Shown here: positions 1 to 64,000 of the stretch, in pieces
Position numbering within the stretch: position 1 is the first letter of the stretch
Layout: each line of letters starts with the position of its first letter
DNA from: Planotetraspora kaengkrachanensis
GTDB taxonomy: Bacteria > Actinomycetota > Actinomycetes > Streptosporangiales > Streptosporangiaceae
DNA length: 64,000 nucleotides
Direction of reading: 5' to 3'
NCBI RefSeq assembly: GCF_016862895.1
Contig: NZ_BONV01000003.1
Span: forward strand, 124,001 to 188,000
Made by a program: the position numbers and the translations under genes
The notes under the pieces: generated by a model
The model's input: the letters and a program-made list of their open reading frames with translations, nothing else
The model's database searches: none
Told to the model about the DNA's origin: nothing

Positions 1-251
1 TGATCAGGCAGGCGGGACGGTTCAGCCTCTGCGTCCAGTCCACCGAGCTCCCCTACCGGTACGTGTCGGTGGAGGGCCCGGTGACCGGGATCGACGAGTC
101 GGTCACCCGGGACGAGCGGCGCGACTTCGCCCGGCGCTATCTCGGCGATGAGGGCGCCGACCGGTACGTCGCCTCCACCGAGGAGGCGACGTACCGGATG
201 ATCAGAATTCGCATGCGCCCGGAGATCTGGCTGTCGGAGGACCAGGGCTAG
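1..251 (+). CDS. PPOX-class (pyridoxamine 5'-phosphate oxidase-like) flavin/F420 protein, C-terminal part
   Basis: The reading frame is open from base 3 to the TAG at 249-251, so the gene starts before the window. About 82 residues are visible: a beta-strand segment with LCVQSTELPYRYVSVEGPV, then a helix-rich stretch RRDFARRYLGDEGADRYV, and a terminal strand YRMIRIRMRPEIWLSED. This order matches the C-terminal half of the split-barrel PPOX family, small dimeric proteins that bind FMN or F420. Substrate and cofactor cannot be told from this piece. A GTG at 63 could be mistaken for a start, but the homologous sequence continues upstream of it. Confidence 0.7.
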   Translation, partial: IRQAGRFSLCVQSTELPYRYVSVEGPVTGIDESVTRDERRDFARRYLGDEGADRYVASTEEATYRMIRIRMRPEIWLSEDQG

Positions 252-273
252 CGACCAGGCCTAGCGACCAGGG

Positions 274-2244
274 CTAGAGGCCGATCCGTTCGCGCACGAA
301 GGACGTCTTGCCGCCCTCGTCCGCTCCGTCCGCCGCGCTGAAGAGGAGGTTCCTCGCCGCGGACAGCGCGGTCCCGTCGAAGCCGAGCAACCGGACGGTC
401 ACCCGCTCCGCCTCCGGCGCGGTGAAGGAGATGGTGTTCGTCCCGTCCGCGACGGCGACGACCGCGACCGGGCGGTCGTTGGCGTAGGCGTCGACGCCGG
501 TGAGCGCGCGGGTGGTCAGCGTGAGTGTGATCTGGGCGCCGTCGACGGCGACGTCGTCGACCTCCAGAGTCCGCGGCCTGCCCCCGCGCAGCAGCGCGAC
601 GGCCCCCTCCATCAGATCGAGGTTGCCTTCGAGCACGTCCCGCCTGGTCAGGCGGTACAGGTGGTCGGGCACGACGCCGAAGTCCTCGATGATCTGGCCC
701 TCATGGGTGCCCACCCGAAGCGTACGCCGGATGGACAGACGGAAGTCGGCGCCACCGGGAAGCGGCCGGAGCGGGCCTTCCGGCCAGTCCCGCAGGATGG
801 CCGAGTGGGTGCGGACCTCCGCGCCGCCGGCGCCCGTCGCCTCGTCCACCCCGAGCACCGGGCCGACCCGGTTGTCCTGGAAACCGGCCGCGAACGTGTC
901 GGTGGCGCTGTAGCAGAGCGCGTCGGTGACGAGCACGACCGGCCCGTGGTAGAGCTGCCCCGCGGTGTTGATGAAGTCGGCGTCGTCCAGCGGCACACCG
1001 CTGGAGTACTGCGCGCCCGTCTGCACGGAGTCGGCGATCGACGCCCGCCAGGCGGCCATCTCGTCGAGCGCCTGAGTGAAGGCGGCGGTCGTCGGAGTGC
1101 AGACGAACTGGGCCGGTCCGGGGGCGATCCGGTTGGGCGTGAGCATCTGCAGCAGGTATTCGGCCGCGACGACGAACCCGCCGCCGTTGTCGCGCACGTC
1201 GACGATGAGCCCGTTCTCCGGCATGAGGGACAGGACCCGCGCCACCTCGTTGAGGAAGCCGATGATGTCGTCGACGAAGTCGCCGTCGGCGTTCAGGTCC
1301 TCGAGGTGGAAGGAGAAGATCCTCAGATGGCCGTACTCACGGCCGTCCCCTGCTCGGATGATCCTCGCCTTCAGCTCGGGCCGGGTGGTGGCGATCTCCC
1401 GGCCGGTCGCCGCGGCGCCGGAGCCCGGCGTCTCGCCCGACGCGCTGAACAATCGCTTACGCAGCCGCTGCGCGAGGCTCGTGCGCAGGTCGTAGCCCAC
1501 CGCCGTCGGCACCGCCCCCGCCGCGGTCGGGCGGAGACCGAGGAACTCGCGGAGGTCCTGGATCGAATCGAAGACCCGCCACGGGATGCGGACGTCACGC
1601 GTCACGCCTGCCTGCGTCCGGTACCTGATGTCCGCCCAGTCCTCTTCGAGCAGCGCCGCGGTGACGAACGGGCGGATCGCCATGGCCTGCAGGCCGCGGG
1701 CGAGCCGGGCGGCGGCGTTGCCCCCGAACTCGCGCTCGGCGTTCCTGGCCACGGCCAGTTCGACGGGCATGCCGTTCCAGTGGGTGACCTCCACTCCCGG
1801 AACGAGCTGCGGGTCGCCGGTCAGCTTCTCGTACCGGCTCGTGACGAGGTACCGGGGCGTGTCGCCGTCCCAGCAACGTTCGACCCTGATCCCGAGGAAG
1901 GCGACCGGGCCCTGGTACGCCTCCGGAAGGACGTACTCGGTGTGCCCGTCGCGGAGCTGGTTGAAGATCTTGACGAGCTCCACGTGGAAGTCGGCGTCCG
2001 ACAGTGCCGGCAGCTTGGCCCGCAGCACGCGCAGCCGCTGGCTCGGATCGATCGCGTACATCGCCCGCTTGTGCAGCAGGTGGGCGTAGAGCCCGTCGAT
2101 GACGACGGCGGCCTGGTCGACGAGCAGCGCCCGGTCGGCCAGGGTGAGCGGGCTGGACTGGACGATCTCCCGCATCCGCGGCATCTCGTGAACCGCGCCG
2201 AGTGCGTGATCGTCCGCCAGGCCGAGAACGGGAATCTCTGGCAT
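274..2244 (-). CDS. S41 family peptidase (C-terminal processing protease-like)
   Basis: 656 residues. The S41 core is in the second half: LIVDVRDNGGGFVVAAEYL at 346-364 (the substrate-strand DxRxNxGG motif) and DALCYSATDTFAAGF at 441-455, where Ser446 is the expected nucleophile. The N-terminal half has the RDGHTEY segment (99-104) seen in many S41 proteins and a PDZ-like region around 115-170. No signal peptide is visible, so it is probably cytoplasmic, unlike classical CtpA. It is longer than typical CtpA, and residues 550-656 may be an extra beta domain. The ATG at 2244 is the first in the frame and follows GGGGCCC with only a weak ribosome site. It is transcribed divergently from the F420 gene, so 2245-2473 must carry both promoters. 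Confidence 0.85.
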   Translation of the reverse strand: MPEIPVLGLADDHALGAVHEMPRMREIVQSSPLTLADRALLVDQAAVVIDGLYAHLLHKRAMYAIDPSQRLRVLRAKLPALSDADFHVELVKIFNQLRDGHTEYVLPEAYQGPVAFLGIRVERCWDGDTPRYLVTSRYEKLTGDPQLVPGVEVTHWNGMPVELAVARNAEREFGGNAAARLARGLQAMAIRPFVTAALLEEDWADIRYRTQAGVTRDVRIPWRVFDSIQDLREFLGLRPTAAGAVPTAVGYDLRTSLAQRLRKRLFSASGETPGSGAAATGREIATTRPELKARIIRAGDGREYGHLRIFSFHLEDLNADGDFVDDIIGFLNEVARVLSLMPENGLIVDVRDNGGGFVVAAEYLLQMLTPNRIAPGPAQFVCTPTTAAFTQALDEMAAWRASIADSVQTGAQYSSGVPLDDADFINTAGQLYHGPVVLVTDALCYSATDTFAAGFQDNRVGPVLGVDEATGAGGAEVRTHSAILRDWPEGPLRPLPGGADFRLSIRRTLRVGTHEGQIIEDFGVVPDHLYRLTRRDVLEGNLDLMEGAVALLRGGRPRTLEVDDVAVDGAQITLTLTTRALTGVDAYANDRPVAVVAVADGTNTISFTAPEAERVTVRLLGFDGTALSAARNLLFSAADGADEGGKTSFVRERIGL

Positions 2245-2473
2245 GGGCCCCCCTTTTGAGGTCTCTCACGAGGAGTCATCCCGGTGGGATCACCACCTCT
2301 TGGAGGGAGGCTAAGCCGACGTCGTCGCGAACGTCCTGAGTACGCCCCTACTCACCTTCCGCGTCGTTCCCTTTAATTGCCATGGCCTGATATATCACCT
2401 TTTCTTCTGTTTGTACGGAATAAGTGGGGGTATGGGCCGACAACTCGTGTCGATGTCGGGGGGAGAAACGACG

Positions 2474-3646
2474 ATGAGCGGACACGAGCGTGAACAGCGT
2501 CCGGCAACGGACCCGACGCTGATCTCCCGGCGGAGGTTCTCCATGCTGGGAGCCGCGGCGATGGGCGGCGCGGCATTGGGCACAGGTGTCCTGCGCGGTG
2601 GGAACTCGGGGGCGACGCCCAGCCCGTCGCCGTCGGGTACTGAGCCGGGCACTGGGCGGCGCCAGGCGTCGCCGGTGGGGTTCGTCCTCGGGCACGAGCA
2701 GTTCCGGACGCAGGACCTCGTCCGTTTCGCCGAACTGGCCGAGCGCGCCGGGTTCGGGCACGTGTGGACGAGCGACCACTCCCAGCCCTGGCAGGACGAC
2801 GAGGGCCACAGCATGTTCCCGTGGCTGACGCTGGCCCTCGTCGGCGACCGCACGTCACGGCTCACGTACGGCACGGGCGTCACCTGCCCGCTCTACCGCC
2901 ACCATCCTTCGCAGGTCGCGCAGGCGTTCGCCTCTCTCGGCATCCTGACGCCCGGCAGGGTGTTCCTCGGCGTCGGCTCGGGAGAGGCGCTGAACGAACT
3001 GGCCTCGACGGGGCGGTTCGACCGCTATCCCGAGCGGCACGAGCGGCTGATCGAGGCCATCGGGCTCATCCGCAAGCTCTGGACCGGCCAGCGGGTCACC
3101 CACAAGGGCCGCTATTACCAGACCGAGCAGTTCAAGCTGTACGACGTGCCGGCCCGCCCGGTGCCGATCTACGTGGCGGCGAGCGGGCCGAAGAGCGCGT
3201 ACCTGGCCGGGCGGTACGGCGACGGCTGGGTGGTGCAGACGCACGACATCACGGACAAACGCATGGTCGACGCGTTCAATGAAGGCGCCAGGGCGGCCGG
3301 CAGGAATCCCGACGCCATGCCCAAGCTCGTCGAGACCTGGGTCGTGGTGGGCGGCCAGGCGGAGGCCGACCAGGCGGCGCAGAAATGGCGCTTCACCGTG
3401 CACGGCTTCGGCGACCTGCTCTACCAGCCCAACCCGGTGACCATCCAGCGCCTGGCCGAGCAGCGCTGGCCGCTGTCGAAGGTGTACGAGTCGTGGCCGC
3501 GCGGCACGGACCCGCAGGTGCACATCAAGGCCGTCCAGCGTCTGCTCGACCTCGGTGCCACTCCGTTCATCCACTCCGGCCAGGACGACCAGGAGAAGGT
3601 GATCGACTTCTACGGCCGGGAGGTGCTCCCCCACGTCCACGGCTGA
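2474..3646 (+). CDS. Tat-exported F420-dependent dehydrogenase (LLM class, FGD2/F420-G6PDH-like family)
   Basis: 390 residues from the ATG at 2474, chosen because GGGGGAG lies 8 bases before it; three in-frame starts upstream lack such a site. The N-terminus has SRRRFSMLG followed by a small-residue hydrophobic stretch, a good twin-arginine signal. A Pro/Ser/Gly linker then leads into a luciferase-like TIM barrel: VWTSDHSQPW, LTYGTGVTCP, RVFLGVGSGEALNE and PIYVAASGPKSAYLAGRYGDG are typical F420-binding segments of this family. The closest known type is the exported mycobacterial FGD2 protein, which oxidises hydroxymycolic acids. Whether this host makes mycolates is doubtful, so the substrate is open. 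The exported location implies that F420 is bound before Tat export. Confidence 0.88.
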   Translation: MSGHEREQRPATDPTLISRRRFSMLGAAAMGGAALGTGVLRGGNSGATPSPSPSGTEPGTGRRQASPVGFVLGHEQFRTQDLVRFAELAERAGFGHVWTSDHSQPWQDDEGHSMFPWLTLALVGDRTSRLTYGTGVTCPLYRHHPSQVAQAFASLGILTPGRVFLGVGSGEALNELASTGRFDRYPERHERLIEAIGLIRKLWTGQRVTHKGRYYQTEQFKLYDVPARPVPIYVAASGPKSAYLAGRYGDGWVVQTHDITDKRMVDAFNEGARAAGRNPDAMPKLVETWVVVGGQAEADQAAQKWRFTVHGFGDLLYQPNPVTIQRLAEQRWPLSKVYESWPRGTDPQVHIKAVQRLLDLGATPFIHSGQDDQEKVIDFYGREVLPHVHG

Positions 3647-3662
3647 CCCGGCCCCAGTGTGA

Positions 3663-5153
3663 TCACGCGCCGAGAGGGATCCCGTACAACGCGGCGGCGG
3701 AGGTCACGTAGAGCATGTCGCCGACGGGCACCAGCGTCCGATCCCCCGCGTGCGGGCCGTCGAACGGTCGCTCCCGCCCGTCGCTCAACCGCCAGGCACG
3801 GATGTCGGCCGGCCCGGAGTCGTCGACCATGTAGACGACCCCTCTCGACATCACGGGAGCCCCCCGCAGACCATGCGCTCCGTGACGGACCGACCAGTTC
3901 TTCCTGCCGGTGCGGACGTCGAGGGCGAGGATCCCGTCCTGCGACCCGGCGCACAGGACGTCTCCGTCGACTGCGAGAACCGTCGCGCCGGGAATCAGGA
4001 TCTTCGCATCGTCGCCGTCAGGTCTGAACGTCCACATCTCCCGCCCGGTGCGGGCGTCCCACCCGTGGATCCGCACGGCGTCGTCAGGCGTCTCGGCGCT
4101 CGCGACGTAGATCGCGTCCGCTTCGACGACGGGTTGCGACATCAGCCCGGCCGGGAACGCCCACGTGCTCCTACCGGAGCCGACCTCGACGCCGACCAGT
4201 TCCGACGTGCGGGAAAGCGCGGCGTCCGGATCGCCGGTAGGCGAAAGGATCGCCCGTACGACATGGACGAAACCGGCGACCTCGGTGCTGAGCCAATCGA
4301 TGTTGCCCGCGGTTCCGGGCCGTCCGCCTCCGGCGTGCGGAACTAAGGTCCACTTCGCCGCGGCGACGTCGGCCGTCCACCTCACTGTGCCGTCGACGCC
4401 GTCGACGGCACGGAACCACTCGGTGTTCGGGTGCGTGACCGGGTCGTCCATGTCGGCCCGCAGTGTGCCGCCGAAGGTCTCCAGGACGACGGATCCGCTG
4501 ACCGCCAGCCGATCGACGCTGGAGAGGTGGAACGCGTCAGACGAGAGCGCGCGCCGCCAGAGGACCTCGCCGGTGGCTGCGTCCAGAAGCCGGAGCACAC
4601 CGTCGTCATCGTGTACCAGGACCGATCCCGGCAGAGGGCCGCCGATGAAACGGAAGGCCCCCACGGTGCCGTGGCGCCAGACGGGCTCGCCCGTCCGACG
4701 ATCGAGGGCGACCACGGCGCCCTTCGTCAAGTTCGGCGTGGGGATCGCGCCGTCCGCCGGGTAGGGCGTGCCACCGACCACCACCAGGTCACCCGACAGG
4801 AGGACACCGATGCCGACCGGCACGCCCGGCTCGGCTCTCCACCGAGTGGCGCCTGTCCCCGCGTCCAGCGCGTGCACGGTTCCGCGCGCGTCGTACAGAT
4901 AGAGGTGGTCGCCCGACCGCACCATCGTGCACAGGGGGCCGACCACGATCGGAACCTGCCACCCGGCTGAGGTCGGTGTCGGCGTCGGCACCGGCAGCCG
5001 GAACTCGCTTTTCGGTGACGATTCGGGCGGCGACGACCTCATCCCCGCGACGTACCAGGCGAGACCGGCCGCCCCCAGACCCACGGTGAGGCCGGACACG
5101 ATGATCTCCCGGCGCGAGAGCGACCGCCGGTCGCCTGCCCCGTCCTCCGTCAC
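3663..5153 (-). CDS. PQQ-type beta-propeller protein, exported or membrane-anchored
   Basis: 496 residues. The N-terminus MTEDGAGDRRSLSRREIIV plus a hydrophobic run (about residues 17-40) reads as a Tat-type signal or signal anchor. The rest is a series of PQQ/WD-like blades, each with the pattern V-x-ALDxxTGxxxW: VHALDAGTGATRWR, VVALDRRTGEPVWR, VLRLLDAATGEVLWR, ILALDVRTGRKNW. Such proteins usually act as outer-surface binding scaffolds; no quinoprotein active-site residues are evident, so enzyme activity is not supported. Its ATG overlaps the stop of the upstream gene (ATGA), so the two are co-transcribed and probably work together at the membrane. It ends 16 bp from the convergent F420 gene. 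Confidence 0.8.
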   Translation of the reverse strand: MTEDGAGDRRSLSRREIIVSGLTVGLGAAGLAWYVAGMRSSPPESSPKSEFRLPVPTPTPTSAGWQVPIVVGPLCTMVRSGDHLYLYDARGTVHALDAGTGATRWRAEPGVPVGIGVLLSGDLVVVGGTPYPADGAIPTPNLTKGAVVALDRRTGEPVWRHGTVGAFRFIGGPLPGSVLVHDDDGVLRLLDAATGEVLWRRALSSDAFHLSSVDRLAVSGSVVLETFGGTLRADMDDPVTHPNTEWFRAVDGVDGTVRWTADVAAAKWTLVPHAGGGRPGTAGNIDWLSTEVAGFVHVVRAILSPTGDPDAALSRTSELVGVEVGSGRSTWAFPAGLMSQPVVEADAIYVASAETPDDAVRIHGWDARTGREMWTFRPDGDDAKILIPGATVLAVDGDVLCAGSQDGILALDVRTGRKNWSVRHGAHGLRGAPVMSRGVVYMVDDSGPADIRAWRLSDGRERPFDGPHAGDRTLVPVGDMLYVTSAAALYGIPLGA

Positions 5154-6112
5154 GACTCGGCCAGCCGCCGGTAGTAGTCGATCATCGCGGTCACGCCGGG
5201 ATGGACGACCAGGGAGGAGCCGGCCGTGAAGTTTTTGAGGCCGCTCAGGACCTGGGCCGCGCAGGCCCGTACCTCGTCGTCGACGGGCTTGGGAGAGTCA
5301 CCCCGAACATAACGGGCGTAATCGGCGTCAGACAGCTCGTAGTAGTCGGTCCAGACGCCGTCTCCCCAGTACGCCTCCTTGCCTCCCTTGGACACCCCGT
5401 ATACGGAGAAGCGCCACATCAGCGTCAGGCCCTCCTCCTTCTCGGGGCCCATGGTGATCGACAAAGCGTCGGCGTCGTGCGGCCGCACCGCGAAGACCTG
5501 AGGTTCGGTGTGCGCCCACGGCACCTGGAGCGTCTCGGGGAACCGGAAGTCATAGTTGAGGGTCGCCTTCACGCCTTCACCCGCGCCGCCTTCACACGTC
5601 GACGGCTCGAAGGTCGAGTGGACGACGAGCTTCACTCCGGTCAGCAACGCCGTGTCCCCGGCGGAGTTGCGAAGGGTGACCACGAGCGCGCGGCGCTCCC
5701 TGGAGTCGCCGCCGGGCACCGTTGAGCCCGCCGAGGGGGCGGTGGTCCGGCCGTCGGACTCGTACTGGGACACCGGAACGTCGACCGGTTCGCGCGACGG
5801 CGACAGATCGACCAGTTCCAGCCTCTCGTCGGCGGGAACGCCGGGAGCGCTGGGAGCGCCACGGGTGGGCTCCGCCTGCTGTGACGGCGCCGCCACCTGC
5901 AACACGCCGAAGACGACGGCGGCCACCAGTCCGGCGATCGCCGTGATGCCTCCGACGGCCTCCCAGGTGAGCCGGGGACGTTTCCGAGCCGGAGCCTTCG
6001 CCGCCTGGGCATCCGGTGGCGGGTCCCCGGAAGGCGCGGTCTCCGGGGGCGGGACGGGCTTCCCGGCCGGCCGATCGTCGCCGTCCTCCGGCTCCACGTT
6101 CCCGGACGACAT
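5150..6112 (-). CDS. Membrane-anchored hypothetical protein, partner of the PQQ propeller protein
   Basis: 320 residues from the ATG at 6112, which has GGAGG 8 bases upstream; an in-frame ATG at 6256 has none. The first 50 residues are Pro/Asp/Glu-rich and cytoplasmic-looking. One membrane segment follows (VGGITAIAGLVAAVVFGVLQ). The remaining roughly 240 residues form an extracytoplasmic domain with beta-like strands (RALVVTLRNSAGDTALLTGV) and no recognised catalytic motif. Its stop overlaps the start of the PQQ-propeller gene, which indicates one operon and probably one surface complex. I do not recognise the extracellular domain. Confidence 0.65.
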   Translation of the reverse strand: MSSGNVEPEDGDDRPAGKPVPPPETAPSGDPPPDAQAAKAPARKRPRLTWEAVGGITAIAGLVAAVVFGVLQVAAPSQQAEPTRGAPSAPGVPADERLELVDLSPSREPVDVPVSQYESDGRTTAPSAGSTVPGGDSRERRALVVTLRNSAGDTALLTGVKLVVHSTFEPSTCEGGAGEGVKATLNYDFRFPETLQVPWAHTEPQVFAVRPHDADALSITMGPEKEEGLTLMWRFSVYGVSKGGKEAYWGDGVWTDYYELSDADYARYVRGDSPKPVDDEVRACAAQVLSGLKNFTAGSSLVVHPGVTAMIDYYRRLAES

Positions 6113-6814
6113 CGGCACGGCCTCCAAGAACCTCGCAACCCACAGAAAAGCAAGATTTGCCAAGGGCAGATTAATGCAACGCCAAAGATCCGCAAATAGC
6201 GTAAGGAACCCGATTCGGGAACGCAGCCTCAAATGTGTCGCGATATCGCCCCGCACATCGGCCGTCCGGCCTCGCGACCGTCACAATCGGACGGGACTCG
6301 ACAGTAGATCGTTGCATAATCCACTTTTATGCGGCGTCACGCCGTCCCCCCGAGCGTGGATCGCGCGCGGGCGGCATTCCGGACGCCCGCCGAGGGACCG
6401 CCGAACCTCTGTAGACACAGGCAGGCGGAGCACACAGTCTCCTCAACTTGCACGGTCCTACACAATGTTCACATATCCCTACATCTAGGCTAGGTGTAAC
6501 ACAGCCACCCAAACGCCACTTTTTGTTCATACAGTTACGAAATGGACTTCAACGGACCCCGCGAAGGCAACCGCCACACCTTGCTCCCGGCCTCCGGCCT
6601 CGCGCGCAAGGGCCGCTCCGCGGCGACCGGCATCGCCCGGTTGTGGAGGACACCCCCCTTCTCCAGATTCGGGCCCGTTCCCAACCCCGGCGGCGACGAC
6701 TGTTCAGCGGAGGGCGCAGGTGACTCGTAGCCCATCACGACCTCCCCTCCCGAACCGGACACGCGTGCCCCGGGCCGTCGCCCGCTCGCTCGTGCCGGAA
6801 CGCCGGAGGGTGAC
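6113..6814. other. 702-bp stretch without a recognised gene
   Basis: AT-richer than its surroundings up to about 6540. It must contain the promoter of the leftward propeller operon and possibly that of the rightward kinase. The small frames inside, such as 62 codons at 6542-6730, have no ribosome site and no family-like sequence. A 19-bp near-palindrome TACATCTAGGCTAGGTGTA at 6480-6498 is the only site-like feature. No response-regulator remnant is seen next to the kinase. Confidence 0.5.
6480..6498. promoter_or_regulatory. Near-palindromic operator-like site
   Basis: TACATCTAG-G-CTAGGTGTA. The two 9-base arms match at 8 of 9 positions around a single central base. It lies in an AT-richer patch about 320 bp before the histidine kinase gene. 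CTAG cores are uncommon in this DNA. The binding protein is unknown. Confidence 0.3.
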
Positions 6815-8227
6815 ATGGTGAGCCGCGCCATCGCCTCCGGCGCGACCGGCGGCCGGAGATTCCGCTGGACCATGTACCGGCCGCAGTCGCTCCGCGCGCG
6901 CTACACGATGGCCGCGACGGCGTTGTCGTTCCTGGTCCTGACCGGTGCGGGCGCGAGCCTGGACATGGTCATCCGGCACAAACTCGAGACCGACGCCTGC
7001 GCCGAGACCAGACGCGTCGCCGGGTTGTGGAGCACGGCGATGCGCAACGGCGAGGTGCCGCACACCATCCCCGTCTTCAACCAGGTCAAGCTCGTCCAGG
7101 TCGTCGACTCCGATGACCGCGTCGTCGAGGCCAGCAAGCAGGCGGCCGCCCTGCCGCCCCTCTCGGCGGTGCGCCCGCCGCCGGACAACCCGATCCAGAA
7201 GCTGACCGAGTGCGGCCCGAACGGATGCTCGCTTCTCACGGCCATCAGGACGTCGCGGGAGCCCGACTCCACCTTCGTCTACGCCGCGCTTCCCGCACCG
7301 TCCATCCTGATGAAGCACCGTCTGGAGTTGTGGATCGCGGCCGCGGCCCTGCCGCTGCTCGTGGCGATCTCCCGGCTGACCTGGACGCTGCTCGGCAGGT
7401 CCCTGTGCCCGGTGACGCTGAGCCGCGCCAGGATGTCGCAGATCACTCCGAACGACCTGAGCCTGCGGCTGCCTCAGCCTCCCGGCCGCAACGAGATCTC
7501 GCAGCTCGTCGGCACCGCCAACGAGGTCCTCGACCGGATGGAGACGGCGGTTCAGCACCACCGTCGCTTCGCCTCCGACGCCTCCCACGAACTGCGCACT
7601 CCGATGGCCGGAATGCGTCTCCAACTGGAGGGCGCCCTCCTCGATCCGGAAAATGTTAACGCGCACGATGCCATCCGCTCGGCGCTCGTGGGCGTCGACC
7701 GCCTTCAGGCGATCGTCGACGACCTGCTGGTCATGGCCCGCATCACCGAGGAGGAACCGGCCCCGCCCGGCCCCGTCGACGTCACCGGCCTGGTCAGGGA
7801 GGCCGTCGCACGACGCAACGGCGGCGTGCCCGTGCACGTCCACCCCTCGGGCTGCGCCTACGTCAGCGGCACGATCGTCCAGCTCACGCGGGTCGTCGAG
7901 AACCTTCTCAACAACGCCCAGCGTCATGCGGAGACCCGGGTGGACGTCGCCGTCGAGACGGTGAACGGCGACGTCGTCGTCACCGTGTCCGACGACGGCG
8001 ACGGCATCGCGCCCCGCGACCGTGAGCGCGTCTTCGAGCGTTTCACGCGACTGGACTCCGGCAGGCGCCGCGATCCCAGTGGCAGCGGCCTCGGGCTGGC
8101 CATCTCCCGTGAGATCGCCGAAGCCCACGGGGGAACCCTGCGCTGCGAGGACTCGCCTTTGGGCGCCAGGCTCGTCCTTCGGTTGCGGAGCCTCGACCAG
8201 AGAAGCGATCCGCTGACCGCCGCCTGA
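6815..8227 (+). CDS. Orphan sensor histidine kinase (HAMP/HisKA/HATPase_c)
   Basis: 470 residues. TM1 is at about 31-53 and TM2 at about 169-194, with an extracytoplasmic sensor of about 115 residues between them that holds two Cys (TECGPNGC). A HAMP linker follows. The H-box FASDASHELRTPMAGM gives His258 as the phosphorylated residue. The N-box is VVENLLNNAQRH (360-371); the G-boxes are DDGDGIAP and SGSGLGLAIS. All ATP-binding motifs are present, so it should be active. The start has GGAGGG four bases before the ATG (seven before the next codon, GTG). No response regulator lies on either side, which is unusual for this EnvZ/OmpR-like class, so its partner must be elsewhere. Confidence 0.9.
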   Translation: MVSRAIASGATGGRRFRWTMYRPQSLRARYTMAATALSFLVLTGAGASLDMVIRHKLETDACAETRRVAGLWSTAMRNGEVPHTIPVFNQVKLVQVVDSDDRVVEASKQAAALPPLSAVRPPPDNPIQKLTECGPNGCSLLTAIRTSREPDSTFVYAALPAPSILMKHRLELWIAAAALPLLVAISRLTWTLLGRSLCPVTLSRARMSQITPNDLSLRLPQPPGRNEISQLVGTANEVLDRMETAVQHHRRFASDASHELRTPMAGMRLQLEGALLDPENVNAHDAIRSALVGVDRLQAIVDDLLVMARITEEEPAPPGPVDVTGLVREAVARRNGGVPVHVHPSGCAYVSGTIVQLTRVVENLLNNAQRHAETRVDVAVETVNGDVVVTVSDDGDGIAPRDRERVFERFTRLDSGRRRDPSGSGLGLAISREIAEAHGGTLRCEDSPLGARLVLRLRSLDQRSDPLTAA

Positions 8228-8443
8228 TCAGCCGACGCCCTTGGCGGCCCCGAGGACGCGGCTGCCGTCCGGGTCTTCGACCATGGCCGTGCGCTCGCCC
8301 CACTCCTGGCCGGCCGGCTCGCGCAACACCGGCACACCGGCGTCGCGCAGTTCTGCCACCGCGGCGTCGCAGCCGGCCGCGTAGAACCACAGCGCCTTGG
8401 TCATGTCAGACGTGGTCAGGATCGGAAAGATCTGCGTGAACAT
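8228..8443 (-). pseudogene. VOC (glyoxalase/bleomycin-resistance) family protein with internal deletion
   Basis: 71 residues, against about 120 for the family. The N-terminal strand and helix (MFTQIFPILTTSDMTKAL) and the last beta-alpha-beta part (AAGCDAAVAELRDAGVPVL ... VEDPDGSRVLG) are both good VOC sequence. Everything from the first helix end to the start of the second half is gone, and the frame is preserved. The join falls at ALWFYAAGCD, where related proteins have similar FY/LWFY words on both sides, which suggests deletion between short similar sequences. Half of the metal-binding cleft is missing, so function is unlikely. It is transcribed towards the kinase gene, with stops adjacent. 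Confidence 0.6.
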
Positions 8444-8765
8444 GGCCGCCTCCTGCGATCAGGGTGGACGGCTTCGAAGCGGGCCGCACCCCATTGTCGT
8501 GGCGCGAATGCCCCGGCTCCCGAACCCGCGAATTCTCGACGACTCATGTCGGATTTCTCCACGGAACCGTGAATGGTCCAGACCAATGGAAATTCCGGCG
8601 CCCCCCGCCTGATCGAGCCCGCGGGAAACGACGTCTCATCAGGAAGAACGCTCTCCCGGGCGCACACGGGAAAAGGCACTCAGGTGAACCTCTTGTAACC
8701 CATTTGACCGCGTGATGCGATACGTGCCAAGTCAGATGCCATCCCCCACACAAAAAGGCTCATCT
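8444..8765. other. 322-bp intergenic region before the acyl-CoA synthetase gene
   Basis: It carries the promoters for the leftward VOC remnant and the rightward synthetase. I see no clear palindrome, terminator or small gene. The last 70 bases before the start are AT-richer than the surroundings. Confidence 0.4.
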
Positions 8766-10613
8766 ATGACGAAAGCCGACATTCTGCACGAGCGTTCTCT
8801 GATTGAGGACCAGATTCGCGAATACACCCTCTGCAGCCGGCTTCAGGACATCACCGAGGCGCACCCCGACGCGCCCGCGTACTCGATGCGCGCCGGAGAC
8901 GCCTGGGAGACGCTGACCTTCGCCGAAGCCCGCGCGCAGGTGCTGGCGATCGCGGCCGGCTACGCGGCGCTCGGCCTCGAGCCGGGCGACACCGTGACGC
9001 TCATGATGGTCAACCGCACTGAGCACGTGCTGGCGGACCTGGGAGCCGTGCACGCGGGCGCCACCCCGATCTCCGTCTACGCCACGCTCGCTCCCGAGCA
9101 GGTGACGTACATCGCGTCGGACGCTAAGGCGAAGATCGTGGTGCTCGGCGGAGCCGACGAGCTGCGGCGCTGGGAACACGCCCTGGGCGAGCTCCCGCAC
9201 CTGACCACGGTGATCGTGCTCGACGCCGAGGCGTGCCCCTCCGGCGACCGCTACCTCACGTGGGACGCCTTCGTCGCCCTCGGCGCCGAACGGCACGCGG
9301 CCGACCCGGAACTCGTCGAGAGCCGCCTGCGGGCGGTGCTGCCCGGCGACACCGCGACGGTGCTCTACACCTCGGGCACGACCGGAAACCCCAAGGGCGT
9401 GCCGCTGAGCCACCGCAACATCAGCTACGAGGTCGCCGCGATCGAGAGGACGTCCTCGCTGCCCAACCTGGGCACGCAGATCTCGTATCTCACCTACGCC
9501 CACATCGCCGAGCGGGTACTGAGCCTCTACCTGCCCCTGTTCAAGGGCTCGCACGTCCACTTCTGCCCCGACCTCACGCAGCTCAGCACGGTGCTCCGCG
9601 AGGTGCGGCCGGTGCTGTTCTTCGGCGTCCCCCGGGTGTGGGAGAAGATCATGGCGGGGCTGCTGGCCGTCCTGGACACCCAGCCGGAGGAGCAGCAGGA
9701 GCAGGCGCGGGCCGCGATGGCCGCCGGAGTGGCCTACATCGAGGCGGGCCAGAACGGCGCGACGCCCCCGCCCGAGATCGTCCAGGCCTACGAGGCGGCC
9801 GACGCCGGCCTGCTGTCGCTCGTCCGGTCGCTGATCGGCTTCGACCGGGCGGGCTGGCTGTCGTCGGGCGCCGCCCCCCTCTCCATCGAGGTGCAGCGCT
9901 TCTTCGCCGGCCTCGGCCTGAACATCCTCGAGGTCTACGGCATGACCGAGACCACCGGCGCGTGCACGGTCAACACCCCCGCGAGGTACAAGCTCGGCTC
10001 GGTCGGCCCGGCGCTCCCCGGCGTCGAGCTCAAGATCGCCGAGGACGGCGAGGTGCTGATGCGCGGCCCCATCGGGACGTCGGGTTATCTCAACCTGGCG
10101 GAGGCCACGGCCGACCTCCTCGACGAGGACGGCTGGCTGCACACCGGCGACGTGGGCACCCTCGACGAGGACGGGTTCTGCAAGATCATCGACCGCAAGA
10201 AGGAGCTGATCATCACGGCGGGCGGCGAGAACATCTCCCCCGCCAACATCGAGAACCTGCTCAAGGAGCACCCCCTGGTCGGCCAGGCCCTCGCCTTCGG
10301 CGACCGCCGTCCCTACCCGGTCGCGCTCATCACCCTGGACGGCGAGGCGGCCCCCGCCTGGGCCCGCACCCAGGGCATCGCCTTCACCGGGCTCGCCGAC
10401 CTGGCCGAGCACCCGGACGTGCTCTCGGCGGTCGAGGGCATCGTGGCCAGGGCGAACGAGCGCCTGGCACGGGTGCAGCAGATCAAGAAGTGGAAGGTCC
10501 TGCCGGTCGAGTGGTCGACCCAGACCGAGGAGCTCACCCCCAAGTTCTCGCTGCGCAGGCGGATCATCCACAGCAAGTACTCCGACGCGATCGACCTGCT
10601 CTACGGCGACTGA
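8766..10613 (+). CDS. Long-chain fatty-acid--CoA ligase (AMP-forming)
   Basis: 615 residues from the ATG at 8766, with AAAGG seven bases upstream; an earlier in-frame ATG at 8712 has no site. It is an ANL-superfamily enzyme that makes acyl-AMP and then acyl-CoA. Motifs: P-loop TVLYTSGTTGNPKGV (about 198-212), EVYGMTETTGACTVN (A5), GWLHTGDVGTLDEDGFCKI (A7/A8) and IDRKKELIITAGGENISP. A final Lys-containing segment, TPKFSLRR, fits the A10 lysine region. Length and the GGENISPANIEN word fit the FadD15/ACSL-type long-chain group. It stands alone, with a strong hairpin after it, so it is probably monocistronic. Confidence 0.92.
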   Translation: MTKADILHERSLIEDQIREYTLCSRLQDITEAHPDAPAYSMRAGDAWETLTFAEARAQVLAIAAGYAALGLEPGDTVTLMMVNRTEHVLADLGAVHAGATPISVYATLAPEQVTYIASDAKAKIVVLGGADELRRWEHALGELPHLTTVIVLDAEACPSGDRYLTWDAFVALGAERHAADPELVESRLRAVLPGDTATVLYTSGTTGNPKGVPLSHRNISYEVAAIERTSSLPNLGTQISYLTYAHIAERVLSLYLPLFKGSHVHFCPDLTQLSTVLREVRPVLFFGVPRVWEKIMAGLLAVLDTQPEEQQEQARAAMAAGVAYIEAGQNGATPPPEIVQAYEAADAGLLSLVRSLIGFDRAGWLSSGAAPLSIEVQRFFAGLGLNILEVYGMTETTGACTVNTPARYKLGSVGPALPGVELKIAEDGEVLMRGPIGTSGYLNLAEATADLLDEDGWLHTGDVGTLDEDGFCKIIDRKKELIITAGGENISPANIENLLKEHPLVGQALAFGDRRPYPVALITLDGEAAPAWARTQGIAFTGLADLAEHPDVLSAVEGIVARANERLARVQQIKKWKVLPVEWSTQTEELTPKFSLRRRIIHSKYSDAIDLLYGD

Positions 10614-10656
10614 TCCCGAACGACCGGACAGTCGACCGAACAGTCGACCGAACGGG

Positions 10657-10691
10657 CGCCCGCCGCGGGCACGAAGCTCCCGCGGCGGGCG
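10657..10691. terminator. Bidirectional hairpin terminator
   Basis: Perfect 12-bp stem GCCCGCCGCGGG / CCCGCGGCGGGC (10658-10669 and 10679-10690) plus one outer C-G pair, with a 9-base loop. It lies between two convergent genes ending at 10613 and 10715. There is no U-tract, as is usual in high-GC actinomycetes. Two tandem copies of ACAGTCGACCGA precede it. Confidence 0.65.
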
Positions 10692-10714
10692 TCCGGCCGT
10701 TCAGACCCGAGAGA

Positions 10715-12355
10715 TCAGGCGGACAGGGCCGCGTCGACGAGGGCCCGGGCCTCCGCCTGCACCTCTCCCAGATGGTCCCGGCCTCGGAACGACTCGGCGT
10801 AGATCTTGTAGACGTCCTCCGTGCCGGACGGACGTGCGGCGAACCAGGCGTTCTCCGTGGACACCTTGAGCCCGCCGATCGCGGCGCCGTTGCCGGGGGC
10901 CGCCGTGAGCACCTCGGTGATCGGCTCGCCCGCGAGCGTGCCCGCCGTCACCTGCTCCGCCGACAGCCTGCCGAGGACCGCCTTCTGCTCGCGGGTCGCG
11001 GGCGCGTCGACCCGGGCGTACGCCGGGTCGCCGAAGCGGGACACCAGGTTCGCGTAGTGCTCGCTCGGCGAGCGGCCGGTGACCGCGATGATCTCCGAGG
11101 CGAGCAGGGCCATGACGATGCCGTCCTTGTCGGTGGTCCACACCGAACCGTCGCGGCGCAGGAACGAGGCGCCCGCGCTCTCCTCGCCGCCGAAGCCCAG
11201 CGACCCGTCGAGCAGCCCGGACACGAACCACTTGAACCCGACCGGGACCTCGACCAGGCGCCGGCCCAGATCGGCCGCGACCCGGTCGATCATGCCGCTG
11301 CTGACCAGGGTCTTGCCGACCCCCGCCTCCGGCCGCCATCCGGGCCTGTTGCCGTACAGGTGGGAGATCGCGACGGCGAGGTAGTGGTTGGGGTTCATCA
11401 GCCCGGCGTCGGGGGTCACGATGCCGTGCCTGTCGGCGTCGGCGTCGTTGCCCGTCGAGACGGCGTAGGCGTCCCGCGCGCCGATCAGGGACGCCATCGC
11501 GTACGGCGACGAGCAGTCCATTCTGATCTTGCCGTCCCAGTCGAGCGTCATGAAGCGCCAGGTCGGATCGACCAGGGGATTCACCACGGTCAGGTCGAGC
11601 CCGTACCGCTCCGCGATCTCCCCCCAGTAGGCGACGCTGGCGCCGCCCAGCGGGTCGGCCCCGATGCGGACGCCCGCGTCCCTGACCGCCTCGAGGTCCA
11701 CCACCGATCCGAGGTCGCCGACGTACGCCCCGAGGAAGTCGTAGCGGCCGGTCGTGGCCGCCGACAGCGCACGGGCGTAGGGGACGCGCCTGACCTCCTT
11801 CAGCCCGCCGGCGATCAGCGCGTTGGCCCGGTCCTGGATCCACGACGTGGCGTCGGTGTCCGCCGGGCCGCCGTTCGGCGGGTTGTACTTGAAGCCTCCG
11901 TCCGCCGGCGGGTTGTGCGACGGCGTGACCACGACCCCGTCGGCGAGCCCCGCGCCGCGCCCGCGGTTGAAGGTGAGGATCGCGTGGGACACGGCCGGCG
12001 TCGGCGTGTACCCGTCACGGCTGTCGATCAGCACCGACACCCCGTTGGCCGCGAAGACCTCGAGCGCGCTGACCCGGGCGGGCTCGGAGAGGGCATGGGT
12101 GTCGACGCCGAGGAAGAGCGGCCCGTCCACGCCCCTGCTCGCCCGGAACTCACAGATGGCCTGGCTGGTCGCGAGGATGTGGTCCTCGTTGAACGCGACG
12201 TTGAGCGCCGATCCCCGGTGCCCCGACGTCCCGAAGGCGACCCGCTGGCCGGGCTGCTCGGGATCGGGATGCAGGGCGTAGTAGGCCGTCACCAGACGGG
12301 CCACGTCAACGAGGTCGGAGGGGCGGGCGGGTTGTCCGGCGCGTGGGTCGGCCAT
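10715..12355 (-). CDS. pgm: Phosphoglucomutase (alpha-D-glucose phosphate-specific)
   Basis: 546 residues, the usual length for bacterial Pgm of the E. coli type, which interconverts glucose 1-phosphate and glucose 6-phosphate. Motifs: substrate loop [11 protein letters not shown] (40-50), active-site loop [20 protein letters not shown] with the phosphorylated Ser146, metal loop [14 protein letters not shown], sugar loop [12 protein letters not shown], and the C-terminal phosphate loop [20 protein letters not shown]. All are intact. It links glycogen and trehalose metabolism to nucleotide-sugar supply. The gene converges on the acyl-CoA ligase and shares its hairpin. Confidence 0.96.
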
Positions 12356-12583
12356 GGGCTCTCATGCTCCTGCGGTTCGCCGTGAGACGGGGGCATCCGC
12401 CAGTCTGCCCCATCTCCTCCGGCCCTCCCCTCCGGGAGGCGCCTGTCGTTCCCGCGCTCGCGCCGTACGGCGGGACCTCGTCATCAAATCGCCCAAACGG
12501 GTCGTATCGTAACCGGTGCACGCGAGCGCCAGAAGTGCCCGCGACCTGGCCCGCGAACGCGCGGTCCACCTACGAACAGAGGG

Positions 12584-13543
12584 ATGACGACGGTGACATC
12601 GACGCACGACGGAGCCGGCTCCGCACCCGAGGCGGCCGCCCTGCACGAGATCGTCGAAGGCGTCTTCGCCTGGGTGCAGCCCGACGGCACCTGGTGGATC
12701 AACAACGCCGGCGCGGTGAGCGGCCCCGACGGCACGATCGTCGTCGACACCTGCGCCACGGAGGTGCGCACCCGCCGGTTCCTGGCCGCCGTCGGCGCGG
12801 CCACCGGCGACGCCCCGCTGACCATGGCGGTCAACACGCACCTGCACGGCGATCACACGTACGGCAACAGCCTGCTGCCGAGCTCGACGGTGCTGATCGG
12901 GCACGAGGCCATGCGGGAGGGACTGCTGACCGACCCGATCATCGACGGCTGCCCGCCCGTCTGGCAGCCGGTGCCCGACTGGGGCGGTGTGACGAGGCGG
13001 GTCCCCTCCGTCGTCCTGCGCTCGGATCTGACGTTGTTCACCGGGTCACGACGGGTCGACCTCCTGCACCCGGGCTACAGCGCCCACACGACCGGCGACG
13101 TCGTGGCCTGGCTTCCCGAAGAGCGGGTCCTGTTCACCGGTGACCTGATCTTCCACGGCGTCACACCGCTGGTGTTCATGGGCTCGGTCGAGGGGGCGAT
13201 CGCGTCGCTGGGCTGGCTGGCCGACTTCGGCGCCGACCACGTCGTCCCCGGCCACGGCCCCCTCATCGACGGCGCCGCGCTGCCCGGAGTGCTGGCCGAC
13301 GTGGAGCGTTACCTCCAGCTCGTGCTGCGGACGGCGCGGACCGGGCTCGATGAGGGCCTTACGCCGCTCGAGGCGGCGCAGCGCTGCGACCTCGGGGAGT
13401 TCGCGGCCTGGCCGGACGCGGAGCGCCTCGTGCTCAACCTGCACCGCGCGTACGCCGACGCCGCCGGACGGCCGTTCGACCTCCTCGAGGCGATCGGCGA
13501 CGCCGTGCGGTACAACGGCGGTCCCATGGCCAGCTCCGTATGA
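12584..13543 (+). CDS. MBL-fold metallo-hydrolase
   Basis: 319 residues from ATG 12584. The only ribosome-like site, AGAGGG, touches that ATG, so the in-frame GTG at 12593 (nine bases after it, giving 316 residues) is an equally good start. The metallo-beta-lactamase fold is shown by VNTHLHGDHTYGN (HxHxDH at 86-91), a later metal His in YSAHTTGDVVAWLP, Asp in LFTGDLIFHG and His in VVPGHGPLID. Together these give a complete dinuclear zinc or iron site. The C-terminal roughly 80 residues are helical. The substrate is not evident; relatives include quinohemoprotein-amine-dehydrogenase-linked and SoxH-like hydrolases. No signal peptide. Confidence 0.85.
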   Translation: MTTVTSTHDGAGSAPEAAALHEIVEGVFAWVQPDGTWWINNAGAVSGPDGTIVVDTCATEVRTRRFLAAVGAATGDAPLTMAVNTHLHGDHTYGNSLLPSSTVLIGHEAMREGLLTDPIIDGCPPVWQPVPDWGGVTRRVPSVVLRSDLTLFTGSRRVDLLHPGYSAHTTGDVVAWLPEERVLFTGDLIFHGVTPLVFMGSVEGAIASLGWLADFGADHVVPGHGPLIDGAALPGVLADVERYLQLVLRTARTGLDEGLTPLEAAQRCDLGEFAAWPDAERLVLNLHRAYADAAGRPFDLLEAIGDAVRYNGGPMASSV

Positions 13544-13558
13544 CGGGCGCCGCCGCCC

Positions 13559-14368
13559 TCAGCGGCGAAGCCCCACCCCGCTGAAGCCGTCGATGCCGGG
13601 CAGCTTGGGGATCCTCGGCTCGTCCGGCTCGGGGCGCCACTCCCCGGTGGACACCAGGCCCGGCTCGGCGAGCTCGAACCCGTCGAAGAACCCCAGGATC
13701 TGCGTGCGGGTCCTGGGCGTGACGGAGCCGGTGGCGGTCCGGCGGTAGACCTCGCGCCCCTCCTCGAGCTTGCCGTCGTCGATGTCGCCGAAGGAGAGGT
13801 GGTTGATCACCAGCCCGCTTCCCGAGGGGAGCCGGTCGCACAACGTGCGCACCGCCCGCTCCGCGACGTCGTCCTCCGGGATGAAGTGCAGGACCGCGAG
13901 CAGCAGCAGCGCGACCGGCTTGTCGAAGTCGATGTGCGCGCGGACGCGCGGGTCGCTCAGGATCGCCTCGGGCTCGCGCAGGTCGCCGTCCAGGAGGATC
14001 GAACGCGGGTCGTCGGCCAGCAGGCGGCCGCCCTGGGCCAGCACGATCGGGTCGTTGTCGACGTAGACGATCCGGGAGTCCGGCGCGACCCGCAGCGCGA
14101 CCTGGTGGACGTTCTCCTGCGTGGGCAGGCCTGCGCCGATGTCGAGGAACTGCCGGATCCCGTTCTCGGCGAGGAAGCGCACCGCACGGCTGAGGAAGCG
14201 GCGGTTGGCCTGGACGCCCTCCCTGATGTTGGGGGTCAGTTCGGCGAGTTTGTCGGCCGCCGCCCGGTCGGAGGGGAAGTTGTCCGTGCCGCCGAGGAGG
14301 TAGTCGTAGATCCGCGCGACGCTCGGAACCGCTGGATCGATCCCCACCGGTGCCTGCTCCATGTTCAT
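13559..14368 (-). CDS. SAM-dependent methyltransferase, DUF574 (Methyltransf_19) family
   Basis: 269 residues. The family signature is clear: PSVARIYDYLLGGTDNFPSD near the N-terminus, the SAM-binding strand FLDIGAGLPTQENVHQVA, VYVDNDPIVLAQG at strand two, and LLLLAVLHFIPEDD followed by GSGLVINHLS. This family is strongly expanded in Streptomyces and Streptosporangiales and has no general assigned substrate; many copies sit beside regulators. The start has GAGGGG just before it, with a second ATG two codons in. It ends 15 bp from the convergent MBL gene. Confidence 0.88.
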   Translation of the reverse strand: MNMEQAPVGIDPAVPSVARIYDYLLGGTDNFPSDRAAADKLAELTPNIREGVQANRRFLSRAVRFLAENGIRQFLDIGAGLPTQENVHQVALRVAPDSRIVYVDNDPIVLAQGGRLLADDPRSILLDGDLREPEAILSDPRVRAHIDFDKPVALLLLAVLHFIPEDDVAERAVRTLCDRLPSGSGLVINHLSFGDIDDGKLEEGREVYRRTATGSVTPRTRTQILGFFDGFELAEPGLVSTGEWRPEPDEPRIPKLPGIDGFSGVGLRR

Positions 14369-14470
14369 CCGCCCCTCACCCGCGTCCGATGTTGATCACA
14401 ACGTAACCAACAAATCCGGATATTTACGGGAATCCGAGATGATCACTCGGGCGGGCGGAACAGCGAGGGA

Positions 14471-15673
14471 TCACCGGGAACCGGCGGCGGACCCCACCGG
14501 CCCCCGCCGCCCCACGGGGGGCGGATAACCCAGCTCTCTGGTGCGGGGGATCCTGGCCGTCAGCACGAACCCGCCCTCCTCGGTCGGAGCCCAGGCGAGC
14601 AGGCCTCCCATCAGGGCGACGCGTTCCTTCAGCCCCTCAAGCCCGTAGCCGGGCCCGGCGCTCTCGAAGATGATCCCGGCCGGGCGCGGCTCGTCACCGG
14701 TCTCGCCGTTGATCACGGAGACCCTGGTCACCTCGCCCCTGGTCTCGCAGACGACCCGCACCTCAGAGCTCGGCGCGTGCTTGCGTACGTTGTTGAGCCC
14801 CTCCTGGACGATCCGGTAACACGCGTGGCCGGCCTCCCGCGAAAGCGTGTCCGCGTCGAGCCGCAGATCGACCCGCAGTCCGGTCGCGACGCAATCGTCG
14901 ACGAGCTGGGGGATCGCGTCGACGCCCTTGGCCGCGGCGGGGATGTCGCCACGGCGCACGACCGTCAGCAGTTCTCTCAGCTCCGACAGCGCCCGCACGC
15001 CCTTGTCCTCGATGATCCTGGCGAGCGACACGACCTCCGTGCGGTCCTCGCTGTCCCTGATGACGCCGGCGTGCAGGACCATCACCGTGACCGCGTGGGT
15101 GACGGTGTCGTGCAGCTCCCCCGCCAGGCGACGGCGCTCATCCGACGCGGCGCGCTCCTCCCTGAGCCACAACTCCGCCTGCATCGTGTGGTAGCCCCGT
15201 ACCCAGGTCCCGATCATCGCGGGAAGGTAGACCAGCGCCACGGCGCGGATCGCGTCGGCCCAGAGCAGGTGCAACGGCGCCCGGGCCAGCACGCTGATCG
15301 CCAGGTAGGCGACCGCCGCCGCGGCGGCGACCCGCTCCCACCTCCGCACGGTGGCGTGCGCCGTCATCGAGTACGCCGCGAGGGTCAACGGCAGGAACTC
15401 CCCGGTGACCGCGAGGCAGATCACCGCGGCGACGAGGGGCGGCCAGGCCGTGCGGCGCCGTACCAGCATGGACAGGGCGGCGACGACGGCGGTCAGGACG
15501 GCGAACCAGCGGGGCGCGCTCACCCACGACGCGGGCGCGCCGATGCCCACGAGCGCCGGCGGGAGGCTGCAGACCAGAACCGCCATCGCCAGCGCGACGT
15601 CGACGAGAACATCCCGGTGCCGTGCGGCGAATCCCCGCCATCCGCCTCGCGTATATCTGATTCCGTCCTCCAT
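14471..15673 (-). CDS. Orphan sensor histidine kinase, NarL/DesK type (HisKA_3)
   Basis: 400 residues. About five to six membrane segments occupy residues 22-165 with almost no external loop, so it probably senses membrane or cytoplasmic signals. The dimerisation helix RRRLAGELHDTVTHAVTVMVL gives His188. The ATPase part has YRIVQEGLNNVRKHA (N-box) and GPGYGLEGLKERVALMGG (G-box), both usable. The start has GGAGG before it. NarL-type kinases normally sit next to a LuxR-type regulator, but none is here, so it is an orphan. Confidence 0.88.
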   Translation of the reverse strand: MEDGIRYTRGGWRGFAARHRDVLVDVALAMAVLVCSLPPALVGIGAPASWVSAPRWFAVLTAVVAALSMLVRRRTAWPPLVAAVICLAVTGEFLPLTLAAYSMTAHATVRRWERVAAAAAVAYLAISVLARAPLHLLWADAIRAVALVYLPAMIGTWVRGYHTMQAELWLREERAASDERRRLAGELHDTVTHAVTVMVLHAGVIRDSEDRTEVVSLARIIEDKGVRALSELRELLTVVRRGDIPAAAKGVDAIPQLVDDCVATGLRVDLRLDADTLSREAGHACYRIVQEGLNNVRKHAPSSEVRVVCETRGEVTRVSVINGETGDEPRPAGIIFESAGPGYGLEGLKERVALMGGLLAWAPTEEGGFVLTARIPRTRELGYPPPVGRRGPVGSAAGSR

Positions 15674-15851
15674 GGCGCTCCTCCGGGGGTCCGTCGACCT
15701 CTACCCCGAGCGCGACTTTTGCGGTGTTTGAATACTTTCGTCCGGTTACCGTTACCCGGGAGAGTGGAGGTCTAACCTGCACCAAGAGGTCTTTAACCAG
15801 GCCCGCCGCCGCCTCGTCCGTGACGACCTTTGAGATCCCGTCCCATTTAAG

Positions 15852-15881
15852 TTGAATTATCAATAAAAGTCCGTTTATTAA
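15852..15881 (+). promoter_or_regulatory. Candidate promoter of the UDP-glucuronate decarboxylase-like gene
   Basis: TTGAAT and TATTAA separated by 18 bases, inside a short AT-rich island (15843-15882) that stands out in the GC-rich surroundings. It lies about 80 bases before the start of the downstream SDR gene. Confidence 0.35.
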
Positions 15882-15963
15882 TGCGGGGTGCGGCAACCAC
15901 CACCACACGCGACGGAGGCGATCCATGCGGACGCGGCCCGGGGTCGCTGGAGGGGGTCGCACG

Positions 15964-16929
15964 ATGACGGGTCTCCACGCGGTGGTCACGGGCGGCGCCG
16001 GCTTCCTCGGCTCCCACCTGTGCGAGCGGCTCGTCCACCTGAACGCCTCGGTGACCTGCATGGACAACTTCCTGACCGGGTCGCCGGGCAACGTCGAGCA
16101 CCTGATGGGACGGCCGGGCTTCCGTGTCATGGAGTGCGACCTCACCGGATTCGTCCACGTGCCTGGGCCGGTAGACCTGGTGCTCCACTTCGCCTCGTCC
16201 GCGTCCCCCGCCGACTACCTGCGGCATCCGATCGAGACGCTGAAGGCCGGCAGCCTCGGCACGCTTCACGCGCTGGGGCTCGCCCGGGAGAAGGACGCCC
16301 GCTTCGTCCTCGCCTCCACCAGCGAGGTGTACGGCGATCCACTGGAGCACCCGCAGCGGGAGAGCTACTGGGGCAACGTCAACCCGGTCGGGCCGCGCAG
16401 CGTTTACGACGAGGCCAAGCGCTTCGCGGAGTCGCTCACCACGGCCTACCGGGAGTCCCGCGGGGTGGACACGGCCATCGTCCGCATCTTCAACACCTAC
16501 GGCCCGCGGATGCGGCCCCACGACGGCCGGGCGATCCCTACGTTCATCCGTCAGGCCCTGACCGGCGAGCCCTTCACCGTGGCAGGAGACGGCACCCAGA
16601 CGCGGTCGATCTGCTACGTGGACGACACGGTGAGCGGGGTGCTCGCGCTGGCCTCGAGCGACTTCGCGGGCCCGGTGAACATCGGGAACCCCGTCGAGAT
16701 GTCCGTCCTCGAACTGGCGGAGACGATCCGCCGTCTGACCAGGTCCTGCTCGCCCATCCGTTTCGTGGAAAGGCCGGTTGACGACCCCGACGTCCGGCGG
16801 CCGGACACCTCGCTGGCGGTACGGCGACTGGGCTGGCGGCCGCAGATCGATCCGGAGACAGGGCTGCTGCGGACCATCGCCTGGTTCGAGCGGGAACTGA
16901 GAGGGACCGATGCCGCGGCCGTCTCCTGA
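15964..16929 (+). CDS. NAD-dependent UDP-glucuronic acid decarboxylase/epimerase-like SDR
   Basis: 321 residues from the ATG at 15964, with GGAGGGGG nine bases upstream; an earlier frame start at 15925 has no site. It is an extended SDR: VVTGGAGFLGSHLCERL is the NAD-binding loop, and STSEVYGDPLEHPQ plus SVYDEAKRFAESLT hold the YxxxK catalytic pair. RIFNTYGPRMRPHDGR, QTRSICYVDD and NIGNPVEMSVLELAE are as in bacterial UDP-xylose synthases, which decarboxylate UDP-glucuronate. Other nucleotide-sugar epimerases share much of this, so exact chemistry is less sure than family. No glycosyltransferases lie nearby. Confidence 0.82.
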   Translation: MTGLHAVVTGGAGFLGSHLCERLVHLNASVTCMDNFLTGSPGNVEHLMGRPGFRVMECDLTGFVHVPGPVDLVLHFASSASPADYLRHPIETLKAGSLGTLHALGLAREKDARFVLASTSEVYGDPLEHPQRESYWGNVNPVGPRSVYDEAKRFAESLTTAYRESRGVDTAIVRIFNTYGPRMRPHDGRAIPTFIRQALTGEPFTVAGDGTQTRSICYVDDTVSGVLALASSDFAGPVNIGNPVEMSVLELAETIRRLTRSCSPIRFVERPVDDPDVRRPDTSLAVRRLGWRPQIDPETGLLRTIAWFERELRGTDAAAVS

Positions 16930-16984
16930 TCCCTTTCTCCGGGCCGCCGACCGGCGTCACGTTGATCATAATTTGTCCTGATAT

Positions 16985-17007
16985 TACCTCTTAATAAGAG
17001 GTATAAT
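16985..17007 (+). promoter_or_regulatory. Promoter and palindromic operator of the marR-ABC operon
   Basis: TACCTCTTA-A-TAAGAGGTA (16985-17003) is a perfect 9-bp inverted repeat around one base. Its last bases run into TATAAT (17002-17007), a perfect -10 box. The -35 is weak. An RNA start seven bases after the -10 would coincide with the ATG at 17015. A MarR dimer on this palindrome would cover the -35/-10 spacer, the usual layout of autorepression. Confidence 0.6.
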
Positions 17008-17014
17008 GAGTCTC

Positions 17015-17473
17015 ATGTCTCCGATGAGGACTCCCGCCGCGGCGGACGAGGTGATGGCCGTCGTGCTGACGCTGCGGCGCGTCGTGCGGCGGCGCCTGCG
17101 CGCCGAACTGCCCGGCCCACTGCTTCGCGGCGCCCAGGTGGAGCTGCTGCAGCTCATCGAGACCGAGCCGGGAATCGGCGTCGCGGCGGCCGCCCGGACC
17201 CTCCATCTCGCGGGCAACTCGGTCAGCACGCTCGTCAACCAGCTCGGCGCCGCGGGGCTTCTGCGCCGCGAGATCGACCCCGCCGACCGTCGCGCGGCCA
17301 GGCTCTTCCTCACCGACGCCGCGGTCGCCCGGCTCGCCCGATGGCGCGACACCCGCAGCCGGCTCGTCGGCGACGCCTTCGCCCGGCTGAGCGACGACGA
17401 GGTGTCCACCGTCGTCGCGGCCCTGCCCGCCCTGCGGCACCTGATCACGGAACTCGCGGAGGACGTCGTATGA
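17015..17473 (+). CDS. MarR-family transcriptional regulator of the adjacent ABC exporter
   Basis: 152 residues from the ATG at 17015; an ATG at 17006 lies inside the -10 box and so cannot be the main start. The winged helix is IGVAAAARTLHLAGNSVSTLVNQLGAAG, with the wing LRREIDPADRRAARLFLTD; both are good MarR signatures. It probably represses its own operon through the 19-bp palindrome just upstream and is released by a small ligand, perhaps a substrate of the transporter. The transcript looks leaderless. Its stop overlaps the ATPase start by ATGA. Confidence 0.88.
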   Translation: MSPMRTPAAADEVMAVVLTLRRVVRRRLRAELPGPLLRGAQVELLQLIETEPGIGVAAAARTLHLAGNSVSTLVNQLGAAGLLRREIDPADRRAARLFLTDAAVARLARWRDTRSRLVGDAFARLSDDEVSTVVAALPALRHLITELAEDVV

Positions 17474-18276
17474 CCCCAGCGCTGCGCTGCGTCGGGTTGC
17501 GTCAGAAGTTCGGCGACACCGTCGCCGTCGACGGGCTCGACCTGGAGGTCGAGCGCGGCGAGGTGTTCGGCCTGCTCGGGCCGAACGGCGCCGGCAAGAC
17601 CACGACGATCCGGATGATCACGACGCTCCTGCCCGCGCCGCCCGGCGCGATCCAGGTGATGGGCCGCGACGTGGCACGCCAGCGGACGGCCGTGCGCCGG
17701 CTGATCGGCTACGTCCCCCAGCAGCTGTCCGCCGACGGGACCCTGACGGGCAGGGAGAACGTGGCCCTGTTCGCCCGGCTGTACGACGTGCCGCGCGCCG
17801 CCCGTGCGGCGCAGGTCGCGGCCGTGCTCGACGCGATGGACCTCACCGAGGTGGCCGACCGCCCGAGCAAGACCTACTCCGGCGGAATGGTGCGCCGGCT
17901 CGAGCTGGCCCAGGCCCTGGTCAGCGCCCCGCAGCTGCTGATCCTCGACGAGCCGACCGTCGGGCTCGACCCCGTCGCCCGCGACGGCGTGTGGGACAGG
18001 ATCGCCGCGATCCGCGCGGCCACCGGGATGACCGTCCTCGTCACGACCCACGCCATGCAGGAGGCCGACGAGCACTGCGAGCGCGTCGCCCTCATGCACC
18101 GTGGCCGTATCCGCGCGCAGGGCTCCCCCGGCGAGCTGAAGGACGCCCTCGGCCCGGACGCCACCCTCGACGACGTCTTCCGGCACCACACCGGCAACGC
18201 CCTGACCGGCGACAACGAGAACGGAGGGATGCGCGATGTCCGCGCTGCCCGTCGCACCGCCCGCCGCGTCGGCTGA
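17470..18276 (+). CDS. ABC transporter ATP-binding protein (DrrA-like exporter)
   Basis: 268 residues. Walker A GPNGAGKTT, Q-loop IGYVPQQ, signature YSGGMVRRLELAQAL (first residue Y instead of L), Walker B LLILDEPTVGLD and H-loop VTTHAMQEAD are all present. The C-terminal extension LGPDATLDDVFRHHTG is the part typical of DrrA/NodI-like exporter ATPases. It starts within the stop of the MarR gene and overlaps the permease gene by 41 bp, so the three are tightly coupled. The likely role is drug or lipid export. Confidence 0.92.
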   Translation: MTPALRCVGLRQKFGDTVAVDGLDLEVERGEVFGLLGPNGAGKTTTIRMITTLLPAPPGAIQVMGRDVARQRTAVRRLIGYVPQQLSADGTLTGRENVALFARLYDVPRAARAAQVAAVLDAMDLTEVADRPSKTYSGGMVRRLELAQALVSAPQLLILDEPTVGLDPVARDGVWDRIAAIRAATGMTVLVTTHAMQEADEHCERVALMHRGRIRAQGSPGELKDALGPDATLDDVFRHHTGNALTGDNENGGMRDVRAARRTARRVG

Positions 18277-19066
18277 GACCGAGCCAGGACCGCTCGCCCT
18301 CGCCCGCACCGTCGCCTCGCGGGTCGCCACGACGTGCCTGGTCGAGCTGCAGAAGCTCCGCCACGACCGGACCGAGCTGGTCACCCGGGCCGTCCAGCCC
18401 GCGTTGTGGCTGCTCGTGTTCGGCCAGGTGTTCACCCGGATCCGGGCGATCCCGACGGGCTCGACGCCGTACCTGGACTTCCTGGCACCCGGCATCCTCG
18501 CCCAGTCCGCGCTGTTCATCGCGATCTTCTACGGCATCCAGATCATCTGGGAGCGTGACGCCGGGGTGCTGGCCAAGCTGCTGGTGACGCCGACGCCGCG
18601 GATCGCGCTGGTCGGCGCCAAGGCGTTCGCGGCCGGGGTGCGCGCGGTGGCCCAGGCCGTCGTGGTGCTCGTCCTCGCGCTGATCCTCGGCGTCCACCTC
18701 GAGACGAACCCGTTCAAGATCATCTTGCTGGTGGTCGCACTGCTTCTGGGGTCGGCGTTCTTCTGCTGCCTGTCGATCACCATCGCCGGCCTGGTGCTGT
18801 CCAGGGACCGGCTCATGGGCATCGGCCAGGCCATCACGATGCCGCTGTTCTTCGCGTCGAACGCGCTCTACCCGGTGGAACTCATGCCGGGATGGCTCCA
18901 GGTGATCAACCACATCAACCCGCTGAGCTACGAGGTCGAGGCCCTGCGCGGGCTCCTGGTCGGCACCTCCGCCCGGCTCCCGCTCGACTTCGGCGTGCTG
19001 TTCGCCTCGGCCGCCGTCATGATCGCCATCGCCTCGGCCCTGCTCCCCCGCCTAGCCCGCGGCTGA
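18236..19066 (+). CDS. ABC-2 type transporter permease (DrrB-like)
   Basis: 276 residues with six predicted membrane segments (for example FLAPGILAQSALFIAIFYGI, VVVLVLALILGVHL and GVLFASAAVMIAIASALLP) and the ABC-2 C-terminal word PLFFASNALYPVELMPGWLQ, followed by NPLSYEVEALRGLL. This matches daunorubicin-resistance DrrB-type permeases. GGAGGG lies seven bases before the ATG. It is the last gene of the marR-ABC operon and ends nine bases before the first unit of the 53-bp repeat cluster. Confidence 0.92.
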   Translation: MSALPVAPPAASAETEPGPLALARTVASRVATTCLVELQKLRHDRTELVTRAVQPALWLLVFGQVFTRIRAIPTGSTPYLDFLAPGILAQSALFIAIFYGIQIIWERDAGVLAKLLVTPTPRIALVGAKAFAAGVRAVAQAVVVLVLALILGVHLETNPFKIILLVVALLLGSAFFCCLSITIAGLVLSRDRLMGIGQAITMPLFFASNALYPVELMPGWLQVINHINPLSYEVEALRGLLVGTSARLPLDFGVLFASAAVMIAIASALLPRLARG

Positions 19067-19074
19067 CCCCCGCC

Positions 19075-19401
19075 CGTGATCATGCACACCTTCGGGAAAA
19101 CACTGTCCCATCTGCGCATACACATGTCGTGATCATGCACAGATTCGGCGACATGGCCCCTCACCTGCTCGAACAAGCTTCGTGATCATGCGCGGGTGAG
19201 GCGTCCTCGTCCAGGCACTGCCCCCGCATCGCGTCCGCCACGGCGCACGCGGGTCGTACGCCCAACCCTGCGACCCCCGATATTGCATGATCACGCACGC
19301 CATCAATGCTGGTCAGGCCCCATCCTCACGAATCTGTGCATGATCACGCCCAGCATCGGTCCTGGCCAGCGCGCGCTTCCGCGAACCCGTGCATGATCAC
19401 A
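19075..19401. repeat. Cluster A of 53-bp repeat units, three forward and three inverted
   Basis: Forward cores CGTGATCATGCAC begin at 19075, 19128 and 19181. Inverted cores (GTGCATGATCACG and variants) begin at 19283, 19336 and 19389. Every step within a half is exactly 53 bases. Complete units also share TTCG at unit positions 17-20 and a CTG or CAG word at 38-40. The innermost unit on each side loses the pattern soon after the core. About 90 bases without repeat lie in the middle. The region 19067-19478 has no other feature. Confidence 0.8.
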
Positions 19402-19478
19402 CCCTGGCAGGGAGCAGGGTGGATGACCCTCTGGCGGGTATTGCACCCTCAGCGGACGGGGAATCCGGGGGGCACATC

Positions 19479-20384
19479 ATGATCGCTGTTCCTCTCGCAC
19501 TTCTGGCGGCGGTGTGCAACGCCCTCGCGTCCGTACTGCAGCGCAAGGCCGCCCGATCCGCTCCCCCGAGTGAGGCGTTCCGCCTGGCGTTGATGTGGGA
19601 CCTGGTCCGGCGCCCGGCGTGGCTCCTCGGCATCCTGGCCCTCATCGGCGGCTTCCTCTTCCAGGCGACCGCGCTCGGCTTCGCCGGACTGGCTCTGGTG
19701 CAACCCCTGCTCGTCGTGGAGTTGCCGATCACGATGCTCATCGCCGCGTGGCTGTTCAAGATCCAGCTGGGCCGGCAGTCGTGGCTCGCCGTCGGCGCAG
19801 TCACCTCCGGCCTCGCCCTCTTCCTCGCCGCGGCCTCCCCCTCGAACGCCGACAAGATGCCCGGGTTCATGGGCTGGGTCATCTCCGCGGCGGTCACGGC
19901 CGGGCTCGTGGCGGTGGCGGTCGCGGTCGGCGTGGTCAGCGGCAGGATGCCCGGCGGCCTGGGGCTGCGCGGCGTGGCTCTCGGCATCGCGGCCGGGCTC
20001 ACCTTCGCCTACACCGCTGTGCTGATGAAGCGGACCATCGACGTCCTCGAGCGGGACCCGCCCGGCGTGCTGACCTCGTGGCCGCTCTACACGATGGTGG
20101 CGACCGGCCTGTGCAGCGTCTTCCTGTTGCAGAACGCCCTGCAGTGCTCGCCCCTGGTCGCCGTGCAGCCGGCGCTCACCGTCACCGACCCGGTGGCCAG
20201 CACCGGGTACGGCGTGGCCCTGTTCGGCGAGGACATCAGGACCAGTGGGTGGGTGGTGCCCGAACTCCTGGGGATCGGGCTGATCCTTCTGGGCAGTGTG
20301 CTGCTGTCGCGCTCGGCGGCGGTCCGGGGAGACGGGGTCATCGATACGGGCGACCAAGAAGCGACTCGGGGGACGCCGCGTTGA
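19479..20384 (+). CDS. DMT-superfamily transporter (EamA/NIPA-like)
   Basis: 301 residues from the ATG at 19479, which has GGGGGG six bases upstream. An in-frame GTG at 19389 is inside a repeat core and gives a non-family N-terminus. Nine to ten membrane segments are visible, from IAVPLALLAAVCNALASVLQ to LLGIGLILLGSVLLS. The word ALGFAGLALVQPLLVVELPI in the first half and SPLVAVQPALTVTDPVAS in the second are the two EamA-like halves of this group. The substrate is unknown. The 3' end overlaps the convergent glycosyltransferase gene by 47 bp. Confidence 0.8.
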   Translation: MIAVPLALLAAVCNALASVLQRKAARSAPPSEAFRLALMWDLVRRPAWLLGILALIGGFLFQATALGFAGLALVQPLLVVELPITMLIAAWLFKIQLGRQSWLAVGAVTSGLALFLAAASPSNADKMPGFMGWVISAAVTAGLVAVAVAVGVVSGRMPGGLGLRGVALGIAAGLTFAYTAVLMKRTIDVLERDPPGVLTSWPLYTMVATGLCSVFLLQNALQCSPLVAVQPALTVTDPVASTGYGVALFGEDIRTSGWVVPELLGIGLILLGSVLLSRSAAVRGDGVIDTGDQEATRGTPR

Positions 20385-21420
20385 ACAGCGCGGCCCCTCT
20401 GGCGATCAGTCCGGCGCGCTCGGGTGTGCCGTCGAGGCGGTCGAGGGCGCCGATGAGCTCGGCCGCGTCCCGCGCGTAGACGCTGAGCCCCGCCCGCTCC
20501 ATGGCCAGCGCGCCGTCGCGGCCGTGACCCGCGATGGGCCGATAGGAGACGACCGGCACCCCGGCGGCGAACGCCTCCCTGCAGGTCAGACCGGCCGCGT
20601 TGTCCACCATCGCGTAGGCCGCCGCGAACACGTCCGGCATGTCGTCGCACCAGCCCAGGGCCGGCCAGGCTCCGGCGTCCCGCATGCGGCGCAGGAGGCG
20701 GTCGCTGCGCCCACAGAGGACGACCGGCAGATAGCGGCCGGACGCGGCCAGGACGCGGGCCGTCTCCTCCACCTCCCCGACTCCCCAGGCTCCGGCGGAG
20801 ACGAGCACCGGCCGGTCGCCCTCCCGGACGCCGAGCCGCGCGCGTGCCCGCCCCACGTCGGCGTCCCGTTCGAGGAACTCGGGCCGGACGAGCGGGGCGT
20901 GGCACAGGGCGGGGCGGCCGGTCGCCTCGGCGACAGTGCGCGCCGTCACGGGGTCGCCGCACAGGTACGTGTCGTTCCCTGGATGCAGCCACAGCCGGTG
21001 CGCGGCGAAGTCGGTCACGACGACCACGCTCGGGACGGCGAGCCGGTCGCGTTCGCGCAGGTGACCGGTGACCTGCGCGGCCAGATGGAAGGTCGAGACG
21101 ACCGCCTCGGGCGCGCGGAGCCGTACGAGCTCACGAAGCGGCTCCGCGGCCAGGAGGGTGAGCGGGGAGGTCGAGGGAGCACGCTCGGACACGAAGAAGA
21201 CCTGGTAGATCGCGGCGTACAGCCACGGCGCCGAGCGGATCATCCAGCCGTACCCCCGGCGCAACGACGTCCCCACGCCCAGCGGCAGCAGATCGAGGAT
21301 GTCGACCACCTCGGCCTCGACGTCCTGGGCGGCCAGCCGGCGGCCGAGCTCGGTGGCGACGCCGTCGTGCCCGGCTCCCATGGCCGCGCTCAGGATGAGG
21401 ATCTTTCGCCCCTTTGGCAT
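20338..21420 (-). CDS. Glycosyltransferase of the MGDG synthase / processive diacylglycerol type
   Basis: 360 residues from the ATG at 21420 (AGGGAAGG eight bases upstream); longer frame starts lack a site. The N-terminal domain KILILSAAMGAGHDGVATELGRRL with DILDLLPLGVG is the GT28/MGDG synthase N-domain, and YQVFFVSERAPS and VVSTFHLAAQVTG follow the same family. The C-terminal GT-B domain shows VLVSAGAWGVGEVEETA, the acceptor/donor loop GWCDDMPDVFAAAYAMVDNAAGLTC and a Glu in CREAFAAGVPVV. It probably glycosylates diacylglycerol. It lies 32 bp from the divergent deacetylase gene. Confidence 0.82.
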   Translation of the reverse strand: MPKGRKILILSAAMGAGHDGVATELGRRLAAQDVEAEVVDILDLLPLGVGTSLRRGYGWMIRSAPWLYAAIYQVFFVSERAPSTSPLTLLAAEPLRELVRLRAPEAVVSTFHLAAQVTGHLRERDRLAVPSVVVVTDFAAHRLWLHPGNDTYLCGDPVTARTVAEATGRPALCHAPLVRPEFLERDADVGRARARLGVREGDRPVLVSAGAWGVGEVEETARVLAASGRYLPVVLCGRSDRLLRRMRDAGAWPALGWCDDMPDVFAAAYAMVDNAAGLTCREAFAAGVPVVSYRPIAGHGRDGALAMERAGLSVYARDAAELIGALDRLDGTPERAGLIARGAALFNAASPESLLGRPYR

Positions 21421-21452
21421 CACGAGCACCTTCCCTGAGAACACTTGAGGGG

Positions 21453-22166
21453 ATGACTCGCGCTCTTCTCGCACTCGGGGGGCTCGGCGGTGCGGCCCTG
21501 CTGCACGCCGGCCCCGGGGCGACCTGGCTGCCCGCCGTCCGCCGCCTGACGCCCGGACTCGCCGGTGAGGGGGCGCCCGGCCATGTCGCGCTGACCTTCG
21601 ACGACGGGCCCGATCCCCGGTCCACGCCACGCTTCCTCGACGAACTGGACCGGCTGGGGTGCCGGGCGACCTTCTTCGTCCTCGGTGAGATGCTCGAACG
21701 CCACCCCGGCGTCGCCCGCCGTGCCGCCGAGGCCGGCCACGAGATCGGCGTGCACGGCTGGCACCACCGCAACTCCCTCACGACGCCTCCTGGCCGGGTC
21801 GCCGTCGAGATGGGCCGCGCCGCGGACCTCGTGCGCGCGGTGACGGGCGTCCGCCCGGTCCGGTACCGGCCGCCGTACGGCGTGCTCAGCGCGGAGGCCC
21901 TCCTCGCGGCGCGGTGGTGGGGGTTGCGCCCCGTGTTGTGGACGGCCTGGGGACGGGACTGGACCGCGCACGCCACCCCGGAGTCGGTGCTGGAGACCAT
22001 GACGCCCGGCCTGCGGGGCGGGGCGACGCTCCTGCTGCACGACTCCGACTGCACCTCGGCACCCGGCGCGTGGCGCTCGGCGCTCGGCGCGCTCGGGCAT
22101 CTGGTCGATCACTGCCGCTCCGCGGGACTGCGCGTCGGCCCCCTGGCCGAGCACGGCGTCGGCTGA
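21453..22166 (+). CDS. Polysaccharide deacetylase family protein (NodB homology)
   Basis: 237 residues. The N-terminus has a hydrophobic Ala/Leu/Gly stretch that may be a signal anchor. NodB motifs: HVALTFDDGPDPRSTPRFLD (catalytic and metal Asp), EIGVHGWHHRNSL (two metal His), RYRPPYGVLS and the final LLLHDSD. This is the family of carbohydrate esterase 4 enzymes that remove N-acetyl groups from cell-wall or other polysaccharides. The GAGGGG before the ATG is only about two bases away, which is too close to be ideal. Its promoter must fit in or overlap the 32 bp shared with the glycosyltransferase gene. Confidence 0.85.
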   Translation: MTRALLALGGLGGAALLHAGPGATWLPAVRRLTPGLAGEGAPGHVALTFDDGPDPRSTPRFLDELDRLGCRATFFVLGEMLERHPGVARRAAEAGHEIGVHGWHHRNSLTTPPGRVAVEMGRAADLVRAVTGVRPVRYRPPYGVLSAEALLAARWWGLRPVLWTAWGRDWTAHATPESVLETMTPGLRGGATLLLHDSDCTSAPGAWRSALGALGHLVDHCRSAGLRVGPLAEHGVG

Positions 22167-22451
22167 CGGTCGGCTCGCGTCCGGCCGGCTTCCGCCGGGC
22201 TCCTACCCCGCCGCGCCCGGCGGTACGAGCGGGGGCCGCCCAGGCACGCGAAGCTTTTACCTCACGCCATTACGGCAAAAGCGCGGGAAAGCGATTCCAT
22301 TTACTGATCAGTCCTGACAATGAGGATTTTGAATTCCCTCGACTTCGCCGGTCGTGATCAAAACATTTCGTCTGCCCGACCGGCCACGTACGTAAAGTCC
22401 GGCGAGCTCATGCCATGTTTTGTGGCGAATCGCCAGGGAGATCCTGTTGTC

Positions 22452-23390
22452 ATGTTGTCGGGGGGAGGCGTTCTCCGCCACATTCGCAACGTCCGCAATG
22501 TCAGCAGTTTCGGCGCTGTGGGAAACGTTGGGAGTGCTGGCGATGTCAGCGACGCCTGTGATGCGGCGCCGGTGCGCAGGGAGAACTTTCCTGTCGCGTC
22601 CCGGCTGCTGCCGCGTCGCCACCGGCGCCACCTCATCGCGGTGTACGGCTTCGCCCGCCGCGTCGACGACATCGGCGACGCGGGCTCGGAAGCCGACCCG
22701 GGTGACCCACGCGAGCGCCTCCGCCTGCTCGACGCCGTCGACGCCGACCTGACCCGTCTCTACGACGGCGGCGAACCGCGGCTGCCAGTCATCCGGGCGC
22801 TCGCCCCGACGATCGAGGCCTGCGCGATCCCCGCCGAACCGTTCCACCGGCTCGTCGAGGCGAACCGGCGGGAACAGACCGTCACGCGCTACGGCACGTT
22901 CGAGGACCTGCTGGCTTCGTGCGCACTGTCGGCCAACCCGGTCGGGCACATCGTGCTGCACGTCTTCGGCCTCGCCGTGCCCGAACGGCTCGGCCTGTCG
23001 GACCGGATCTGCTCGGCCCTGCAGATCATCGAGCACTGCCAGGACGTCGGCGAGGACTTCACGCGGGGGCACATCTACCTGCCGGGCGAGGACCTGCGGC
23101 GTTTCGGGTGCGTCGAGGCCGACCTGGCCGCGCCCTCGACCTCACCGTGCCTGCGCCGGGTCGTCGCGTTCGAGACGCGGCGCGCGGCGGCCCTGCTCGA
23201 CGAGGGCGCGCCGCTCGTCCGCACGCTCGGCGGGTTCGCCCGCCTGGCCGTGGCCGGCTACGTCGCCGGAGGGCGCGCCACCGTCGCGGCACTGGAGCGC
23301 GGCCGTCACGACGTCCTCGGAACCGCCGTCCGGCCGCGGCGGGACCGGCTGCTGACCGAGTGGTTGCGCGTCCTCACGAGAGGGAGGTGA
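22452..23390 (+). CDS. hpnC: Squalene/phytoene synthase-like protein HpnC
   Basis: First gene of the hopanoid operon; HpnC takes part, with HpnD and HpnE, in making squalene from farnesyl diphosphate by way of presqualene and hydroxysqualene. About 312 residues if the ATG at 22452 is used (GGGAG eleven bases upstream). The family sequence begins at ENFPVASRLLPRRHR; the roughly 45 residues before it are Val/Asn/Gly-rich and may not be translated. Motifs: VYGFARRVDDIGD (first Asp motif) and IIEHCQDVGEDFTRGHIYLP (second). CQDVGED replaces the more usual LRDVxED, as expected for HpnC. It ends five bases before hpnD. Confidence 0.85.
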   Translation: MLSGGGVLRHIRNVRNVSSFGAVGNVGSAGDVSDACDAAPVRRENFPVASRLLPRRHRRHLIAVYGFARRVDDIGDAGSEADPGDPRERLRLLDAVDADLTRLYDGGEPRLPVIRALAPTIEACAIPAEPFHRLVEANRREQTVTRYGTFEDLLASCALSANPVGHIVLHVFGLAVPERLGLSDRICSALQIIEHCQDVGEDFTRGHIYLPGEDLRRFGCVEADLAAPSTSPCLRRVVAFETRRAAALLDEGAPLVRTLGGFARLAVAGYVAGGRATVAALERGRHDVLGTAVRPRRDRLLTEWLRVLTRGR

Positions 23391-23394
23391 GCCG

Positions 23395-24243
23395 GTGGAC
23401 CCGTCCGACGCCTATCGGCAGTGCGAGCAGATCGTCCGGGCCAGGGCGCAGAACTTCGCCTACGGCATCCTGCTGCTGCCGCCGCAGAAACGGCGTGCGC
23501 TCAGCGCCGTCTACGCGTTCGCGCGTCGGATCGACGACATCGGCGACAGCACGGGGCCGGCGGACGAGCGGCTGGCGGCGCTGACCGACGCCCGGGCGGC
23601 CCTCCGGCTGGCCCCCGGCGACGACCCCGTCCTGGTGGCCCTGCACGACGCGGCCGGCCGGTACCCCATACCGCTCCCCGCCTTCCACGAACTCATCGAC
23701 GGTTGCGCCGCGGACGTGCGGGGCGTCACCTACGAACGCTTCGACGACCTGCTGACGTACTGCAGGCACGTCGCCGGGTCGATCGGCCGCCTGTCCCTCG
23801 GGATCTTCGGGTCCGAGGAGCCCGCCGCGCCGAAGCTCGCGGATGCGCTCGGGGTGGCGCTCCAGCTGACGAACATCCTGCGCGATCTTTCCGAGGACCG
23901 GGTCGCCGGACGCGTCTACCTGCCCGCCGAGGATCTCGACCGGTTCGGGTGCACGCTCGACCTCGACGGCTCGGGCAGGTTCGCCGATCCACCGGAAAGG
24001 CTGGCGAACCTGGTGCGCTTCGAAGCACATCGCGCGCTCGGCTGGTACGAGGACGGGATGCGCCTGGTGCCCCTTCTCGACCGGCGCAGCGCGGCCTGCA
24101 CCGCGGCGATGGCGGGCATCTACCGGCGGCTGCTCGGCCGCATCGCGGCGGACCCGGCCGGAGCGCTGTCCCGGCGGCTGTCCCTCGCCCCCTGGATGAA
24201 GGCGATGGTCGCCGCGCGCGCCGTCGCCGGAGCCGGCCGGTGA
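23395..24243 (+). CDS. hpnD: Presqualene diphosphate synthase HpnD
   Basis: 282 residues, starting at GTG 23395 with GGGAGG upstream. A trans-isoprenyl diphosphate synthase of the squalene/phytoene family: YAFARRIDDIGDS is the first Asp-rich motif, QLTNILRDLSEDRVAGRVYLP the second, and SFGYxIL-like FAYGILLLPPQKR is near the N-terminus. It condenses two farnesyl diphosphates to presqualene diphosphate. It lies between hpnC and hpnE, and its stop is inside the GTG of hpnE (GTGA). Confidence 0.92.
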   Translation: MDPSDAYRQCEQIVRARAQNFAYGILLLPPQKRRALSAVYAFARRIDDIGDSTGPADERLAALTDARAALRLAPGDDPVLVALHDAAGRYPIPLPAFHELIDGCAADVRGVTYERFDDLLTYCRHVAGSIGRLSLGIFGSEEPAAPKLADALGVALQLTNILRDLSEDRVAGRVYLPAEDLDRFGCTLDLDGSGRFADPPERLANLVRFEAHRALGWYEDGMRLVPLLDRRSAACTAAMAGIYRRLLGRIAADPAGALSRRLSLAPWMKAMVAARAVAGAGR

Positions 24244-25571
24244 CCGCGCCGCCCGCGCGGGTCGCGATCGTCGGAGGCGGGCTCGCGGGCATCGCCGCTG
24301 CCGTCGCCCTGTCAGAGGCCGGGATCCCGGTGATCCTCTTCGAGGCACGCCCCCGGCTCGGCGGGGCGACGCACTCGTTCGAGCGGGGCGGGCTCCTCGC
24401 CGACAACGGCCAGCATGTCTTCCTCCGCTGCTGCACGGCCTACCGCGGGCTGCTCGACCGGCTGGGACAGACCGGCAACGTGTCCGTTCAGGACCGGTTC
24501 GACATGCACGTGCTCGCCCCCGGGGGCCGCACGGGGCGGCTGCGCCGCTCCGCGCTGCCCGGACCCCTCCACATGTTGCCCGCTCTGGCGACGTACTCGC
24601 TGCTCACCCCGGCGGACCGGCTGCGCGCGATGCGCGGCTCGCTCGCCCTGCGCAGGCTCGACCCCGCCGACCTCCGCCTCGACCGGGCCGGCCTCGGCGG
24701 CTGGCTGACCGCGCACGGGCAGAGCGAGGCCGCCAGGCGCGACCTGTGGGACCTGTTCACCGTGGCCGCGCTCAACGTGCGCACGGAGGAGGCCGCGCTG
24801 GGCCCCGCGGCGATGGTCTTCAAGACCGCACTGCTCGGCCGGGCCGACGCCGCCGACATCGGCGTCCCCGCCGTCTCCCTCAGGGAGCTCCACGGTACGG
24901 CCGCGAGGTCGGCGATCGAGCGCGGAGGCGGGGAGGTACGGCTGTCGGCGAAGGTCGAGGCGATCGAGCCTGGACCCACCATCGTGGTGAACGGCGCCCG
25001 GATCGAGGCCGCCGCCGTCATCGTCGCGACGCCGCACGAGCAGGCGGCGAAACTCGTCCCCGTCGACGCGGCGCCAGATCGAGACCGGTGGAGCGCGCTC
25101 GACGCCAGCCCGATCGTCAACGTCCACATCGTCTACGACAGGCGCGTCATCGACCTGCCGTTCGCCGCGGTGACGGGTTCGCCCGTGCAGTGGATCTTCG
25201 ACAAGACCCGTGCCGGAGGGGTCCGCGGGGGGCAGTACCTGGCGATCTCCGTCTCGGCCGCGCGCCGGTGGATCGACGCCGCGACCGCCGAGGTGCGCGG
25301 GGCGTTCGTCCCCGAGATCGAGCGGCTGCTGCCCCGATCCCGCGAGGCCAGGATCAGGGATTTCTTCGTCACCAGGGAACGGCGGGCCACGTTCCGTCAG
25401 AGCCCGGGCAGCGGCGCGCTCCGGCCGGAGGCGGCCACCCTGATGCCCGGCCTCTATCTCGCCGGCGCGTGGACCGCCACGGGCTGGCCCGACACGATGG
25501 AGGGCGCCGTGCGGAGCGGGCTCACGGCGGCGGGCCTCGCCAGACGCCACCTGAAAGAGGCGAGGCCATGA
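24240..25571 (+). CDS. hpnE: Hydroxysqualene dehydroxylase / squalene-associated FAD oxidoreductase HpnE
   Basis: 443 residues from the GTG at 24240. The Rossmann FAD motif VAIVGGGLAGIAAAVALSEA is at the N-terminus, followed by RPRLGGATHSFERGG, and the C-terminal FAD contact is LYLAGAWTATGWPDTMEGAV. In the known pathway HpnE reduces hydroxysqualene to squalene. It belongs to the phytoene-desaturase-like superfamily, but its place in the operon fixes the assignment. It overlaps the next gene by ATGA. Confidence 0.92.
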   Translation: MTAPPARVAIVGGGLAGIAAAVALSEAGIPVILFEARPRLGGATHSFERGGLLADNGQHVFLRCCTAYRGLLDRLGQTGNVSVQDRFDMHVLAPGGRTGRLRRSALPGPLHMLPALATYSLLTPADRLRAMRGSLALRRLDPADLRLDRAGLGGWLTAHGQSEAARRDLWDLFTVAALNVRTEEAALGPAAMVFKTALLGRADAADIGVPAVSLRELHGTAARSAIERGGGEVRLSAKVEAIEPGPTIVVNGARIEAAAVIVATPHEQAAKLVPVDAAPDRDRWSALDASPIVNVHIVYDRRVIDLPFAAVTGSPVQWIFDKTRAGGVRGGQYLAISVSAARRWIDAATAEVRGAFVPEIERLLPRSREARIRDFFVTRERRATFRQSPGSGALRPEAATLMPGLYLAGAWTATGWPDTMEGAVRSGLTAAGLARRHLKEARP

Positions 25572-26581
25572 CCGGAGTGACCCCGCCGTCGGTGTCGGCG
25601 GCGCGGGAGCTCGTCGAGCCCGTGCTGCGCGACGCCGTCTCCCGGCTCGACCCGCTGTCGGCCCGCGTCGCCTCCTATCACCTGGGATGGACGGACGCCT
25701 CGGGACGGCGTACCGGAGGCGGAGGAAAGGCGTTGCGCCCGGCCCTCGCCGTGCTGTCCGCGCGTGCTGCCGGAGGCGACGAGGAGCGCTGCCTGCCGGT
25801 GGCCGCGGCGGTCGAGCTCGTGCACGCGTTCTCCCTGCTCCACGACGACGTCATGGACCGCGATCCGACCCGGAGGCACCGCCCCGCCGCGTGGACCGTG
25901 TTCGGCGAATCAGCGGCGATCCTCACGGGCGACGCCCTGCTCGTCCTGGCCCAGGAGCTCGTCCTGGACGAGGCGGACCCGGCGCGTACGCGAGCCGCCC
26001 GCAGCCTGCTCACGGCCACCCGGCGGCTGATCGCCGGCCAGGGGCTCGACCTGGACTTCGAACGGCGGGACGACGTCGGCCTTGAGGAGTGCCGCCGGAT
26101 GTCCGCGGACAAGACGGCCGCTCTGCTGGCCTGCGCCTGCTCGATCGGCGCGATCGCGGCGGGCGCGCCGGAGCGGCTCGTGTCCGCCCTCGCGTCCTTC
26201 GGGGCGGAGACGGGGCTGGCGTTCCAGCTCGTGGACGACCTGCTCGGCATCTGGGGCAGCCCGGAGACGACGGGAAAGCCGGTGCTGTCCGATCTGCGCA
26301 GCCGCAAGAAGACCCTCCCGGTCGTGGCCGCCCTGACCGGCGGGACCCCGGCGGGCGACGCGCTCGCCGCCCTCCTCGCCACTCCCGGACCGCTCGCGGA
26401 GTCCGACCTGCGCGAGGCCGCGCGGCTCGTCGACGAGGCGGGCGGGCGGGACTGGGCGGAGACCGAGGCCAAGCACCGGCTCGACACCGCCGAGCGCCAC
26501 CTCGTGCGGGCGGACATGCCCGCGGGCGTCCGCGCGGAGTTCCTCGACATCGCCCACTTCATCACCTCCAGGGATCACTGA
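25568..26581 (+). CDS. Polyprenyl diphosphate synthase (probably farnesyl or geranylgeranyl)
   Basis: 337 residues. A trans-prenyltransferase: GGKALRPALAVLSARAA, first Asp motif LLHDDVMDRDPTRRHR (DDxMD with two spacing residues, bacterial FPP/GGPP type) and second motif FQLVDDLLGIWGSP. Residues just before the first motif (VHAFSLL) are bulky, in keeping with a C15-C20 product. In hopanoid operons this enzyme supplies the farnesyl diphosphate that HpnD uses. It sits one base before the cyclase gene. Confidence 0.9.
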   Translation: MTGVTPPSVSAARELVEPVLRDAVSRLDPLSARVASYHLGWTDASGRRTGGGGKALRPALAVLSARAAGGDEERCLPVAAAVELVHAFSLLHDDVMDRDPTRRHRPAAWTVFGESAAILTGDALLVLAQELVLDEADPARTRAARSLLTATRRLIAGQGLDLDFERRDDVGLEECRRMSADKTAALLACACSIGAIAAGAPERLVSALASFGAETGLAFQLVDDLLGIWGSPETTGKPVLSDLRSRKKTLPVVAALTGGTPAGDALAALLATPGPLAESDLREAARLVDEAGGRDWAETEAKHRLDTAERHLVRADMPAGVRAEFLDIAHFITSRDH

Positions 26582-26582
26582 C

Positions 26583-28541
26583 ATGACCACGGCTCCCGCC
26601 GCACCGCCGGCGTCCCGCGCGGAACGCGCCCTCGACGCGGCCCGCGACCACCTGCTTGGCCTCCAGTCGCCGGAGGGATGGTGGAAGGGCGAGCTGCAGA
26701 CCAACGTGACCATGGACGCCGAGGACCTGCTGTTGCGCCACTTCCTCGGCATCCGCACGGAGGAGGAGACGGCGGAGGCCGCCCGCTGGATCCGCTCCCA
26801 GCAGCGGGACGACGGCACGTGGGCCAACTTCCACGGCGGCCCCGGCGACCTGTCCACCACCATCGAGGCCTACGCCGCCCTGCGCCTCGCGGGCGACCCC
26901 GCCGACGCGCGGCACATGAAGGCGGCCGCCGAGTTCGTACGGCAGGCGGGCGGGATCGAGAACAGCCGGGTCTTCACCCGCATCTGGCTGGCGACGGCCG
27001 GACAGTGGTCGTGGGACGACCTGCCGGTCCTTCCTCCGGAGCTGATGTTCCTGCCCTCGTGGTTCCCCCTGAACGTCTACGACTGGGCGTGCTGGGCCCG
27101 GCAGACGATCGTGCCGCTGACCATCGTGAGCGCCCGCCGGCCGGTACGGCCGCTCCCGGTCGACCTCGCCGAACTGCGCACCGGCCGTCCCGCGCCGCGG
27201 CGGCCCCGCGGCGGCTGGGACGCCGTGTTCACCGCGCTCGACGGGGTCCTCCACCGCTACCAGCGGCGCCCGATCCCGGGCCTCAGGCAGGCGGCGATCC
27301 GGCGCGCCGCCGACTGGATCGTGGCGCGGCAGGAGCTCGACGGTTCGTGGGGCGGGATCCAGCCGCCCTGGGTCTACTCGCTGATGGCCCTCGACCTGTG
27401 CGGCTACGGGCTCGACCATCCGGTGATGGACAAGGGCCTCAGGGGACTCGACCGCTTCACGATCCGCGACGAGACCGGCCGCAGGCTCGAGGCCTGCCAG
27501 TCGCCGGTGTGGGACACCGCGCTCGCGATGAACGCCCTGCTCGACGCCGGGCTGCCCGGCGACCATCCCGCCGTGTCCTGCGGCGCCGACTGGCTGCTCG
27601 CCGAGGAGGTCAGGGGACCCGGTGACTGGGCGGTGCGCCGGCCGTCGCTCGCGCCGGGCGGCTGGGCGTTCGAGTTCGACAACGACGGTTACCCGGACAC
27701 CGACGACACGGCCGAGGTCATCCTCGCGCTGGGCCGTACGTCCCACCCGGACGCCCGCCCGGCCATCGACCGGGGCATGCGCTGGATGGCGGGCATGGCG
27801 TCCAGAGACGGCGGGTTCGCCGCCTTCGACGCCGACAACACCCGTGAGCTGTGCAAGCGGCTGCCCTTCTGCGACTTCGGCGCCGTCATCGACCCTCCGT
27901 CGGCCGACGTCACCGCCCACGTCGTCGAGGCGCTGGCCGCCGAGGGCCGCGCCGGTTCGGCCGTCGTCCGCCGGGCCGTCCTGTGGTTGCTGAAGGCGCA
28001 GGAGCCGGACGGTTCGTGGTTCGGCCGCTGGGGCGCCAACCATGTCTACGGGACCGGCGCCGTGCTGCCCGCCCTCGTCGCAGGCGGCGTACGACAGGAC
28101 GCGGCCTGCGTGCGACGGGCGGTCTCGTGGCTGGAACGCCACCAGAACGGCGACGGCGGATGGGGCGAGGACCTGCGCTCCTACGACGACCCCGCCTGGA
28201 TCGGGCGCGGCGCGTCGACGCCCTCCCAGACGGCGTGGGCCCTGATCGGCCTGCTGGCCGCGGGCGAGTCCGGTCCCGTCGTGGACCGGGGGGTGGGCTG
28301 GCTGGTGGACAACCAGCGCTCCGACGGCACCTGGGACGAGGACTTCTTCACCGGGACCGGCTTCCCCGGCGACTTCTACATCAACTACCACCTCTACCGG
28401 CTCGTCTTCCCGGTCAGCGCGCTCGGCCGATACCTGCGCCGCGGACACCACGAGGTCCGGCACGGGGAAGGACACGGCGGAGGACACGGGGAAGGACACG
28501 CAGAAAGGGACGGCGGGCTCGTGCGGGTGAGACCGTCATGA
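26583..28541 (+). CDS. shc: Squalene-hopene cyclase
   Basis: 652 residues, normal for the family. The protonating motif DTDDTA is at 372-377. Several QW repeats are visible (QQRDDGTWANF, RQELDGSWGGI, KAQEPDGSWFG, ERHQNGDGGWGE, NQRSDGTWDE). It converts squalene to hopene and diplopterol at the membrane. The last 32 residues are odd: a Gly/His/Glu tail containing HHEVRHGEGHGGGHGEGH (six His) that is absent from well-known SHCs and is coded by near-repeats of GGACACGGGGAAG. It follows the prenyl synthase by one base and overlaps hpnG by ATGA. Confidence 0.96.
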   Translation: MTTAPAAPPASRAERALDAARDHLLGLQSPEGWWKGELQTNVTMDAEDLLLRHFLGIRTEEETAEAARWIRSQQRDDGTWANFHGGPGDLSTTIEAYAALRLAGDPADARHMKAAAEFVRQAGGIENSRVFTRIWLATAGQWSWDDLPVLPPELMFLPSWFPLNVYDWACWARQTIVPLTIVSARRPVRPLPVDLAELRTGRPAPRRPRGGWDAVFTALDGVLHRYQRRPIPGLRQAAIRRAADWIVARQELDGSWGGIQPPWVYSLMALDLCGYGLDHPVMDKGLRGLDRFTIRDETGRRLEACQSPVWDTALAMNALLDAGLPGDHPAVSCGADWLLAEEVRGPGDWAVRRPSLAPGGWAFEFDNDGYPDTDDTAEVILALGRTSHPDARPAIDRGMRWMAGMASRDGGFAAFDADNTRELCKRLPFCDFGAVIDPPSADVTAHVVEALAAEGRAGSAVVRRAVLWLLKAQEPDGSWFGRWGANHVYGTGAVLPALVAGGVRQDAACVRRAVSWLERHQNGDGGWGEDLRSYDDPAWIGRGASTPSQTAWALIGLLAAGESGPVVDRGVGWLVDNQRSDGTWDEDFFTGTGFPGDFYINYHLYRLVFPVSALGRYLRRGHHEVRHGEGHGGGHGEGHAERDGGLVRVRPS

Positions 28542-29446
28542 CCGGGCCGCTCGTCTGCGTGGCGCTCGGGATCGAGGCCCGGGCGGTCCGCGGCGGCCTT
28601 CCCGGCGGCCGCGGCGAGGTGGTCAGGCTCGGGATGGGGCCCCGCCGCGCGGAACGGGCCGCGGCGGGACTGCCGCCCGGCGTGCCCGTGGCCGTCACCG
28701 GCTTCGCGGGCGCCCTCGACGACGGGCTCCGCCCGGGCGAGGTGTTCGTGGCGACCGAGGTCCGATACGACGGGCAGGCGTGGCCCTGTCCGTCGGCTCC
28801 GCTCATCGCCGGGGACCTGGCCCGCGCGGGCCTTGCCGTACAGACCGGCCCCCTCGTCACGACGCCGCACGTCGTCACGGGGAGGGCGCGGGCGGAGGCA
28901 CACGCGGGCCCCGGTGAGGATCGGGCGCGCGCGGCCGACATGGAGAGCGGCCCGGTGGCCGCCGCCCGCGCCGGCCTGCCGTTCGCGGTGGTGCGGGTGA
29001 TCGTCGACACGCCGTCGAGGCCCCTGCTCCGCCCTTCGACCCTCGCCGGCGGCCTGGCCGCCCGCCGGGTCCTGACGAAGCTCGGTCCCGTCCTGGCGCT
29101 CTGGGCCGCGGCCGCCGGAGCCCGGCACGTGCTCCTGGGCTCTCCCGCGGGTCAGGTGAACGGCGGCGCCCGTCCGGTGCCCGACCTCACCCTCCTGGTC
29201 AGACCGGACGCCGGCCCGCCGCATCCCCTGCGGTCCGAGGCGCCCGAGCCCGGAGGCCTGCGGGCCGTCGGCGCGCCGGAGGAGGTCGCGCTCGGCTGGC
29301 TCGCGGGCGCCCGGACGATCCGGCTGACGGGCGGACCGCCCGCGCTCGTGGCCGCCGTACTCACGGCGTTGGAAGGACTCGGCCCGCTCACGGTCGAGAG
29401 GCGGCGGGCGGAGACGACCGCCCTACCCGAGGAGGCCTGGCCCTGA
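28538..29446 (+). CDS. hpnG: HpnG-type nucleoside phosphorylase fused to an IspH C-terminal-like domain
   Basis: 302 residues. Residues 1-195 are the purine-nucleoside-phosphorylase-like HpnG, which removes adenine from adenosylhopane to give ribosylhopane: GMGPRRAERAAAG, VAVTGFAGALDDGLRPGEV and ADMESGPVAAARAGLPFAVV (Glu136) are its motifs. Residues 215-302 are extra and read like the third domain of IspH: DLTLLV, then GAPEEVALGWLAGARTIRL, TGGPPALVAAVLTALEGLG and TTALPEEAW line up with the WLxGxxTVGVTxGASxPxxLV pattern. The NSSNS motif and the cluster cysteines are missing, so it cannot be a working reductase. It probably arose from decay of an adjacent ispH gene. Confidence 0.8.
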   Translation: MTGPLVCVALGIEARAVRGGLPGGRGEVVRLGMGPRRAERAAAGLPPGVPVAVTGFAGALDDGLRPGEVFVATEVRYDGQAWPCPSAPLIAGDLARAGLAVQTGPLVTTPHVVTGRARAEAHAGPGEDRARAADMESGPVAAARAGLPFAVVRVIVDTPSRPLLRPSTLAGGLAARRVLTKLGPVLALWAAAAGARHVLLGSPAGQVNGGARPVPDLTLLVRPDAGPPHPLRSEAPEPGGLRAVGAPEEVALGWLAGARTIRLTGGPPALVAAVLTALEGLGPLTVERRRAETTALPEEAWP

Positions 29447-30450
29447 TGCCGATGCCGATCCGTCAGAGCCTGCGCGTCAGCGGCTACATCCTGAGCCAGA
29501 AGCTGCGCGGGCGCCGGAAGTTCCCGCTGCTGGTCGAGCTCGAGCCGCTGTTCGCCTGCAACCTCTCCTGCGCGGGCTGCGGCAAGATCCAGCATCCTGC
29601 CGACGTGCTGAAGCAGCGCATGCCGGTCGAGCAGGCGGTCGCCGCGATCGAGGAGTGCGGCGCGCCCATGGTGTCGATCGCGGGCGGCGAGCCGCTCATG
29701 CATCCCCAGATCGGGGAGCTCGTGGACGAACTGGTCGACCGCAAGAAGTACGTGTACCTCTGCACCAACGCGCTGCTGATCCCCAAGAAGATCGACCAGT
29801 TCACGCCGTCGGAGTACTTCGCGTGGACGGTGCACATCGACGGGCTGCGCGAACGGCACGACGCGTCCGTCTGCAAGGAGGGCGTGTTCGACGAGGCCGT
29901 CGCGGCCGTGCGCGAATGCCAGCGCCGCGGGTTCCGCGTCACCACCAACACGACGTTCTTCAACACCGACAGCCCGCGGACCATCGTCGACGTGCTCGAC
30001 TACCTCAACGACGACCTGCACGTCGACCAGATGATGATCTCACCGGGCTACGCGTACGAGAAGGCTCCCGACCAGGACTGCTTCCTCGGCGTGCGCGAGA
30101 CCAGGGAGCTGTTCCGCAAGGCGTTCGCCGACGGCAACCGCCGCAGGTGGCGGTTCAACCACACGCCGTTGTTCCTCGACTTCCTCGAGGGGAAGACCGA
30201 CTTCCCGTGCACGGCGTGGGCCATCCCGTCGTACTCGCTGTTCGGCTGGCAGCGGCCCTGTTACCTCATGTCGGACGGCTACGCCCAGACCTACCGTGAG
30301 CTGGTCGAGGAGACGGACTGGGAGTCCTACGGCCGGGGCCGCGACGACCGGTGCGCGAACTGCATGGCGCACTGCGGCTACGAACCCACGGCGGTCTTCG
30401 CCACGCTCGGCTCGCTCAAGGAGTCGATTCGGGCGCTTCGCGGCGACTGA
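29446..30450 (+). CDS. hpnH: Adenosyl-hopene transferase HpnH (radical SAM)
   Basis: 334 residues; the stop of hpnG and the ATG share bases (TGATG), with GGAGG ten bases upstream. The radical SAM cluster motif is CNLSCAGC near residue 42; VSIAGGEPLMHPQIGELV is the GGE motif. A C-terminal Cys-containing segment CANCMAHCGYEPTAVF is typical of the HpnH SPASM-like end. HpnH attaches adenosine to hopene, the first step of making C35 hopanoids, and HpnG acts next. Genes found after hpnH in other actinomycetes (ispG, dxs, aminotransferase) are absent here. It overlaps the convergent SDR by 35 bp. Confidence 0.95.
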   Translation: MPMPIRQSLRVSGYILSQKLRGRRKFPLLVELEPLFACNLSCAGCGKIQHPADVLKQRMPVEQAVAAIEECGAPMVSIAGGEPLMHPQIGELVDELVDRKKYVYLCTNALLIPKKIDQFTPSEYFAWTVHIDGLRERHDASVCKEGVFDEAVAAVRECQRRGFRVTTNTTFFNTDSPRTIVDVLDYLNDDLHVDQMMISPGYAYEKAPDQDCFLGVRETRELFRKAFADGNRRRWRFNHTPLFLDFLEGKTDFPCTAWAIPSYSLFGWQRPCYLMSDGYAQTYRELVEETDWESYGRGRDDRCANCMAHCGYEPTAVFATLGSLKESIRALRGD

Positions 30451-31234
30451 CCGGCCGTCCCCGCATCGCCGTCCGTCCCGCGAGCATCCGGAAGGGCCCG
30501 GGCGAGGCTCCCCGCAGCCGGGCGGGCAGGCGGAGCCAGCCGGGGACGTAGCATTCGGCCCGCCCGCGCTCCACCGCCGCGACGACCGCGCGCGCGACCC
30601 GCTCCGGCGGGATCGGCGCGGGGCGGCGCCGTCCGTACGGCACGCCCCGCCGGGCGAAGAACGGCGTGTCCACCACCCCGGGCACCACGACGGTCACCCC
30701 GATGCGCGGCGCTGCGGAACCGTCCCCGGAGCGGGAGTCCCCGAGACCGCGCAGTTCGTACCTGAGCGCCTCGGCGAAGGCCATGAGCCCGGCCTTCGTC
30801 GCTGAGTACACCGCCTCCTCGGCCACGCCCACCGCTCCGGCGATCGAGGCGACGAAGACGAGATGCCCACGGCCGCGCTCGATCATGGCGGGCAGCAACA
30901 GGCGGGTCAGGTGGACCGGAGCCGCCAGGTTGACGCCGACGAGGCGCTCGACCGCCTCTTCCGGCATCTGCGTGAACGGCCCGCACCACCCCTCCCCCGC
31001 GTTGCTGACCAGCACGTCGACCGGCCCGGCCGCCGCGGCGAGGCCGGCCGCGCCGCCAGGCAGATCGGCCACCACGACCTCCCCGCCCGTGCGTGCCGCG
31101 ACCTCGGCCAGCCTGTCCCCGTCGCGGCCGGCCAGGACGAGGTGGGCGCGCCGTCGGGCCAGGGCCAGGGCGGTCGCCGCGCCGATGCCCGACGACGCGC
31201 CCGTGACGAGCACGCGTGCTCCCGCGAGTCCCAT
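30416..31234 (-). CDS. SDR-family oxidoreductase
   Basis: 272 residues. Classical short-chain dehydrogenase: cofactor loop VLVTGASSGIGAATALAL, NAG motif DVLVSNAGEGWCGPF, catalytic Ser in VFVASIAGAVG and YxxxK in AVYSATKAGLMAFAEAL. The GxxSGIG plus an Arg in LVLAGRDGDRL favours NADP. The C-terminal part VVAAVERGRAECYVPGWLRL resembles SDRs acting on lipid-like substrates. It is convergent to, and overlaps, hpnH, so it may or may not belong to hopanoid metabolism. The start has GGAG seven bases upstream. Confidence 0.88.
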   Translation of the reverse strand: MGLAGARVLVTGASSGIGAATALALARRRAHLVLAGRDGDRLAEVAARTGGEVVVADLPGGAAGLAAAAGPVDVLVSNAGEGWCGPFTQMPEEAVERLVGVNLAAPVHLTRLLLPAMIERGRGHLVFVASIAGAVGVAEEAVYSATKAGLMAFAEALRYELRGLGDSRSGDGSAAPRIGVTVVVPGVVDTPFFARRGVPYGRRRPAPIPPERVARAVVAAVERGRAECYVPGWLRLPARLRGASPGPFRMLAGRTAMRGRPVSRREAPESTP

Positions 31235-31295
31235 GTGCGCTCCCCGCTGCTCCTCGGCGGATCCTGCACATGGTCTACCCCGCTCACACCGCCGG

Positions 31296-32117
31296 TCAGC
31301 CCTTGAGCGCCCCCACCAGGCCGTTGACGAAGTAGCGCTGGAGGAAGAGGAACAGCACGATGACCGGGATCACGATGATCAGCGAGGCGGCCATCACCTC
31401 GTTGTACCTGGGCACCTCGCTGGAGATCAGGGACTCCAGGCCCAGCGGCAGGGTGTAGCGCGACGGATCGGAGATCGACACCCGGGTCAGGACGTACTCG
31501 TTCCAGGTCGGCACCGCCGTCAGGACGGCGACCGTCACGTGGGCGGGCCTGGACAGCGGCAGGTACACCGACCAGAAGATGCGAGCCTCGCTCGCGCCGT
31601 CCGAGCGGGCGGCCTCGCGCATCTCCCTGGGGATGGAGCCGTACGCGTTGGTGAGCAGGAGCACCGTCAGCGGCGCGGTGCCGTTCACGAAGGGCAGCAC
31701 GAGGCCGATGTGCGTGCCGAGCACCCCGAGCTGCTTCTCCAGGATCACCACCGGCAGCAGCATCGTGATGCCCGGCACGAACAGCAGCGCCACGAAGAAC
31801 CAGTAGAGGATCCGCCTGCCGGGGAAGTCGAGCACGGCGAACGCGTAGGACGCGAGGCTGTAGACCACCAGGACGCCGAGCACGGTCAGCCCGGTGACCT
31901 TGAGGCTGTTGAGGAAGTAGTCGAAGAAGTGCAGCCGTCCCCAGGTCTGCGTGAGCGTGTCGAGGGTGAAGTCGCGGGGCAGGAAACGCCCCTCGAGGAT
32001 CTCGCTCCTGCTCTTGAAGGCACCCGAGACCATCCACAGGAAGGGATACAGGCTGATCAGCGCGTACACGAACAGGGCGGCGAAGACGACCGCCCTGACC
32101 ACGCGCCGCCCGGTCAC
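31296..32117 (-). CDS. Sugar ABC transporter permease, MalG type
   Basis: 273 residues from the GTG at 32117, which overlaps the stop of the upstream permease gene (GTGA). Six membrane segments. The EAA loop, which docks to the ATPase, is REMREAARSDGASEARIFWSVYLPLSRP. The C-terminus RYFVNGLVGALKG is the standard end of MalG-like carbohydrate permeases. It is last in a three-gene importer operon; no ATPase gene is nearby, so a shared MsiK-like ATPase elsewhere is expected, as is normal in actinomycetes. Confidence 0.93.
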   Translation of the reverse strand: MTGRRVVRAVVFAALFVYALISLYPFLWMVSGAFKSRSEILEGRFLPRDFTLDTLTQTWGRLHFFDYFLNSLKVTGLTVLGVLVVYSLASYAFAVLDFPGRRILYWFFVALLFVPGITMLLPVVILEKQLGVLGTHIGLVLPFVNGTAPLTVLLLTNAYGSIPREMREAARSDGASEARIFWSVYLPLSRPAHVTVAVLTAVPTWNEYVLTRVSISDPSRYTLPLGLESLISSEVPRYNEVMAASLIIVIPVIVLFLFLQRYFVNGLVGALKG

Positions 32118-33079
32118 CGGACCCTCCGCAACATGCGGGCGTTCGCCAGGGTCAGCAGGACGGCCGCGGCGAACAGCAGCCAGCCGAGGGCGCTGGCCAG
32201 GCCGAGGGTCTGGGCCAGCCCCTTGAAGAACGACAGCCGGTAGGCCATCAGCGCCAGCACGTCGGTGTGCCCGCCAGGGCCGCCCCGCGTCATGACCAGG
32301 AAGATCTGGAAACCGTGCAGCGTGTCGCGCACGCCGAGCAGGACGATGGCGGCGGTGATGGGCCGCAGCAGGGGCCAGATGATCCGGCGCAGGACGTGGC
32401 GGGGCGCGGCCCCGTCGATCTGCGCGGCCTCGAACAGGTTGGGGTCGACGGCCTGGAGCCCGCTCAGGTAGAGCAGCGTCGCCACCGGGACGCTCGACCA
32501 GACCAGGATCAGGATCAGCGTGGGCAGCGCGGTGTCGGGGTTGCCGAGGAAACCCTGCGGCTGGGCGAGCGTGCCGAGGCCGAGGGAGCGCAGGAGCGTG
32601 TTGATCGCGCCGTCGGGCTCGAGGACGTACCGCCACGCGAAGTAGATCGCGACCCCGGTGGTGACATAGGGCAGGAAGTAGACCGAGCGCAGCACGGCGC
32701 GCAGCCGCCGGATCGAGTTGAGCGCGACGGCGAGCGGCAGCGAGATGGCCACGGTGAGCAGCGGCGCCAAGATCATGACCTGCAGGGTGTTCCACCCGGC
32801 CCGGCGCAGCTCCGGCGCCAGCACCGGGTCGGCGTAGAGCAGATCGAGGTAGTTCTGGATCCCGACCCAGTTCCACGTCGGCGTGAAGCCGTTCCACTTG
32901 GCGAAGCTGAGGGCCAGGCCGCTGCCGATCGTGTAGACCCCCATGACCGCGAACAGCGCGATCGCGGGGAGCACGAAGGCCCATCCGGTCAGCCAGCCCG
33001 GCCAGCGGCGGGGGGACCGCCCCCCGGACGGCTCGTCCATGAGCCGTCCGGGGTGGTCCCGCACAGCGAGCGAGCTCAC
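32114..33079 (-). CDS. Sugar ABC transporter permease, MalF type
   Basis: 321 residues from the GTG at 33079, which overlaps the stop of the binding-protein gene (GTGA); an in-frame ATG five codons earlier lies inside that gene and one at 33040 is also possible. Six membrane segments begin at GWAFVLPAIALFAVMGVYTI. The EAA loop is FEAAQIDGAAPRHVLRRIIWPLLRP. The GGPGGHTDVLALMAYRLSF loop near the end is typical of MalF/UgpA-like permeases. Confidence 0.93.
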   Translation of the reverse strand: MSSLAVRDHPGRLMDEPSGGRSPRRWPGWLTGWAFVLPAIALFAVMGVYTIGSGLALSFAKWNGFTPTWNWVGIQNYLDLLYADPVLAPELRRAGWNTLQVMILAPLLTVAISLPLAVALNSIRRLRAVLRSVYFLPYVTTGVAIYFAWRYVLEPDGAINTLLRSLGLGTLAQPQGFLGNPDTALPTLILILVWSSVPVATLLYLSGLQAVDPNLFEAAQIDGAAPRHVLRRIIWPLLRPITAAIVLLGVRDTLHGFQIFLVMTRGGPGGHTDVLALMAYRLSFFKGLAQTLGLASALGWLLFAAAVLLTLANARMLRRVR

Positions 33080-34458
33080 TCGGTCGCCTTCCACATGGAT
33101 CCCATGATCTTGTCGAGCTCGGTTCCCGCCTGCTGCGGTGACACCTCCTGAAGCGGCGTCAGCCTGACCATCAGGTCACCCGGCTTGACCTGGTCGTAGT
33201 CCGAGGGGAAGAAGGCGACGTCCGCGGCGTCGTAGGCGCTCTCCGGCGAGCCGGTGAAGTACTTCTGCAGCGCGGCGAGGTCGGCGCCCAGCAGCGCCTC
33301 GGCGTCGGCGCCGAGATCGGTCGCCGGCAGGTCGAGGGACTCCTTGGCGACGGCGCCCGCGCCCTTGGGCGAGGTGAGCCAGTCGATCCACTTGACCGCG
33401 GCCGCTCGGTTCTGCGTGGTGGCCGTTACCCCGAGCCCCGTCAAAGCCAGCGGGGACATCGAGATCTCCTTGTTCACGCCCTCGGACGACGGCGGGATGG
33501 GGAAGGTGAGCACCTTGTCGGGCGACATGCCGTTCTGCGCGAGGAACGCCAGCGTGAAGGTCCCGCCGACGTCGAACGCCGACTTGCCCTGGGCGAAGGC
33601 GATGTCCGCCTCGTCGATGCCGAGCGTGGTGCTCCCCGGCATCCAGTACGGCGTGAGCTTGCTGTAGACGTCGAGGGTCTTGACCCCGTCGGGGGAGGCG
33701 AAGCCCTGCGCGGCTCCCTTGGCGAACAACGCCTGGAAGCGGTCCTTGCCCAGGTAGGAGTGCGCGAGCGGCTGATAGATCCAGTTGTAACCGGTCTGAC
33801 TCACCTTGAGCCCGAGGGACAGGCCGCCCTGCTGGGCGTCCTTGCCGGTGGTCGCCTTCAGCGCGTCGAGGAACTCCTCCCAGGTCTTCGGCGGCGTGTT
33901 CGGATCGAGGCCGGCCGCCTGCAGTTTGTCCTTGTTGGCGTAGACGATGCCGAACGCCCCCGCGGTGAAGCCCACGCTGAAGCGCTGGCCCGCCTTGGCG
34001 CTCTTGAACGGCGAGTCGCTCGCGGCGTCGTCGATCCGCTGCTGGGTCATCACCCCGCTCTCCCGGGTGGTGGGCAGCAGCCGCTGCTTCCACGCGTCGC
34101 CGACGTCGCCCTGCAGGTCCTGCAGCAGGCCCGAGGCGCCCATCTCGAGGTCCTCGCCGCCCGCGTGCACCTCAAGGACGTCGGGCAGGCCGTTGGTCTG
34201 CGCCGCGCTCTGCACCTTGCTGACGAACACGTCGTCCGGTGTTACCGCCTCCACGCTCACGGTGATGCCGGTCTCGCTCTTGAACTGGGCGGCGACCTTG
34301 TTGAGCGCGTCGGCGTGCGACTTCTTGAACGTCCACATCTTCAGCGTCTGCTCGCCGCTCTGCTGCTGCTCTCCCGCCCCGCCCCCGCAGCCCGCCACGA
34401 CCACGCCGACGACGAGCGCCACGGCCGCGCCGAGCGCCCGCTTCCGCACTGAACTCAT
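33076..34458 (-). CDS. Sugar ABC transporter substrate-binding lipoprotein
   Basis: 460 residues from the ATG at 34458 (AAGGAG seven bases upstream; the preceding GTG codon is in frame). The signal peptide ends in the lipobox VVAGC. The mature part is an extracellular solute-binding protein family 1: TLKMWTFKKSHADALNKVAAQF, PDVLEVHAGGEDL and TWEEFLDALKATTG are standard segments. It lies 27 bp downstream of the GH99 gene in the same direction, so the likely cargo is an oligosaccharide released by that enzyme, namely alpha-mannosides (inference). Confidence 0.92.
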   Translation of the reverse strand: MSSVRKRALGAAVALVVGVVVAGCGGGAGEQQQSGEQTLKMWTFKKSHADALNKVAAQFKSETGITVSVEAVTPDDVFVSKVQSAAQTNGLPDVLEVHAGGEDLEMGASGLLQDLQGDVGDAWKQRLLPTTRESGVMTQQRIDDAASDSPFKSAKAGQRFSVGFTAGAFGIVYANKDKLQAAGLDPNTPPKTWEEFLDALKATTGKDAQQGGLSLGLKVSQTGYNWIYQPLAHSYLGKDRFQALFAKGAAQGFASPDGVKTLDVYSKLTPYWMPGSTTLGIDEADIAFAQGKSAFDVGGTFTLAFLAQNGMSPDKVLTFPIPPSSEGVNKEISMSPLALTGLGVTATTQNRAAAVKWIDWLTSPKGAGAVAKESLDLPATDLGADAEALLGADLAALQKYFTGSPESAYDAADVAFFPSDYDQVKPGDLMVRLTPLQEVSPQQAGTELDKIMGSMWKATE

Positions 34459-34485
34459 CACGTCTCTCCTTCTGCTCGCGTACGG

Positions 34486-35550
34486 CTAGCGCCGCTTCTC
34501 GAACGCCTTGACCCAGTACTTCGTCCGATCGAGGTAGGCCGTCTCGGCCGCCTTGCCCCGCTTGCCGTACGCGCCGGCGAAGGTCTGGTAGCCGAAGCCC
34601 GCCGGCGGATTGCTGGCGGCGGGCTCGATGGAGCTGCCCTCGTGCCACTCGTTGAACGAGGTGACCGACACCCACGTGGGGTCGCCGCCGATCACGGGGT
34701 CGAGGGCGTTGGACCACTCCTTGTCGTAGGTGGCTCCGCCGTCCCGGCCGAGCGTGGGAGTGGTGTTGCCGGGCACCGCGCGGTCGTCGACGTAGCCGGG
34801 GGCCACCGAGGGCGCCCAGATCAGGCCGTGCTCCTTGGCGTAGGCGCCCGCCTCCTTCCAGCCGGGTGCCGTGGCGCCGGCGATGCCGTCGTAGGTGTAC
34901 ATCCCGGAGAAGTGCGCGATCTTGGAGGTGTCCGTCGTCTGCGCCAGGATGACGTTGTCCCCGTTGACCTGGTCGAGAGCCGTCCAGTCTGCGATCTGCA
35001 GGCTCCAGAAGATGTAGAAGACCGGGCGTCTGCCCTGGTCGGGTGCGCGGAAGTAGGCCGGGTGGCCGCCGTAGGTCTCGTTGAGGTAGGCGATGTCGGC
35101 GACGACCGACTCAGCGGTTCGGCCTTCGTACGGCTCGATGTGCCAGGCCACCTTGACGCCCCTCTTGGCGGCGGCGTCGAGCACTCCCCTGGCCATGCGG
35201 TCCTCGTAGCTGCCCCGGCCCCACCAGCTGTAGACGATGACGCCCGCGCCGCTGCGCTGGATCCACTTCATGTGCTGGGCGACCGCTCCCCTGACGTCGC
35301 CGGAGTCGTAGGCGCCGAGCTTGGGGTAGAGGTCGGCGCCGATGTCCGCGGGCGGGGTGTGGCCGCCCTGCTGCCAGTGCCGCCACTCGCCGATCTCGGT
35401 GTTGCCGTACCACGGGTAGTAGAAGAGCTGGACCTTGGTCGAGAGCTTCGCGGCCTCGGCCGCGGGCACGGGCTGCGCCCACAGAGCGCACAGGATCGTC
35501 ACGAGCATCGCGGCGATCACGGAGTTTCGACGTTTTGCACGGGCTGACAT
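34486..35550 (-). CDS. Secreted GH99-type endo-alpha-1,2-mannosidase/mannanase
   Basis: 354 residues. A Sec signal peptide is at 1-34 (SVIAAMLVTILCALWAQPVPAA). The GH99 fold is shown by QLFYYPWYGNTEIGEW at the first strand, VIVYSWWGRGSYED, KVAWHIEPYEGRT and above all VTSFNEWHEGSSIEP, where Glu301 and Glu304 keep the three-residue spacing of the two catalytic carboxylates of characterised GH99 enzymes. These cut inside alpha-mannans or glucosyl-mannose glycans. It is first in the operon with the sugar ABC importer. SD AGAGGA is six to seven bases before the ATG. The promoter and operator are just upstream. Confidence 0.85.
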   Translation of the reverse strand: MSARAKRRNSVIAAMLVTILCALWAQPVPAAEAAKLSTKVQLFYYPWYGNTEIGEWRHWQQGGHTPPADIGADLYPKLGAYDSGDVRGAVAQHMKWIQRSGAGVIVYSWWGRGSYEDRMARGVLDAAAKRGVKVAWHIEPYEGRTAESVVADIAYLNETYGGHPAYFRAPDQGRRPVFYIFWSLQIADWTALDQVNGDNVILAQTTDTSKIAHFSGMYTYDGIAGATAPGWKEAGAYAKEHGLIWAPSVAPGYVDDRAVPGNTTPTLGRDGGATYDKEWSNALDPVIGGDPTWVSVTSFNEWHEGSSIEPAASNPPAGFGYQTFAGAYGKRGKAAETAYLDRTKYWVKAFEKRR

Positions 35551-35646
35551 CGGCGTCCTCTCGTCACTGGCCTGGGGGGTCGATCACGCGTGCCGGCGGG
35601 ACGCGGAAGGCACCGGCCTGGCCCTTCTACCGGGCTGGTTCTTCGC

Positions 35647-35698
35647 GCAAATCGTTAAGATTGATCCCGAAATCTACACGCAACACAGGGCCTGTCAA
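35647..35698 (-). promoter_or_regulatory. Promoter and 14-bp operator of the mannan utilisation operon
   Basis: Read on the minus strand: TTGACA (35698-35693), 16-base spacer, TAGATT (35676-35671), then TCTTAACGATTTGC (35660-35647) around the expected RNA start. Ten of the 14 bases equal the operator in front of the uronate-dehydrogenase-like gene (GCAAAACGATTTGC), and both begin 38-40 bases after the first base of TTGACA. The left half-site is poor. Confidence 0.45.
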
Positions 35699-35736
35699 GA
35701 GTGTGTGCGCGCCCCGGGCAGGACGCCGCGGGCGGG

Positions 35737-37548
35737 TCAGGCGGACTGACGCCGGACGAGCCTGGCGGGGATGACCACTTCGCGATATCCGCCTGCCTGC
35801 CCCGACAGCCGGTCGAGGAGCAGCCGCGCGCACGCCTGGCCGATCTCGCGCGCGGGGTTGGCCATCGTGGTGAGACCGGGCGAGATGAGACCCGCGGCCT
35901 CGATGTCGTCGAACCCCATGACGGCCAGGTCGCCGGGCACATGCAGGCCGCGACGGGCCGCCGTCTCCAGGGCGCCGATCGCCATGATGTCGTTGGCGCA
36001 CAACACCGCGTCGGGAGGCTCGGGCAGGTCGAGCAGCGCGGCGGCGCCGTCCCTTCCCCCCACCCTGCTGAAGTGCGTGTGCACCACGAGACGGGGGTCG
36101 GCGGGCGCCCCCGCCTCCGTCAGCGCGGCGCGGTAGCCGGCGACCCTCTCTGCCGCGGGCCCCTCGGCCTCCGGCCCGCAGACGAACCCGATCCTGCGGT
36201 AGCCGCGTTCCAGCAGGTAGCGGGCGGCCTCGGCGGCCCCGCCCTCGTCGTCGCTGTGCACCACGTCGACGCCCTCCTGGACGAGGCGGCCGCCGAGCCG
36301 TACCACCGGGATGCCCGCCTCGATGGCGGGCAGCAGATCCTCGGCGTGCGTGTGGAACACCGCGAAGGCCAGTCCGTCGACCTGCCTGGCGATCATCTGC
36401 TCGATCGCCGCCCGCTCCATGCCGCGGTCGCCGTCGGTGTTGCTGATGATCTCGTCGTAGCCCGCCGGCCCCAGGACGTCCTGCAGGCCGCGGGCGAGCG
36501 CCGGATAGAACGGGTTGGTGATGTCGGGGATGACCAGCCCGATCGTCTGGCTCCTGCTGGTCCGCAGGCCACGGGCGAGGACGTTGGGGCGGTAGCCGAG
36601 CCGTTCGATCGCGTCGAGCACGCGCCGCCTGGTCGAGTCGGCGACGGGCCTGCGCCCGTTCAGCGTGTGGGACACGGTGGTCGCGCTCACCCCGGCCAGC
36701 TCGGCCACGCGGGTGATGCTGGGCCGTTCCCCACGGGGCGCCCGGGGCGCGGGAGCGAGCCCGGGAGCGGCCCCGAATGCGGACCCGGATGCGGCCTCGG
36801 ATGCGGCGGATCCCTGCGCGGGTACCGCGGGCGCCTCGCCGGAGACGGCCGGGCCGGGCCTGGAATCCGGCTGCCCGGGAACGACGGCCTTCCCGCCGGG
36901 CATGACCGGCGCGAGGGTGACCAGGGCCGCGGCGAGGCGCCCTCTCCCCTCCGCGACCGCCTCGCCGTCCGGGACGCCTCCGGCGACGGCCGCCAGGGTC
37001 GACTCCCAGACCTCGCGGACGGCGGCGAGGACGACCGCCGCCACGACCGCGGGGGAAGGCGCGCCCGGGCGTGCGCCGAACTCGGCCTCGATCGCCCCGG
37101 CCAGCCCGGCCTCCCATCCGGAGAACAAGGTCCGGGCGTATGCGCGCAGGGCGGGGCTGTCCGCGTAGACGCGCGCCCAGCTCGCGTGGTCACGGGTGAC
37201 GGGGACACGGTCGAGGGAGGCGGTGTCAGTGTCGGTGTCCGTGTCGGCGGGGCCGTGCAGCAGGCCCTCGATCGCCTCCGTGACGGTCGCGCCGGGCACG
37301 CGGCCCGCGACCAGCGCGCCCGGCTCTCCGCGCAGCAGCGGCTCGTCCTCGAAGAACAACTGCTCCTTGGCCGCGAAATGGTTGAAGACCGTCTTCGCCG
37401 AGACGTCCGCCGCGTCGGCGATCTCGGCCACGGTCACCGCGTCGAATCCACGTTCGGCGAACAGCCCGAAGGCCGCCGCGACGATCGCGTCGCGGGTCTG
37501 CGCCTTCTTCCGTTCGCGACGCGCGACGGATCGGCCTTCGGGGGACAT
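35737..37548 (-). CDS. TetR-LacI fusion transcriptional regulator
   Basis: 603 residues in one uninterrupted frame. Residues 1-65 are a TetR DNA-binding domain (TRDAIVAAAFGLFAERGFDA, VTVAEIADAADVSAKTVFNHF). Residues 66-215 are helical like a TetR ligand domain (WARVYADSPALRAYARTLFS). Residues 216-275 are an Ala/Pro/Gly linker. Residues 277-330 are a LacI helix-turn-helix with hinge (SITRVAELAGVSATTVSHTL, LGYRPNVLARGLRTSRS), and 334-600 a full periplasmic-binding-like effector domain (GLVIPDITNPFYPALARGLQ, AVLCANDIMAIGALE, VMGFDDIEAAGLISPGLT). It follows the GH99-ABC operon on the opposite side of its promoter and probably controls it. Two complete DNA-binding units in one chain is exceptional. 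Confidence 0.9.
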   Translation of the reverse strand: MSPEGRSVARRERKKAQTRDAIVAAAFGLFAERGFDAVTVAEIADAADVSAKTVFNHFAAKEQLFFEDEPLLRGEPGALVAGRVPGATVTEAIEGLLHGPADTDTDTDTASLDRVPVTRDHASWARVYADSPALRAYARTLFSGWEAGLAGAIEAEFGARPGAPSPAVVAAVVLAAVREVWESTLAAVAGGVPDGEAVAEGRGRLAAALVTLAPVMPGGKAVVPGQPDSRPGPAVSGEAPAVPAQGSAASEAASGSAFGAAPGLAPAPRAPRGERPSITRVAELAGVSATTVSHTLNGRRPVADSTRRRVLDAIERLGYRPNVLARGLRTSRSQTIGLVIPDITNPFYPALARGLQDVLGPAGYDEIISNTDGDRGMERAAIEQMIARQVDGLAFAVFHTHAEDLLPAIEAGIPVVRLGGRLVQEGVDVVHSDDEGGAAEAARYLLERGYRRIGFVCGPEAEGPAAERVAGYRAALTEAGAPADPRLVVHTHFSRVGGRDGAAALLDLPEPPDAVLCANDIMAIGALETAARRGLHVPGDLAVMGFDDIEAAGLISPGLTTMANPAREIGQACARLLLDRLSGQAGGYREVVIPARLVRRQSA

Positions 37549-37596
37549 GTCCCGGATCTTACAGTCGATGACTCCTTATGCTCACTGAAAAAGTCC

Positions 37597-38484
37597 TCAG
37601 GAAGCCTCAGCCTCCCGTTCGTCCGGGACGGCGACGGGATAGGGGTGCCGGGCGGAGAAGCCCAGCAGGCGCTCGGCCACCCCGAGGTCGACGGGCGCGG
37701 AGCGGCCGGGCATGGGCGCACGCCGCTCGGATCCGGGGTGGAACCGTTCGACGAGTTCCTCCGTCGGGTGAGACGCCAGGGTGGTGGGCGCGGTGACGAA
37801 GACCGCGTGGTATCCGTCGAAGGGACGGGTCACGCCCAGCCAGCAGGCCGAGGCGGCGTCACGGGTGTCGAGGTAGGTCCACAACTCCTTGGCGCCCGAG
37901 CCCGGATCCTCGGCGTACCGGGCGACCGCCTTGTCGAACTTGTCGCCGGGACCGCCGAGCAAAGGAAAGCGGAGGGCCGCCACGGACATCCCGTACCGGC
38001 GGGCCATCATCTCCGCCGTCGCCTCGTCGACCTGCTTGGACAGCCCGTACGGATCCTCGTTCTGCAGGGGAAGGGACTCGTCGACCGGCACGTATGCGGG
38101 GTGCCGCAGCGTCGAGGCCCAGGGCAGGCCGAGCACAGAGAAACTGCTCGCGATCACCGCCCTGCGCACCCCCGACGCGCCCGCCTCCTCGAGGACGACG
38201 AAGGTCGCCCTCGTGTTGCCGCAGAAAACCTCCTCCGGGGTGCCGAGGCTGGGTGCGGGGATCGCCGCGAGGTGCACCACCGCGTCCACCCCGTCGAGCG
38301 CCTCGCGCACGGCCGCGGTGTCGCCCGCGTCGGCGGTCACCACGCGGTCGGCGGGCAAGCCTCCCGGGTCCCGCAGGTCGAGCGCGGTGGCGGGCACGCC
38401 CCGCGCGGCGAGCAGGTCGAGCACCGCCCGCCCCAGCCTGCCGGCCGCGCCGGTCACCAGAACGCGACGCGGTTGGTCGGTCAT
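37597..38484 (-). CDS. NAD-dependent SDR, uronate dehydrogenase-like
   Basis: 295 residues. Extended SDR: VLVTGAAGRLGRAVLDLLAA loop, AVVHLAAIPAPSLGTPEEVF, RAVIASSFSVLG, and DPYGLSKQVDEATAEMMARR with the YxxxK pair. LYxY-type substrate loops differ from UDP-sugar epimerases, and the short length plus RPFDGYHAVFVTAP fit the group of sugar or uronate dehydrogenases often linked to LacI genes. A start site GGAAAGGGG precedes the ATG. Its promoter carries a 14-bp LacI-type operator, so it probably belongs to the carbohydrate regulon of the neighbouring fusion regulator. Confidence 0.78.
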   Translation of the reverse strand: MTDQPRRVLVTGAAGRLGRAVLDLLAARGVPATALDLRDPGGLPADRVVTADAGDTAAVREALDGVDAVVHLAAIPAPSLGTPEEVFCGNTRATFVVLEEAGASGVRRAVIASSFSVLGLPWASTLRHPAYVPVDESLPLQNEDPYGLSKQVDEATAEMMARRYGMSVAALRFPLLGGPGDKFDKAVARYAEDPGSGAKELWTYLDTRDAASACWLGVTRPFDGYHAVFVTAPTTLASHPTEELVERFHPGSERRAPMPGRSAPVDLGVAERLLGFSARHPYPVAVPDEREAEAS

Positions 38485-38518
38485 GCGTTCCCCTTTCCCG
38501 TGGTTGTCAGTGGCTTTC

Positions 38519-38572
38519 GCAAAACGATTTGCCCGGCCCGAGCAGAATGACCCCCACCGGATTGCCTGTCAA
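38519..38572 (-). promoter_or_regulatory. Promoter and LacI-type operator of the uronate-dehydrogenase-like gene
   Basis: On the minus strand TTGACA (38572-38567), 17 bases, CATTCT (38549-38544), then GCAAATCGTTTTGC (38532-38519). The operator has 5-base arms GCAAA/TTTGC around a central CG step, as LacI-family sites do. It is two bases longer than the operators of the Liv regulon, so a different LacI-type protein is likely, most simply the adjacent TetR-LacI fusion. Confidence 0.55.
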
Positions 38573-38592
38573 TGCCACCCCACCCCCTTCCG

Positions 38593-38765
38593 CGTGATCA
38601 TGCACAGGCTCGCGCGGACCACCCCTGACCTGCCCCCACCCCCCGCGTGATCATGCACACCTTCGCGGAAACCCGCCCCCACCTGCCCCGTACAGCAGGC
38701 GTGATCATGCACACCTTCGCGGAAACCCGCCCCCACCTGCACGTACGGCAGGCGTGATCATGCAC
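38593..38765 (+). repeat. Cluster B, forward half: four 53-bp repeat units
   Basis: Cores CGTGATCATGCAC begin at 38593, 38646, 38700 and 38753 (steps 53, 54, 53). Units two and three are nearly identical over their whole length, including CACCTTCGCGGAAACCCGCC and CACCTG. The fourth, innermost unit keeps only the core. The array fills the gap between the start region of the SDR gene and the end of the GNAT gene; no other feature is seen in 38573-38822. Confidence 0.8.
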
Positions 38766-38822
38766 GCGTGACCGTACGGCAGGCCCGGGCACGACGCCCC
38801 GATCGGCCCGGGAGCTGGAAAC

Positions 38823-39593
38823 TCAGCCGCGCTGGAGGTAGGTCCACGTCTCGACGACGCGGAAACCGAGCAGTTCGTAGAGGGGCAGGCCATCGGAGCT
38901 GGCCTGGAGGAACGCCACGCGCGCGCCGGCGGCGTACCCGTCCCGCAGCACCGCCTCGGTGGCGGTCCTGCCGTACCCACGGCGCCGATGGCCCGGCGGG
39001 GTCGAGATGTTGAACACCCCGATGTGGTCCCCCACGAGGATGCCGAATCCCGTTGAGACCGGTTCTCCGTCCGCTTCGACGAGGTACGCCGTCGCGCCCG
39101 GCATGTCCAGGATCTCCGGCTGGGCCAGCGCCGCCATGATGTCCACGGGAGCCTCGAAGCCGGCGGCGAGAACGTCGCGGTAGAGCTCGTGCTCCTTCCC
39201 GTCTACGGTCCGGACCGCGTGGCCGTCCGAGGTGAACGTCACCGGCGCCGCCGGCATCGCCATGAGCGGAAGCCGCATGCGATGGGTGAGCCCGAAACGC
39301 GTGGCCACCTCGACGAGCTCCGGTGTGGGCTCGCCGCGCACCTGGATGCTCCACGGGACGGCACTCTCCGTCATCCGGTGGGCGAACTCGGCCACCTCGT
39401 CGACGTCGGGCTCGCGACTGTCAGTGAACACGCCGTTCAGATGGGGCAGGGGAATGCCGGACGTGATCAGAAGGGTGCCGTGTTCCCCTCGCGGGCTGTC
39501 CACCCCCAGGCCGACCGTAAGCAAACGCTCGAAGGCCAGCAGGAGCGCCTTCGCCGCGCCGTCGGCCAGGCCGTCCACGCCGATGTCACTCAT
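38823..39593 (-). CDS. GNAT-family N-acetyltransferase, flanked by inverted 53-bp repeat arrays
   Basis: 256 residues. The acetyl-CoA loop PPGHRRRGYGRTATEAVLRD (motif A, R/QxxGxG/A) and the strand ARVAFLQASSDGLPLYELLGFR (motif B) are clear in the last third. The first 125 residues form a second, degenerate GNAT-like half (GVFTDSREPDVDEVAEFAHRM), as in two-domain GNATs. The substrate is unknown. It has no close ribosome site and no co-directional partner. It lies alone between four forward and four inverted copies of the 53-bp unit, which is the most striking thing about it. Confidence 0.85.
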   Translation of the reverse strand: MSDIGVDGLADGAAKALLLAFERLLTVGLGVDSPRGEHGTLLITSGIPLPHLNGVFTDSREPDVDEVAEFAHRMTESAVPWSIQVRGEPTPELVEVATRFGLTHRMRLPLMAMPAAPVTFTSDGHAVRTVDGKEHELYRDVLAAGFEAPVDIMAALAQPEILDMPGATAYLVEADGEPVSTGFGILVGDHIGVFNISTPPGHRRRGYGRTATEAVLRDGYAAGARVAFLQASSDGLPLYELLGFRVVETWTYLQRG

Positions 39594-39743
39594 GAGGGGA
39601 CCACACCGCTTTCACGTCGCGAGATACCCAAGGCGGATATCGGGCGGACAAAAGTAGCAGATCCATAAAAACGCCATGTTTCATCGCATTAGCGTCACCG
39701 CACGAAGGACGGTCAGCTTCGCGCGGCGAAGAACGCTCTCCGC

Positions 39744-39915
39744 CTGCATGATCACGAAGCAAGGATCCGCAGGTCGGACGCCCTCCTCGCGAATCTGCGC
39801 ATGATCACGCACGGCATACGACCAGCTCAGCCGTGACGCGCCCGAACCCGTGCATGATCACGCGCGAGGGGGGCGCAGGTCAGAGCACCTGCGCCCGAAC
39901 TTGTGCATGATCACG
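39744..39915 (-). repeat. Cluster B, inverted half: four 53-bp repeat units
   Basis: Inverted cores begin at 39744 (CTGCATGATCACG), 39797 (GCGCATGATCACG), 39850 and 39903 (GTGCATGATCACG); all steps are exactly 53. On the minus strand the units read CGTGATCATGCAC, then TTCG at 17-20 and ACCTG or AGCTG at 36-40. The innermost unit again keeps little more than the core. The outermost core overlaps the last codons of the lacI-type gene and provides its TGA stop. The stretch 39594-39743 between the GNAT start and the array shows no gene. Confidence 0.8.
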
Positions 39916-40990
39916 AGGAAGGGCGGGCGGAAGGGGGGGCGGTGGAGTCGCGGACCACCAATGTCACGGGGAGGAGCAGCGACCTCGGACGCCGGTCGGG
40001 TTCCTCAATGCAGTCGAGCAGCATCCGGGCGGCCTCGGCGCCGATGTCGTGGTGCGGCACCCCCACCGTCGTCAGCGGCGGGCGCAGCTTGTCGATGAAG
40101 GGCATGTCGTTGAAGCCGACCACGCTCATCTCGTCCGGGCAGGAGATCCCCCGCTCGGCGAACACGTCGTAGCAGCCGAGCGCGATCAGGTCGTTTCCGG
40201 CGACGACGGCGGTGAACCGGTTGTCGCGGTCGAGCAGTTCGCGCATCGCTGTGGCCCCGTCGGCCTCGTTCCAGTGGGCGCACTCGACGGTGAGGGAGGG
40301 GTCGTCCTCCAGTCCGTGGTCGCGGATGGCGTGCCGGAACGCCCTGGACCTGACCACCCCCGTCGAGGTGCTGTGCGGGCCGGCGAGGTGGGCGATCCGC
40401 CGGTGTCCCAGCTCGGCCAGGTGCCGGACGGCGAGGGCGATGCCCGTGGCGTCGTCGGCCGTCACGCACGGGACCTCGAGGTTCTCGACCCGCCGGTTGA
40501 CGAGCACCATCTTGACGCCCTGCTCGTGCAGCGCCTCGAGGAACGGGTGGTCGACCCGCGCGGTCGCGATGATGAGGCCCTCGACCTGGCGGGAACGCAG
40601 GGAGTCGATGCGCGCCCGCTCCCGCTCGGGGTCGTTGTCGGTGTTGACGATCCAGGCGCTGAAGCCCTCCGCCTCGAGGACGTCCTCGATCCCCCGGACG
40701 ATCGGCGGGAACAGCGGGTTGGTCAGGTCGGGGATGACCAACCCGACCGTGCTCGACTTGGCGGTCTTCAGGCTCCGCGCGATGGGATTGGGCTGGTAGC
40801 CGAGCGTCTTGGCCGCCTTGATCACACGTCTGGCCGTCTCGGCGCTGACGAGGCGGCGCGTGCTCGGGTTCAGGGCGCGTGAGGCGGTGGCGGCGTGCAC
40901 CCCCGCCGCCTCGGCGACGTCCCTGAGCGTGGGGGGCTGAGCCCGCTTGACCTCCCCGGCAGGGGTTAACGAAGGCTGGTTGGGTCTCAT
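39911..40990 (-). CDS. LacI-family transcriptional regulator of the Liv/catabolic regulon
   Basis: 359 residues. Helix-turn-helix and hinge: TLRDVAEAAGVHAATASRAL and LGYQPNPIARSLKTAKSSTV. The effector domain has GLVIPDLTNPLFPPIVRGIE, FTAVVAGNDLIALGCYDVF and SVVGFNDMPFIDKLRPPLT. It is the last gene of the SBP-MFS-lacI operon (ATG overlaps the MFS stop). Its likely operators are four 12-bp sites GCAMWCGWTTGC on its own operon, the Liv operon, the FAD oxidoreductase/hydrolase promoters and the dehydrogenase operon. The stop codon falls inside a 53-bp repeat core, so its C-terminal residues (TAPPSARPSS) may be altered by repeat spread. Confidence 0.92.
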   Translation of the reverse strand: MRPNQPSLTPAGEVKRAQPPTLRDVAEAAGVHAATASRALNPSTRRLVSAETARRVIKAAKTLGYQPNPIARSLKTAKSSTVGLVIPDLTNPLFPPIVRGIEDVLEAEGFSAWIVNTDNDPERERARIDSLRSRQVEGLIIATARVDHPFLEALHEQGVKMVLVNRRVENLEVPCVTADDATGIALAVRHLAELGHRRIAHLAGPHSTSTGVVRSRAFRHAIRDHGLEDDPSLTVECAHWNEADGATAMRELLDRDNRFTAVVAGNDLIALGCYDVFAERGISCPDEMSVVGFNDMPFIDKLRPPLTTVGVPHHDIGAEAARMLLDCIEEPDRRPRSLLLPVTLVVRDSTAPPSARPSS

Positions 40991-42165
40991 CGACCGGGTT
41001 CTCCTTCAGGTCGGATCCATCGCTTGCGTCCCAGCGTGGCGAACAGGCCCAGCGGTACGGCGAGAGCCGCCGCCAGGCCGAAGATCTCCGTGTACCTGTG
41101 GCTCTCCGCGAGGCCCCCGACGAGCACCGCCGCGACGGCGCTGCCGAGGAACAACGCCCCGGCGAAGGCCGACACGACCGTCGCACGAGCGTCCGGCAAC
41201 ACCTCCGTCGCCCAGGTCTGCAACGACGAGTGCATCGAGGCCCAGGCGAGGCCGAGCAGGCCGGCGGCGACCAGTGCCATGCCCGGCGAGCGGGACAGGG
41301 CGGTCAGCCCGCATGCGGCCGCGGCGGCGAGCGCTCCGAGTGCGATGAGCCGGGACGCGTGCGTGCGGCGCGACAACGCCCCCACCACACGGGCGAACCC
41401 CAGTACGGCAACACCGTACACGGCGGTGACGGCACCGGCGACGGAAGCACTCACGCCGGCGGCCTCGACGGCCGGTGGGAGCAGTGTCAGCGAACCGAGA
41501 AGGACGGCTCCCTCGACGAACGCCAGGGTCAGCACCAGCCGGGCCGGGCCCGAACGGGCGACGGCCACCAGAGGGGCGAGCACACCGGTGTGCGAGCGGA
41601 CGAGCTCCGGGCGTGGAAGCCGTCCGAGCGCGATGACGAGCAGCAGCGAGGCCGCCCCGGTGAGGACGAACGTGAGCCGCCAGGTCGAGAACTGGGCCAG
41701 CGCCCCCGCACCCGTCGAGGCGACGGCCGTGCCCAGCGCCACGCCCGTCATGAGGGCGGTGACCGCCCGCTGCCGCCGCTGGGCGGGGACCGTGTCGCCG
41801 ACGTAGATCAGGCTCGCGGGGACCGCGGCGCTGAAGCACGCGCCCGCCAGTCCCCTGGCCACGCCGAGGCTGAGCGCCGACTGGGTGAACGCCGCCGCGG
41901 TCGAGCAGACCGCCGCGAGCAGCAGCGCGAGCCGCATGGTCCTGACCAGGCCGAGCCGATCGGAGATCATCCCCCACACGGGCTGCATGAGCCCGTACAG
42001 CAGGAAGTAGACACCGGCGGCGTTGACCACCTCGGCCAGCGGCGCCCCGAGGCCGCGGGCCATCGCGATCAGCATCGGCGGCATGGAGAACCGGTCGAGT
42101 GTGCTGACGAAGGAGACGGACTGCAGCAGCCGCGGCGACCGTTCCCGGGTGGCGAGCTCGGTCAT
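40987..42165 (-). CDS. MFS transporter
   Basis: 392 residues and twelve predicted membrane segments. The MFS signature between TM2 and TM3 is MQPVWGMISDRLGLVRTMRL, and the TM5-like segment GVALGTAVASTGAGALAQFS follows the antiporter-like pattern. It overlaps the upstream gene and the downstream lacI gene by ATGA, so SBP-like protein, transporter and regulator are made together. Importer or exporter cannot be decided from sequence; the catabolic context favours uptake or product efflux of an organic acid or amine. Confidence 0.88.
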   Translation of the reverse strand: MTELATRERSPRLLQSVSFVSTLDRFSMPPMLIAMARGLGAPLAEVVNAAGVYFLLYGLMQPVWGMISDRLGLVRTMRLALLLAAVCSTAAAFTQSALSLGVARGLAGACFSAAVPASLIYVGDTVPAQRRQRAVTALMTGVALGTAVASTGAGALAQFSTWRLTFVLTGAASLLLVIALGRLPRPELVRSHTGVLAPLVAVARSGPARLVLTLAFVEGAVLLGSLTLLPPAVEAAGVSASVAGAVTAVYGVAVLGFARVVGALSRRTHASRLIALGALAAAAACGLTALSRSPGMALVAAGLLGLAWASMHSSLQTWATEVLPDARATVVSAFAGALFLGSAVAAVLVGGLAESHRYTEIFGLAAALAVPLGLFATLGRKRWIRPEGEPGR

Positions 42166-43085
42166 CGCCCCGTCGCAGCAGGCGGGTCGATCAGGCCCCC
42201 CGAGGGGTCGAGGGCGGCGGCGAGCACGTCGGTCCCGTCCACGAGCGCCGGCATGTACCTGCGGCGCAGCCCGACGATCGTCTCCATCGACTCGAGGTCG
42301 GCGACGCCGTCGGCGACCAGGCCCTCTTCGGGGTCCTTGAGCCGTTCGAGGTAGCGCACCGCCAGGGCCTCGGGCAGCCGCAGGGCCTCCACGGCCTCGT
42401 CCACGGTCACCTGGTCGGCGTGGCCGGCCCGGATCTCGCGGGCGGTCTCGAGGAGGACGGCGGCGAGCGCATCGGCGAGCGGCCGCTTGCGGTCGCCCGC
42501 GACGCTGACCACCGTGCCGAGGTACGGCCGGCAGACGTCGACGAGCCGTCCGAGCCGGACCGACCCGGCCGCCTCCGCCCGCAACTCGTTGCCCGCGTTG
42601 AGCATGGTCGCGTCGCAGCCGCCCGCCAGCATGGCCTCCAGGCGGCGAGGCGTGGAGCCGAGGGTGGCGATCTCGTAGTCGCCGCGGTCGAGGCCGAGGG
42701 ACTCGAGCAGCGCGTACAGGCCGAAGGCGAAGCCGGAGCCCGGCACGTCGACGCCGACGATCGCGCCCTTCAGATCGGCCGCGGACTCGATGCCGGGCCG
42801 GGCGTAGACGCCGAGGCCGAGGCCGCGGTCGATGGCCGAGACGATGCGGACGTCGGCGGTCTCGCGGAGCGGGTTGCCGGGGTCGAAGCGATAGGCGACC
42901 ACGTTGTCGGGGCTGGTGAGGGCCACGTCGAGTTCGCCGTCGATCAGCGCGCGGAACTGCGCGGGCGACGAGGGGACGGGCCTTTCCTCCACGTCCAGGT
43001 CGTGCTCGGCGAGCAGGCCGGTACGCCGGCTGACGCGCAGCAGGACGGACGGGCTGAAGGCCCCGACCACGAGGTGCCGTGTCAC
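42162..43085 (-). CDS. THI5/SsuA-like substrate-binding-fold protein without signal peptide
   Basis: 307 residues. The N-terminus MTRHLVVGAFSPSVLLRVSR goes straight into the first strand with no signal or lipobox, so the protein should stay in the cytoplasm. The fold is that of nitrate/taurine/thiamine-precursor binding proteins (NMT1): GLLAEHDLDVEERPV, FRALIDGELDVALTSPDNVV, DLKGAIVGVDVPGSGFAFGLY and RRLEAMLAGGCDATMLN. Such cytosolic members can be enzymes or ligand carriers. It is the first gene of the operon with an MFS transporter and a LacI regulator. No ABC permease or ATPase of the SsuBC type is present. Confidence 0.75.
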   Translation of the reverse strand: MTRHLVVGAFSPSVLLRVSRRTGLLAEHDLDVEERPVPSSPAQFRALIDGELDVALTSPDNVVAYRFDPGNPLRETADVRIVSAIDRGLGLGVYARPGIESAADLKGAIVGVDVPGSGFAFGLYALLESLGLDRGDYEIATLGSTPRRLEAMLAGGCDATMLNAGNELRAEAAGSVRLGRLVDVCRPYLGTVVSVAGDRKRPLADALAAVLLETAREIRAGHADQVTVDEAVEALRLPEALAVRYLERLKDPEEGLVADGVADLESMETIVGLRRRYMPALVDGTDVLAAALDPSGGLIDPPAATGR

Positions 43086-43132
43086 GATTTGGTAGCTCCC
43101 GTTCGGCTCGATTCAGCTGGACGGACCCGCCC

Positions 43133-43154
43133 ATGATAGCCCGCACTCGTTTGC
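43133..43154 (-). promoter_or_regulatory. Operator over the promoter of the SBP-MFS-lacI operon
   Basis: GCACTCGTTTGC at 43143-43154 sits between a minus-strand -10 box TATCAT (43138-43133) and its -35 position (weak). It is one of four near-identical 12-bp sites and would give autoregulation of the LacI gene. Confidence 0.55.
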
Positions 43155-43183
43155 AGTCCATGCGCCGAGTCCAGTCCGACCTC

Positions 43184-43234
43184 TTGACACTGACAGGATG
43201 AAACCGCATGCTGCTGGCCATCGCAATCGTTTGC
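43184..43234 (+). promoter_or_regulatory. Promoter and operator of the Liv transporter operon
   Basis: TTGACA (43184-43189), 17 bases, CATGCT (43207-43212), then the operator GCAATCGTTTGC (43223-43234) just after the expected RNA start. It is divergent from the operon carrying the LacI regulator, with the two operators about 70 bp apart, a distance that would allow looping. Confidence 0.65.
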
Positions 43235-43274
43235 GGTTAAATCTATGCGGCAAAAAGCTCACAGAGGAGGGCTC

Positions 43275-44561
43275 ATGACCGCTTCATCCCCCAGCGGTAA
43301 CGAGACCCATGCTAAATCCGGCCGGCCAGTTCCACACCGGCGAGGCCGAGGCTTGAAGGCGGTGGCGCTGGGCGTCGTGGCGGCTCTGGCGCTCGCGGCC
43401 TGCGGAACGCGCCCGTCGGAGTCGGCCGCGGCCGGCGACACGAGCAAGCCGATCGTGGTGGGCATCTCCCTCCCCCTGACCGGCGACTTCGCCCAGCCCG
43501 GCAGCGAGGCCAAGCGTGGCTACGAGGTCTGGCGCGACATGGTCAACGCCAAGGGCGGCGTCCTCGGGCGCAAGGTCGAATTGAAGATCACCGACGACGC
43601 GAGCAACCAGGACACCGTCGTCGCCGACTACACCAAACTGATCACGCAGGACAAGGTCGACCTGCTCCTGGGCACGTTCTCCTCCCTGCTCAACTACGCC
43701 GCCTCGGCCGTGGCCGAGAAGAACGGCATGGTCTTCGTGGAGCCCGCGGGCGGCGCCCCCAACATGTTCGAGCGCAACTTCAAGTACCTCTTCTTCGCCC
43801 AGCAGGCGACCGCGCCCCACCAGGCCGACGTGTTCGTGAACTGGATCAAGTCGCTCCCCGAGGCCGACCGTCCGAAGACGGCGGCCTACCCGACCCAGGA
43901 CGACCCCTTCGCCAAGCCGGTGATCGAGTCGATGCAGAAGCAGCTCGAGGCCCTCGGCGTGCAGACGGTGTACAGCGAGGTCTACCCCGCGGACGCCACG
44001 AACTTCCAGACGATCGCCAGCAACCTGGCCGCCAAGAAGCCCGACCTGGTCGCGCAGGGCGCGGTGTTCGAGGACGGCGTGGGGCTGGTCCGCAGCCTCA
44101 AGCAGCTGAACTTCTCGCCGAAGGTCCTGTTCCAGACCTCCGCTCCGAGCAACGCCGGCCAGTACAGCGACGCCGTCGGCCTGGACAACACCGAGGGCGT
44201 CTTCTACACGGTCAGCTGGAACGAGAAGGCCACCACGCCGCTGAACGCCGACTTCGTCGCCGCGTACAAGAAGGCCTACAACGCCGATCCCGCCGAGGAC
44301 GCGGCCGACGCGTTCGCCGCCGCCCAGGTCCTGCAGACCGCGGCAGAGAAGGTCGGCTCGATCGACCAGGACAAGATCCGGGACTGGCTGCACGCCAACA
44401 CCGTCGACACCATCCTCGGTCCCCTGTCGTGGGAGGCGACGGGCGAGCCGAAGGGCCAGTTCCTGCTCGCCCAGTGGCAGTCAGGAAAGGTCGAGGTCGT
44501 GGCGCCGTCCGACGTGGCGACGTCCACCACCGTCGTCAACCCCAAGCCCGCCTGGAAGTGA
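43275..44561 (+). CDS. Branched-chain amino acid-type ABC transporter substrate-binding lipoprotein
   Basis: 428 residues from the ATG at 43275 (GGAGGG just upstream). The signal peptide ends in the lipobox ALAAC. The LivK-like periplasmic-binding fold type I is clear: VVGISLPLTGDFAQPGSEAK, VNAKGGVLGRKVELKITDDA, QDKVDLLLGTFSSLLNYAAS and VFVEPAGGAPNMFERNFKY. Liv-type systems also carry amides, aromatic acids and other small acids, so the ligand need not be an amino acid. First gene of a four-gene import operon under the LacI-type operator. Confidence 0.92.
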   Translation: MTASSPSGNETHAKSGRPVPHRRGRGLKAVALGVVAALALAACGTRPSESAAAGDTSKPIVVGISLPLTGDFAQPGSEAKRGYEVWRDMVNAKGGVLGRKVELKITDDASNQDTVVADYTKLITQDKVDLLLGTFSSLLNYAASAVAEKNGMVFVEPAGGAPNMFERNFKYLFFAQQATAPHQADVFVNWIKSLPEADRPKTAAYPTQDDPFAKPVIESMQKQLEALGVQTVYSEVYPADATNFQTIASNLAAKKPDLVAQGAVFEDGVGLVRSLKQLNFSPKVLFQTSAPSNAGQYSDAVGLDNTEGVFYTVSWNEKATTPLNADFVAAYKKAYNADPAEDAADAFAAAQVLQTAAEKVGSIDQDKIRDWLHANTVDTILGPLSWEATGEPKGQFLLAQWQSGKVEVVAPSDVATSTTVVNPKPAWK

Positions 44562-44573
44562 CGGCGGCCCCAG

Positions 44574-45448
44574 ATGACACATCTAGTCCAGGCGATCGCA
44601 CTGGGCCTGTTGATCGGGGGGGTCTACGCGCTCATGGCGTCCGGACTCACCCTGATCTTCGGGGTCATGCGGATCATCAACATCGCGCAAGGCGCCTTCC
44701 TCATCCTGGTGGCGATGCTCACGTGGTGGCTGTGGCACGAGACCGGGATCGACCCGATCCTCGCGTCGGTGGTCACCACCCCACTCATGTTCGGCTTCGG
44801 CTGGGTGGCCTACCGTCTCCTGCTGTCGCGTATCCGGGGCTCCTCGGCCTCCATGTCGGTCCTGCTGACCTTCGGCTTCGCGCTGGTCATCGAGGGCGTC
44901 CTGAACATCACAGCGGGCAACAAGTTCAAGTCGGCCACGCCGTCGTACTTCGAGGAGTCGTTCCGCGTGGGGGCGATCTCCCTGCCCAAGGCGCAGGTCT
45001 TCGGCTTCCTCGCGGCCATGGCCGTCCTCGGCGTCCTGTACTTCGTGCTGACCAGGACGTGGACCGGGCGGGCGATCCGGGCCGCGACGCAGAATCCCTC
45101 GGGCGCGGCGCTCGTCGGGGTGGGCGCCACCGGCACGGCCGCCCTGGCGTTCGCCATCGGCAGCGCCACGACGGGCGTGGGCGGATCCATCCTGTCCGTG
45201 CTGTATCCCTTCTTCCCCGCGTCGCACTATGACTGGATCTCCCGGCTGCTCGGCATCGTGGTCCTCGGCGGGATGGGGAGCCTGCCTGGCGCCCTCATCG
45301 GCGCGGGCATCCTGGGGCTGGCCGAGACCCTGACCGCCACCTACGGGTCGCTGAACTGGTCCACGCTGGTCTTCTACATCGTGATCATGGTCGTCCTGCT
45401 GTTCCGCCCACAGGGGCTGTTCGGCGCCAAGCTGCGCGAGGACACGGT

Positions 45449-45452
<4 letters not shown>
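44574..45452 (+). CDS. Branched-chain amino acid-type ABC transporter permease, LivH type
   Basis: 292 residues and about eight membrane segments. LivH signatures: IALGLLIGGVYALMASGLTL, MRIINIAQGAFLILVAMLTW, GRAIRAATQNPSGAALVGVG and RLLGIVVLGGMGSLPGALIG. It follows the binding-protein gene by 12 bases and overlaps the next gene by ATGA. Confidence 0.94.
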
Positions 45453-47356
<1,904 letters not shown>

Positions 47357-47357
47357 C

Positions 47358-48128
47358 GTGCTGTCCCTGAAGGGAGTCGTCGCGGGATACGGCGGAGGCA
47401 GCGTGCTCCAGGGCGTCGACCTGGAGTGCGCGCCGCAGACGATCACGTGCATCGTCGGGCCCAACGGCGCGGGGAAGTCGACCGTGCTCCGCGTCATCAG
47501 CGGGCTGCTCAAGCCGAGCAGCGGCGAGATCTCCATGAACGGCGAGGCGATCGCCGACCGCTCGCCCGACGAGATCCTCCGCAGGGGGATCACCCAGGTG
47601 CCGCAGTCGCACGCGCTGTTCCCCACCATGTCGGTCAGGGAGAACGTCCTGATGGGCGGCTACCTGATCCGCAAGCAGCGGGCGCTGCTGCGCGAGCGGC
47701 TCGACATGGTCCTGGAGCGCGTCCCCATCGTGGCCGCCCGGGGAGGAGACAACGCCGGGAACCTCAGCGGCGGCCAGCGCCGCATGGTGGAGATCGCGCG
47801 CTGCCTCATGCTGGACCCCAAGCTGATCCTGCTCGACGAGCCGTCGCTGGGGCTCGACCCGCGCAGCCTGGCGGGGGTGGCCGGCCTGATCAACGAGCTC
47901 AACCAGGCGGGCACGACGGTGTTGCTGGTCGAGCAGAACGTACGGCTCGGGCTCGGCCTGGCCACCCACGGCGTGGTCATGGAGGGCGGCAAGGTACGGC
48001 TCACCGGCACGGCCACCGCGATCAAGGACGACCCGGAGATCGCGTCGCTGTACCTCGGCGGCGCGAGCGGGTCGTCCGCGGACGGCCGGTCGTCCGGAGG
48101 CCCGAAGACGGAGACGACCAGCGTCTGA
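47358..48128 (+). CDS. Branched-chain amino acid-type ABC transporter ATP-binding protein, LivF type
   Basis: 256 residues from the GTG at 47358, one base after the previous stop. Walker A VGPNGAGKSTVLRVISGLL, signature LSGGQRRMVEIARCLM, Walker B LILLDEPSLGLDP and H-loop-region VEQNVRLGLGLATHG, as in LivF. Residues 228-256 are a Ser/Gly/Lys-rich tail. Last gene of the Liv operon; a hairpin follows directly. Confidence 0.94.
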   Translation: MLSLKGVVAGYGGGSVLQGVDLECAPQTITCIVGPNGAGKSTVLRVISGLLKPSSGEISMNGEAIADRSPDEILRRGITQVPQSHALFPTMSVRENVLMGGYLIRKQRALLRERLDMVLERVPIVAARGGDNAGNLSGGQRRMVEIARCLMLDPKLILLDEPSLGLDPRSLAGVAGLINELNQAGTTVLLVEQNVRLGLGLATHGVVMEGGKVRLTGTATAIKDDPEIASLYLGGASGSSADGRSSGGPKTETTSV

Positions 48129-48147
48129 CCGGGCGGTGGGCCCGGTC
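48127..48147. terminator. Bidirectional hairpin between convergent genes
   Basis: GACCGGGC-GGTGG-GCCCGGTC, an 8-bp perfect stem with a 5-base loop, starting inside the stop codon of the LivF gene and followed 14 bases later by the end of the convergent FAD oxidoreductase gene. Confidence 0.6.
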
Positions 48148-48161
48148 GGACGCCGGTCGGC

Positions 48162-49730
48162 TCAGATCGGGCCCATCACCTTCGCGGGATCCATCCCGAG
48201 GTCGGTCAGCACGGTGCGGGCGGCGTTGCGCCCGGGCCTGCCGGAGACCGATCCCCCGGGGTGGGTCGTGGCGCCGGTGAGGAACAGGCGGGGAATGGAA
48301 GATCGGTACGAGAGCCAGCCGGGGATCACCTCCCCGGACGGCGTCAGGAACTCACCACCGTGGCAGGAGCCACCGAGGTTGTGCACGTTGTGCGCGGCGA
48401 CGTCGACCGGCGACTCCGCGCGCATCGCGAGGATGTTCTCCGGTTCGAGCCCTGTGGTCCTGGAGCGGACCAGGGCGATCAGCGCCTCGGCGTGCTCGTC
48501 CTTGCTCTCCGCCCACGAGCGGCCGTCCGCCCGTTCGTACGGCGCGATCGTGAGGATCTTGAACGTGGCGCCCCCGTCCGGCGCGCGGCCGGGATCGACC
48601 ACGGTCTGGTCGACCACGAGCAGCCAGGGGTCGGCGGCGTCGGGCACTCCGCGCTCGAAGGCCTCCATCTGGCGGGCGATGCCCTCCGCGGTGCCGAACC
48701 CCGCCGCGGCGCTCGCGACCGGCCCGCCCTTCGTGGTGACGGCGATGTCGCGGCGCAGCGCGGCGTGGACGGCGAAGACGCTGAGCCCCGGCCGCCAGGT
48801 GTCCCTGGCCTGTGCGAGGTCGGCGGGGACGTCGGCGCCGGCGAGCATTCCGGCGAGGCGGGCCAGATGGGCGCTGGAGACCACCGCCTCCCGGGCACGG
48901 ACCTCGCGGCCGTCGGCCGTGCGGACCGCGACGGCGCGGCCCGCCTCGACCTCGACGGAGGAGACCGGCGCCGAGCAGACGACCCGGCCGCCGTGCGCCT
49001 CTATCTGGCGGATCAGCGCCCGGGGCAGCGCGCTCGACCCCCCGATCGGGGTGGTCCAGCCGAAGTTGAGACGGCCCGCCGTGATCGAGGCGGGCAGGAC
49101 GCCGGTGCCCGGCCTGCGCGGGTCCTGGATGGTCGCCAGCGACAGCCACAACATGAAGGAGCGGATGACCGGGTTCCCGAACCGCTCGTGCACGACGTCC
49201 CACGCGGACCGGCGGCGCAGAGCCCGGTATCGCCCGGCCGCGCCGCCGTCACCAGGGGGCAGGTCAGAGCTCCATCTGGCGTGCTCGGCGGCCAGGCCGT
49301 CCGACCACTCCCCCATCAGCCGCCGGAAGGCGTCCGCGTCGGCGCGGGACCAGCGGGCGATCTCGTCGGCGGTGGCGCCGAGGTCGCGGCGCATCACCAG
49401 AGCGTCGCCGTCGGCCTGGGGCAGCACGACGGCGGGGTCGGTCATCGTGTACTCGAGCCCGTACGCGCCGAGCAGGCCGAGCTCGTCGTCTCTGATCAGC
49501 GGGTTGGACTGGATCAGCACGTGCGCGCTCGAGCACGAGTCGTGCGCGAAGCCCGGCAGCGTGAGCTCCTCGGTGACGGTGTCGCCGCCGGGGACGTCCC
49601 TCGCCTCGAGGACGAGCACCTCCAGCCCGGCCGCCGCCAGGTATCCCGCGCAGACCAGCCCGTTGTGGCCCGCACCGACGACGACCACGTCGGCCGAGCC
49701 GGGCAGGTCGTTTCCGTTCACCACATCCAT
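48162..49730 (-). CDS. FAD-dependent oxidoreductase, PYROXD2/phytoene-desaturase-like
   Basis: 522 residues from the ATG at 49730 (TGAGG nine bases upstream); a longer frame start at 49817 lies in the operator. The FAD motif VVVVGAGHNGLVCAGYLAA and EARDVPGGDTVTEELTLPGF are as in PYROXD2-like members of the amine oxidase/desaturase superfamily, and the C-terminal FAD contact is LFLTGATTHPGGSVSGRPGRNAA (quoted in part). HNVHNLGGSCHGGEFL near the end is typical. Substrates of this group are poorly known. It is divergent from the alpha/beta hydrolase gene and shares its LacI-type operator. Confidence 0.85.
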   Translation of the reverse strand: MDVVNGNDLPGSADVVVVGAGHNGLVCAGYLAAAGLEVLVLEARDVPGGDTVTEELTLPGFAHDSCSSAHVLIQSNPLIRDDELGLLGAYGLEYTMTDPAVVLPQADGDALVMRRDLGATADEIARWSRADADAFRRLMGEWSDGLAAEHARWSSDLPPGDGGAAGRYRALRRRSAWDVVHERFGNPVIRSFMLWLSLATIQDPRRPGTGVLPASITAGRLNFGWTTPIGGSSALPRALIRQIEAHGGRVVCSAPVSSVEVEAGRAVAVRTADGREVRAREAVVSSAHLARLAGMLAGADVPADLAQARDTWRPGLSVFAVHAALRRDIAVTTKGGPVASAAAGFGTAEGIARQMEAFERGVPDAADPWLLVVDQTVVDPGRAPDGGATFKILTIAPYERADGRSWAESKDEHAEALIALVRSRTTGLEPENILAMRAESPVDVAAHNVHNLGGSCHGGEFLTPSGEVIPGWLSYRSSIPRLFLTGATTHPGGSVSGRPGRNAARTVLTDLGMDPAKVMGPI

Positions 49731-49774
49731 CGACGCCTCACCAGTTTTCCCATCGGGATTAAACGGTTGATTCC

Positions 49775-49817
49775 TTGACAGTTCACCCACAATGAGCGAG
49801 ATTGCACTCGTTTGCAA
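49775..49817. promoter_or_regulatory. Shared operator of the divergent hydrolase and FAD oxidoreductase promoters
   Basis: Rightward: TTGACA (49775-49780), 17 bases, GAGATT (49798-49803), operator GCACTCGTTTGC (49804-49815) on the RNA start. Leftward: TTGCAA (49812-49817), 17 bases, CATTGT (49794-49789), so the same operator overlaps its -35. One bound repressor could shut both genes. Confidence 0.55.
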
Positions 49818-49838
49818 GACGCCAGAAAGCAGGATGAC

Positions 49839-50897
49839 ATGGACGATCGAGTCGCCTCAGCCATCGCCAACTGGGGCCCCCGATTCACCACGAACGGTGT
49901 GACGGTCCACGACTTCCAACGGGTCACGCGAGGCCTGGAGAACTGGGCCGACTGGTGTTCGGCCTGGTCGAAGGTCGCCACCGAGCACGAGAACCTCGGC
50001 CGTGACGCCCTCGCGGCCGAGCGGTTCCTGTCCGCGGGCCAGCACCTCTCACGCGCCGCCGTCTACTACCACTTCGCGAAGTTCGTCTTCGTCGAGGACC
50101 TCGACCAGATGCGGGAGGCGCACGGCCGTGCCGTCGCCTGCCTGAACGACGCCCTGCCGTACCTCAGCCCCGCCGGCCGGCGGATCGAGATCGACTTCGA
50201 GGGGACCACGCTGCCCGGCGTGCTCCGGCTCCCCGCCGGAACCGGACCGCACCCCGTGGTGCTCATGTTGTCGGGCCTGGACTCGACCAAGGAGGAGCTG
50301 CGCTCGACCGAGGACACCTTCCTCGAGCGCGGGCTCGCCACCTTCAGCGTGGACGGCCCGGGCCAGGGTGAGGCCGAGTACGACCTGCCCATCAGGGGCG
50401 ACTGGTCCCTTCCCGGCAAGGCGATCCTGGACGCCCTGGCCGCCGAGCCGGACATCGACGAGAACCGGATCGCGGTCTGGGGGGTCAGCCTGGGCGGCTA
50501 CTACGCGCCCCGGGTCGCCGCCGCGGCCGGCGACCGGGTCAAGGCCTGCGTCGCGCTGGCCGGGCCGTACAACTTCGGGGACTGCTGGGACGGGCTCCCG
50601 CTGCTCACGCGGCAGACGTTCCAGGTCAGGTCGGGCGCAGGCTCACAGGAGGAGGCCCACGCCATCGCCTCGACCCTGAACCTGGACGGATCGGCGGAGA
50701 ACATCAGCGCACCGCTGCTCATCGTCTTCGGGCGCAAGGACCGCCTCATCCCCTGGCCGCACGCGGAGCGCCTCGCGTCCACGGCCGGCGGCGACACCGA
50801 GCTGCTCATGCTCGAAGAGGGCAACCACGGCTGCGCGGACCTCGCTCCGTGGCACCGTCCCTACACCGCGGACTGGGTGGCCGACCGGCTTCGCTGA
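49839..50897 (+). CDS. Alpha/beta hydrolase, FrsA / dihydroxypseudooxynicotine hydrolase-like
   Basis: 352 residues from the ATG at 49839 (AGG six bases upstream). The first 115 residues form a helical cap (AAERFLSAGQHLSRAAVYYHF, FVFVEDLDQMREAHGRAVAC), as in C-C bond hydrolases such as 2,6-dihydroxypseudooxynicotine hydrolase and in FrsA-like esterases. The hydrolase core has VVLMLSGLDSTKEELRSTED, nucleophile elbow IAVWGVSLGGYYAPR (Ser), acid in LLIVFGRKDRLIPW (Asp) and His in LEEGNHGCADLAPW. A complete triad is therefore present. The substrate is unknown; the regulon context suggests cleavage of a side chain whose fragment goes on to an aldehyde. Confidence 0.82.
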   Translation: MDDRVASAIANWGPRFTTNGVTVHDFQRVTRGLENWADWCSAWSKVATEHENLGRDALAAERFLSAGQHLSRAAVYYHFAKFVFVEDLDQMREAHGRAVACLNDALPYLSPAGRRIEIDFEGTTLPGVLRLPAGTGPHPVVLMLSGLDSTKEELRSTEDTFLERGLATFSVDGPGQGEAEYDLPIRGDWSLPGKAILDALAAEPDIDENRIAVWGVSLGGYYAPRVAAAAGDRVKACVALAGPYNFGDCWDGLPLLTRQTFQVRSGAGSQEEAHAIASTLNLDGSAENISAPLLIVFGRKDRLIPWPHAERLASTAGGDTELLMLEEGNHGCADLAPWHRPYTADWVADRLR

Positions 50898-50960
50898 CCG
50901 CCTGGCGCGTCGGGGCCGAAGGGCGTCTGACCATCGGCCCCGACCGTGAGCGGCCTCATA

Positions 50961-51006
50961 TTGACAGCGATATGATCAGCTCCTACTTTGAACAGCAAAC
51001 GATTGC
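50961..51006 (+). promoter_or_regulatory. Promoter and operator of the dehydrogenase-M24-ALDH operon
   Basis: TTGACA (50961-50966), exactly 17 bases, TACTTT (50984-50989), and operator GCAAACGATTGC (50995-51006) on the expected RNA start. This is the best -35 to -10 pair in the window, and the start codon follows at 51020 with AGAGG between. Confidence 0.7.
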
Positions 51007-51019
51007 AGAGGCGGACCAG

Positions 51020-51985
51020 ATGACTGATTCGACTACGGACGCTTCCGGCCCCAGGGTCGGCTGGATCGGAACCGGCCGCATGGGTGTCGCGATGGCGGAG
51101 CGGCTCGCCAAGGCCGGCGTAGACCTCACCGCCTGGAACCGCACCCTCGCGAAGGCGGAACCGCTCAGGGAGCACGGCGCCGCCGTGTGCGAGGCCGTCG
51201 CCGACCTCAGGGACAGGGACGTCGTGTTCACGATGGTCTCCACGTCGGCCGATCTCGAGACGGTGCTGTTCGGCGAGGGCGGCCTGCTCGTGGGCGACCA
51301 GCTGCCCGGCGCGGTCGTCGACTGCTCCACGATCTCCACCGAGGCGTCGGCCGCGGTCCGCGCCGCCTGCGACGAGCGGGGCGTCGACTACCTCGCCGCC
51401 CCGGTCAGCGGGAACGGCAAGGTCGTCAAGTCCGGGAACCTGAGCCTGGTCGTCTCCGGACCCGAGGCGACCTACGACAAGGTGGCGCACCTGCTGGGGC
51501 ACATCGGCAGGTCGGTCACCTACGTGGGAGAGGGCGACCTCGCCCGCCTGGTGAAGATCGCGCACAACCTGATGCTCGGCGTGGTCACCCAGTCGCTGGC
51601 CGAGATCACCGTCCTGGTCGAGAAGGGCGGAGTCTCGCGGCACGCCTTCCTCGAGTTCCTCAACAACAGCGTCATGGGCTCGACGTTCACCCGCTACAAG
51701 TCCCCGGCGTTCGTGAACCTCGACTACACCCCGACGTTCACGCCGATCCTGTTGCGCAAGGACTTCGACCTCGGCCTGGCCGCCGCGCGCGCCCTCGACG
51801 TGCCGATGCCGGTCACGGCGATCACGGCCCAGATGGTGCAGGCCAGCGTCGGCAGCGGCCGGGTGGACGAGGACTTCTCGATCCTGCTCGACCTCCAGGC
51901 CGCCGCCTCCGGCATCGAGCTCAAGCCCGAGAGCGTCCACGTCGACGACGGCCTCGGCACCCCGCGTGAGGACGGCCGGTCATGA
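51020..51985 (+). CDS. NAD(P)-dependent beta-hydroxyacid dehydrogenase (HIBADH family)
   Basis: 321 residues from the ATG at 51020 (AGAGG eight bases upstream, and directly after the operator). Cofactor loop VGWIGTGRMGVAMAERLAKA; substrate loop LAAPVSGNGKVVKSGNLSLV, the DAPVSGG-like motif with Asn replacing Gly; catalytic Lys in LARLVKIAHNLMLGVV. These mark the 3-hydroxyisobutyrate dehydrogenase family, which oxidises or reduces beta-hydroxyacids or imines. First gene of a three-gene operon; it overlaps the M24 gene by ATGA. Confidence 0.88.
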   Translation: MTDSTTDASGPRVGWIGTGRMGVAMAERLAKAGVDLTAWNRTLAKAEPLREHGAAVCEAVADLRDRDVVFTMVSTSADLETVLFGEGGLLVGDQLPGAVVDCSTISTEASAAVRAACDERGVDYLAAPVSGNGKVVKSGNLSLVVSGPEATYDKVAHLLGHIGRSVTYVGEGDLARLVKIAHNLMLGVVTQSLAEITVLVEKGGVSRHAFLEFLNNSVMGSTFTRYKSPAFVNLDYTPTFTPILLRKDFDLGLAAARALDVPMPVTAITAQMVQASVGSGRVDEDFSILLDLQAAASGIELKPESVHVDDGLGTPREDGRS

Positions 51986-53226
51986 CATCAGCGATTCCGA
52001 TGCCCGCCCCCGGGCACATGGGCGTCGACTACGAGCAGCGGGTCGACTTCGGCAGGCTCAGGGACTACCGGCTGAGCCGGGCCAGGGCGTCGCTCGAGGC
52101 CAGCGAGTGCGGCGCCTTCCTGCTCTTCGACTTCTACAACATCCGCTACGTCACCCAGACCTGGATCGGCGGCGCCCTCGGCGACAAGATGACCAGGTAC
52201 GCGCTGCTCACGCGGGGCGGCGAGCCCATGTTGTGGGATTTCGGGTCGGCGGCACGCCACCACCGGCTCTACAGCCCATGGCTCGACCCGGCCAACTGCC
52301 ACGCGGGCATGCTCGGGCTCCGCGGCGCGATCGCGCCGACGGCGGGGCTGATGGAGGACGCGGTCCGCCAGATCAAGGGACTCCTCGAGGACGCGGGCCT
52401 CGCGGACGCCCCGGTCGGGGTGGACATCGTCGAGCCGGCGTTCCTGTTCGAGATGCAGCGCCAGGGCCTGAAGGTGGTCGACGCGCAGCAGCTGATGCTC
52501 GACGCCCGGCAGATCAAGTCGTCCGACGAGATCATGCTGCTCACCCAGGCCGCCGCCATGGTCGACGGCGTCTACCAGGACATCGTCGAGGCCCTCAAGC
52601 CCGGCATCCGCGAGAACGAGATCGTGGCCCTGGCCAACAAGCGCCTCTACGAGATGGGCTCCGACCAGGTCGAAGCGATCAACGCGGTGAGCGGCGAGCG
52701 GTGCAACCCGCACCCGCACAACTTCTCCGACCGGCTGATCCGCCCGGGCGACCAGGCGTTCTTCGACATCATCCATTCCTTCAACGGCTACCGCACCTGC
52801 TACTACCGGACGTTCAGCGTCGGCAGCGCGACCCCGAGCCAGCGGGACGCCTACACCAAGGCGCGAGAATGGATGGACGCCTCGATCCGCATGATCAAGC
52901 CAGGCGTGGGCACCGACCAGGTGGCCGCCGTGTGGCCCGAGGCGACCGAGTTCGGCTTCGAGAACGAGATGGCCGCCTTCGGCCTCCAGTTCGGCCACGG
53001 CCTGGGGCTGGGTCTGCACGAACGGCCGATCATCTCGAGGCTCAACAGCATGCGGGAGCCGGTCGAACTCCAGGTCGGCATGGTGTTCGCCCTGGAGACC
53101 TACTGCCCCGCCAGCGACGGCTTCTCGGCTGCGAGGATCGAGGAGGAGGTCGTCGTCACACCCGATGGTGGGCGCATCCTCACCCTGTTCCCGGCCCAGG
53201 ACCTGGTCGTCGCCAACCCGTACTGA
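51982..53226 (+). CDS. M24-fold (creatinase/DddP/aminopeptidase P-like) hydrolase or lyase with altered metal site
   Basis: 414 residues. The N-terminal creatinase-type domain (RDYRLSRARASLEASECGAF, LLFDFYNIRYVTQTW) precedes the pita-bread domain. Expected metal ligands: Asp262 in AFFDIIHSFNGYR, a second Asp that is Cys273 here (GYRTCYYRT where peptidases have GYxSDITRT), His339 (FGHGLG), Glu372 (ALETY) and Glu388 (RIEEEVVV). Losing one Asp argues against a normal dinuclear peptidase and for a creatinase-like or DddP-like enzyme that cleaves a C-N or C-S bond. The N-terminal words resemble DddP. It is the middle gene of the operon, 26 bases before the aldehyde dehydrogenase. Confidence 0.82.
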   Translation: MTSAIPMPAPGHMGVDYEQRVDFGRLRDYRLSRARASLEASECGAFLLFDFYNIRYVTQTWIGGALGDKMTRYALLTRGGEPMLWDFGSAARHHRLYSPWLDPANCHAGMLGLRGAIAPTAGLMEDAVRQIKGLLEDAGLADAPVGVDIVEPAFLFEMQRQGLKVVDAQQLMLDARQIKSSDEIMLLTQAAAMVDGVYQDIVEALKPGIRENEIVALANKRLYEMGSDQVEAINAVSGERCNPHPHNFSDRLIRPGDQAFFDIIHSFNGYRTCYYRTFSVGSATPSQRDAYTKAREWMDASIRMIKPGVGTDQVAAVWPEATEFGFENEMAAFGLQFGHGLGLGLHERPIISRLNSMREPVELQVGMVFALETYCPASDGFSAARIEEEVVVTPDGGRILTLFPAQDLVVANPY

Positions 53227-53252
53227 GTCCTGCCACGCGAAAGGCGTTTCCG

Positions 53253-54713
53253 ATGGGAGACAACAACCAGGCACTCGTGGGCGACCTGCTCACCGAGCTC
53301 TACATCGGGGGTGAGGCCGTCCCCGCCGGCGACGGCGGCCGTTTCGACGTGCTCGACCCCGCCACGGGACAGGTCGTCGCCTCCGTGGCCGACGGCACCG
53401 TGGACGACGCGATCGCCGCGGTCGACGCGGCGGACAAGGCGTCGGCCGCGTGGGCCGCGACACCTCCGCGCGCCCGTGCCGAGATCCTGCGCAAGGCCTT
53501 CGAGCTGATGTCGGCGCAGAGCGAGGACCTCGCCCGGCTGATCTCGCTCGAGAACGGCAAGGCGCTGCCGGACGCCCGGGGCGAGGTCGCCTACGCCGCG
53601 GAGTTCTTCCGGTGGTACGCCGAGGAGGCCGTCAGGGACATCGGCGCGGTCACCACGGCGCCCTCGGGGGCGAACCGCATCCTCGTGGTGCACCAGCCGG
53701 TCGGCATCTGCGTGCTCGTCACCCCGTGGAACTTCCCCGCGGCGATGGCCACCCGGAAGATCGGCCCGGCCCTGGCGGCCGGGTGCACGGTGATCCTCAA
53801 GCCCGCCAGCGACACCCCCCTGACCGCGCTGGCCATGGCGCGGATCCTGGAGGCGGCCGGCGTTCCCTCGGGCGTGGTCAACGTGCTCCCCGCGCGCAGG
53901 TCGGGAGCCGTCGTGTCGGCCATGCTGCACGACCCCCGGGTACGCAAGCTCTCCTTCACCGGCTCGACCGAGGTGGGGCGCGTCCTGCTCAAGGAGGCGG
54001 CCGACCAGGTGATCAACACGTCAATGGAGCTCGGCGGCAACGCGCCGTTCGTCGTCTTCGCCGACGCCGACCTCGACGCGGCGATCGAGGGCGCGATGAT
54101 CGCCAAGATGCGCAACGCCGGCGAGGCCTGCACCGCGGCCAACCGGTTCTACGTCGAGTCGTCGATCGCCGACGAGTTCGGCCGGCGTCTGGCGGAGCGC
54201 ATGTCCGCCCTGACCGTCGGCCCCGGCACCGACGAGGGAACCCAGGTCGGCCCCCTCGTCAACCAGGACGCGGTGGACAAGGTCGACAGCCTGGTACGCG
54301 GCGCGGTCGACGGCGGCGCGAAGGCGGTCGTCGGCGGCGCCCGGCCGGACCGTCCAGGCTTCTACTACGACCCGACCGTGCTGGTGAACGTGCACCCGGA
54401 CGCGCCGATCCTGAAGGAGGAGATCTTCGGCCCGGTGGCCCCGATCGTCACCTTCGACGACGAGGACGAGGCGATCCGGCTGGCCAACGACACGGAGTAC
54501 GGGCTGGTCGCCTATGTCTACACCGGCGACCTGGCCCGCGGGCTGCGGGTGACGGAGCGGATCGAGTCGGGCATGGTCGGGCTCAACCGCGGACTGGTCA
54601 GCGACCCGGCCGCGCCGTTCGGCGGTGTGAAGCAGAGCGGCATCGGCAGGGAGGGCGGCCACGAGGGCATGCTCGACTACGTGGAGGCCAAGTACATCGC
54701 CGTCCAGTGGTGA
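53253..54713 (+). CDS. NAD(P)-dependent aldehyde dehydrogenase, succinate-semialdehyde dehydrogenase type
   Basis: 486 residues from the ATG at 53253 (GAAAGG eight bases upstream). Motifs: VTPWNFPAAMATRKIGPALA, cofactor loop LSFTGSTEVGRVLLKEA, catalytic Glu in SMELGGNAPFVVF, catalytic Cys in MRNAGEACTAANRFYV, and EEIFGPVAPIVTF. The overall pattern and the C-terminal GIGREGGHEGMLDYVEAKY fit GabD-like enzymes that turn succinate semialdehyde into succinate. In this operon it probably finishes the pathway. A strong hairpin follows. Confidence 0.92.
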   Translation: MGDNNQALVGDLLTELYIGGEAVPAGDGGRFDVLDPATGQVVASVADGTVDDAIAAVDAADKASAAWAATPPRARAEILRKAFELMSAQSEDLARLISLENGKALPDARGEVAYAAEFFRWYAEEAVRDIGAVTTAPSGANRILVVHQPVGICVLVTPWNFPAAMATRKIGPALAAGCTVILKPASDTPLTALAMARILEAAGVPSGVVNVLPARRSGAVVSAMLHDPRVRKLSFTGSTEVGRVLLKEAADQVINTSMELGGNAPFVVFADADLDAAIEGAMIAKMRNAGEACTAANRFYVESSIADEFGRRLAERMSALTVGPGTDEGTQVGPLVNQDAVDKVDSLVRGAVDGGAKAVVGGARPDRPGFYYDPTVLVNVHPDAPILKEEIFGPVAPIVTFDDEDEAIRLANDTEYGLVAYVYTGDLARGLRVTERIESGMVGLNRGLVSDPAAPFGGVKQSGIGREGGHEGMLDYVEAKYIAVQW

Positions 54714-54726
54714 CCTGGCGCAGGTG

Positions 54727-54759
54727 ACGGCCCGGCCGGGATGTTCCCGGCCGGGCCGT
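54727..54759 (+). terminator. Hairpin terminator of the catabolic operon
   Basis: ACGGCCCGGCCGGG-ATGTT-CCCGGCCGGGCCGT, a perfect 14-bp stem with a 5-base loop, 13 bases after the aldehyde dehydrogenase stop. No U-tract. Confidence 0.75.
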
Positions 54760-54908
54760 CCCACTGTCAGGCCGTCGGATTCGATCATCCCGAAGATGTG
54801 TTCGGCACGTACGAACGTCCGGCCGTCGCGTGCGCGGGACGGTGCTGGTGAGCATTCCGGCCGAACCTGCATCTGTTCTGACGGGCCAGGCTTTCCTACG
54901 ATGTTGCC

Positions 54909-56039
54909 GTGCTCGCCCTTCTTCGCTCGGTCTGGGACGAGCCGCGCCCCTCCCCCGTACCGGCCCGCGTCTGGCGAGACTGGGTGCTCGTGGGACTGCT
55001 CATGCCGGCGGCGGCGCTCGAAGGGGTCCTGCGGCCGGATCTTCCGTGGCGGGCCTACTCGGTGACCGTCACCGTCGTGCTGGTGCCCACCTTGTTGTGG
55101 CGCAGGACCAGACCGCTGTCGATGCTCACGATCTGCTTCGTCGCCACGAGTCTGGTCCCCGCGTTGCTGGGCGCGCCTTCCTCCGACGCGTACACGGCGG
55201 TGTACCTGCTGATCCTTCCGTACGCGTTGTTCCGGTGGGGATCGGGCCGCGACGCCGTGATCGGGTTCGCCGTCATGCTCGTCTCGGTCGGCGTCTCGAC
55301 GATCTCCGCGCCCGGCGAACTGTTCGGCGCGCTGGCCGCCATGTTCGCGACCATCGCCCTGGGCGGCGCGTTCCGGTACCGGGCCAGGGCGCGGATGCGT
55401 GAGCTGGATCAGGTGAAGCTGCTCGAACGCGAACAACTGGCCCGCGACCTGCACGACACCGTCGCGCATCACGTCTCGGCGATGGCGATTCGGGCTCAGG
55501 CGGGCCTCGCCACGTCGGCGTCGGGACCTGACGCCGCCACCGAGGCGCTCCGCGTGATCGAGGCCGAGGCGTCACGCGCGCTCGCCGAGATGCGCGCCAT
55601 GGTCCGCGTCCTGCGTCGCGGCCGGCCCGCGGACCTGACACCCGGCCGGGGCATCGGCGACCTCGAGGAACTCACGCGGCGGGGCGGCTCCGGCCCGTCC
55701 GTCGACGTGGAGATCTCGGGCGACCTCGGCGACCTCTCCCCAGCGGTGGGGTCCGCGGTCTACCGGCTCGCCCAGGAGTCCGTCACCAACGCCCTGCGGC
55801 ACGCGCGTCACGCCACCCGCGTCGAGATACGCGTCGCCGCCGACGAGACCTCGGTGCACCTGCGCGTGAACGACGACGGCGAAAGCAGCCACATCCGCCC
55901 GAACGCGTCGGCCGGATACGGGATCCTCGGCATGATCGAGCGCGCCGACCTGCTCGGCGGCACCTGCACGGCCGGTCCGGATCCCGGCGGAGGCTGGACC
56001 GTGACCGCCGTGCTGCCCCGGATGGGGCCGGCGACATGA
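54909..56039 (+). CDS. Sensor histidine kinase, NarL/DesK type
   Basis: 376 residues. Four to five membrane segments lie in residues 25-155 with short loops. The dimerisation helix LAREQLARDLHDTVAHHVSA-like (QLARDLHDTVAHHVSAMAIR) gives His182. The ATPase domain has YRLAQESVTNALRHARHA and a G-box SAGYGILGMIERADLLGG. No ribosome site precedes the GTG at 54909, but TACGAT (54897-54902) ends six bases before it, so a leaderless transcript is likely. The response regulator gene overlaps by ATGA. Confidence 0.9.
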   Translation: MLALLRSVWDEPRPSPVPARVWRDWVLVGLLMPAAALEGVLRPDLPWRAYSVTVTVVLVPTLLWRRTRPLSMLTICFVATSLVPALLGAPSSDAYTAVYLLILPYALFRWGSGRDAVIGFAVMLVSVGVSTISAPGELFGALAAMFATIALGGAFRYRARARMRELDQVKLLEREQLARDLHDTVAHHVSAMAIRAQAGLATSASGPDAATEALRVIEAEASRALAEMRAMVRVLRRGRPADLTPGRGIGDLEELTRRGGSGPSVDVEISGDLGDLSPAVGSAVYRLAQESVTNALRHARHATRVEIRVAADETSVHLRVNDDGESSHIRPNASAGYGILGMIERADLLGGTCTAGPDPGGGWTVTAVLPRMGPAT

Positions 56040-56686
56040 GCATCCGGGTGCTCGTCGCCGACGACCAGGAGATCGTGCGCACCGGGCTCACCATGATCCT
56101 CAACGCCCAGCCGGACATCGACGTCGTCGGCGAGGCCGCCGACGGACGGCGGGCCGTCGAACTCGCCCGGCGCCTGCGCCCCGACGTGTGCCTGTTCGAC
56201 ATCCGCATGCCGGGCGTCGACGGCATCCAGGCCACCCGATCCCTCGCCGGTCCGGGCGTGGCCGACCCTCTCGCCGTCGTCGTCATCACCACGTTCGACC
56301 TCGACGAGTACGTCTACGCCGCGCTGAGAGCCGGCGCCCGGGGCTTCCTGCTCAAGGACGCGGGCACGGAACTGCTCTCGCAGGCCGTCCACGCCGCCGC
56401 CGACGGCGACGCGCTCATCGCCCCGAGCGTCACCGCGCGGCTGCTCAGGACCTTCGCCCGGCCCGTGACCGGCTCGGCCCCGGTGCGGCCCGTCGAGGCG
56501 CTCACGGAGCGGGAGGAGCAGATCCTCGCCACCGTGGCGCGCGGGCGGACCAACAGCGAGATCTCCGAGGAGCTCCACATCTCCCTCAGCACGGTCAAGT
56601 CGCACATCGCCAGCCTGATGGCCAAGCTCGGCGCCAGAAACCGCGTCGAGATCGCCATGTGGGCCTACGAGACCAACCGCGTCTAG
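56036..56686 (+). CDS. LuxR/NarL-family response regulator
   Basis: 216 residues. Receiver domain IRVLVADDQEIVRTGLTMIL with phosphorylated Asp55 in VCLFDIRMPGVDG, Thr in VVITTFDLDEYV and Lys in GFLLKDAG. The DNA-binding part ALTEREEQILATVARGRTNS with ISEELHISLSTVKSHIASLM is a LuxR helix-turn-helix. It is partnered with the kinase just upstream. Its end overlaps the convergent DUF2306 gene by four bases. Confidence 0.95.
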   Translation: MSIRVLVADDQEIVRTGLTMILNAQPDIDVVGEAADGRRAVELARRLRPDVCLFDIRMPGVDGIQATRSLAGPGVADPLAVVVITTFDLDEYVYAALRAGARGFLLKDAGTELLSQAVHAAADGDALIAPSVTARLLRTFARPVTGSAPVRPVEALTEREEQILATVARGRTNSEISEELHISLSTVKSHIASLMAKLGARNRVEIAMWAYETNRV

Positions 56687-57387
56687 AAGGACGCGGGCCG
56701 GCTGCGGACGACCCATTCGGCCACGGCGAGATTGATCAGCCAGCCGGTGGCCAGGAGCAGCGCTCTGGACGTCCCGCTGGGCGTGCCGAAGATCAGGATC
56801 CACGGCACGTGGACCAGCGCCTGCGTGCCCGCGCCGACCCCGATCGCATAACCCCGGGTCATCCATGCGCGGTGCCGGGCGACGTCCCGCCGCCGGATGG
56901 CGGCCAGGCCCAGGACGATGGACACGACCATCGCGGTGCCGAACAGGAGCCGGAAACCCGCGAGGAGATCGCCGTCGCCTTCGGGGCGGGGATAGAACAG
57001 GGTCATCCACAGGCCCGTGAGCCCCGCGGCGATTCCGCAGGGAACGAGCAGCCGTCCGGCGGCGCGATGCAGGCGGGGGTGTCGGCGGCGGAGGCCGCGC
57101 GCGAACTGGAAGGCGCCAAGCACGCTGTAGAGACTGGCGCCGATTATGTGCAGCACCACGGGAACGGGCGCGGCGAAGAACCGCGCGTCCTCGGGCGTGG
57201 TCGCCGCGCCCCCGCTCAGCTCGGTCAGACGGGCGGCGCCGGCGACCACCGGAACGGCGCTGAGCATGATCAACGCCGCGGGGACGATCCAGGAGGTCGT
57301 GGCGGACGTCCCCGCCTTGTCGGAGGCGTCCGCCGGAGGGCCGCCTCGAGGCGGTGTCGGGCGTTCCACCGTGTTCTCGTCGGTCAT
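56683..57387 (-). CDS. DUF2306-type integral membrane protein
   Basis: 234 residues. About 35 polar residues are followed by six or seven membrane segments. HIIGASLYSVLGAFQFARGL, RRRHPRLHRAAGRLLVPCG and RRRDVARHRAWMTRGYAIG contain conserved His residues that recur in DUF2306 proteins, which may bind haem or a quinone (inference). No biochemical role is established. It is divergent from the MDR oxidoreductase gene; the shared 184-bp gap has no clear palindrome. Confidence 0.75.
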   Translation of the reverse strand: MTDENTVERPTPPRGGPPADASDKAGTSATTSWIVPAALIMLSAVPVVAGAARLTELSGGAATTPEDARFFAAPVPVVLHIIGASLYSVLGAFQFARGLRRRHPRLHRAAGRLLVPCGIAAGLTGLWMTLFYPRPEGDGDLLAGFRLLFGTAMVVSIVLGLAAIRRRDVARHRAWMTRGYAIGVGAGTQALVHVPWILIFGTPSGTSRALLLATGWLINLAVAEWVVRSRPASF

Positions 57388-57571
57388 GCCCCGATCGTGA
57401 TCGGCGGGCGACGGCGGTTCATCGGGCGATGGGCCTGATCCGGGTCGGCCGATCGTCCGCCAAACGGGCGTACTTTCGGCCGATGAGCCCTTTCTCCTGG
57501 ACTTTTACAGTGAATTTCCGGCTCGAGACCCGCTCGTCGCCGTCCCCGCCCGCAGTGGATGAGGAGAAGTG

Positions 57572-58558
57572 ATGAAGGCGTTCGTTCTGCGCTCGTACGG
57601 TTCCCCCGACGTCCTGGACCTGACCGAGATCGACCGGCCCGTGCCCGGCGAGGACGAGGTGCTCGTCCGGGTGCGCGCCACCTCCGTCCAGCCCTACGAC
57701 TGGCACCACATGAGAGGCGAGCCGTACATCGCGCGCCTGATGGGCGGCAGCCTCGGGCCGCGCAGGCCGAAGTTGGACATATTGGGCGCGGACGTGGCGG
57801 GCACGGTGGAGGCCGTCGGCGGGCGCGTGACGGGGTTCCGCCGAGGCGACGAGGTGTTCGCGCAGCTCAAGCAGGGAGGCTTCGCCGAGTACGTCTGCGT
57901 CCAGGCCGGCGAACTGGCGCCGAAGCCGAGGAACCTGTCGTTCGAGCAGGCGGCGGCGGTGCCGCTCGCGGCCAACACCGCCCTGATCGGCCTGCGTGAC
58001 GTGGGGCGCATCCAGGCGGGCCAGAAGGTGCTCGTCAACGGCGCCTCCGGCGGTGTCGGCACGTTCGCCGTGCAGATCGCCAAGGCGTTCGGCGCGGAGG
58101 TCACCGGTGTCTGCGGTCCGCGGAACGTCGGCATGGTCCGGTCGTTGGGCGCGGACGAGGTCATCGACTACACCAAGGAGGACTTCACGCGGGACAGGCG
58201 GGGTTACGACCTGCTGCTCGACAACGCGGGAAGCCGTCCGGGGTCCGCATGCCGGCGGGTGCTGAAGCCGAAGGGGACCTACGTCGCCGTCGGCGGACCA
58301 GCGAGCCGATGGTTCCAGCCGGCCGTCCGCGTGTTCTCGGCGGTCGCGATGTCCCCGTTCGTGTCACAGCGGATGGCCGTGGCGGACGTGGTCGCCTGCA
58401 CGGAGAACAGGCGGAACCTGATGACGCTGACCGAGCTCATCGAGGACGGCAAGGTCACCCCGGTCATCGACAGCTGTTATCCGTTCGAGCAGATCCCGGC
58501 GGCCGTCGAGTACCAGGAACGGGGGCACGCCTCGGGAAAGGTCGTCGTCACCGTCTGA
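57572..58558 (+). CDS. NAD(P)-dependent MDR oxidoreductase, quinone oxidoreductase-like
   Basis: 328 residues from the ATG at 57572 (GGAG five to six bases upstream; the preceding GTG is also in frame). MDR fold: KAFVLRSYGSPDVLDLTEID at the start, DILGADVAGTVEAVGGRVTG, the NADP loop VLVNGASGGVGTFAVQIAKA and ASGKVVVTV at the end. The catalytic-zinc Cys and His are missing and the structural-zinc Cys cluster is absent, so it belongs to the zinc-free QOR/enoyl-reductase-like branch. Physiological substrate unknown. Confidence 0.88.
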   Translation: MKAFVLRSYGSPDVLDLTEIDRPVPGEDEVLVRVRATSVQPYDWHHMRGEPYIARLMGGSLGPRRPKLDILGADVAGTVEAVGGRVTGFRRGDEVFAQLKQGGFAEYVCVQAGELAPKPRNLSFEQAAAVPLAANTALIGLRDVGRIQAGQKVLVNGASGGVGTFAVQIAKAFGAEVTGVCGPRNVGMVRSLGADEVIDYTKEDFTRDRRGYDLLLDNAGSRPGSACRRVLKPKGTYVAVGGPASRWFQPAVRVFSAVAMSPFVSQRMAVADVVACTENRRNLMTLTELIEDGKVTPVIDSCYPFEQIPAAVEYQERGHASGKVVVTV

Positions 58559-58607
58559 CCGGTGTTTCGCGCCAGCCGGTCCTCGCACCCCTCCCAATGG
58601 GCGACAC

Positions 58608-58668
58608 AGCTAGTTAGGTTGTATACCTAACTAGCTTGCTCTACCTTCTAGGTAAGCACAGCACCTAG
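58608..58668 (+). promoter_or_regulatory. Double inverted repeat, probable PadR operator
   Basis: First site 58608-58636: AGCTAGTTAGGT-TGTAT-ACCTAACTAGCT, perfect 12-bp arms. Second site 58648-58668: CTAGGT-AAGCACAGC-ACCTAG. Both carry the AGGT/ACCT words. They lie 10-70 bases before the CPBP protease gene, whose operon includes a PadR regulator, the best candidate to bind them. Confidence 0.55.
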
Positions 58669-58678
58669 GAGTCCCCCG

Positions 58679-59398
58679 ATGTCCTTCACGCCCGTGGCGC
58701 TCGTCCTGTCGGCCGCCCTCGTCTGCCATCTGACCGTCGTCAGCCCCCTGCTCGGCAAGCGCTCCTACGACCGGCTGGCCCGCACCCGCGCCCAGGACCC
58801 GACGGTCTATCGCCGGATGACCACGCTCTGGTCCGCCGAGCTGTGGGCGCTGGCCGGCGCGGCGCTGCTCATCGTCGCGGTGGAGCCGAGCCTCGACGCC
58901 GCGGACATCGGCCTGGTCGTCAAGGAGCCGCCGGCCGACACCCTGGGAGCGGTCGTCGGCTTCCTCGGCGCGGCGGCGGTCGGTGCGCTCGCGTTCCGGG
59001 GACTTGCGGCCAGGGGGAAGCCGGTCCCCACCCGGCAGGCCTTCGCGCATCTCCTGCCGCGCACCGTGGCCGAGCACTGGTATGCGGCGGGCCTGTCGGT
59101 GACCGCGGGCGTCGCCGAGGAGATCGTCTATCGGGGACTGCTCATCGCGGCCGGCACGGGCGCGCTCGGTCTGAGCACGGAGACGGCCGCGTTCTTGGCG
59201 CTGGCGGTGTTCGTCGCCGGCCACCTCTATCAGGGCCGGCGCGGCATGCTCATGGTCGCCCTGGTCGGGCTCGGCCTGACCGTGCTCTATCTCCGGACCG
59301 GCAGCCTGCTCCTGCCGATCCTGCTGCACGCCCTGATCGACCTTCGCGGTCTGCTGCTGTCCCCGCGGCCGCGGGAGCTAGTCGGCCAGGCAGGCTAG
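58679..59398 (+). CDS. CPBP-family intramembrane metalloprotease (CAAX-type)
   Basis: 239 residues and about seven membrane segments. The CPBP motifs are VAEEIVYRGLLIAA (EExxxR), FVAGHLYQGRRGMLMVAL (FxxxH-like) and LLPILLHALIDLRGLLL (HxxxD). The catalytic Glu, Arg and His are all kept. Such proteases are linked to prenyl-protein processing or bacteriocin immunity; the target is unknown. AGGAG lies seven bases before the ATG. A large palindrome precedes it and a PadR gene follows 14 bases later. Confidence 0.88.
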   Translation: MSFTPVALVLSAALVCHLTVVSPLLGKRSYDRLARTRAQDPTVYRRMTTLWSAELWALAGAALLIVAVEPSLDAADIGLVVKEPPADTLGAVVGFLGAAAVGALAFRGLAARGKPVPTRQAFAHLLPRTVAEHWYAAGLSVTAGVAEEIVYRGLLIAAGTGALGLSTETAAFLALAVFVAGHLYQGRRGMLMVALVGLGLTVLYLRTGSLLLPILLHALIDLRGLLLSPRPRELVGQAG

Positions 59399-59412
59399 AT
59401 AGGATCGCCACC

Positions 59413-59784
59413 GTGACGAGCGACCGACGCGCGAGCTGGCTGAAGGGCGTGCTCGATCTGATGGTCCTCGCCAGCCTGACGGCGGGCGAGAACTACGGAT
59501 ACGAGATCGTCAAGGACCTCGCGGAATCGGGCCTCGGCCAGATCAAGGGCGGCACCCTCTACCCCGTGCTCAACCGGCTGGAGGAGGCGGGCCTCGTCGC
59601 CGCGGAGTTCCGGGTGACCGAACGGGGCCCCGGCCGTCGTTACTACCAGCTCACCGACCTCGGCAGGCGGACGCTCGCCGAGCAGGGCGGGCTCTGGCTG
59701 AGCTTCGGGGAGTCTGTGCGCACCGCGCTGATCAAGGGCGGCGTCGAGCACGTCCCACGCGAAGGAGAACCCGGTGAGCGGTGA
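59413..59784 (+). CDS. PadR-family transcriptional regulator
   Basis: 123 residues from the GTG at 59413 (AGGA eight bases upstream). Winged helix: LMVLASLTAGENYGYEIVKD, GGTLYPVLNRLEEAGLVAAE and RYYQLTDLGRRTLAEQ are PadR signatures. It lacks the long C-terminal helical domain of larger PadR proteins but keeps a short helix for dimer formation. It overlaps the next gene by 11 bp. The probable targets are the two inverted repeats before the CPBP gene. Confidence 0.9.
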   Translation: MTSDRRASWLKGVLDLMVLASLTAGENYGYEIVKDLAESGLGQIKGGTLYPVLNRLEEAGLVAAEFRVTERGPGRRYYQLTDLGRRTLAEQGGLWLSFGESVRTALIKGGVEHVPREGEPGER

Positions 59785-60526
59785 AACGGCACACCCGGCC
59801 GGTGCCTACTTCGAGGAGCTCGCCGTCCTCCTGGCCGAGGCGGGCATGCCCGCCGACCGGGTCGGCGCCACGCTGGACGAGTTCGCCGGCTACCTCGCCG
59901 AGAGCGGCGGCGACCCCGAGGACGAGTTCGGTCCGGCGGCCGAGTTCGCCGCGGAACTGACCGCCGCGTCGGCTCCCGCCGCGGAGCCCGCCGAGCCGGC
60001 CGCCGACGCCGACACCTGGCGCTGGACCGCCGACCTGTTCCACGACGTCAAACTGCTCGACGAGTACGGCGCACAGGGCTGGGAGGTCGACACGGTCGAC
60101 GCGAGGGGCCTGTTCGTCTGCACCCGCGATCCCGAGCACCCGCAGCAGTGGGAGTACCGCCGGGAGCTGATCGCACCCGGCCGCCGGGCACGAGTGCACG
60201 ACCGGCTCGCCCGCGACGGCTGGGAACCCTGCGGCACGTGGCTGCGCTTCGAGTACTTCAAGCGGCCCAGGGCCGCCAGCCTCGGCCCCGCCGCGGAGCT
60301 GGCCGCCCCGCCGCGGGCTCCCCGGCGCACCCTCTTCCTCAGCCCCGGGTTCTACGCCCTCGTCGCCGTCGTGCTCGCGCTGGCGGCGACGACCCTGCTG
60401 ACGCGGCTCGACGACCTGGACGGCGGCCTCGACACCGTCGCGGGCCTGCTGTGCGGGGCGGCCGCGGGGGCGCTGGCCGCGACGGCCGTGTTGTGGTTGG
60501 CCGCCCGGCGGCGCGACAGGCGCTGA
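59774..60526 (+). CDS. HAAS-like N-terminal domain membrane protein with DUF2812-like region
   Basis: 250 residues. The first 50 residues (YFEELAVLLAEAGMPADRVG, LDEFAGYLAESGGDPEDEFG) look like the helical HAAS domain common in membrane proteins encoded next to PadR regulators. The middle (TADLFHDVKLLDEYGAQGWE, WEYRRELIAPGRRARVHDRL, GWEPCGTWLRFEYFKRP) resembles DUF2812. Two membrane helices close the chain (GFYALVAVVLALAATTLL, LCGAAAGALAATAVLWLAA). Function unknown; the operon position suggests that PadR controls or is sensed through it. Confidence 0.65.
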   Translation: MSGETAHPAGAYFEELAVLLAEAGMPADRVGATLDEFAGYLAESGGDPEDEFGPAAEFAAELTAASAPAAEPAEPAADADTWRWTADLFHDVKLLDEYGAQGWEVDTVDARGLFVCTRDPEHPQQWEYRRELIAPGRRARVHDRLARDGWEPCGTWLRFEYFKRPRAASLGPAAELAAPPRAPRRTLFLSPGFYALVAVVLALAATTLLTRLDDLDGGLDTVAGLLCGAAAGALAATAVLWLAARRRDRR

Positions 60527-60527
60527 C

Positions 60528-60545
60528 CTCGGCGGCTCAGCCGAG
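60528..60545. terminator. Short bidirectional hairpin
   Basis: CTCGGC-GGCTCA-GCCGAG between the convergent ends of the HAAS-like gene (60526) and the MarR gene (60552). The stem is only 6 bp, so the call is weak. Confidence 0.4.
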
Positions 60546-60551
60546 AAGGCG

Positions 60552-61067
60552 TCAGGCGGGCACGTCGAGTACGGATTGGACAGCCACGCACGGATCCGTC
60601 TCCGGCGACGCCTCGTGGATCCTCGTGGCCGCGAGCGAGGCGATCCGGTGGAAGGCCGCCCGCTCGGCTGGCGAGACTCCGCCCAGGACGCGTTCTTCCG
60701 CGGCGGCGACCCGGCTGTCCGCCTCGGCCAGCACCCGCCGTCCGCGCTCGGTGGCGACGATCCGGCGGGCGCGACGGTCCTGGGGGTCGAGCTGCCGCTC
60801 GACGAGGCCGGCCTCGACGAGGTCGTCGAGGAGATAGACGAGGACGGTGCGGTCGATCGCGACGAGCTCGGCCAGCTCCTTCTGCCTCTTGGGCTCGCCG
60901 TCGGCGACGGCGGACAGAACGTGGTAGCCCCTGCTGGTTCCCGGCATGCCCCGAAGGACCTCGTCGACCTCCTCCTGCCACGCGCGCAGGACCATGCCGA
61001 GGGACCAGCCCAGGTTGGCGACTGCGGGCCGATCTCCCGCCGGGAGTGCGTTCGCCTCTTCCACCAT
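60552..61067 (-). CDS. MarR-family transcriptional regulator
   Basis: 171 residues. Winged helix: KRQKELAELVAIDRTVLVYL, LVEAGLVERQLDPQDRRARR and IVATERGRRVLAEAD, the usual MarR recognition helix and wing. The helices on both sides are long, as needed for the dimer. Upstream at about 61105-61135 two direct copies of TTGGCGNCCATCT lie 16 bases apart, a possible binding site. Target genes are not obvious; the flavin monooxygenase further right is a candidate. Confidence 0.88.
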   Translation of the reverse strand: MVEEANALPAGDRPAVANLGWSLGMVLRAWQEEVDEVLRGMPGTSRGYHVLSAVADGEPKRQKELAELVAIDRTVLVYLLDDLVEAGLVERQLDPQDRRARRIVATERGRRVLAEADSRVAAAEERVLGGVSPAERAAFHRIASLAATRIHEASPETDPCVAVQSVLDVPA

Positions 61068-61272
61068 CCCTCAAGGCTACCAGGAATGTGCTGTGCCACA
61101 GATATGTTGGCGACCATCTCAATTGGCGGCCATCTGGGCTCCCACACCCCCGGGTGTATTCCCGGTTAATCAAGGCGTACGAAATGGCGCTCGACTCGAT
61201 ATCCCGCATTAGCGGACATATTCTGAAAAAGAATTCGTGCGATAAAATGCGCCTACCTTGGGGAGACCATTC

Positions 61273-61695
61273 GTGCGACCGGACGCCGGTGACATCCACA
61301 GCGTCGCCCTGAAGGGCGAGCCCCCACGCGGCCGCTTCGGCATCCGCATCGCACGCACGCAGCCCGCGATGCGCGTCTCCTACATTTCGGTCACCGGCGA
61401 CGACGGGCACGACTGGATCTGCGTCCTTCCGCTCGACAAGGACGTGCTCGGCACCCGGCTCAACCACAACGACCTGGTCTGGATCCCTGTGGGCAACGTC
61501 GGCGCCCGCCTGTCCACCGTCGACCCGGCGTCCTACGACGTGATCTACAAGGTCCTCCAGGGCGAGGATCCGCGGTATCCGTGGATCGCGGCGGAGTTGT
61601 CGGACCACGCCGAGCCTCCGCCCAGGACCGGACCGGAAGGCCCGGAAAGATATCCCTCCATGCGCGAGGCGCTGGGCGACCTCATAGAGGAATGA
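61273..61695 (+). CDS. Conserved-looking hypothetical protein
   Basis: 140 residues from the GTG at 61273, with GGGGAG seven bases upstream; a TTG five codons earlier overlaps that site. Not recognised. The sequence is compact and globular in the first 100 residues: SVALKGEPPRGRFGIRIART, MRVSYISVTGDDGHDWICVL, then a Pro/Glu-rich tail ending REALGDLIEE. No signal peptide or membrane helix. Its promoter region is AT-rich. It ends one base before the convergent monooxygenase gene. Confidence 0.6.
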   Translation: MRPDAGDIHSVALKGEPPRGRFGIRIARTQPAMRVSYISVTGDDGHDWICVLPLDKDVLGTRLNHNDLVWIPVGNVGARLSTVDPASYDVIYKVLQGEDPRYPWIAAELSDHAEPPPRTGPEGPERYPSMREALGDLIEE

Positions 61696-61696
61696 T

Positions 61697-62857
61697 TCAG
61701 CGGCGGACCAGGGACGAATAATCCTTGAGCGTGATGTCGGTGGCGAACTTGTCCGTCATCCTCATCATGAGCTTGAACAGGAAACCGGCCTTGAAGACCC
61801 AGTTGCGCATCCGGATCCGGGCGCGCGTGGACGGAGCGAGGAACCCGCCCGCGTTTCCGCTCTTGGCGATCTTGGCGTAGCCGCGGAACTCCTCCTCGTA
61901 ACGCCGGAACGCGACCCGGTGGTCTCCCCCGGCCGCCGCGAGCTCGCCGGCCAGCACGTACGCGCCCACCATGGCCAGCCCGGTGCCGAAGCCGCCCAGC
62001 GTGTTGCCGTACGCCGAGTCGCCGAGCAGCACCACGCGGCCCCTGGCGTAGTGGTCCATCCGGACCTGGCTGATCGAGTCGAGGTAGAGGTCGTCCGCCT
62101 CCCGCACCGCCTCGATGACGGCGGGGGTCCGCCAGCCCATGCCGGCGTAGGCGTCGGCGACGATCCGCTTCATCTCCTCGACGTCGTACCGGTCGTAGTC
62201 GAGCCGCGGTGAGGCGAAGGCGAAGAACGCCGGGGCCGCGGGCCCTCCGACGGCGACCAGCCTGCCGGGTTCGTTGTACATCTTCGCGGTCTGCCCGAAG
62301 TCCCGCCTGATGTCGGCCAGCGCGTAGTAGTAGCCGAGGAATCGGACATGGTCGGACTCGGGGCCGAACGCCAGGCGGCGCACGTTGGAATGGATGCCGT
62401 CCGCGCCCACCACCAGGTCGAAGGTACGCGGTGCGCCGCGCTCGAACGTGACGTGCACACCACCCGCGGTCTCGGTGAGCGAGGTGATGGAGTCTCCGAA
62501 GACGTACTCGCATCCGGCGGCGCGCGTCTTCTCGTACAGCAGCCGCGACAGTTCGCCGCGCGGTATCTCCAGCTCGCCGCCGCTGAACTCGCCGGGCATC
62601 ACCGCCAGCGTGCGGTCGTCCGCGTCGACGATCTCCTGGTCGGTCCCGCCGGTCTGCAGGCGCCGTACGTCGTCCAGGATTCCCATGCGCTCAAGCACCG
62701 TGAGGTGGGTCTCGCCCTTGAAGTCCACGGCCTGGCCGCCGAGGCGCGGGGCGGCGGCCTTCTCGACCACGGTCACGTTGAAGCCGTAGCGGTCGAGCCA
62801 GAGGGCCAGTGCGGGGCCGCCGACGCCGGCGCCGGAGATCAGAATGTTGGTGTTCAT
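61697..62857 (-). CDS. FAD-dependent monooxygenase, PHBH/aromatic hydroxylase group
   Basis: 386 residues. FAD loop ILISGAGVGGPALALWLDRY, DG motif LVVGADGIHSNVRRLAFG and GD motif VVLLGDSAYGNTLGGFGTGL are the three signatures of group A flavin monooxygenases. The middle beta-sheet domain (YYYALADIRRDFGQTAKMYN) forms the substrate pocket. The overall style resembles tetracycline- or rifampicin-modifying members as well as aromatic hydroxylases, so the substrate is open. The ATG at 62857 lies 52 bp from the end of the SARP-like gene in the same direction. Confidence 0.88.
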   Translation of the reverse strand: MNTNILISGAGVGGPALALWLDRYGFNVTVVEKAAAPRLGGQAVDFKGETHLTVLERMGILDDVRRLQTGGTDQEIVDADDRTLAVMPGEFSGGELEIPRGELSRLLYEKTRAAGCEYVFGDSITSLTETAGGVHVTFERGAPRTFDLVVGADGIHSNVRRLAFGPESDHVRFLGYYYALADIRRDFGQTAKMYNEPGRLVAVGGPAAPAFFAFASPRLDYDRYDVEEMKRIVADAYAGMGWRTPAVIEAVREADDLYLDSISQVRMDHYARGRVVLLGDSAYGNTLGGFGTGLAMVGAYVLAGELAAAGGDHRVAFRRYEEEFRGYAKIAKSGNAGGFLAPSTRARIRMRNWVFKAGFLFKLMMRMTDKFATDITLKDYSSLVRR

Positions 62858-62909
62858 GTCTCCGAGGCTCGCGGCGGGCGCTGACAGTCCGGAGACAACC
62901 CGCTGACGG

Positions 62910-64000
62910 TCACGACAGGGCTGTCAGCGCGGCGTCCCTGTCCAGCGCCGCGCCTGTGGCGAAGGCCGACGCGAACGAAGCGGATCCGATCACCTCCGTG
63001 GCGCCCGCGGCGATCCCGGCCACGTCGCGGTCGCCCGTGACGGCCATGCCGCGCAGCGCCACCGCCACTCCGAGCAGGAACGCCGCCCGCTCGGCAGAGC
63101 CTTCGAGCAGGGCCAGCCCGGCCTGCCCCTCGGCGACGTCGGCGAGATCCATCGCCGGCAGGCCGTGGGCCCGCGCGCGCACCTCGGCATGACGGAGCCT
63201 CGCCTCCTCGAGGTCGCCCTCGGCCTGCGCCAGCCGTCCCAGTCCTGACAGCGCGGCCAGCCTGATGCTGTCGCCGACGTACGTGCCGGGACCGACGCCG
63301 GCCATCGACTCCGTGTAACAGGTGCGGGCCTGCGCGTACTCGCCCCGGGTGCGGGCGAGGTCGCCCCGGCCGAGCGCGATCAGGGACAGGCGATGCGACC
63401 TGCCCGTTCTGCGCTCGAACTCGGCCGCGCGCCGCAGGTCGGCGTCGGCCGCGGCGAAGTCACCCTCACGCAGCAGCCCGCCCGCCCTCTGGCAGAGCAC
63501 GTCGACGACCTCGTCCAGCGCGCCGAGCTGTTCATGCAGGTCGAGGGCCTGCCCCCACAACCGTCTGGCCCTCGTCCAGTCCCCCCGCCAGCTGGAGATC
63601 GTCCCCAGCCACTCCAGCCCCTGCGCCGTGCCCCATCGCTCGCCCATCGGGCGGAAACCCTCCAGGGCCTCTTCCAGTTCCCGCTCGGCTTCGGCGACCC
63701 TGCCGTCGAGCAGGTGCATCGTCCCCTGCCCCAGCGACGCCATGGCCCGGCTCCACGGGTCGGCGCCGAACTGCCGCATCCGGGCCGAGCCCGGCTCCGG
63801 CGGCCCTGCGATCATCCCCCACATGACCGCCGCGAACGGGTGGCGCAGCTCCCGGTCCAGCGAGCGCATGATCTCCTCGGCCCGGGCCCACTGCGCGGGA
63901 GAGGCGTCCGGCACGGCCTGCAGCACGCACAGGACGTACTCCTCCTCCAGGCCCGGGGGCGGTGCGCCCTCGCCGAGCCGCCCGAGCAGGCCGAGTGCCG
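62910..64000 (-). CDS. SARP/AfsR-like (BTAD) transcriptional regulator, C-terminal TPR part
   Basis: The frame is open to the right edge (it reads ALGLLGRLGEGAPPPGLEEE just before the first internal GTG), so the N-terminus with the DNA-binding and NB-ARC domains would lie outside. The visible roughly 360 residues are TPR-like helix pairs: RAMASLGQGTMHLLDGRVAE, GTAQGLEWLGTISSWRGDWT, LIALGRGDLARTRGEYAQAR and LAALSGLGRLAQAEGDLEEA. The word RHPFAAVMWGMIAGPPEPGS is typical of the C-terminal half of large BTAD regulators. These control secondary metabolism; the target here is outside the view. Confidence 0.75.
   Translation of the reverse strand, partial: ALGLLGRLGEGAPPPGLEEEYVLCVLQAVPDASPAQWARAEEIMRSLDRELRHPFAAVMWGMIAGPPEPGSARMRQFGADPWSRAMASLGQGTMHLLDGRVAEAERELEEALEGFRPMGERWGTAQGLEWLGTISSWRGDWTRARRLWGQALDLHEQLGALDEVVDVLCQRAGGLLREGDFAAADADLRRAAEFERRTGRSHRLSLIALGRGDLARTRGEYAQARTCYTESMAGVGPGTYVGDSIRLAALSGLGRLAQAEGDLEEARLRHAEVRARAHGLPAMDLADVAEGQAGLALLEGSAERAAFLLGVAVALRGMAVTGDRDVAGIAAGATEVIGSASFASAFATGAALDRDAALTALS

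Follow-up and report, generated by a model that had tools for sequence, protein, structure and literature searches.

Phased repeat arrays at gene ends in Planotetraspora and their possible role as transcription-unit boundaries

Mycobacterial MIRU are intergenic tandem repeats, many of them of about 53 bp, that overlap stop codons, and by description alone they resemble the arrays reported here; unlike these arrays, MIRU units run head-to-tail, are near-identical and have no inverted partner. TTF-I Sal boxes and Tus-Ter are oriented protein-binding sites that stop polymerases or replication forks, and the present arrays are likewise oriented, with the difference that they number about 150 sites per genome (an estimate) and that their reader is putative. 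REP/BIME elements, in the available portions of two accounts (PMC3733652, PMC2817692), occur in more than 100 extragenic copies, lie in tandem or convergent gaps, supply stop codons and are arranged in opposed orientation. Our arrays share their position between tandem or convergent, seldom divergent, genes (divergent in 0/35 gaps of one set and 6/92 sites of another), but have a 53-bp unit with an asymmetric core rather than a 20-40-bp palindrome, a consensus that starts GTGATCATGCA without a GTAG/CGTC end, and, within each half, direct repeats of the unit at a constant pitch of 53 bp. The DUS of Neisseriaceae, as far as the accessible text of PMC3630211 goes, combine an invariant core with a lineage dialect, are found genome-wide and form inverted pairs at gene ends; the arrays likewise have a conserved core with lineage dialects, but are extragenic, lower in copy number and fixed in pitch. 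The string CTCTCCGTGATCATGCACCC, at SCO5864 of Streptomyces coelicolor, stands in a table of ARG boxes assigned to ArgR-shifted fragments (PMC5839063), and the ARG boxes described in the accessible part of that paper differ in being without arrays, tags or gene-end placement. Within the excerpts of the literature that were available, a search that included the core strings TGATCATGCAC and GCATGATCAC found no description of these arrays.

Two arrays in the window

The window (that is, the whole stretch of DNA that was analysed) comprises 64,000 nt of Planotetraspora kaengkrachanensis (GCF_016862895.1, NZ_BONV01000003.1, positions 124,001-188,000, forward strand). A sequence-only reading had placed eight cores around an acetyltransferase gene, and all eight were recovered at those positions: four exact forward copies of CGTGATCATGCAC start at 38593, 38646, 38700 and 38753, and the inverted copies follow at 39744, 39797, 39850 and 39903, the first two with one mismatch each and the last two exact. 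The steps, given by that reading as 53 and once 54 bp, measure 53, 54 and 53 bp on the left and 53, 53 and 53 bp on the right, and the gene between the arms does match an acetyltransferase (GNAT, PF00583). Left and right arms are 77% complementary over their outer 88 bp; the epimerase, GNAT and LacI-type genes are all on the minus strand, and the LacI-type gene takes its stop codon from the TGA of the outermost inverted core in the right half. A second complete array at 19075-19401, with three forward and three inverted cores and a gene-free interior, had been overlooked. The reported absence of a transposase or integrase extends to both sites, which hold the GNAT gene or no gene inside and have four ordinary neighbours. 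Scanning the window with a 13-mer at up to three mismatches gave 52 matches, compared with 20.6 (s.d. 4.9) in shuffles, and the 14 matches with 0 or 1 mismatch all lie inside one of the two arrays. The features are as follows.

19075-19193, plus strand: second array, left half, with three cores; begins 8 bp after the stop of the ABC-2 permease gene (18236-19066)
19283-19401, minus strand: second array, right half, with three inverted cores; the space between the halves is gene-free
37597-38484, minus strand: NAD-dependent epimerase; its start faces the left half
38575-38592, plus strand: C-rich left leader, bordering the left half on its outer side
38593-38765, plus strand: left half, four cores at 53, 54 and 53 bp, that is, three full units and a terminal core
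38823-39593, minus strand: GNAT acetyltransferase gene (PF00583), resident and not cargo; orthologues lie between inward-facing cores in 5/5 Planotetraspora
39744-39915, minus strand: right half, with four inverted cores spaced 53 bp apart
39911-40990, minus strand: LacI-family regulator, ending within the right half
39916-39945, minus strand: right leader, C-rich on the minus strand and complementary to the left leader (inverted repeat of 19 nt, 89%)

Anatomy and placement of the arrays

The exact 12-mer GTGATCATGCAC occurs 320 times forward and 332 times in reverse in the genome of the window, compared with 0 + 0 for a reversed-pattern control. The first 400 kb of contig C1 of genome G000 contain 56 exact cores and 13 sites with at least two cores, from which we extrapolate an estimate of about 150 sites for the window's genome. 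The 12-mer listing gives three exact cores in contig C2 of G000 compared with many in C1; the distribution of arrays over the chromosome may be uneven. For the paired pattern, all of the named matches listed were to Planotetraspora (mira, silvatica, thailandica, phitsanulokensis and sp. A-T 1434), in a listing from which the window's own genome may be missing. Across 200 genomes of the Streptosporangiaceae the exact pair is massively present in 5/5 genomes of the same genus and in G059, and is found twice in G119, eight times in G186, once in G196 and in none of the other 191. The looser pattern GTGATC-N47-GTGATC is positive in both genomes of genus g34 (2/2) and, among ten sampled genomes of genus g65, clearly in G119, G186 and G193 and weakly in G199; a further g65 genome, G202, is also positive, and the remaining genomes show a background of 0 to 6 matches.

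Unit anatomy was counted on 126 half arrays distant from locus ends. Spacing is constrained, with 333 of 352 steps measuring 53 bp (13 are 52 bp and 4 are 54 bp), and 114 of the 126 halves hold three to five cores. The unit consensus runs GTGATCATGCACAGgTTCG, about 12 nearly free positions, C[CT]GACCTGC, AC.C and a final C. Pooling the halves showed that the innermost core of a half generally has no conserved tag after it; this accounts for the inner units that had earlier been described as decayed, which are not specially so here. Leaders outside the halves are rich in C (C 0.51, G 0.19), beside gene ends and gene starts alike, while the 20 nt that follow stop codons lacking an array have C 0.38 and G 0.34. 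A Rho-type C-rich RNA was rejected, since the leader is C-rich but the units have merely C 0.32 and G 0.29.

The free spacers are 0.36-0.39 identical within a locus and 0.35 between loci. Compared layer by layer, the arms reach 0.383 in compact and 0.446 in wide pairs, against 0.346 between loci, with 0.44 in the outermost layer; on these values, giant RNA arms paired through their spacers were not kept as a general explanation.

Single halves account for 55 of 92 sites and inward-facing pairs for the other 37; per contig, when a half is counted only with at least two cores, pairs make up 5/13 sites in G000, 6/13 in G125 and 1/9 in G104. Wherever neighbouring halves lie less than 200 bp apart, the order is plus then minus (36/36, including two overlapping calls; eight are exactly 11 bp apart), and the random scatter without inverted pairing that would have spoken against the sequence-only reading was not seen. 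Within 3 kb there are 66 such plus-then-minus pairs, 54 with less than 200 bp between the halves and 12, like the GNAT pair, wider; the 12 amount to 10 loci after two recognised orthologous pairs are merged. The opposite order at 0.2-3 kb was seen once only (2620 bp), in a count that dropped halves near locus ends, whereas the 66-pair count kept them. Two minus halves in succession, about 1.8 kb apart with a lone plus core between them, occur on contig C4 of G000, outside the pair and orientation counts. Long-range convergent pairing of single arrays was also considered and rejected, the order along contigs being not strictly alternating.

The arrays prefer gene ends. Placement was scored with our own simple gene caller, which miscalled genes beside the 19075 array, so that some error attaches to the counts. 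On its outer side, a half faces a gene 3' end in 87/126 cases and a gene start in 39/126; 52 halves begin 6-40 bp past a stop, and in 21 the TGA of the core is itself the called stop codon. On three contigs totalling 1.18 Mb, the 35 array-bearing gaps comprise 22 tandem, 13 convergent and 0 divergent, compared with 506, 148 and 175 among the 829 array-free gaps; in the wider set, 6/92 sites are divergent by call (the calls were not individually inspected). Of the eight single arrays on the G000 contig, two have no neighbouring gene end to which they are in sense orientation. Intrinsic-terminator-like sites are equally rare at array-bearing gene ends (2/30) and at others (39/625). This rarity would make another device for termination or insulation useful, which is a motive for such a device and not evidence for it.

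Inheritance, dialects and the wider core

The GNAT site is inherited: in 5/5 Planotetraspora genomes searched, inward-facing cores flank the gene at the same position, even if G104 retains no more than one core on one side of it and two on the other. The gene without the arrays, which the sequence-only reading would have taken as speaking against itself, was thus not seen in any of the five. In G059, which belongs to another genus, the GNAT orthologue is absent. Spacers at the locus are still 0.70-0.90 identical between units of G125 and G022. Many other sites are inherited as well. In 400 kb of G000, 12 of 13 sites have a counterpart in G125 and 9 in G104, judged by order and flanking genes (the thirteenth falls outside the G125 stretch compared; among the counterparts, units were compared at five and sequences aligned at five). 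The number of cores per half is 2-3 in G104 and 3-5 in G000 and G125. At one convergent junction G000 and G125 carry an array, whereas in G104 the two stops are 16 bp apart with no array between them; elsewhere, G125 has a paired array (C1:60118-60491) in the place of another gene of G000 and G104. Gain of an array can thus accompany loss of a gene, or vice versa. Next to one array, a small gene has opposite orientations in G104 (C1 30612-31089, in the reverse complement of the stretch examined) and G000 (C1 28095-28573), and the G104 copy is flanked by cores on both sides; arrays may serve as sites of recombination.

There is no consistent cargo: the genes enclosed by other pairs include those for UbiA, a histidine phosphatase, TypA/BipA, an aldehyde dehydrogenase and an M20-type peptidase (the last assigned by eye). 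A search of plasmids and phages with the left half of the GNAT array gave no match, and viral contigs contained no inverted pair; four of them carry a direct repeat that looks coding by eye.

Inheritance reaches beyond the genus at some junctions. The arrays of g34 and g65 are flanked by 61 distinct proteins, of which 19 match the Planotetraspora set (A-T 1434 included), and the ten at 77-94% identity belong to six loci. Four of these loci share the array junction across genera (L252/L104, L297/L109, L306 with G000 and G125, and L250/L187, the last matched on one flank only), and two, L063 and L311, do not. The junction after prs (a gene named by eye) carries an array in G059, G084 and P. thailandica and none in G022, G034 and G065; in other genera, no array with another core was seen after prs among the readable loci, several of the 30 (G000 included) having shown the other side of the gene.

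The units also differ by lineage. The tag CAGAA (positions 10-14) marks 103/116 units of P. thailandica compared with 1/373 in the other five sets, and TTCC instead of TTCG marks 59/62 units of sp. A-T 1434 compared with 3/427 elsewhere; genus g34 has GTGATCTTGCAGAAACTCGCA-like units, and genus g65 an outer GTGATCTTGTAGTTTGTCGCA. At the GNAT locus the P. thailandica tag is present in 5/6 complete units of its own species and in none of the other four species. One of the six thailandica units has a spacer similarity above background (to G000 and G022 units, not to those of G125), and the whole array may have been replaced at this locus. Arrays with different dialects at the same junction in two genera indicate that sites can outlive their dialect.

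The core itself extends further. The pattern GTGATCNTG at 53 bp was found in 8/296 genomes of the class, three of them outside the family (G292, G233 and G351), each starting with the full 11-mer. This 11-mer is abundant in G233 of family f30 (200 + 213) and in two f28 genomes (169 + 159 in G292, 30 + 15 in G231), reaches 44-54 per strand in the f40 genomes G351 and G439, is modest in the f31 genomes G259 and G274 (12-19) and stays at or below 8 per strand in other genomes, except G000 and G119 (14 + 14). At the loci read outside the family, a tag peculiar to each genome again comes after the core, and most cores point inwards close to gene ends. The pitch in f40 is 31-35 bp in the two largest arrays read and 53 bp in another, and close pairs there may also face outwards; core steps are irregular in G233 (32-94 bp) and mixed, 53 bp included, in G292. 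The f31 elements are hairpins with a fixed length of 60 bp; the core makes up their base, and their upper stems vary in part from site to site (at L405, L406, L407 and L408, 24, 21, 20 and 20 of 24 nt are complementary). Over 0.8 Mb of G233, 114/119 cores lie outside called genes and 5/119 inside, and the gaps that contain a core divide into 24 tandem, 17 convergent and 5 divergent, compared with 477, 75 and 89 among the others. At C1:1395620-1396843 of the same genome, a gene that by eye resembles an IS110-type transposase gene is flanked on both sides by forward cores, as though it had landed within an array.

The irregular and mixed steps in G233 and G292 indicate that the strict 53-bp phase is the Streptosporangiaceae form of a wider element. 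On a broader and still doubtful proposal, to which we give about a third of our credence, actinobacteria would share a gene-end code made of an invariant 11-bp core and a lineage tag, in mostly inward-facing clusters after stops, with a pitch near three or five helical turns in some families (31-35 bp in the two largest f40 arrays read, 53 bp in Streptosporangiaceae), and a putative dedicated, fast co-evolving DNA-binding or DUF559-type reader would set transcription-unit boundaries through it.

Possible readers and roles of the arrays

We tentatively favour the reading, at a confidence somewhat short of even, that the arrays are chromosomal, vertically inherited and helically phased sites for a putative trans-acting DNA-binding factor, and that they act as boundaries of transcription units. 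The unit would consist of a near-invariant core (GTGATCATGCA), a tag (AGGTTCG here), a GACCTGC block and variable filler, its 53-bp pitch corresponding to five turns of 10.6 bp; a half, mostly of three to five cores, would stand alone or face a second one inwards, often just past a stop and with a C-rich leader outside. A putative sequence-specific factor, supplied in trans, would bind the phased units, and the bound array would form a boundary between transcription units, as a roadblock, a terminator or a supercoil insulator. Our main argument is that the spacing has stayed fixed while the filler drifted, which points to a DNA-bound, phase-sensitive reader, and we infer the boundary role because the arrays favour gene 3' ends and are rare between divergent promoters. 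The lineage dialects, and the retention of sites between species and at four loci between genera, also speak for this reading. Among the alternatives that the sequence-only reading had listed, a chromatin boundary or a transcription insulator fits the placement best. Counted against phased sites are the single halves at more than half of the sites (55/92), the irregular steps in G233 and mixed steps in G292, the outward-facing close pairs of f40, the 39/126 halves that face a gene start, the 6/92 divergent sites, the two single arrays of the G000 contig that are out of sense, site gain and loss, and the possible whole-array replacement at the GNAT locus; the long hairpins into which complete pairs fold leave some probability to an RNA role.

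An alternative that we consider unlikely, though the likeliest of the rivals, is that the arrays are extragenic, REP/BIME-like repeats which a dedicated nuclease or transposase has spread and which took on gene-end roles later, with a DUF559/MTES_1575 protein as candidate partner. Their high copy number, extragenic position, tandem and convergent gaps and supply of stop codons resemble REPs as portrayed in the available text of PMC3733652. A core with a genome-specific tag and whole pairs that are present or absent between species would also agree with such spread, as would the finding that the arms enclose the same DUF559/MTES_1575-type nuclease both in P. thailandica (L140) and in two genomes of a single f40 genus (L394 and L395). 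These nuclease genes lie inside inward-facing arrays at the following places.

L140, 593-1489: DUF559/MTES_1575-type nuclease gene
L394, 1651-2469: DUF559/MTES_1575-type nuclease gene
L395, 2078-2917: DUF559/MTES_1575-type nuclease gene

The DUF559 Pfam match has an E-value of 1.9e-12 at L140, and of 3.1e-4 and 1.6e-3 for the f40 pair, both below the curated cut-off; across the two families, the L140 protein and the f40 copies are 36-39% identical. If it holds, a nuclease between the arms would be a RAYT-like arrangement, but only 3/5 homologues were seen bracketed, from two lineages, which is not proof, and DUF559 as a universal partner is contradicted by G233, where 0.8 Mb contain two homologues, neither of them within 1.2 kb of a core. 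A REP family driven by RAYT was rejected on the pattern of Y1_Tnp (PF01797, which includes RAYT): it has no match in 7/12 array-bearing genomes (G000, G022, G104, G125, G059, G186 and G202, that is, 4/5 Planotetraspora and G059 among them), and matches in the array-bearing G077, G119, G193, G084 and G034 and in 9/12 array-free genomes. Against REP/BIME-like spread in general, the unit is not a 20-40-bp palindrome, and copying does not predict a fixed spacing with drifting filler.

It is less probable still that the array, above all the inward pair, is an RNA element whose transcript would fold into a stem-loop and so terminate or shield the mRNA of the upstream gene. Many halves do lie in sense right past stops, f31 has its fixed-length hairpins, and full pairs fold far better than shuffles (z -8.5 to -26, 12 pairs), the last owing to their symmetry. 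Half arrays, in contrast, fold only slightly above shuffles (mean z -1.4 for 24 sampled from G000/window and mira halves), and an intra-unit hairpin of CAGGT with ACCTG was rejected, this pairing being broken in the P. thailandica dialect; both results make an RNA reader alone less likely. Moreover, the spacers of the arms barely match, single halves are common, intrinsic-terminator-like sites do not mark array-bearing ends (2/30 vs 39/625), and a hairpin needs no exact 53-nt spacing. An Rfam search of the window, L117, L151 and L079 returned a tRNA in L117 as its sole match and no family for the arrays.

We regard as very improbable that the arrays are DNA-uptake-like signals, that is, a species dialect read by a competence receptor. 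A conserved core, lineage dialects and inverted pairs at gene ends are shared with the Neisseriaceae DUS, in so far as the consulted part of PMC3630211 describes them, but the cores are almost wholly extragenic (5/119 in called genes of G233), the copies are fewer than the DUS counts in that part of the source (PMC3630211), and tandem arrays of fixed pitch would be left unexplained. Slighter again is the chance that the core is an ArgR operator and the arginine repressor reads clustered ARG boxes: the 12-bp core does fall within one listed ARG box of Streptomyces coelicolor and ArgR could, by sequence likeness, touch the core, yet in the accessible part of PMC5839063 this is one site, picked by a model within its fragment, and the other boxes of the table look different; the lineage tags, the GACCTGC block and the gene-end placement would go unexplained. 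Finally, the idea of a mobile GNAT cassette with phased ends, which the sequence-only reading had proposed from arms that face inwards around one gene, was rejected with almost no credence left to it, for the gene is resident between cores at the same locus in 5/5 species, other pairs hold different genes, and most pairs are empty (54/66 with less than 200 bp inside).

If the arrays are indeed phased sites for a boundary factor, each genome would carry, at the ends of its genes, a large natural set of phased and oriented binding arrays. Since dialect, unit number and site occupancy vary between sister species, the co-evolution of sites and reader would then be testable, and the question of how high-GC actinomycetes with few intrinsic terminators separate neighbouring genes would become testable as well.
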